Below, one piece after another: positions 1 through 11,992 of a stretch of 11,992 bases of DNA. Position numbers and translations under genes: made by a program. Under the pieces are notes generated by a model. That model ran no database searches, had not been told where the DNA came from, and saw only the letters and a program-made list of their open reading frames with translations. The stretch lies in assembly GCA_021777365.1 (NCBI GenBank), contig JAJYDP010000088.1:1-11992 (forward strand), given 5' to 3'. Source of the DNA: Chloroflexota bacterium. Lineage in GTDB: Bacteria; Chloroflexota; Limnocylindria; Limnocylindrales; CSP1-4. Numbering within the stretch: position 1 is the stretch's first letter; every line of letters starts with the position of its first letter.

Positions 1-296
1 GCATACGTTGCGGCCGGAGCGGCGACGATGGCGCAGCCGACGGTGCCAGACGATCCGGTGATGGTCGAGAGGCAGGCGTAGCCGCTGGGATACTCGGCGA
101 TTGCCACGTCATAGGTAGACGCGGTCTTGGTCGCGAACGTGGCGGACACCGACAGATCGCCCGCGGCGTTCGTAGTCACGAATGTCCGGTTCGACGTGAA
201 GAAGTGGTCGGAATAGGTGTAGGACGCAGCGAGCGCCGACCCGGCGACGACCAGTGCCAACAGGCCCGCGAGGGCTACGGGAACGATCCTGCGCAT
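1..296 (-). CDS. Small secreted protein, 3'-truncated by window edge
   Basis: I do not recognise a family. The start is the ATG at 296-294, with a full SD (AAGGAGG) six bases upstream. The first 98 residues are visible and the gene runs off the left edge. Residues 1-23 form a typical Sec signal peptide: MRR, a hydrophobic Ala/Leu/Val core, then a likely signal peptidase I site after AGSALA. The mature part is rich in Thr, Ser, Ala and Tyr, with beta-strand-like alternation and two cysteines near residues 80 and 92 that could form a disulfide outside the membrane. It is the last gene visible in the minus-strand series, 88 bp after the glycosyltransferase. Such a product could be exported by the host cell, as a cargo or superinfection-type protein, but nothing in the sequence fixes a role. 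Confidence 0.75.
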   Translation of the reverse strand, partial: MRRIVPVALAGLLALVVAGSALAASYTYSDHFFTSNRTFVTTNAAGDLSVSATFATKTASTYDVAIAEYPSGYACLSTITGSSGTVGCAIVAAPAATY

Positions 297-384
297 AGCA
301 ATCCTCCTTGTGGTCAAGCGGAGGTGACCGCTCATTCCACCAGTTTACTCGTGGTTTGGGGCCCCTGACCCCGAACGTCCACTG
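297..384 (-). other. Intergenic leader before the secreted-protein gene
   Basis: This gap lies between the glycosyltransferase stop and the secreted-protein start. It holds an 8-bp GC palindrome (GGGGCCCC, near 359-366) and a small hairpin at 317-332 (AGCGG/CCGCT stem, six-base loop) just upstream of the SD. No U-tract follows either one. I see no convincing -35/-10 pair, so the secreted-protein gene may be read from upstream transcription. Confidence 0.4.
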
Positions 385-1476
385 TCACTCCATCGCGGCG
401 CGGTAGGCGTCGGCCCACTCGGCGACGCGGATGCGGTAGTCGTACTCGCCAGCGACCCGCTCGCGGGCGGCGGCCACGAGGTCTGCGCGGAGCGCCGGGC
501 TCTCGACGAGCCGACGCACCGCCCGGGTCCACTCGTCCGTATTCTTCGCCACCAGCCCGTCGGTGCCGTCCCGGATCACGTCGTACGGCGCCGGGCGCAT
601 CAGGCGCTGCGCGACCGTGGGGACCCCGGCGCAGGTGTACTCCAGCCAGTGCAGCTCGCTCTTGGCGCGGTCGAAGTCGTCGCCCACCAGCGGAGCCAGC
701 CCCACGTCCGCGTGGACGTTCGCCAGCGTCCGCGCGAACGTCGGGATGTCGCGGACGTAGCGGATCACCTCGTCGAAGTACTTGGGCGCGTCCGGCCCGC
801 CCTCGTACCCGAAGAACACCGTGCGAAGCCGCGCAGCCCTGACCGCCGCGGCCGCCTGTCCGCCGCGGTGCTTGCCGTCCACGACCTCACCGAAGTAGTC
901 TCGCAGGCGGCTCTCCGCACTGGCGTAGAACAGGGCCGTGAGCGGACGGTCGGGCTTCTCGGTGGTGGGGCGGTAGATGGCCGGGTCGACGGCGTTGCGG
1001 ATCACCACGACGCGGCGGTTGTACGACCCGTAGCGAGCCGCGAGGGCTGGCGTGGCGACCGTCACGAGCGTGGCCTTGCGGGCCATCTCGCGGATGAAGT
1101 CGGCCTCCCGCTGGGCGATGGGGTACTGGCTGTTCCACCGCCCCATCGTCAGCGGGTCGTCGTCGGTGTCGTACAGGATCGGCTTCCGCCCCACCGCCCA
1201 GTCCCACGCCCAGCGCGTGGCGCTGAACGGCCGGTACCCCGCGCGGACGACCGACTGGACCTCGCGGAGCGTGTCGTAGAACCGGCGGAACACCACCACG
1301 TCCGCCCACTCCAGCGGCTCGGTGTCGAACGTCTCGCCGTCCCCGGCGATGCCGGAGACGTAGCGCGGCTCGATCCCGAGTGCCCGCAGCGGTGCGTCGA
1401 ACTGCGAGCCCCGGAAGTACGGGCACGGCATCTGGTGGTCGTGCCCGTAGTACAGGACGCGGAGCGGGTCGGACGT
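385..1476 (-). CDS. GT-B fold glycosyltransferase (GT4/Glycos_transf_1 type)
   Basis: Likely transfers a sugar from a nucleotide-sugar donor; the acceptor is unknown and could be a virion protein or host glycan. The N-terminal RVLYYGHDHQMP segment resembles the first beta strand of a GT-B Rossmann domain. The motif YDTDDD (about residues 103-107) is common in phage-type members. The C-terminal nucleotide-binding domain carries KSELHWLEYTCAGVP (about 272-286), an E-x7-E-like donor-site motif, followed by DGTDGLVA and a helical tail. The first ATG (1431) would delete strand beta1. The frame is open upstream to an ACG at 1474-1476, preceded by AGGAG with 8-nt spacing, so I place the start there, giving 363 aa. 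An ACG start is unusual and unproven. It follows the structural-protein gene by 19 nt, which suggests co-transcription and possibly virion glycosylation (inference). Confidence 0.85.
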   Translation of the reverse strand, partial: TSDPLRVLYYGHDHQMPCPYFRGSQFDAPLRALGIEPRYVSGIAGDGETFDTEPLEWADVVVFRRFYDTLREVQSVVRAGYRPFSATRWAWDWAVGRKPILYDTDDDPLTMGRWNSQYPIAQREADFIREMARKATLVTVATPALAARYGSYNRRVVVIRNAVDPAIYRPTTEKPDRPLTALFYASAESRLRDYFGEVVDGKHRGGQAAAAVRAARLRTVFFGYEGGPDAPKYFDEVIRYVRDIPTFARTLANVHADVGLAPLVGDDFDRAKSELHWLEYTCAGVPTVAQRLMRPAPYDVIRDGTDGLVAKNTDEWTRAVRRLVESPALRADLVAAARERVAGEYDYRIRVAEWADAYRAAME

Positions 1477-1484
1477 GGCGGCTT

Positions 1485-1489
1485 CTCCT
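1485..1489 (-). promoter_or_regulatory. SD for ACG-initiated glycosyltransferase
   Basis: AGGAG on the minus strand lies eight bases upstream of the in-frame ACG at 1476-1474. No ATG, GTG or TTG occurs in frame until the ATG at 1431, which lies past the first beta strand. Confidence 0.5.
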
Positions 1490-1495
1490 CTGGGT

Positions 1496-2539
1496 CTAAA
1501 ACGTAATCGTCCAGCCGTTGAGCTGGATCGTGTCCCCGTTGGCCGCGACGGTCGCGCTGGCGTTGAGCAGCGTCTCCAGCATCGGGATCGTCCCGGCTGC
1601 CGCGAGGCTGTTGAACAGGACCACCTTGTAGATCGTCACCGACGATGCGCCGGTGTACGTCCACGTGTGCAGGAACTCCTCCTGCCCGGCCCCGGGGAAC
1701 GTCGGGCTGGTCGCGCCGCCGTAGCCCGCGTACGCCCGCGCGAGCCCGCTCGTCGTCTGCTCGGTGGCCGTGCCGGTGGCCGTGCCGTCCCCCCACAGCC
1801 CGTCGGCCGAGCGCGTCACGTCCGTCGCCGTCGGCGTGGTCGAGGAGGTGGACAGCGCGACCCACCACGTCGGGAGCGACTGAGGCATGACGAACGCCGC
1901 CGACGCGGACGAGGGCGTGGTCCCCGCCGCTCCGGTGAGCGGCAGCGCGTACCACTGGTCGACCGTGATAACCGTGCCAGTGTTCGACAGGATCACGCCG
2001 ACGACCGGGTTCGTGAACGCATCGGCCGTGATGGCGTTCGCCACGAACAGCGCGTGCCCCTGCAGGCCCGCGTTGCCCGCCGACGAGGTGGCGGTCGGGT
2101 ATGTCCCGGTGCCTGTCCACGTCGTTGCCGTCGGGGCGGTCGCCGTGCCGGTGGCCGCGAGGCCGTTGAGGCTGGCCCCGATGTCCCCGAACGTGACGAT
2201 GCGCTGGAACTGGTCGCGCCCGACGTTGAGGCGCAGGTTGTGCGTGCGCCGGATCTCGCGGTACACGCGCCGCTGCATCCCGTACGCGCCGTCACGCCAC
2301 TCGCTGCCGACGAGCACCGGCTGGGTGAACGCGCAGGGGTCCTGCACCAGCTCGCGCGGGTGGACGCGGGTGCCGTCCGGCACGAGGCTCGTGGTCCGCA
2401 CCTCCACCGGGTCGAGGTAGCGCCGGTAGCCGGCCACGAACGAGGCCGGGTCGAGGATGCCGCGGGCGAGGAACCCGAGGTCCTCGGACACGCTGCGGCG
2501 GAAGCCGCTGGGGCGGCGCGAGACGAAGTCGTGGATCAC
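1496..2539 (-). CDS. Phage virion structural protein (decoration/fibre-like)
   Basis: A 347-aa protein with GTG start and strong SD (AGGAGG, four bases away). The N-terminal ~130 residues are mixed and charged, with RRVYREIRRTHNLRLNVGRD. The rest is very rich in Thr, Ala, Ser and Gly with runs such as GTATAPTATTWTGTGT, typical of beta-rich virion surface proteins. The C-terminus, with hydrophobic strands ending in GDTIQLNGWTITF, resembles the terminal strand of many phage head or tail structural proteins. No enzymatic motif is visible. Its position downstream of the capsid gene and before a glycosyltransferase fits a decoration, head-fibre or minor tail protein. The Thr/Ser-rich surface would suit O-glycosylation, but that is only inference. 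The exact family is not recognised. Confidence 0.75.
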   Translation of the reverse strand: MIHDFVSRRPSGFRRSVSEDLGFLARGILDPASFVAGYRRYLDPVEVRTTSLVPDGTRVHPRELVQDPCAFTQPVLVGSEWRDGAYGMQRRVYREIRRTHNLRLNVGRDQFQRIVTFGDIGASLNGLAATGTATAPTATTWTGTGTYPTATSSAGNAGLQGHALFVANAITADAFTNPVVGVILSNTGTVITVDQWYALPLTGAAGTTPSSASAAFVMPQSLPTWWVALSTSSTTPTATDVTRSADGLWGDGTATGTATEQTTSGLARAYAGYGGATSPTFPGAGQEEFLHTWTYTGASSVTIYKVVLFNSLAAAGTIPMLETLLNASATVAANGDTIQLNGWTITF

Positions 2540-2562
2540 TGACCCTCCTGTCGGGAACGACG

Positions 2563-2577
2563 GCGCCGCTTCGGCGC
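2563..2577 (-). other. Intercistronic GC hairpin
   Basis: GCGCCG/CGGCGC arms around a three-base loop sit in the 81-nt gap between the Cys-rich gene ending at 2621 and the structural gene starting at 2539. No U-tract follows, so it is more likely an mRNA stability or processing element than an intrinsic terminator. Confidence 0.35.
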
Positions 2578-2620
2578 GACTCTCCCCTGCCGGTGCGGCG
2601 CCACCGCCGGCGGGGGCCGA

Positions 2621-2836
2621 TCAGTAGCCCGCCGGCCGCACCCCGCGCTCGGAGTCCGGCAGGCGACCGGCCTTGTGCGCCCTGCTGGCGCAGCGCCGGC
2701 AGAGATACGCAGCCCGCGAGCCGTAGTAGGCGATGTGCTGGTGACAGAAGCTGCCGCCGCAGTCGGCGCACTGCTCGACGACGTAGCCGCGACTCAGGCG
2801 CGCGCACAGCGGACAGAGCGCGGCCGATCGTCCCAG
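2621..2836 (-). CDS. Small zinc-finger-like protein (71 aa)
   Basis: The frame encodes a compact Cys/His-rich protein: CPLC near the start, then CADC, CHQH and CRRC, enough ligands for two zinc sites in a treble-clef or RING-like arrangement. The family is not recognised; small zinc proteins of this kind often mediate protein or nucleic acid contacts in phages. No ATG, GTG or TTG precedes the first CPLC. An in-frame CTG at 2836-2834 has GGAGG eight bases upstream and gives 71 aa, so CTG initiation is my choice. The SD overlaps the stop of the preceding gene (TAG at 2844-2842), which suggests translational coupling. Confidence 0.65.
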   Translation of the reverse strand: MGRSAALCPLCARLSRGYVVEQCADCGGSFCHQHIAYYGSRAAYLCRRCASRAHKAGRLPDSERGVRPAGY

Positions 2837-2841
2837 TGAGG

Positions 2842-3213
2842 CTACCTCCGCGCGCGCCGCGCCGGAGCGGGCCGGTCCGCGAGCACCGTCGCCGCGCTGA
2901 CGAGCCGCTCGCCCATCTGGCGCACGGCCGCGGACGCCTCGTCCTCGCGCTGCTGGAACTCGTCCAGTTGCTCGCCGGTGAGCGGGATGCCCTTGCCCTG
3001 CGGCTCCAGCGTCCCGTCGGCCCGGCGGCGGTACGACTGGTACCGCGGCGTCTCGACCCAGCCCAGCCTGCGGAGGTACGGCGCGCACGCGTCGCAGTCG
3101 ACCGCCATCGGGGAGCGGTCGCCCTCCTTCGGCGGCTCGGCCCGAACGTGCTGGTGGCCCGTCTCGGGGATCGAGACGGCGGTGGTGCGGTAGTCGGTGT
3201 AGAGGACGGTCAC
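2842..3213 (-). CDS. Hypothetical phage protein with CDAC motif (123 aa)
   Basis: The start is GTG at 3213, overlapping the previous gene's stop in a GTGA junction, with AGGAG seven bases upstream. The N-terminal part is strand-rich (TVLYTDYRTTAVSI). A central VDCDACAPYLRRLGW segment provides one Cys pair; the C-terminal ~50 residues are charged and helical with Gln/Glu repeats, ending in an Arg/Ala tail. No known catalytic motif is visible. The four-base overlap implies co-translation with its upstream neighbour. A function cannot be assigned; a small structural or regulatory accessory protein is possible. Confidence 0.7.
   Translation of the reverse strand: MTVLYTDYRTTAVSIPETGHQHVRAEPPKEGDRSPMAVDCDACAPYLRRLGWVETPRYQSYRRRADGTLEPQGKGIPLTGEQLDEFQQREDEASAAVRQMGERLVSAATVLADRPAPARRARR
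2845..2849 (-). promoter_or_regulatory. SD for CTG-initiated zinc-finger protein
   Basis: GGAGG on the minus strand lies eight bases upstream of CTG 2836-2834. It is embedded in the last codons of the upstream gene. Confidence 0.5.
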
Positions 3214-3485
3214 ACTGACGCTCCTTCGACCTCTCGCCCGCAGCGCGGGCACGTTCGCTCCCAATCCCACAGGCCGCGCCGGCAGCACGACCGACTGGCG
3301 GTCCGCGTGGCGCGGGAGGGCTTCACCTCGATCAGCGCGTCGTAGCGCCGGAGGGCCGACGAGCCGCGGATCGCCGCAGCCTGCTCGTCCGTGACGTGGA
3401 TGCGGCCGCGATGGTCGGCGTGGATCGACCCCCCGCCGTCGAAGTCGACGCCGCGTGCGCCGCCGAGCAGCGCGAAGTCCGGCAT
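3210..3485 (-). CDS. Hypothetical small Cys-containing protein (91 aa)
   Basis: The start is the ATG at 3485 with GGAGGG seven bases upstream. The open frame extends further upstream, but that part is Arg-rich, lacks a good SD, and runs through a large inverted repeat, so it is excluded. The N-terminal half is Gly/Asp-rich. Residues near 65-85 carry a CC pair and then CPRCG, a possible zinc knuckle. It overlaps the next gene by four bases, showing that it is translated. No family is recognised. Confidence 0.7.
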   Translation of the reverse strand: MPDFALLGGARGVDFDGGGSIHADHRGRIHVTDEQAAAIRGSSALRRYDALIEVKPSRATRTASRSCCRRGLWDWERTCPRCGREVEGASV

Positions 3486-3505
3486 GCCGTATCCCTCCGA
3501 TGCGA

Positions 3506-3555
3506 CGACGGGTGCCCGCCTGAAACCCCCGAGAGTATGGGATGGGCACCCGTCG
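3506..3555 (-). repeat. 12-bp perfect inverted repeat, 26-nt loop
   Basis: The arms CGACGGGTGCCC (3506-3517) and GGGCACCCGTCG (3544-3555) are perfectly complementary. They lie 20 nt upstream of the 91-aa gene start, so in the minus-strand transcript a large hairpin would form ahead of its SD. There is no U-tract. It could be a transcript processing site, an attenuating structure or a protein-binding site. Confidence 0.6.
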
Positions 3556-3756
3556 CCTATGCGCTTCCGGCCAGCCTCGCGGCTGCCTCGTGTTGGTGGG
3601 GAGGCTTCACGCACCTCCCGTGAGCGTCCTGTTCGAGCCGCGGAGGCCGGTCGGCACAGACGCAGCGGAGCCCTCAACGGTGGCTCGACGACCTCACCTT
3701 ACGCGCGAGGCTCGGCAGGCAGCCCGTCCGGCGCGGGTACCGTCCTGCGGCGGTGG

Positions 3757-3776
3757 GGCCGGGTGCCAGCCCGGCC
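3757..3776 (-). other. Hairpin just downstream of tRNA-Gln
   Basis: A perfect 7-bp stem (GGCCGGG/CCCGGCC) with a six-base loop starts eight bases after the tRNA CCA end. It could protect or help process the tRNA 3' end, or stop transcription. The U-tract of an intrinsic terminator is missing, so I do not call it a terminator. Confidence 0.4.
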
Positions 3777-3784
3777 TCGTGTGG

Positions 3785-3858
3785 TGGCAGCGGGCCGTGG
3801 AGTCGAACCACGGTCTGACGGTCCAGAGCCGCCCGTCGTACCTCTGAACGAGCCCGCT
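3785..3858 (-). tRNA. tRNA-Gln (anticodon CTG), CCA encoded
   Basis: The minus strand folds as a cloverleaf. The acceptor stem AGCGGGC/GCCCGCT has 7 of 7 pairs. The D-arm has a three-pair stem. The anticodon stem GGCGG/CCGTC has loop CTCTGGA, with U33 and anticodon CUG at 3824-3826 reading CAG. The T-arm CGTGG/CCACG has loop TTCGACT. The discriminator G is followed by an encoded CCA. Phage-borne tRNAs commonly supplement translation of codon-biased virion genes or replace host tRNAs cut by defence nucleases; which applies here cannot be told. Confidence 0.9.
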
Positions 3859-3905
3859 GTGGTGGCGCGACGGGGGACTCAACGTTCGATCCGCTGGCCT
3901 GTGCC

Positions 3906-3926
3906 GGCAGGTTCGGTGGGCCTGCC
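3906..3926 (-). other. Hairpin upstream of tRNA-Gln
   Basis: GGCAGG (3906-3911) pairs with CCTGCC (3921-3926) around a nine-base loop, about 48 nt ahead of the tRNA 5' end. It may be a processing or protective stem. Confidence 0.35.
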
Positions 3927-4116
3927 ACAGACGAGGCCTCGCGGCCTCAGCCCCCTACGCCCTCTCGTCGGACTGCGCGCCGTGCGTAGTCTAGCCCCCT
4001 GCCGGTCCAGTAACCAGCTTTCAGCCGAGGGTTTCACTCGGGGCATCGGGGGCGAGCCGGACCCGTTTCTTCCGCCCGAGAGGCTGACGCCCGTCGCTGG
4101 GCTGCGGTATCCGGCG

Positions 4117-4533
4117 TCACGGAGTGTACGTCCCGCTGACGCCGCGCTCCTCGCGGTCGCGCCGGCGGGACTCCAGCCAGTGCAGCGCCTCCTCGCAGTG
4201 GGTGATCGCGAGGCTCGTCTCCCGGCTGGGGGTGTTCGGCTCGTGATTGAGTTGGCGGAGTCGCTGGATGACGAGCGGCAGGATCGTCTCGGGAACGTCA
4301 CCGACGAGCTGTCCGCCGGTGAGGGATCGCGGGCGGTCCTGCCACACGATCCGCGAGCCGAGCGGGCTTCGCGAGGCGGTCGTCCCGTCAGGAGCGTCCA
4401 CCCGTTCGTACGACGCGATCTGCACGATCGGGTCGTTGTCCTCGCTGACGGGGCACATCGAGAAGTACTCGCCGAAGTCGCGCCAGTACGCACCGTTGGC
4501 TCCGACGACGACTCGGGCAGGCAGGTCGGGCAT
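4117..4533 (-). CDS. Hypothetical phage protein; C-terminus weakly Acb2-like
   Basis: A 138-aa protein starting at ATG 4533 with GGAGGAGG five bases upstream. The N-terminal half is strand-like, with RVVVGANGAYWRDFGEYFSM. The C-terminal half is two helices with PSRETSLAITHCEEALHWL (about residues 103-121), followed by a basic segment and GVSGTYTP. The pattern SRE-SLA(I/L)T-x2-EEA-x2-W is the signature I associate with Acb2-type cyclic-oligonucleotide sponges that block CBASS, and with related short phage proteins. The N-terminal half is extra compared with minimal Acb2 (about 90-100 aa). The call rests on motif memory alone; an unrelated helical hairpin is possible. It stands alone between the capsid gene and the tRNA. 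Confidence 0.7.
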   Translation of the reverse strand: MPDLPARVVVGANGAYWRDFGEYFSMCPVSEDNDPIVQIASYERVDAPDGTTASRSPLGSRIVWQDRPRSLTGGQLVGDVPETILPLVIQRLRQLNHEPNTPSRETSLAITHCEEALHWLESRRRDREERGVSGTYTP

Positions 4534-4805
4534 GTTGCCCTCCTCCGGGGCATGCTGCCCCGCTGTGGCCGAGCGGTCACGGCCTATCCGCTCGCGTCCA
4601 GCACTCCCGTCCGACCGGCCCGGCCGTCGACACTTCCGAGTGGATACGGAGCCGCCCGGAACCGGGACGCGGTGGCTGGATCGGCATGTAGTCGATGCCG
4701 CCCCATTGACGCAGGGGCGGCCTCCGCGGCTCCAGTTCGGTCCGGTGTCAGCCTCTCACGACTGATCGTCCCGTCCTCGCGGCCTGTGAGCGTGCCGCGC
4801 TGGAG
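4534..4805 (-). other. Gap downstream of capsid gene with GC hairpin
   Basis: This 272-nt gap carries one strong hairpin at 4697-4721: an 8-bp stem GCCGCCCC/GGGGCGGC with a nine-base loop, about 85 nt after the capsid stop. It lacks a U-tract; it could be a 3' end stabiliser or a factor-dependent termination site. A 40-codon frame in the gap has no SD and is not called. Confidence 0.45.
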
Positions 4806-5956
4806 CTAACTCCAGTCGCCGTTCGCCGTCGAGCCGGTCCTCTGGATGCCCTGAATGATGCCGCTCAGCTGGGGAGCGACCGAGAACAGGGTCCCGTAGA
4901 GGAAGATCGAGTAGCGGAACGTCGGGTCGATGACCGGCCACGCGACGGACACGTAGTCCTGCACGTTCCGGATCTCCCACGCGTTGCCCACGTTGGAGAA
5001 GGACATCGGCACCTGATACGAGAACAGGAACGCCGTGCCCTGCGTGAGCCACGGGTGGACGACGATGCGCACGACCGACCGCGTGAACGGGTTGACGAAC
5101 TGCGACACCGCAGCGCCGGCCCGCACGTTGTCGATCTCGTCCTGCGTGATGAACAGGTTGTACGCCTGCTGCCCGCCGGACGCGAGGCTGAGGAGGTTCT
5201 GGCTGAAGTTGCTCAGGTCCAGAGCCTCGGCCACCAGCTCCTGCGGGTCGGCCCGGAAGCCGCCGTTGACGCTGGTGTTCGTCGTGCCGCTGTTGTCGTA
5301 CAGCCCGGCGAGCGCGTCGCTGAGGAGCGCTGCCGTGATGGACGACCCGGCCTTCTGGTTGATGTACCCGCCGGTGAACGACCCGTCGGAGGGGTACGTC
5401 CCCGACTGGGTGTTGCCCGTGAGGACCGCCAGCAGACCGTCGTAGTCGTAGTTCGACCCGGTGCCGCTGTCGGTGGTGGGCGGCTGGGTGCCGCCCGTGG
5501 GGAGCGCGCCCTGCAGGGTGTACTTGTACGCCCCGACGTTCGACGCCATCAGGTAGTACGTCCCTGCGGCCGTACCGGTGGTGACGTAGAGGTCGTACTG
5601 GAGCGCGCCCGCCGAGGGCGAGATCGCCACGTCCACGACCTGCCCGGCCGAGACTCCGACGTTCGCGGCGGCCGAGGCTGCCGTCTCGCCGTAGTAGTTC
5701 TTGGCGACCACCTTGACGTACACGTCCGACGTGACGCCGGTGAGCGCCGTCTCGTTCGACGTGGCCGTCCGGGCAGTCAGCGACGGGGCTGCCGGGGTGG
5801 AGATGTTGTTGTACATGCCGGCGATGATCTGGTGCTCCTCGGCCAGCATCGCCTCCTGCAGCAGGATGAGGTTGACGAGCGACGAGATGTCCTCGAAGCC
5901 CTGTCCGGCGAACTGGGCCAGCCACGAGGCCGCCTCGGTCAGCCCAAAGAACTTGT
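4806..5956 (-). CDS. Major capsid protein, exon 3 (C-terminal, HK97 fold)
   Basis: Encodes residues 228-610 of the spliced capsid. It starts with the last two bases of a split Tyr codon, so the joined sequence reads VIVP-Y-KFFGLTEAASW. The first part (residues 229-278) continues the HK97-type core with QGFEDISSLVNLILLQEAM. Residues about 281-387 are an FN3/Ig-like insertion: strands with SDVYVKVVAKNYYGE and GALQYDLYVTT, ending PTGGTQPP. The chain then returns to the capsid fold, with RADPQELVAEAL, then VRIVVHPWLTQGTAFLFSY and a C-terminus of APQLSGIIQGIQ. Ig-like insertions are known in actinophage and other HK97-type capsids and would project from the shell. Without splicing this exon has no SD and its first ATG lies 36 codons inside, supporting exon status. 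Confidence 0.9.
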
Positions 5957-6986
5957 CGATCTGTTACCCCGAAGTCTTGACGACTTCGTGGCCGGGTCGT
6001 TTCCGCCCGGCTCTGCACGTCTCCGTGCAGACCTGACTATGTCACGATCTGGAGCGAGCGAAGTAGCAGGGAAGTCCACAGTACCGGCCACGACGGTTGG
6101 GTCGCGTCGTGAACGTCTTGCCGCATCCGATGCAGACGTGCTCGACATCTGGCCCCGCCCATCGGGGATGTGTCGGCCCGGCAAACCGGGTACGGATCGT
6201 GTACTGAGGCTCCTTGTCTGCTACCAGCCCGTGGGCATCGACGACCCGCTCGATACAGGCGCTGGCATCCCGATTGATCTCGCTGCCGGTAAACCGGTGG
6301 ACTCGATAGCCCGCTGCCGCGAGAGCCGCGTCGCGAGCGATGTCCTTCCGGTGCCGGAGGCTCAGCTGATGCTGAGCGCCGTCGGCCTCGATGATGATGG
6401 GTGCCTGATTGACCTCGATGTCGACGAGGTACCTGCCGAGCAGGAGCGAGTGTGTGCTGAACCCGATGCCGCGGGCTCGCAGTGCATCGTGCAGTCGAAG
6501 CTCGATGGGAGAGTTCACCGCTGGCCCTGCCATCGTCGGTAGGCGATGGAGGAGTGACTGGCGATGGCTCTCTCGGAACGACTCCGTTTGGGTGCTCCGC
6601 AGGTGCGCGGCGCGTCGTTCCTGACTCCATGTCGTCCCGGGTCGATTGCCTCTTGGCCGTGTGACCCGTGCCTCACGGAGGATCGGCTTGACTGCTCGAT
6701 GGAACTCGCGGCCGAGGACCTCTACCGTCTCTCCATCGACGTATCGGCGGATGATCTCCGCCCGCTCGTCGACGGTCAGCGGCTGCCAGCCCTTCGGCCT
6801 CGTCATGCCTAATAGCTTACTCTATCTCCAGATCCCGCGCGTGTAGTCGATACGGACTCGCCCCTCGGCAGTGAGGGGATTGCCTCGGCGTCGTCCACAT
6901 GTCCGGCAGGTGCCGCGAAGGAGGTTCGCCGATACAGCGCGGTTCTTCACTCGCGCGTCGCCGCGCGAGGCCCCACTAGTGCTTGT
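5957..6986 (-). mobile_element. Group I intron 2 in capsid gene (1030 nt, with HEG)
   Basis: Self-splicing intron interrupting a Tyr codon (phase 1) of the capsid gene. P1: exon CCCU plus intron AC pairs with GUGGGG (6976-6971), with the U.G wobble exactly at the splice site (U6987/G6974). P2 is an 8-bp hairpin with GCGA tetraloop (6950-6969). P3 is CCGCGC (6937-6942) with GCGCGG (6835-6840). P5 is a hairpin at 6861-6878. P7 pairs GACTA (6844-6848) with TAGTC (6035-6039). Three 3' hairpins follow, the second with loop CGGAAACGA, then GGGGTAACAG, ATCG and the splice site. The last base is G, as in group I introns. The endonuclease gene sits between the two strands of P7, in the P8 region. Helix names are assigned by eye. 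Confidence 0.88.
6042..6806 (-). CDS. Intron 2 homing endonuclease, DUF559/Vsr-like (EDxHD type)
   Basis: A 254-aa protein, ATG start, inside intron 2. It likely cuts the intronless capsid gene so that the intron is copied in by repair. Residues 11-36 look like a helix-turn-helix. The nuclease domain (about 98-195) carries the Vsr/DUF559 pattern: E102 in PIELRLHDAL, D129 in GRYLVDIEV, then IIIEADGAQH with E140, D142 and H146, and D155/D159 in KDIARD. This matches the EDxHD layout of phage homing nucleases such as I-Bth0305I. A C-terminal zinc knuckle (C225, C228, C243, C247) probably contacts DNA. The stop TGA overlaps the start of the S/P7 strand, so the gene ends where the ribozyme core resumes. 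No clear SD precedes the ATG. Confidence 0.85.
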   Translation of the reverse strand: MTRPKGWQPLTVDERAEIIRRYVDGETVEVLGREFHRAVKPILREARVTRPRGNRPGTTWSQERRAAHLRSTQTESFRESHRQSLLHRLPTMAGPAVNSPIELRLHDALRARGIGFSTHSLLLGRYLVDIEVNQAPIIIEADGAQHQLSLRHRKDIARDAALAAAGYRVHRFTGSEINRDASACIERVVDAHGLVADKEPQYTIRTRFAGPTHPRWAGPDVEHVCIGCGKTFTTRPNRRGRYCGLPCYFARSRS

Positions 6987-7194
6987 AGGGGACGATCACG
7001 TCGTAGCCGTTCTGGCTGCCCGACGCGGGCAGCGTGTTCGGCCACGAGCTGAACGAGCCGCCGTTGAACTCGCCCATCGACCAGCGCATCGGGTTACCCG
7101 CCGTGCCGCCGGTGTGCGAGCCGCTGATCCCGGTGATGACCTTCGCGCGGTGGGCGACGCCCTGCCCGGGGAGGCGAGGGAGCTTGTTGCGGAA
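6987..7194 (-). CDS. Major capsid protein, exon 2 (208-nt mini-exon)
   Basis: Encodes residues 159-227 plus the first base of codon 228. The peptide begins FRNKLPRLPGQG, joining directly to YPVYSP of exon 1, and ends YDVIVP, joining to YKFFG of exon 3. The segment AKVITGISGSHTGG and the later GGSFSSWPNTLP fit the N-arm and E-loop region of HK97-type actinophage capsids. The exon has no start codon or SD of its own. Reading the unspliced RNA past its end meets TAG three codons after the split codon. It is flanked on both sides by related group I introns. Confidence 0.88.
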
Positions 7195-8187
7195 CCTCCT
7201 GTTACCCCGTCGCATCCTCGCGACGTGCCTCGGTCGTTTCCGCCGAGGTCTCACGATCTCCCGTGAGAGCGGACTGTGTCACCGCCTGTCGGCGGGAGCC
7301 CCATCGGGCTTCCCACCAGCGCCTGCGCCACTCCGGGTCCGCCCAGAGCCCGCGCATGCGCGCACCGTTCGCTTGCCGCCACTCCTCGCTGACCGCCGGA
7401 CTCCATCGGTGGGGGTTGGCGCTGCCCGCGATCTCGTAAGTCGGAGCATCCTCCGCCACGAGTCCGGCAGCCGCCGTTACCTCCGCAATGCAGCGGTCGG
7501 CGTCTGCGTAGATCTGCGTGCCGGTGAACCGGAAGACCCGGTATCCGGCTGCTCGCAGCGCCTCGTCTCGCACCCCGTCGTGCTCCCGCTGGAGCCGGTG
7601 GTAGTGGAGCGCGCCGTCCGCCTCGATGACGACCGGCGCCTGATTGACGAGAATGTCTGCGAAGTACCTTCCAAGGAGTGGCTGCTGGGAGCGGAAGCCG
7701 ATCCGCGCCCGCTTCAGTGCGTCGTGGAGCTTTCCTTCGAGCGGGGACCACCCTGCCGGGCCTGTGATGTGGCCGAGTCGAGCGATCCACTTCTGACGCT
7801 GCTCGTCGCGCCACGCGGGGTCGTTCCAGTGCCGGGCACTGGCCGCTCGCCAGTGATCCGACTTCCTCTGGCCCTTCACGTGGCCACGTGGCTTGATCGG
7901 GATACCCTGTCGCTCCAGCTCGTCCCGCACGGCGTAGAACCGGCGGTGGTAGAGCTTGGCGACGCGTATGACGTTCCCGACCCGAGCGTAGTCCTCTGCT
8001 AGGTGGCTCCAGTCTGTGACAGGTGCCCCGCGTGCAGTCTCTACGGAGTCCCCGGTGGCTGGCCGGGGTTCCCTCGGCGTCGTCCTCGTGTCCACGGGAA
8101 TATTGTAGCCCGTAGACTGTCGGATGTTCACCGATACAGCGGGGTTTGCGATGCGGGATCACTCCCGCATGGCCCTTGCTATCGCGA
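7195..8187 (-). mobile_element. Group I intron 1 in capsid gene (993 nt, with HEG)
   Basis: Self-splicing intron inserted in phase 0 after the Pro codon CCT. P1 pairs exon GCCU and intron U (8191-8187) with AGGGC (8176-8172), with U8188.G8175 at the splice site. P2 is a perfect 8-bp hairpin with GTGA tetraloop (8151-8170). P3 is CCCCGC (8139-8144) with GCGGGG (8026-8031). P5 is CCCCGG/CCGGGG (8050-8068). P7 pairs GACTG (8035-8039) with CAGTC (7272-7276). Three hairpins follow, the middle one with loop CGGAAACGA, then GGGGTAACAG, GAGG and the splice site. P3, P5 and P7 differ from intron 2 by compensatory changes. The shared strings TGTATCGG and GACGACGCCGAGG mark the common core. Confidence 0.88.
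7202..8095 (-). CDS. Intron 1 homing endonuclease, DUF559/Vsr-like (EDxHD type)
   Basis: Paralogue of the intron 2 enzyme; about 58% identical by eye over the ~90-residue nuclease domain. From the GTG at 8095 the key residues are near E120, D147 (GRYFADILV), VVIEADGALH (E158, D160, H164) and D177. An N-terminal helical segment resembles a helix-turn-helix. Two short repeats, HWNDPAWRDE and LWADPEWRRR, flank the nuclease domain and may be DNA-binding modules; the zinc knuckle of its paralogue is absent. The start is unclear: the GTGs at 8095 and 8131 both lie within ribozyme core sequence and lack an SD. The frame also reads through the S/P7 strand and P9 hairpins, and its TAA stop is part of the conserved GGGGTAACAG near the 3' splice site, so protein and ribozyme sequence overlap at both ends. 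Confidence 0.82.
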   Translation of the reverse strand: MDTRTTPREPRPATGDSVETARGAPVTDWSHLAEDYARVGNVIRVAKLYHRRFYAVRDELERQGIPIKPRGHVKGQRKSDHWRAASARHWNDPAWRDEQRQKWIARLGHITGPAGWSPLEGKLHDALKRARIGFRSQQPLLGRYFADILVNQAPVVIEADGALHYHRLQREHDGVRDEALRAAGYRVFRFTGTQIYADADRCIAEVTAAAGLVAEDAPTYEIAGSANPHRWSPAVSEEWRQANGARMRGLWADPEWRRRWWEARWGSRRQAVTQSALTGDRETSAETTEARREDATG

Positions 8188-8661
8188 AGGCGAGTACACC
8201 GGGTAGGTCAGCCGCGAGGGGGCCACGAGGTCGAACGGCGCGAACGACGTCGACAGCGGGCTCCCGATGCTGATCGACTTCCCGAGCGCCGCGGCCAGCT
8301 CGTTGACCGCCGCGACGATCTGGTTCATCGACTGCTGCTGCGGCATCTGCTGGTACGCGGTCAGGAACTGCCCGAACGCGGACTGGTTGATGCCCTTGAG
8401 GACGCGCGGGGTGTCGGCCTTCGTCCGCATCGCGCTCTTGCGGAGCGCGGCCATGAGGGCCTGTCCCTCGTGGTCGGCGCTCTTCTGGCGCATCGGCTTC
8501 GGGTTGGGACCGTGGCCGGTGACGCGGAACGCCGAGCCCTTGACGAGTTCGGCGGCGAGCGGCGCGGCGTTGTCCTTCGCCCGCTTCGCCACCACCGAGA
8601 AGTCGGACAGCCGCGGAACGCCAGTCGGCGCCGCGCGACCGCCGTCGAGGACGGTTGCCAG
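8188..8661 (-). CDS. Major capsid protein, exon 1 (N-terminal)
   Basis: Encodes residues 1-158 of the spliced 610-aa capsid. The N-terminal ~120 residues are helical and charged, consistent with a delta/scaffold domain or N-arm. The end, FAPFDLVAPSRLTYPVYSP, is the typical lead-in to the HK97-type core. Without splicing the frame stops three codons later (TAG, 8181-8179). The start is chosen as CTG at 8661-8659 with AGGAG six bases upstream, giving M-ATVLDGGRAAP. The first GTG is at 8595, has no SD, and would leave 64 nt of open in-frame sequence unused. It lies 39 nt downstream of the protease gene, the usual protease-then-capsid order. Confidence 0.85.
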
Positions 8662-8667
8662 TGATCG

Positions 8668-8672
8668 CTCCT
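8668..8672 (-). promoter_or_regulatory. SD for CTG-initiated capsid gene
   Basis: AGGAG on the minus strand lies six bases upstream of CTG 8661-8659. It is the only good SD between the protease stop and the capsid coding sequence. Confidence 0.55.
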
Positions 8673-8676
8673 GTCT

Positions 8677-8690
8677 GCGCCCGTGGGCGC
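8677..8690 (-). other. Protease-capsid intercistronic hairpin
   Basis: GCGCC/GGCGC arms with a four-base loop sit four bases upstream of the capsid SD. This may set the ratio of capsid to protease by RNA processing or by translational insulation. Confidence 0.35.
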
Positions 8691-8700
8691 TGGTGTCGGG

Positions 8701-11568
8701 TTACTCCGCCAGATCGTCGATGTCGACGCCCAGCTTCGCGAGCTTGCGGATGGCTCGCGTGCGCTGGTCCGGTGCGCCCGCACGGGCGACGCCGGCCCAG
8801 TAGTCGACGACGGACTGCCGCTCCTGCTCCTGCTTGGCCTGACGCCGAGCCTCCTTGGCGCTGGGACCGATCTGGACCGCCTTGCGAACCGCCGTGCCGC
8901 GGTCGGCACGCTGTGCGGGATCGCCCTGCGAGGCCATCTGATCCACGAGCGTCTGGAGCGAGGCGACCTTGCCGACCCACGGCCCGACGGCCTTGCTGAC
9001 CGCCGCGTCGATGTCGGCCTGCGTGATGCTGGTGATGACTGCCTCGGCGGAGGGCGCGACCTGCGTCGACCCGCCGAGCTTCTCGCCCGGTGCCGGCGCA
9101 GAGGCCGGGATCGCGAGCGGCTTGGGGAGGTTGCCCGCCCCGTTGGGGATCGTCCCGATGGACGGCGGGCGCTGGAACGACTGCGCGGGCTGGCGCGTGA
9201 TGCCGGCCCAGCCGGAGGGGTCGGGGGCCGTGAAGCTCCGATCCTCCGTCCCGTACGGCGGGTTGGGCGCGTCCATCCGGCACAGGTCCGGCATCAGCGC
9301 CACCAGCGCGTCGTGGAAGTCGGTCATCTTGTCGGCGAACGACCGCTGCTGCCCGTCCGTGAGCGGGCCGCGGTCGAACTGGTCGGCGTCCACCGGCCGC
9401 AGCGGGGCGGTGACCGTCTGGTCGTGCTCCGCCGTGGCGGTCATGGCCGCCTCGCCGGACGTGATGTACGGCCGGCGGAACTGGCCCGGCTGTGGCGGGT
9501 CGGTGGGCTTCGGGATGGTCGGCCCGCTCCCGCCCGGCCCCATCGCGTCGGCGTTGGCCTGCTTGAACGCGCCGTGCAGCTCGTCGCGCGCGGCGAGGAA
9601 CAGCGACGCGGCCTCGGGCTCCGACTGCTCGGCGTCGAGGAACACGGTGAGGGCGTAGTACGCCTTCGCCAGCTTGTGGACGCCCATCGCGTGCTGGCCG
9701 CCGCCGCCGTCCTCCTGCACCTCGTTGGCGAGCATGGAGTACAGCGCCTGCTGCGCCATCGGCCCCATCGCCGCCGCCACGCCGTTCTTCTGGATCGACG
9801 GGTAGGCGTCGAGCAGCACCTCCGTGCTGTACGCCGGGCAGGCGCTGTCGTGCGCCCGGCGGAGGGCCTTCGGCAGCGCGGCCAGCGTGCTCGGGCGGAG
9901 CATCGGCATCGCCCCCTTGCCGAGCAGGCGTTCGGACTCGCGGATCTGACGCTTGGCGACCTTGGCGGCCACCTTGGCCTCCTTCTTGGCCTGCTGCTCG
10001 TCCTTCCACGACTGCGGCAGCTCGGCCACGTACGCCGCGCCCTTGCGCCGCGCGATGCTCGTGAGGCGCTTCTGGAACTGCGCGAACGTCTTGGGTCCCT
10101 TGTACCGGCCCCACGACGACACCGCGTCGGACACGTCGCCGGGACTGGCGATGGGGAACCCGCCGTCCGGCGCGTCCTCCGGGAACACGAAGTCCTTGGC
10201 CGGGATCTTCGACCGGTCGGTGCCGCCGCCGACGTTGGGGTCCTTCGCCGGTGCGTCGCCCGCTGCCTTCGACGCCGCCTGCCCGACCTGCTGCACGTTG
10301 TCCGCGCCCTTGAGCTTGAACCCGCACTGGTCGCAGTACGCCGCGTCGACGTCGTTGTGCTTGCCGCAGTTGGGGCAGATCACCGTCTCGTCGGGGTCGG
10401 CGTGGTACGGCTTCGGGTCGTACCCGTCGTCCGCCTGCTTGGCGGCCTTCTTCGCGCTGGGGATCGCCGGCCCGTCGCCGGTGGGCGGACCCATCGAGGG
10501 CTGCTCGTTGGCGACCTTGCGGCCCCTCGGCTTCTTCGCCTTCGGAGGCTTCTTGCCGAACGGCGGGGCAGCGCCCTCGAACGGGGGCTTCGCGGCCGGG
10601 GTGCTGGCGGCGTCCGGGGCGGCTGCCTTGTCGCCGTCGTCGTCACCGCCCGACACGTCGCCGGCGTCCGACGCGAGCTGCTCCGCGGCCTCCACGATGT
10701 CCTGCACGTCGTCGGCCACGTCGGACAGGTCCGCGCCCTTCGCCGCCGGCATCGCCGCCCCGCACTTGTCGCACTTCCCGTCCGTGAAGGCGGTCCCGCC
10801 GCACTTCCCGCACTTGGCGGCCTTCTCGGCGTCGGGAGGGGCGTCCTCCTGCGCGGTCGTCGTCTGGGCGTCGGTCACTGACTCCTCCTGCTCGTGCGCG
10901 TGAGCGTGCGGCTGTCCCTCGTGGAACTCGTCGTGCGGCGGGGTGCCCGCCGCGTGGGTGTGGGGATGCTTGTGGGGGATCCCGCCCGGCCCCATGTGCA
11001 TGTGGCTGTGCGTGTACGAGCCCGCCTTTACGGCGTCGGGCTCGACCGCCCCGCCGACGATCTTGCCGACGTACTCCACGCCGCCGTTCTTGGCTCGCTT
11101 GGCGATGGCGAAGTGCGCGTTGTAGTTGGCCCCGCGGTCGACGAGGCTCAGCTCCACGATCTCGCCGTCCACGATGCGGCCGTTGCGGGCGGATCGGTCG
11201 CGGACGATGCGGGGACGGGCGATCCCCACCGAGTAGTCGCTGTAGATGCCCTCCAGCACCTTCTGGACGGCGACCGGATCGACGACCTTGCTCTTGACGA
11301 GCTGCGCGCCATCCTCCGCCACGAGCTGCACGCCCTTGCCCACGGCGGAGGGCTGGTGCATCTCCCTGACGTTGGCGCGCGTGGCGAACCACTTGGCCAT
11401 CGCCCGGTTCGCGAACTCCGGGTCGACGATCTGGTCGTCCGAGTCCACGGTCCCGTCAGTCGCCGTGCCGAACACGTAGACGCTCCCGTCGGGTGCCTTC
11501 TCGACGCGGCTGATGCGGCCGAGGCGAGCGTAGGTCAGCTCCCCCGACGGGTCGACGATGGATGCTAC
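8701..11568 (-). CDS. Prohead protease / scaffold fusion (XkdF-like), with zinc ribbons
   Basis: A very long (about 955 aa) capsid maturation protease; typical ones are 200-400 aa. Residues 1-160 match the HK97/XkdF-type protease: YVFGTATDGTVDSDDQIVD, REMHQPSAVGKG (likely catalytic His 71), YSVGIARP (likely Ser 113) and LSLVDRGANYNAHF. Then come a His-rich tract (187-225, 12 His), zinc ribbon 1 (Cys 253, 256, 266, 269), an acidic Ala-rich linker, zinc ribbon 2 (398-415) and a DUF6582-like segment (about 455-521, KIPAKDFVFPE to RRKGAAYVAELP). The remainder is helical and Pro-rich, plausibly scaffold. The first standard start, GTG 11475, falls inside the first conserved strand. The frame is open upstream to GTA 11568-11566, with GGAGG six bases before it, overlapping the previous stop. 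That start is tentative; coding upstream of 11475 is well supported. Confidence 0.88.
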   Translation of the reverse strand, partial: VASIVDPSGELTYARLGRISRVEKAPDGSVYVFGTATDGTVDSDDQIVDPEFANRAMAKWFATRANVREMHQPSAVGKGVQLVAEDGAQLVKSKVVDPVAVQKVLEGIYSDYSVGIARPRIVRDRSARNGRIVDGEIVELSLVDRGANYNAHFAIAKRAKNGGVEYVGKIVGGAVEPDAVKAGSYTHSHMHMGPGGIPHKHPHTHAAGTPPHDEFHEGQPHAHAHEQEESVTDAQTTTAQEDAPPDAEKAAKCGKCGGTAFTDGKCDKCGAAMPAAKGADLSDVADDVQDIVEAAEQLASDAGDVSGGDDDGDKAAAPDAASTPAAKPPFEGAAPPFGKKPPKAKKPRGRKVANEQPSMGPPTGDGPAIPSAKKAAKQADDGYDPKPYHADPDETVICPNCGKHNDVDAAYCDQCGFKLKGADNVQQVGQAASKAAGDAPAKDPNVGGGTDRSKIPAKDFVFPEDAPDGGFPIASPGDVSDAVSSWGRYKGPKTFAQFQKRLTSIARRKGAAYVAELPQSWKDEQQAKKEAKVAAKVAKRQIRESERLLGKGAMPMLRPSTLAALPKALRRAHDSACPAYSTEVLLDAYPSIQKNGVAAAMGPMAQQALYSMLANEVQEDGGGGQHAMGVHKLAKAYYALTVFLDAEQSEPEAASLFLAARDELHGAFKQANADAMGPGGSGPTIPKPTDPPQPGQFRRPYITSGEAAMTATAEHDQTVTAPLRPVDADQFDRGPLTDGQQRSFADKMTDFHDALVALMPDLCRMDAPNPPYGTEDRSFTAPDPSGWAGITRQPAQSFQRPPSIGTIPNGAGNLPKPLAIPASAPAPGEKLGGSTQVAPSAEAVITSITQADIDAAVSKAVGPWVGKVASLQTLVDQMASQGDPAQRADRGTAVRKAVQIGPSAKEARRQAKQEQERQSVVDYWAGVARAGAPDQRTRAIRKLAKLGVDIDDLAE

Positions 11569-11867
11569 TGAGCACCTCCGCGGTGGGGAGCGGACTCGAC
11601 GTGGAGCCGCTCGTACTCGGCGCGACGCCTGCCGCCGTCGGGGGCGGCGCGCTCGGCCATGACGATGAGGCAGTCTGCGATGAGGTCAAGGTATGCCAGC
11701 GACAGTTCCTCGCGCCGGTCGGCCAGAGCGTACGTCGGGCCGGCCTCGCCGACGGCGGGATGTGCCGGGACGGACTGGTGGACCCAGCGTCCGCAGAGGG
11801 TGCAGCTCTGCGTCATCGGCACGCCGTGGAGGCAGGTGGTCGGAGGGATCGACTGGAACGACATCAC
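11565..11867 (-). CDS. Small Cys-containing protein (about 100 aa)
   Basis: First gene of the minus-strand series. It starts at GTG 11867 or the adjacent ATG 11864; neither has a clear SD. The N-terminus has CLHG followed by CTLCGRW, which could bind one zinc ion. The middle (ALADRREELSLAYLDLIADCLIVMAE) is a good amphipathic helix, and the C-terminus is Arg/His-rich. No family is recognised. Its stop TAG lies against the start region of the protease frame, and its last codons contain the GGAGG used by the protease, suggesting coupled translation. Confidence 0.65.
   Translation of the reverse strand: MMSFQSIPPTTCLHGVPMTQSCTLCGRWVHQSVPAHPAVGEAGPTYALADRREELSLAYLDLIADCLIVMAERAAPDGGRRRAEYERLHVESAPHRGGAQ
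11575..11579 (-). promoter_or_regulatory. SD before the protease frame
   Basis: GGAGG on the minus strand lies six bases before GTA 11568-11566, where the protease frame resumes open reading after the TAG of the upstream gene. The GTAG junction is a one-base variant of the usual GTGA or ATGA stop-start overlaps. Confidence 0.45.
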
Positions 11868-11875
11868 GTTACCCG

Positions 11876-11904
11876 TTGACAGACCCTTGCGGGTCGGCTA
11901 GTAT
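11876..11904 (+). promoter_or_regulatory. Sigma70-type promoter with palindromic spacer
   Basis: TTGACA (11876-11881) and TAGTAT (11899-11904) are separated by exactly 17 bp, a near-consensus vegetative promoter directed rightward. The spacer contains the inverted repeat GACCC-TTGC-GGGTC (11882-11895), a good position for a repressor operator. The downstream gene starts at 11932 after a short leader. This is the only clear promoter I can see in the window. Confidence 0.8.
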
Positions 11905-11931
11905 GGTCTTACCAGCAAGGGAGCGACACCG

Positions 11932-11992
11932 ATGCAGACGTTCCAGACCAGCATCCTCCTGAACGAGCAGCCCGGCCACATGCTCTGGCGCT
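11932..11992 (+). CDS. Divergent plus-strand gene, 5' end only
   Basis: ATG at 11932 with GGGAG eight bases upstream and a strong promoter ahead. Only 20 residues are visible, beginning MQTFQTSILLNEQPGHMLWR, and the frame is open to the window edge. This is too short to assign a family. Its opposite orientation to the virion genes and its own promoter suggest a differently timed gene, such as an early or regulatory one (inference). Confidence 0.7.
   Translation, partial: MQTFQTSILLNEQPGHMLWR

Follow-up and report, generated by a model that had tools for sequence, protein, structure and literature searches.

Two related group I introns very probably interrupt an SU10/HK97-type phage major capsid gene

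The 11,992-nt stretch of DNA analysed here (the window) carries three minus-strand frames that resemble successive parts of one phage major capsid protein, which raises the question of what separates them and how a single protein could be made. A preliminary description read them as exons of an HK97-type capsid gene split by two group I introns. Taken as a whole, our results are very probably best explained in this way, by a phage SU10/HK97-type major capsid gene with two related group I introns. Exon homology, splice junctions, ribozyme anatomy, ORF family, intron presence or absence in relatives and a bias toward capsid genes were observed here; splicing, endonuclease activity and homing we infer from sequence.

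Joining exon 1 (8188..8661, 474 nt, 158 codons), exon 2 (6987..7194, 208 nt) and exon 3 with its stop (4806..5956, 1151 nt), all on the minus strand, gives the single capsid frame that had been proposed: 611 codons including the stop, or 610 residues, with no internal stops. Exon 1 was placed by the joined frame and by alignment to the homologues P0001-P0003, with tblastn matching it to residues 2-163 of P0001; exon 2 matches positions 59-91 of PHROG 13692 (E = 0.001), and exon 3 matches positions 113-490 of the same profile (E = 2.3e-45) and residues 230-612 of P0001. The three homologues are intronless, 612 residues long and 71-72% identical to the joined protein. Aligned with them, a comparison the preliminary description had suggested, the joined protein runs without gaps through both junctions. 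The in-frame TAG codons reported near the 5' splice sites are present in the sequence, at codon 3 after the first site and codon 4 after the second. The frame is indeed open at 8661, where the gene had been said to start, but the codon there is CTG and the first ATG, GTG or TTG in frame is a GTG at 8595, which leaves us unsure of the start codon.

To locate the junctions, we scored all frame-compatible, stop-free pairs at most 45 nt from the borders (1566 for intron 1, 1030 for intron 2) against intronless P0001. Three pairs tied as best for intron 1 and six for intron 2, the ties representing one joint slid over identical bases. In each case a single tied pair combines an exon-final T with an intron-final G: 8188|7194 and 6987|5956, the very joints named beforehand, with the 5' exons ending in T at 8188 and 6987 and the introns in G at 7195 and 5957. 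The same pairs were recovered when T/G ends were imposed, and the open search ruled out other exon borders. Sliding ambiguity is narrower at the second site, because the intron found there in a related contig, L101, starts with ACGTC and that of the window with ACAAG.

The HK97-type label, unproved when it was first applied, appears to be right, judging from the fold of a homologue. A predicted structure of P0001 (mean pLDDT 68.5) matched the capsid folds of SPO1 (1.4e-9), SU10 (3.3e-8) and HK97 (1.4e-5), with modest TM-scores, among the matches listed, of 0.19-0.33 by query length and 0.24-0.60 by target length. Exon 3 scored 19.8 bits against Pfam SU10_MCP (PF17236), under the cut-off of 24.1, and the PHROG that it matches, 13692, is of unknown function. 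The window capsid is thus SU10-like by the modelled fold of its homologue P0001, and is not assigned to PF17236. A sequence search of the PDB with the capsid profile yielded no capsid, and a viral scan with exon 3 no relatives; a search of phage records returned five with distant capsids.

Intron 1 (7195..8187, minus strand, 993 nt) and intron 2 (5957..6986, minus strand, 1030 nt) were defined by the junction search together with R2, a covariance model built from 30 introns in other loci and containing no rows from the window or L101; one of the 30, from L126, lies in a distant member of the window's capsid family. R2 matches both halves of both introns: 7991-8186 (E = 9.4e-25) and 7232-7350 (E = 1.5e-5) in intron 1, and 6801-6985 (E = 9.8e-22) and 5995-6151 (E = 9.6e-8) in intron 2. 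P1/P3/P7/P9 anatomy is seen in the introns, with covariation in relatives (alignments A2 and A3). In A3, two-sided changes occur in 23/41 pairs, and 92.6% of cells are paired, versus 28-46% when the strands are slid. P4 and most of P7 are invariant in both alignments and contribute no covariation; the P7 rows were picked for this very complementarity, and the P7 pair in introns 1 and 2 is partly there by construction.

Both window introns retain P3, P7, P8 and P9. On the minus strand, P3 of intron 1 joins CCCCGC (8139..8144) to GCGGGG (8026-8031), with compensatory changes relative to relatives and to intron 2, where CCGCGC (6937..6942) faces GCGCGG (6835-6840). P7 is formed by GACTG (8035..8039) and CAGTC (7272-7276) in intron 1 and by GACTA (6844..6848) and TAGTC (6035-6039) in intron 2. 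The P8 strands of intron 2, ATCTGGAG (6826..6833) and CTCCAGAT (6047-6054), flank its ORF. For P1, the internal guide sequence GTGGGG of intron 2 (6971..6976, minus strand) was paired by script with CCCU|AC, a U.G pair falling at the cut, and the script found the same pairing in intron 2 of L101. In intron 1, AAGGGC (8172..8177, minus strand) was paired by eye with GCCU|U, which spans the 5' junction, again with U.G at the cut; this P1 is less sure, because the script preferred a different pairing, mostly on the intron side. As a control, at least five P1 pairs were possible at 92% of 24 splice sites and at 50% of 282 other T positions, a weak discrimination, and in a wider scan P1 scoring was limited by true splice sites not being fixed in other families.

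An Rfam search of the window (E ≤ 1) returned tRNA only and no group I match, presumably because the P8 ORFs divide the core. Intron_gpI (RF00028) matched introns 2 and 3 of L101 below the gathering threshold (E = 4e-7 and 1.8e-9), an L126 intron at 50.0 bits (cut-off 50) and a capsid intron of a second ribozyme class, in L227, at 60.7 bits. The claim of two group I introns is supported by the intronless, ungapped homologues, the R2 matches, the P1/P3/P7/P9 anatomy and its covariation among relatives, and the introns at the same two sites in L101. Inteins were rejected because each insert meets an in-frame stop within a few codons of its 5' end, and group II introns were set aside, the boundaries and core being those of group I. 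Sequencing error and a simple pseudogene were also rejected: the inserts measure 993 and 1030 nt and contain ribozyme cores, and L101 has introns at the same sites.

Each intron also appears to carry an endonuclease gene, as had been stated, the ORFs of intron 1 (7202..8131, minus strand; E = 1.2e-15) and intron 2 (6042..6806, minus strand; E = 9.5e-14) both matching Pfam DUF559 well above its cut-off (57.8 and 51.6 versus 20.6 bits). Both are open and situated in P8, and they share 46% identity over 186 aa. The intron 1 ORF probably starts at the GTG at 8095, within the core, as in L017. PDB entry 3hrl (E = 1.7e-6 for the intron 1 ORF) was the sole significant PDB relative found for the window ORFs, and a viral scan with ORF 2 gave no relatives. 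Seven capsid-intron ORFs are mutually related by blastp, the Pfam scan having covered the window's two. A literature search combining DUF559, intron and phage, with few subscription journals covered, found no paper. The Vsr-like EDxHD family is probably akin to DUF559. EDxHD homing endonucleases such as I-Bth0305I are phage intron endonucleases (PMC3943268), the role proposed here for the window ORFs.

How common are such introns among related capsids? By hand count, 13/113 contigs of this capsid family bear introns, or 12 when L018 and L019, which hardly differ, are merged; L101 has five in its capsid gene and L018 six, with internal exons as short as 16 nt. Calling a two-intron capsid gene rare is therefore only partly justified, the more so as a five-fragment crAss-like capsid gene is reported in PMC7886860. 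The second-site intron of L101 lacks an ORF and spans 273 nt, compared with 1030 nt in the window. Window and L101 agree at 268/276 aligned bases in intron 1 and 191/202 in exon 2, and at 865/996 in exon 3; this closer match of intron 1 and exon 2 is the pattern expected of co-conversion by homing.

We propose that each intron would fold into a P1-P9 ribozyme core whose P8 loop houses a DUF559-type endonuclease ORF. The ribozyme would cut behind the U paired to the guide G, ligate the exons and depart with the terminal G, so that the 610-residue protein would be encoded solely by doubly spliced mRNA. Because of the in-frame stops, virion production would probably depend on splicing. These introns are known here from DNA, and they could have kept their form and lost splicing, the window being a defective phage or prophage remnant; we consider such decay highly improbable, given three open exons close to intronless homologues, P3, P7, P8 and P9 kept in both introns, and two open endonuclease ORFs.

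Under the proposal of active introns, the endonucleases would most likely cut intronless capsid alleles, leading to intron copying between co-infecting phages. How new sites are reached is a separate matter. Relaxed endonuclease cutting with illegitimate repair could achieve this at the DNA level, without reverse splicing of RNA, and we regard it as a serious possibility, though one that falls short of even chances. It fits the mutual relatedness of the seven capsid-intron ORFs. Window ORF 2 is closest (54% over 260 aa) to the ORF of intron B in L018, which sits 1 nt off the window's second site and has a ribozyme core of another type, and this resemblance shows that endonucleases do switch partners. 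However, many of the added introns (L101 2-5 and L018 C-F, 224-281 nt) are ORF-less and too short for an endonuclease ORF, and introns 3-5 of L101 have a common guide, GGCC(G/C), and 5' exons CGGT or GGGT (pairing by script for introns 3 and 5, by eye for intron 4). A lineage specialised in the most abundant late mRNAs, spreading from one capsid gene to unrelated ones by reverse splicing of ORF-less RNA at guide matches of 4-6 nt and fixed, once in place, by DUF559 endonucleases, might account for the 16-nt exons and for capsid genes interrupted five or six times, but we hold this to be rather unlikely. As of 2014, spread of group I introns by reverse splicing had no direct experimental support, the best circumstantial evidence coming from rDNA, according to PMC3984707.

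The window introns would be members of a ribozyme lineage whose hosts are mostly major capsid genes. An RNA-core pattern built from capsid introns, used alone, retrieved 59 viral stretches, of which 56/59 lie at exons of major capsid genes from three or more PHROG families. Some stretches are near-identical; the 62 cores reduce to 42 clusters, of which 39 lie at capsid exons of families without a common PHROG match in our scans (13692, 10 and 1357). A generic group I pattern, for which 30/120 stretches were tested, gave mixed hosts: among 30 frames were terminase, DNA polymerase, psbA and Sak4, plus two major head and four scaffold proteins. Hosts were assigned from both flanks and by tblastn for the core-pattern set, and from upstream frames only for the generic control. 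Judged on upstream frames only, the core pattern had 12 named hosts, all of them major head, and the generic pattern 2 major head and 7 others (P = 0.0003); counting scaffolds as capsid makes the generic split 6 to 7 (P = 0.005).

This bias could reflect common descent and sampling, with a capsid-derived pattern and homing in homologous sites standing in for any specialised lineage. The origin of the pattern, the sharing of sites expected inside one capsid family, the near-identical stretches and the more thorough host assignment of the core-pattern introns all lend this some weight, the last having raised our estimate slightly. We nevertheless find it somewhat doubtful, as site-specific homing cannot explain transfer among families 13692, 10 and 1357, and the generic pattern did find non-capsid hosts. 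We read the core-pattern introns as an apparent capsid-specialised group I lineage; none is described in the titles and abstract openings searched, in which few subscription journals were covered. The window introns and their relatives, which where placeable are mostly in shell-protein genes, make a test case for the spread of such inserts and, if the lineage does occupy mostly capsid genes of unrelated families, a phage test system for reverse splicing. In the reading based on abundant late mRNAs, the targets are the major capsid gene and, for the second ribozyme class, once also the major tail protein gene.

Capsid protein is needed in hundreds of copies per virion, so each capsid intron should tax virion yield, and six in a single gene would require highly efficient splicing. 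Phage Twort reportedly has genes split two or three times by group I introns. For the cluster J mycobacteriophage LittleE, 775 capsid copies per virion were reckoned, and splicing of its capsid intron was demonstrated by RT-PCR and N-terminal sequencing (PMC3706429). As in the window, its exon ends in U and its intron in G; it is a single intron with an I-CreI-like endonuclease on the opposite strand, whereas the window has two, each with a sense-strand DUF559 ORF. The LittleE paper also refers to an intron in the capsid gene of lactococcal phage Tuc2009 (PMC3706429). Multi-intron capsid genes are already published for crAss-like phages: in zeta-group OLRF01000054 the capsid gene is split into five fragments, much as in the window, and group I intron domains occur in three of its four insertions (PMC7886860). 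Those are gut Bacteroidetes phages with another capsid gene; for the window's gene, of PHROG 13692, cores and junctions were worked out here, and a relative, L018, has up to six introns. In Bastillevirinae, as in Twort, group I introns interrupt single genes two or three times, and a short exon, exon skipping and, in terminase introns, a VSR-type endonuclease are reported (PMC11878797). Their introns lie in DNA polymerase, terminase and reductase genes, and the word 'capsid' is absent from the main text of that paper. Jug gut phages carry 2,513 group I introns in 136 genomes, with metatranscriptome reads backing splicing for 37/76, and the interrupted genes named are terL, nrdD and DNA polymerase (PMC12363816). 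Introns in other genes are described in PMC6669764 and PMC3322345. Capsid genes in metagenomes can be shortened by gene callers: P0006, filed as a 347-residue protein, is identical at 346/347 residues to window exon 3 counted from its first ATG.

Joining the three minus-strand exons of the capsid gene (8661-8188, 474 nt; 7194-6987, 208 nt; 5956-4806, 1151 nt) yields a single frame of 611 codons, stop included, with no internal stops, as the preliminary description had proposed. Without splicing, exon 1 continues with TCG CGA and exon 2 with AC AAG CAC, each followed by an in-frame TAG, again as described. Of 7998 candidates scored in a search through roughly 5.8 billion proteins, 601 are relatives of the joined protein; the best three (P0001-P0003) are intronless, 612 aa long and 71-72% identical to it, and they align without gaps across both proposed joints, YPVYSP/FRNKLPR and VIVP/YKFFGL. 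For intron 1 we scored the 1566 frame-compatible, stop-free cut pairs, and for intron 2 the 1030, in which each cut lies at most 45 nt from its border. The top score was common to three pairs for intron 1 and six for intron 2, among which the joint merely slides along identical bases, and the originally predicted 8188/7194 and 6987/5956 are the only tied-best pairs with an exon-final T and an intron-final G. At the position of the homologous capsid start (8661-8664, minus strand) there is no ATG, GTG or TTG; a CTG after AGGAG is a possible start.

Exon 3 matches PHROG 13692 (E 2.3e-45, positions 113-490), as does exon 2 (E 0.001, positions 59-91). This family carries no function assignment, and the Pfam SU10_MCP match of exon 3 lies below the cut-off. 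Exon 3 also matched five phage records: that of Alicyclobacillus phage MMB025 is annotated as a major head protein and adjoins a head maturation protease, and the other four are hypothetical proteins. A structure model of P0001 built from 43 sequences has a pLDDT of 68.5 and resembles the SPO1 (1.4e-9), SU10 (3.3e-8) and HK97 (1.4e-5) capsids with probability 1.00 but modest TM-scores, bearing out the HK97-type assignment through this homologue.

An Rfam search of the window returned no group I intron at E ≤ 1. By eye, helices P3 (CCCCGC/GCGGGG in intron 1, CCGCGC/GCGCGG in intron 2) and P7 (GACTG/CAGTC and GACTA/TAGTC, respectively) can be recognized, and both introns show P8 around the ORF, plus P9. 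The RNA-core pattern GCTGTATCGGYGAAC...CCGAGGSAA...GACTRCACG retrieved 59 stretches from IMG/VR. We aligned 30 ORF-less introns of these, none of them from the window or from L101, a contig with a related capsid gene. In this alignment, A3, one intron (L126) interrupts a distant member of the window's capsid family, and two (L108, L137) are in unassigned genes. In the A3 structure, 92.6% of cells are paired, versus 28-46% when slid, and 23 of 41 pairs show two-sided changes. Alignment of P8 is poor, with 63% of its cells paired, and support for P7 is partly by construction, because its rows were picked by complementarity; those of P2, P3 and P9 were not. The covariance model derived from A3 (R2), whose core motif is not independent of the window because the search pattern came from the window's family, matches both halves of both inserts: 7991-8186 (5', E 9.4e-25) and 7232-7350 (3', E 1.5e-5) in intron 1, and 6801-6985 (5', E 9.8e-22) and 5995-6151 (3', E 9.6e-8) in intron 2. 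These data support the reading of both inserts as group I introns; an earlier model, R1, contained the window's own rows and was excluded from the evidence. The Rfam group I model matches introns on other contigs: in L101 the ORF-less intron at the window's second site (E 4e-7) and the third intron (E 1.8e-9), in L126 one intron, at 50.0 of 50 bits, and in L227 an intron that belongs to a second ribozyme class (60.7 bits).

Each window intron was said to carry an endonuclease gene, and DUF559 is indeed detected in ORF 1 (1.2e-15) and ORF 2 (9.5e-14), which are 46% identical across 186 aa. PDB entry 3hrl, 'Endonuclease-Like Protein', matches both (1.7e-6 and 6e-4). ORF 1 probably starts within the ribozyme core, as in the related contig L017.

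Intron(s) occur in at least 13 of 113 distinct contigs with the window's capsid gene (97 + 16, counted by hand): L016, L017, L018, L019, L039, L058, L101, L201, L210, L221, L227, L228 and L231. Thirteen is a lower bound, because only the best 80 of 205 and the best 80 of 135 candidates were retained, with uninterrupted genes ranked first; L107, L126, L146, L152 and L161, found via their introns, are left out of this count. L101 (JAKAED010000254.1, a 3019-base low-coverage contig of an Actinomycetes MAG) holds a close relative of the window's gene at 278-2594 with five introns. The first, represented by its 3' end only, sits at the window's intron 1 site; the complete ones measure 273, 234, 224 and 236 nt, the 273-nt intron lying at the window's second site. 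Its exons (202, 1009, 32, 53 and 54 nt) join into a frame that aligns with P0001 from residue 162 to the end, and three short introns crowd the last 140 coding bases. In L018 the capsid gene (6265-11694) is interrupted by six group I introns (1211, 1162, 251, 273, 281 and 275 nt); they fall into at least two ribozyme types, and two of them hold ORFs related to the window's. The seven exons of this gene include ones of 45 and 83 nt and a final 8-nt exon with the stop; at intron C, keeping the G rule costs one residue at the junction relative to homologues. L019 comes from a different metagenome; its sequence is the same as that of L018 from 8001 to 10739, and so are its exon positions. By eye, two introns flank a 28-nt exon in L107 and a 16-nt exon in L231.

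The window and L101 share 268 of 276 bases in intron 1 (gaps left out) and 191 of 202 in exon 2, compared to 865 of 996 in exon 3 (its first 1009 nt); greater likeness of intron 1 and exon 2 is expected if homing brought intron 1 together with its flank. The window is without three introns present in L101, and L101 intron 2 has no ORF. Among seven ORFs, the closest to ORF 2 is that of L018 intron B (8244-9405; 54% over 260 aa), inserted 1 nt from the site of window intron 2 (5957-6986). The core of intron B begins with a different motif, AATTGCTGG, and R2 gives a weak 3' match alone (18.6 bits). Related endonucleases therefore occupy one site on different ribozymes.

The core pattern used to scan IMG/VR holds no capsid information. 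Nevertheless, for 59 of its 62 core matches, on 56 of 59 stretches, a same-strand exon homologous to a major capsid protein lies within 461 nt, and clustering of the cores leaves 42 clusters, 39 of them at capsid exons. We read this bias as the sign of a group I intron lineage that is probably specialised in capsid genes. Flanking exons were labelled first with PHROGs (E ≤ 0.001) and the remainder by tblastn to labelled exons. The hosts comprise the window's capsid family (7 stretches) and PHROG 10/PF05065-type and PHROG 1357/PF25209-type capsids; for the L116 stretch the best match is PHROG 2263. Among the 30 upstream frames tested, of 37 found, 12 are major head proteins (L140 at 7e-4 only) and 18 have no family; downstream, the corresponding numbers are 17 and 3 of 20. 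Besides families of unknown function, no other gene kind was found in these frames (PHROGs, E ≤ 0.001). The three exceptions, L108, L119 and L137, have no family match at this threshold; upstream in L108 the frame bears a resemblance, at E 0.024, to a major tail protein. A second core pattern, derived from different capsid introns, retrieved 10 stretches, of which 7 adjoin capsid exons, including those on the L018 and L019 contigs. In the other three, L234, L237 and L241, the second ribozyme class adjoins a 432-nt downstream exon, which is identical in all three, so they represent one case; it matches major tail protein (PHROG 10528, E 4.1e-7, in the two copies scanned), another virion protein made in large amounts.

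The control used a generic group I pattern, which retrieved at least 120 stretches; in 77 of those listed the upstream frame reaches 100 aa or more, and of these 40 were drawn randomly and the first 30 tested. These comprise nine endonuclease ORFs, eight frames with no family (one, L272, with a capsid-like stretch downstream), four head scaffold, two major head, two terminase, two DNA polymerase, two psbA and one Sak4. The two major head frames are near-identical (568/570 bases), and the four scaffold frames (L244, L326, L327, L346) belong to one PHROG (3927). A capsid panel assembled from genes that host core-pattern introns and from capsid relatives of the window matched 3 of the 120 listed control loci, each near the core. 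For named hosts (upstream frames, PHROGs), the core pattern gives 12 capsid and 0 other versus 2 and 7 in the control (Fisher p 0.0003), or 12/0 versus 6/7 (p 0.005) if scaffolds are included among the capsid genes, the compared items being partly non-independent; p values of 5e-8 and 1.3e-5 came from unequal host-assignment methods and carry no conclusion. Given this contrast, the capsid bias is unlikely to be a general property of phage group I introns in IMG/VR.

Within one capsid family, endonuclease-driven homing would account for common insertion sites. It fails between families without a common PHROG hit, implying that another process brings introns to capsid genes. One such process, reverse splicing into abundant late mRNA, strikes us as possible, if rather doubtful; it would fit the guides of 4-5 nt that three ORF-less L101 introns have in common although they occupy separate sites in the capsid gene, where GGCC would pair with CGGT, CGGT and GGGT (intron 4 by eye). 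Relaxed endonuclease cutting and selective survival of introns in capsid genes are further candidates.

A capsid intron has been described in LittleE (PMC3706429), a crAss-like phage has its capsid gene in five fragments (PMC7886860) and Bastillevirinae genes with two or three introns are reported (PMC11878797); a reference title gives three introns in one Twort gene. The window's capsid introns alone add one example to the known capsid-gene introns. A capsid-bound intron lineage and capsid genes with five or six introns were not found in the literature searched, mostly outside subscription journals.

Several neighbouring minus-strand genes can be described. Upstream of the capsid gene, the start of the ORF at 11475-8701 resembles head maturation proteases (PHROG 9427, E 1.9e-5); its 924 residues, with a zinc ribbon mid-protein, seem long for a head protease. 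Acb2/Tad1 hairpin domains occur in anti-CBASS/anti-Thoeris sponges, and the 138-residue protein after the capsid gene (4120-4533; PHROG 2428, 5.5e-14) scores 23.8 of 27 bits against this domain, below the cut-off. A tRNA-Gln (CTG) lies near the late genes at 3785-3858, and a glycosyltransferase-like protein (PHROG 7162, 4.5e-25) is encoded at 388-1431.
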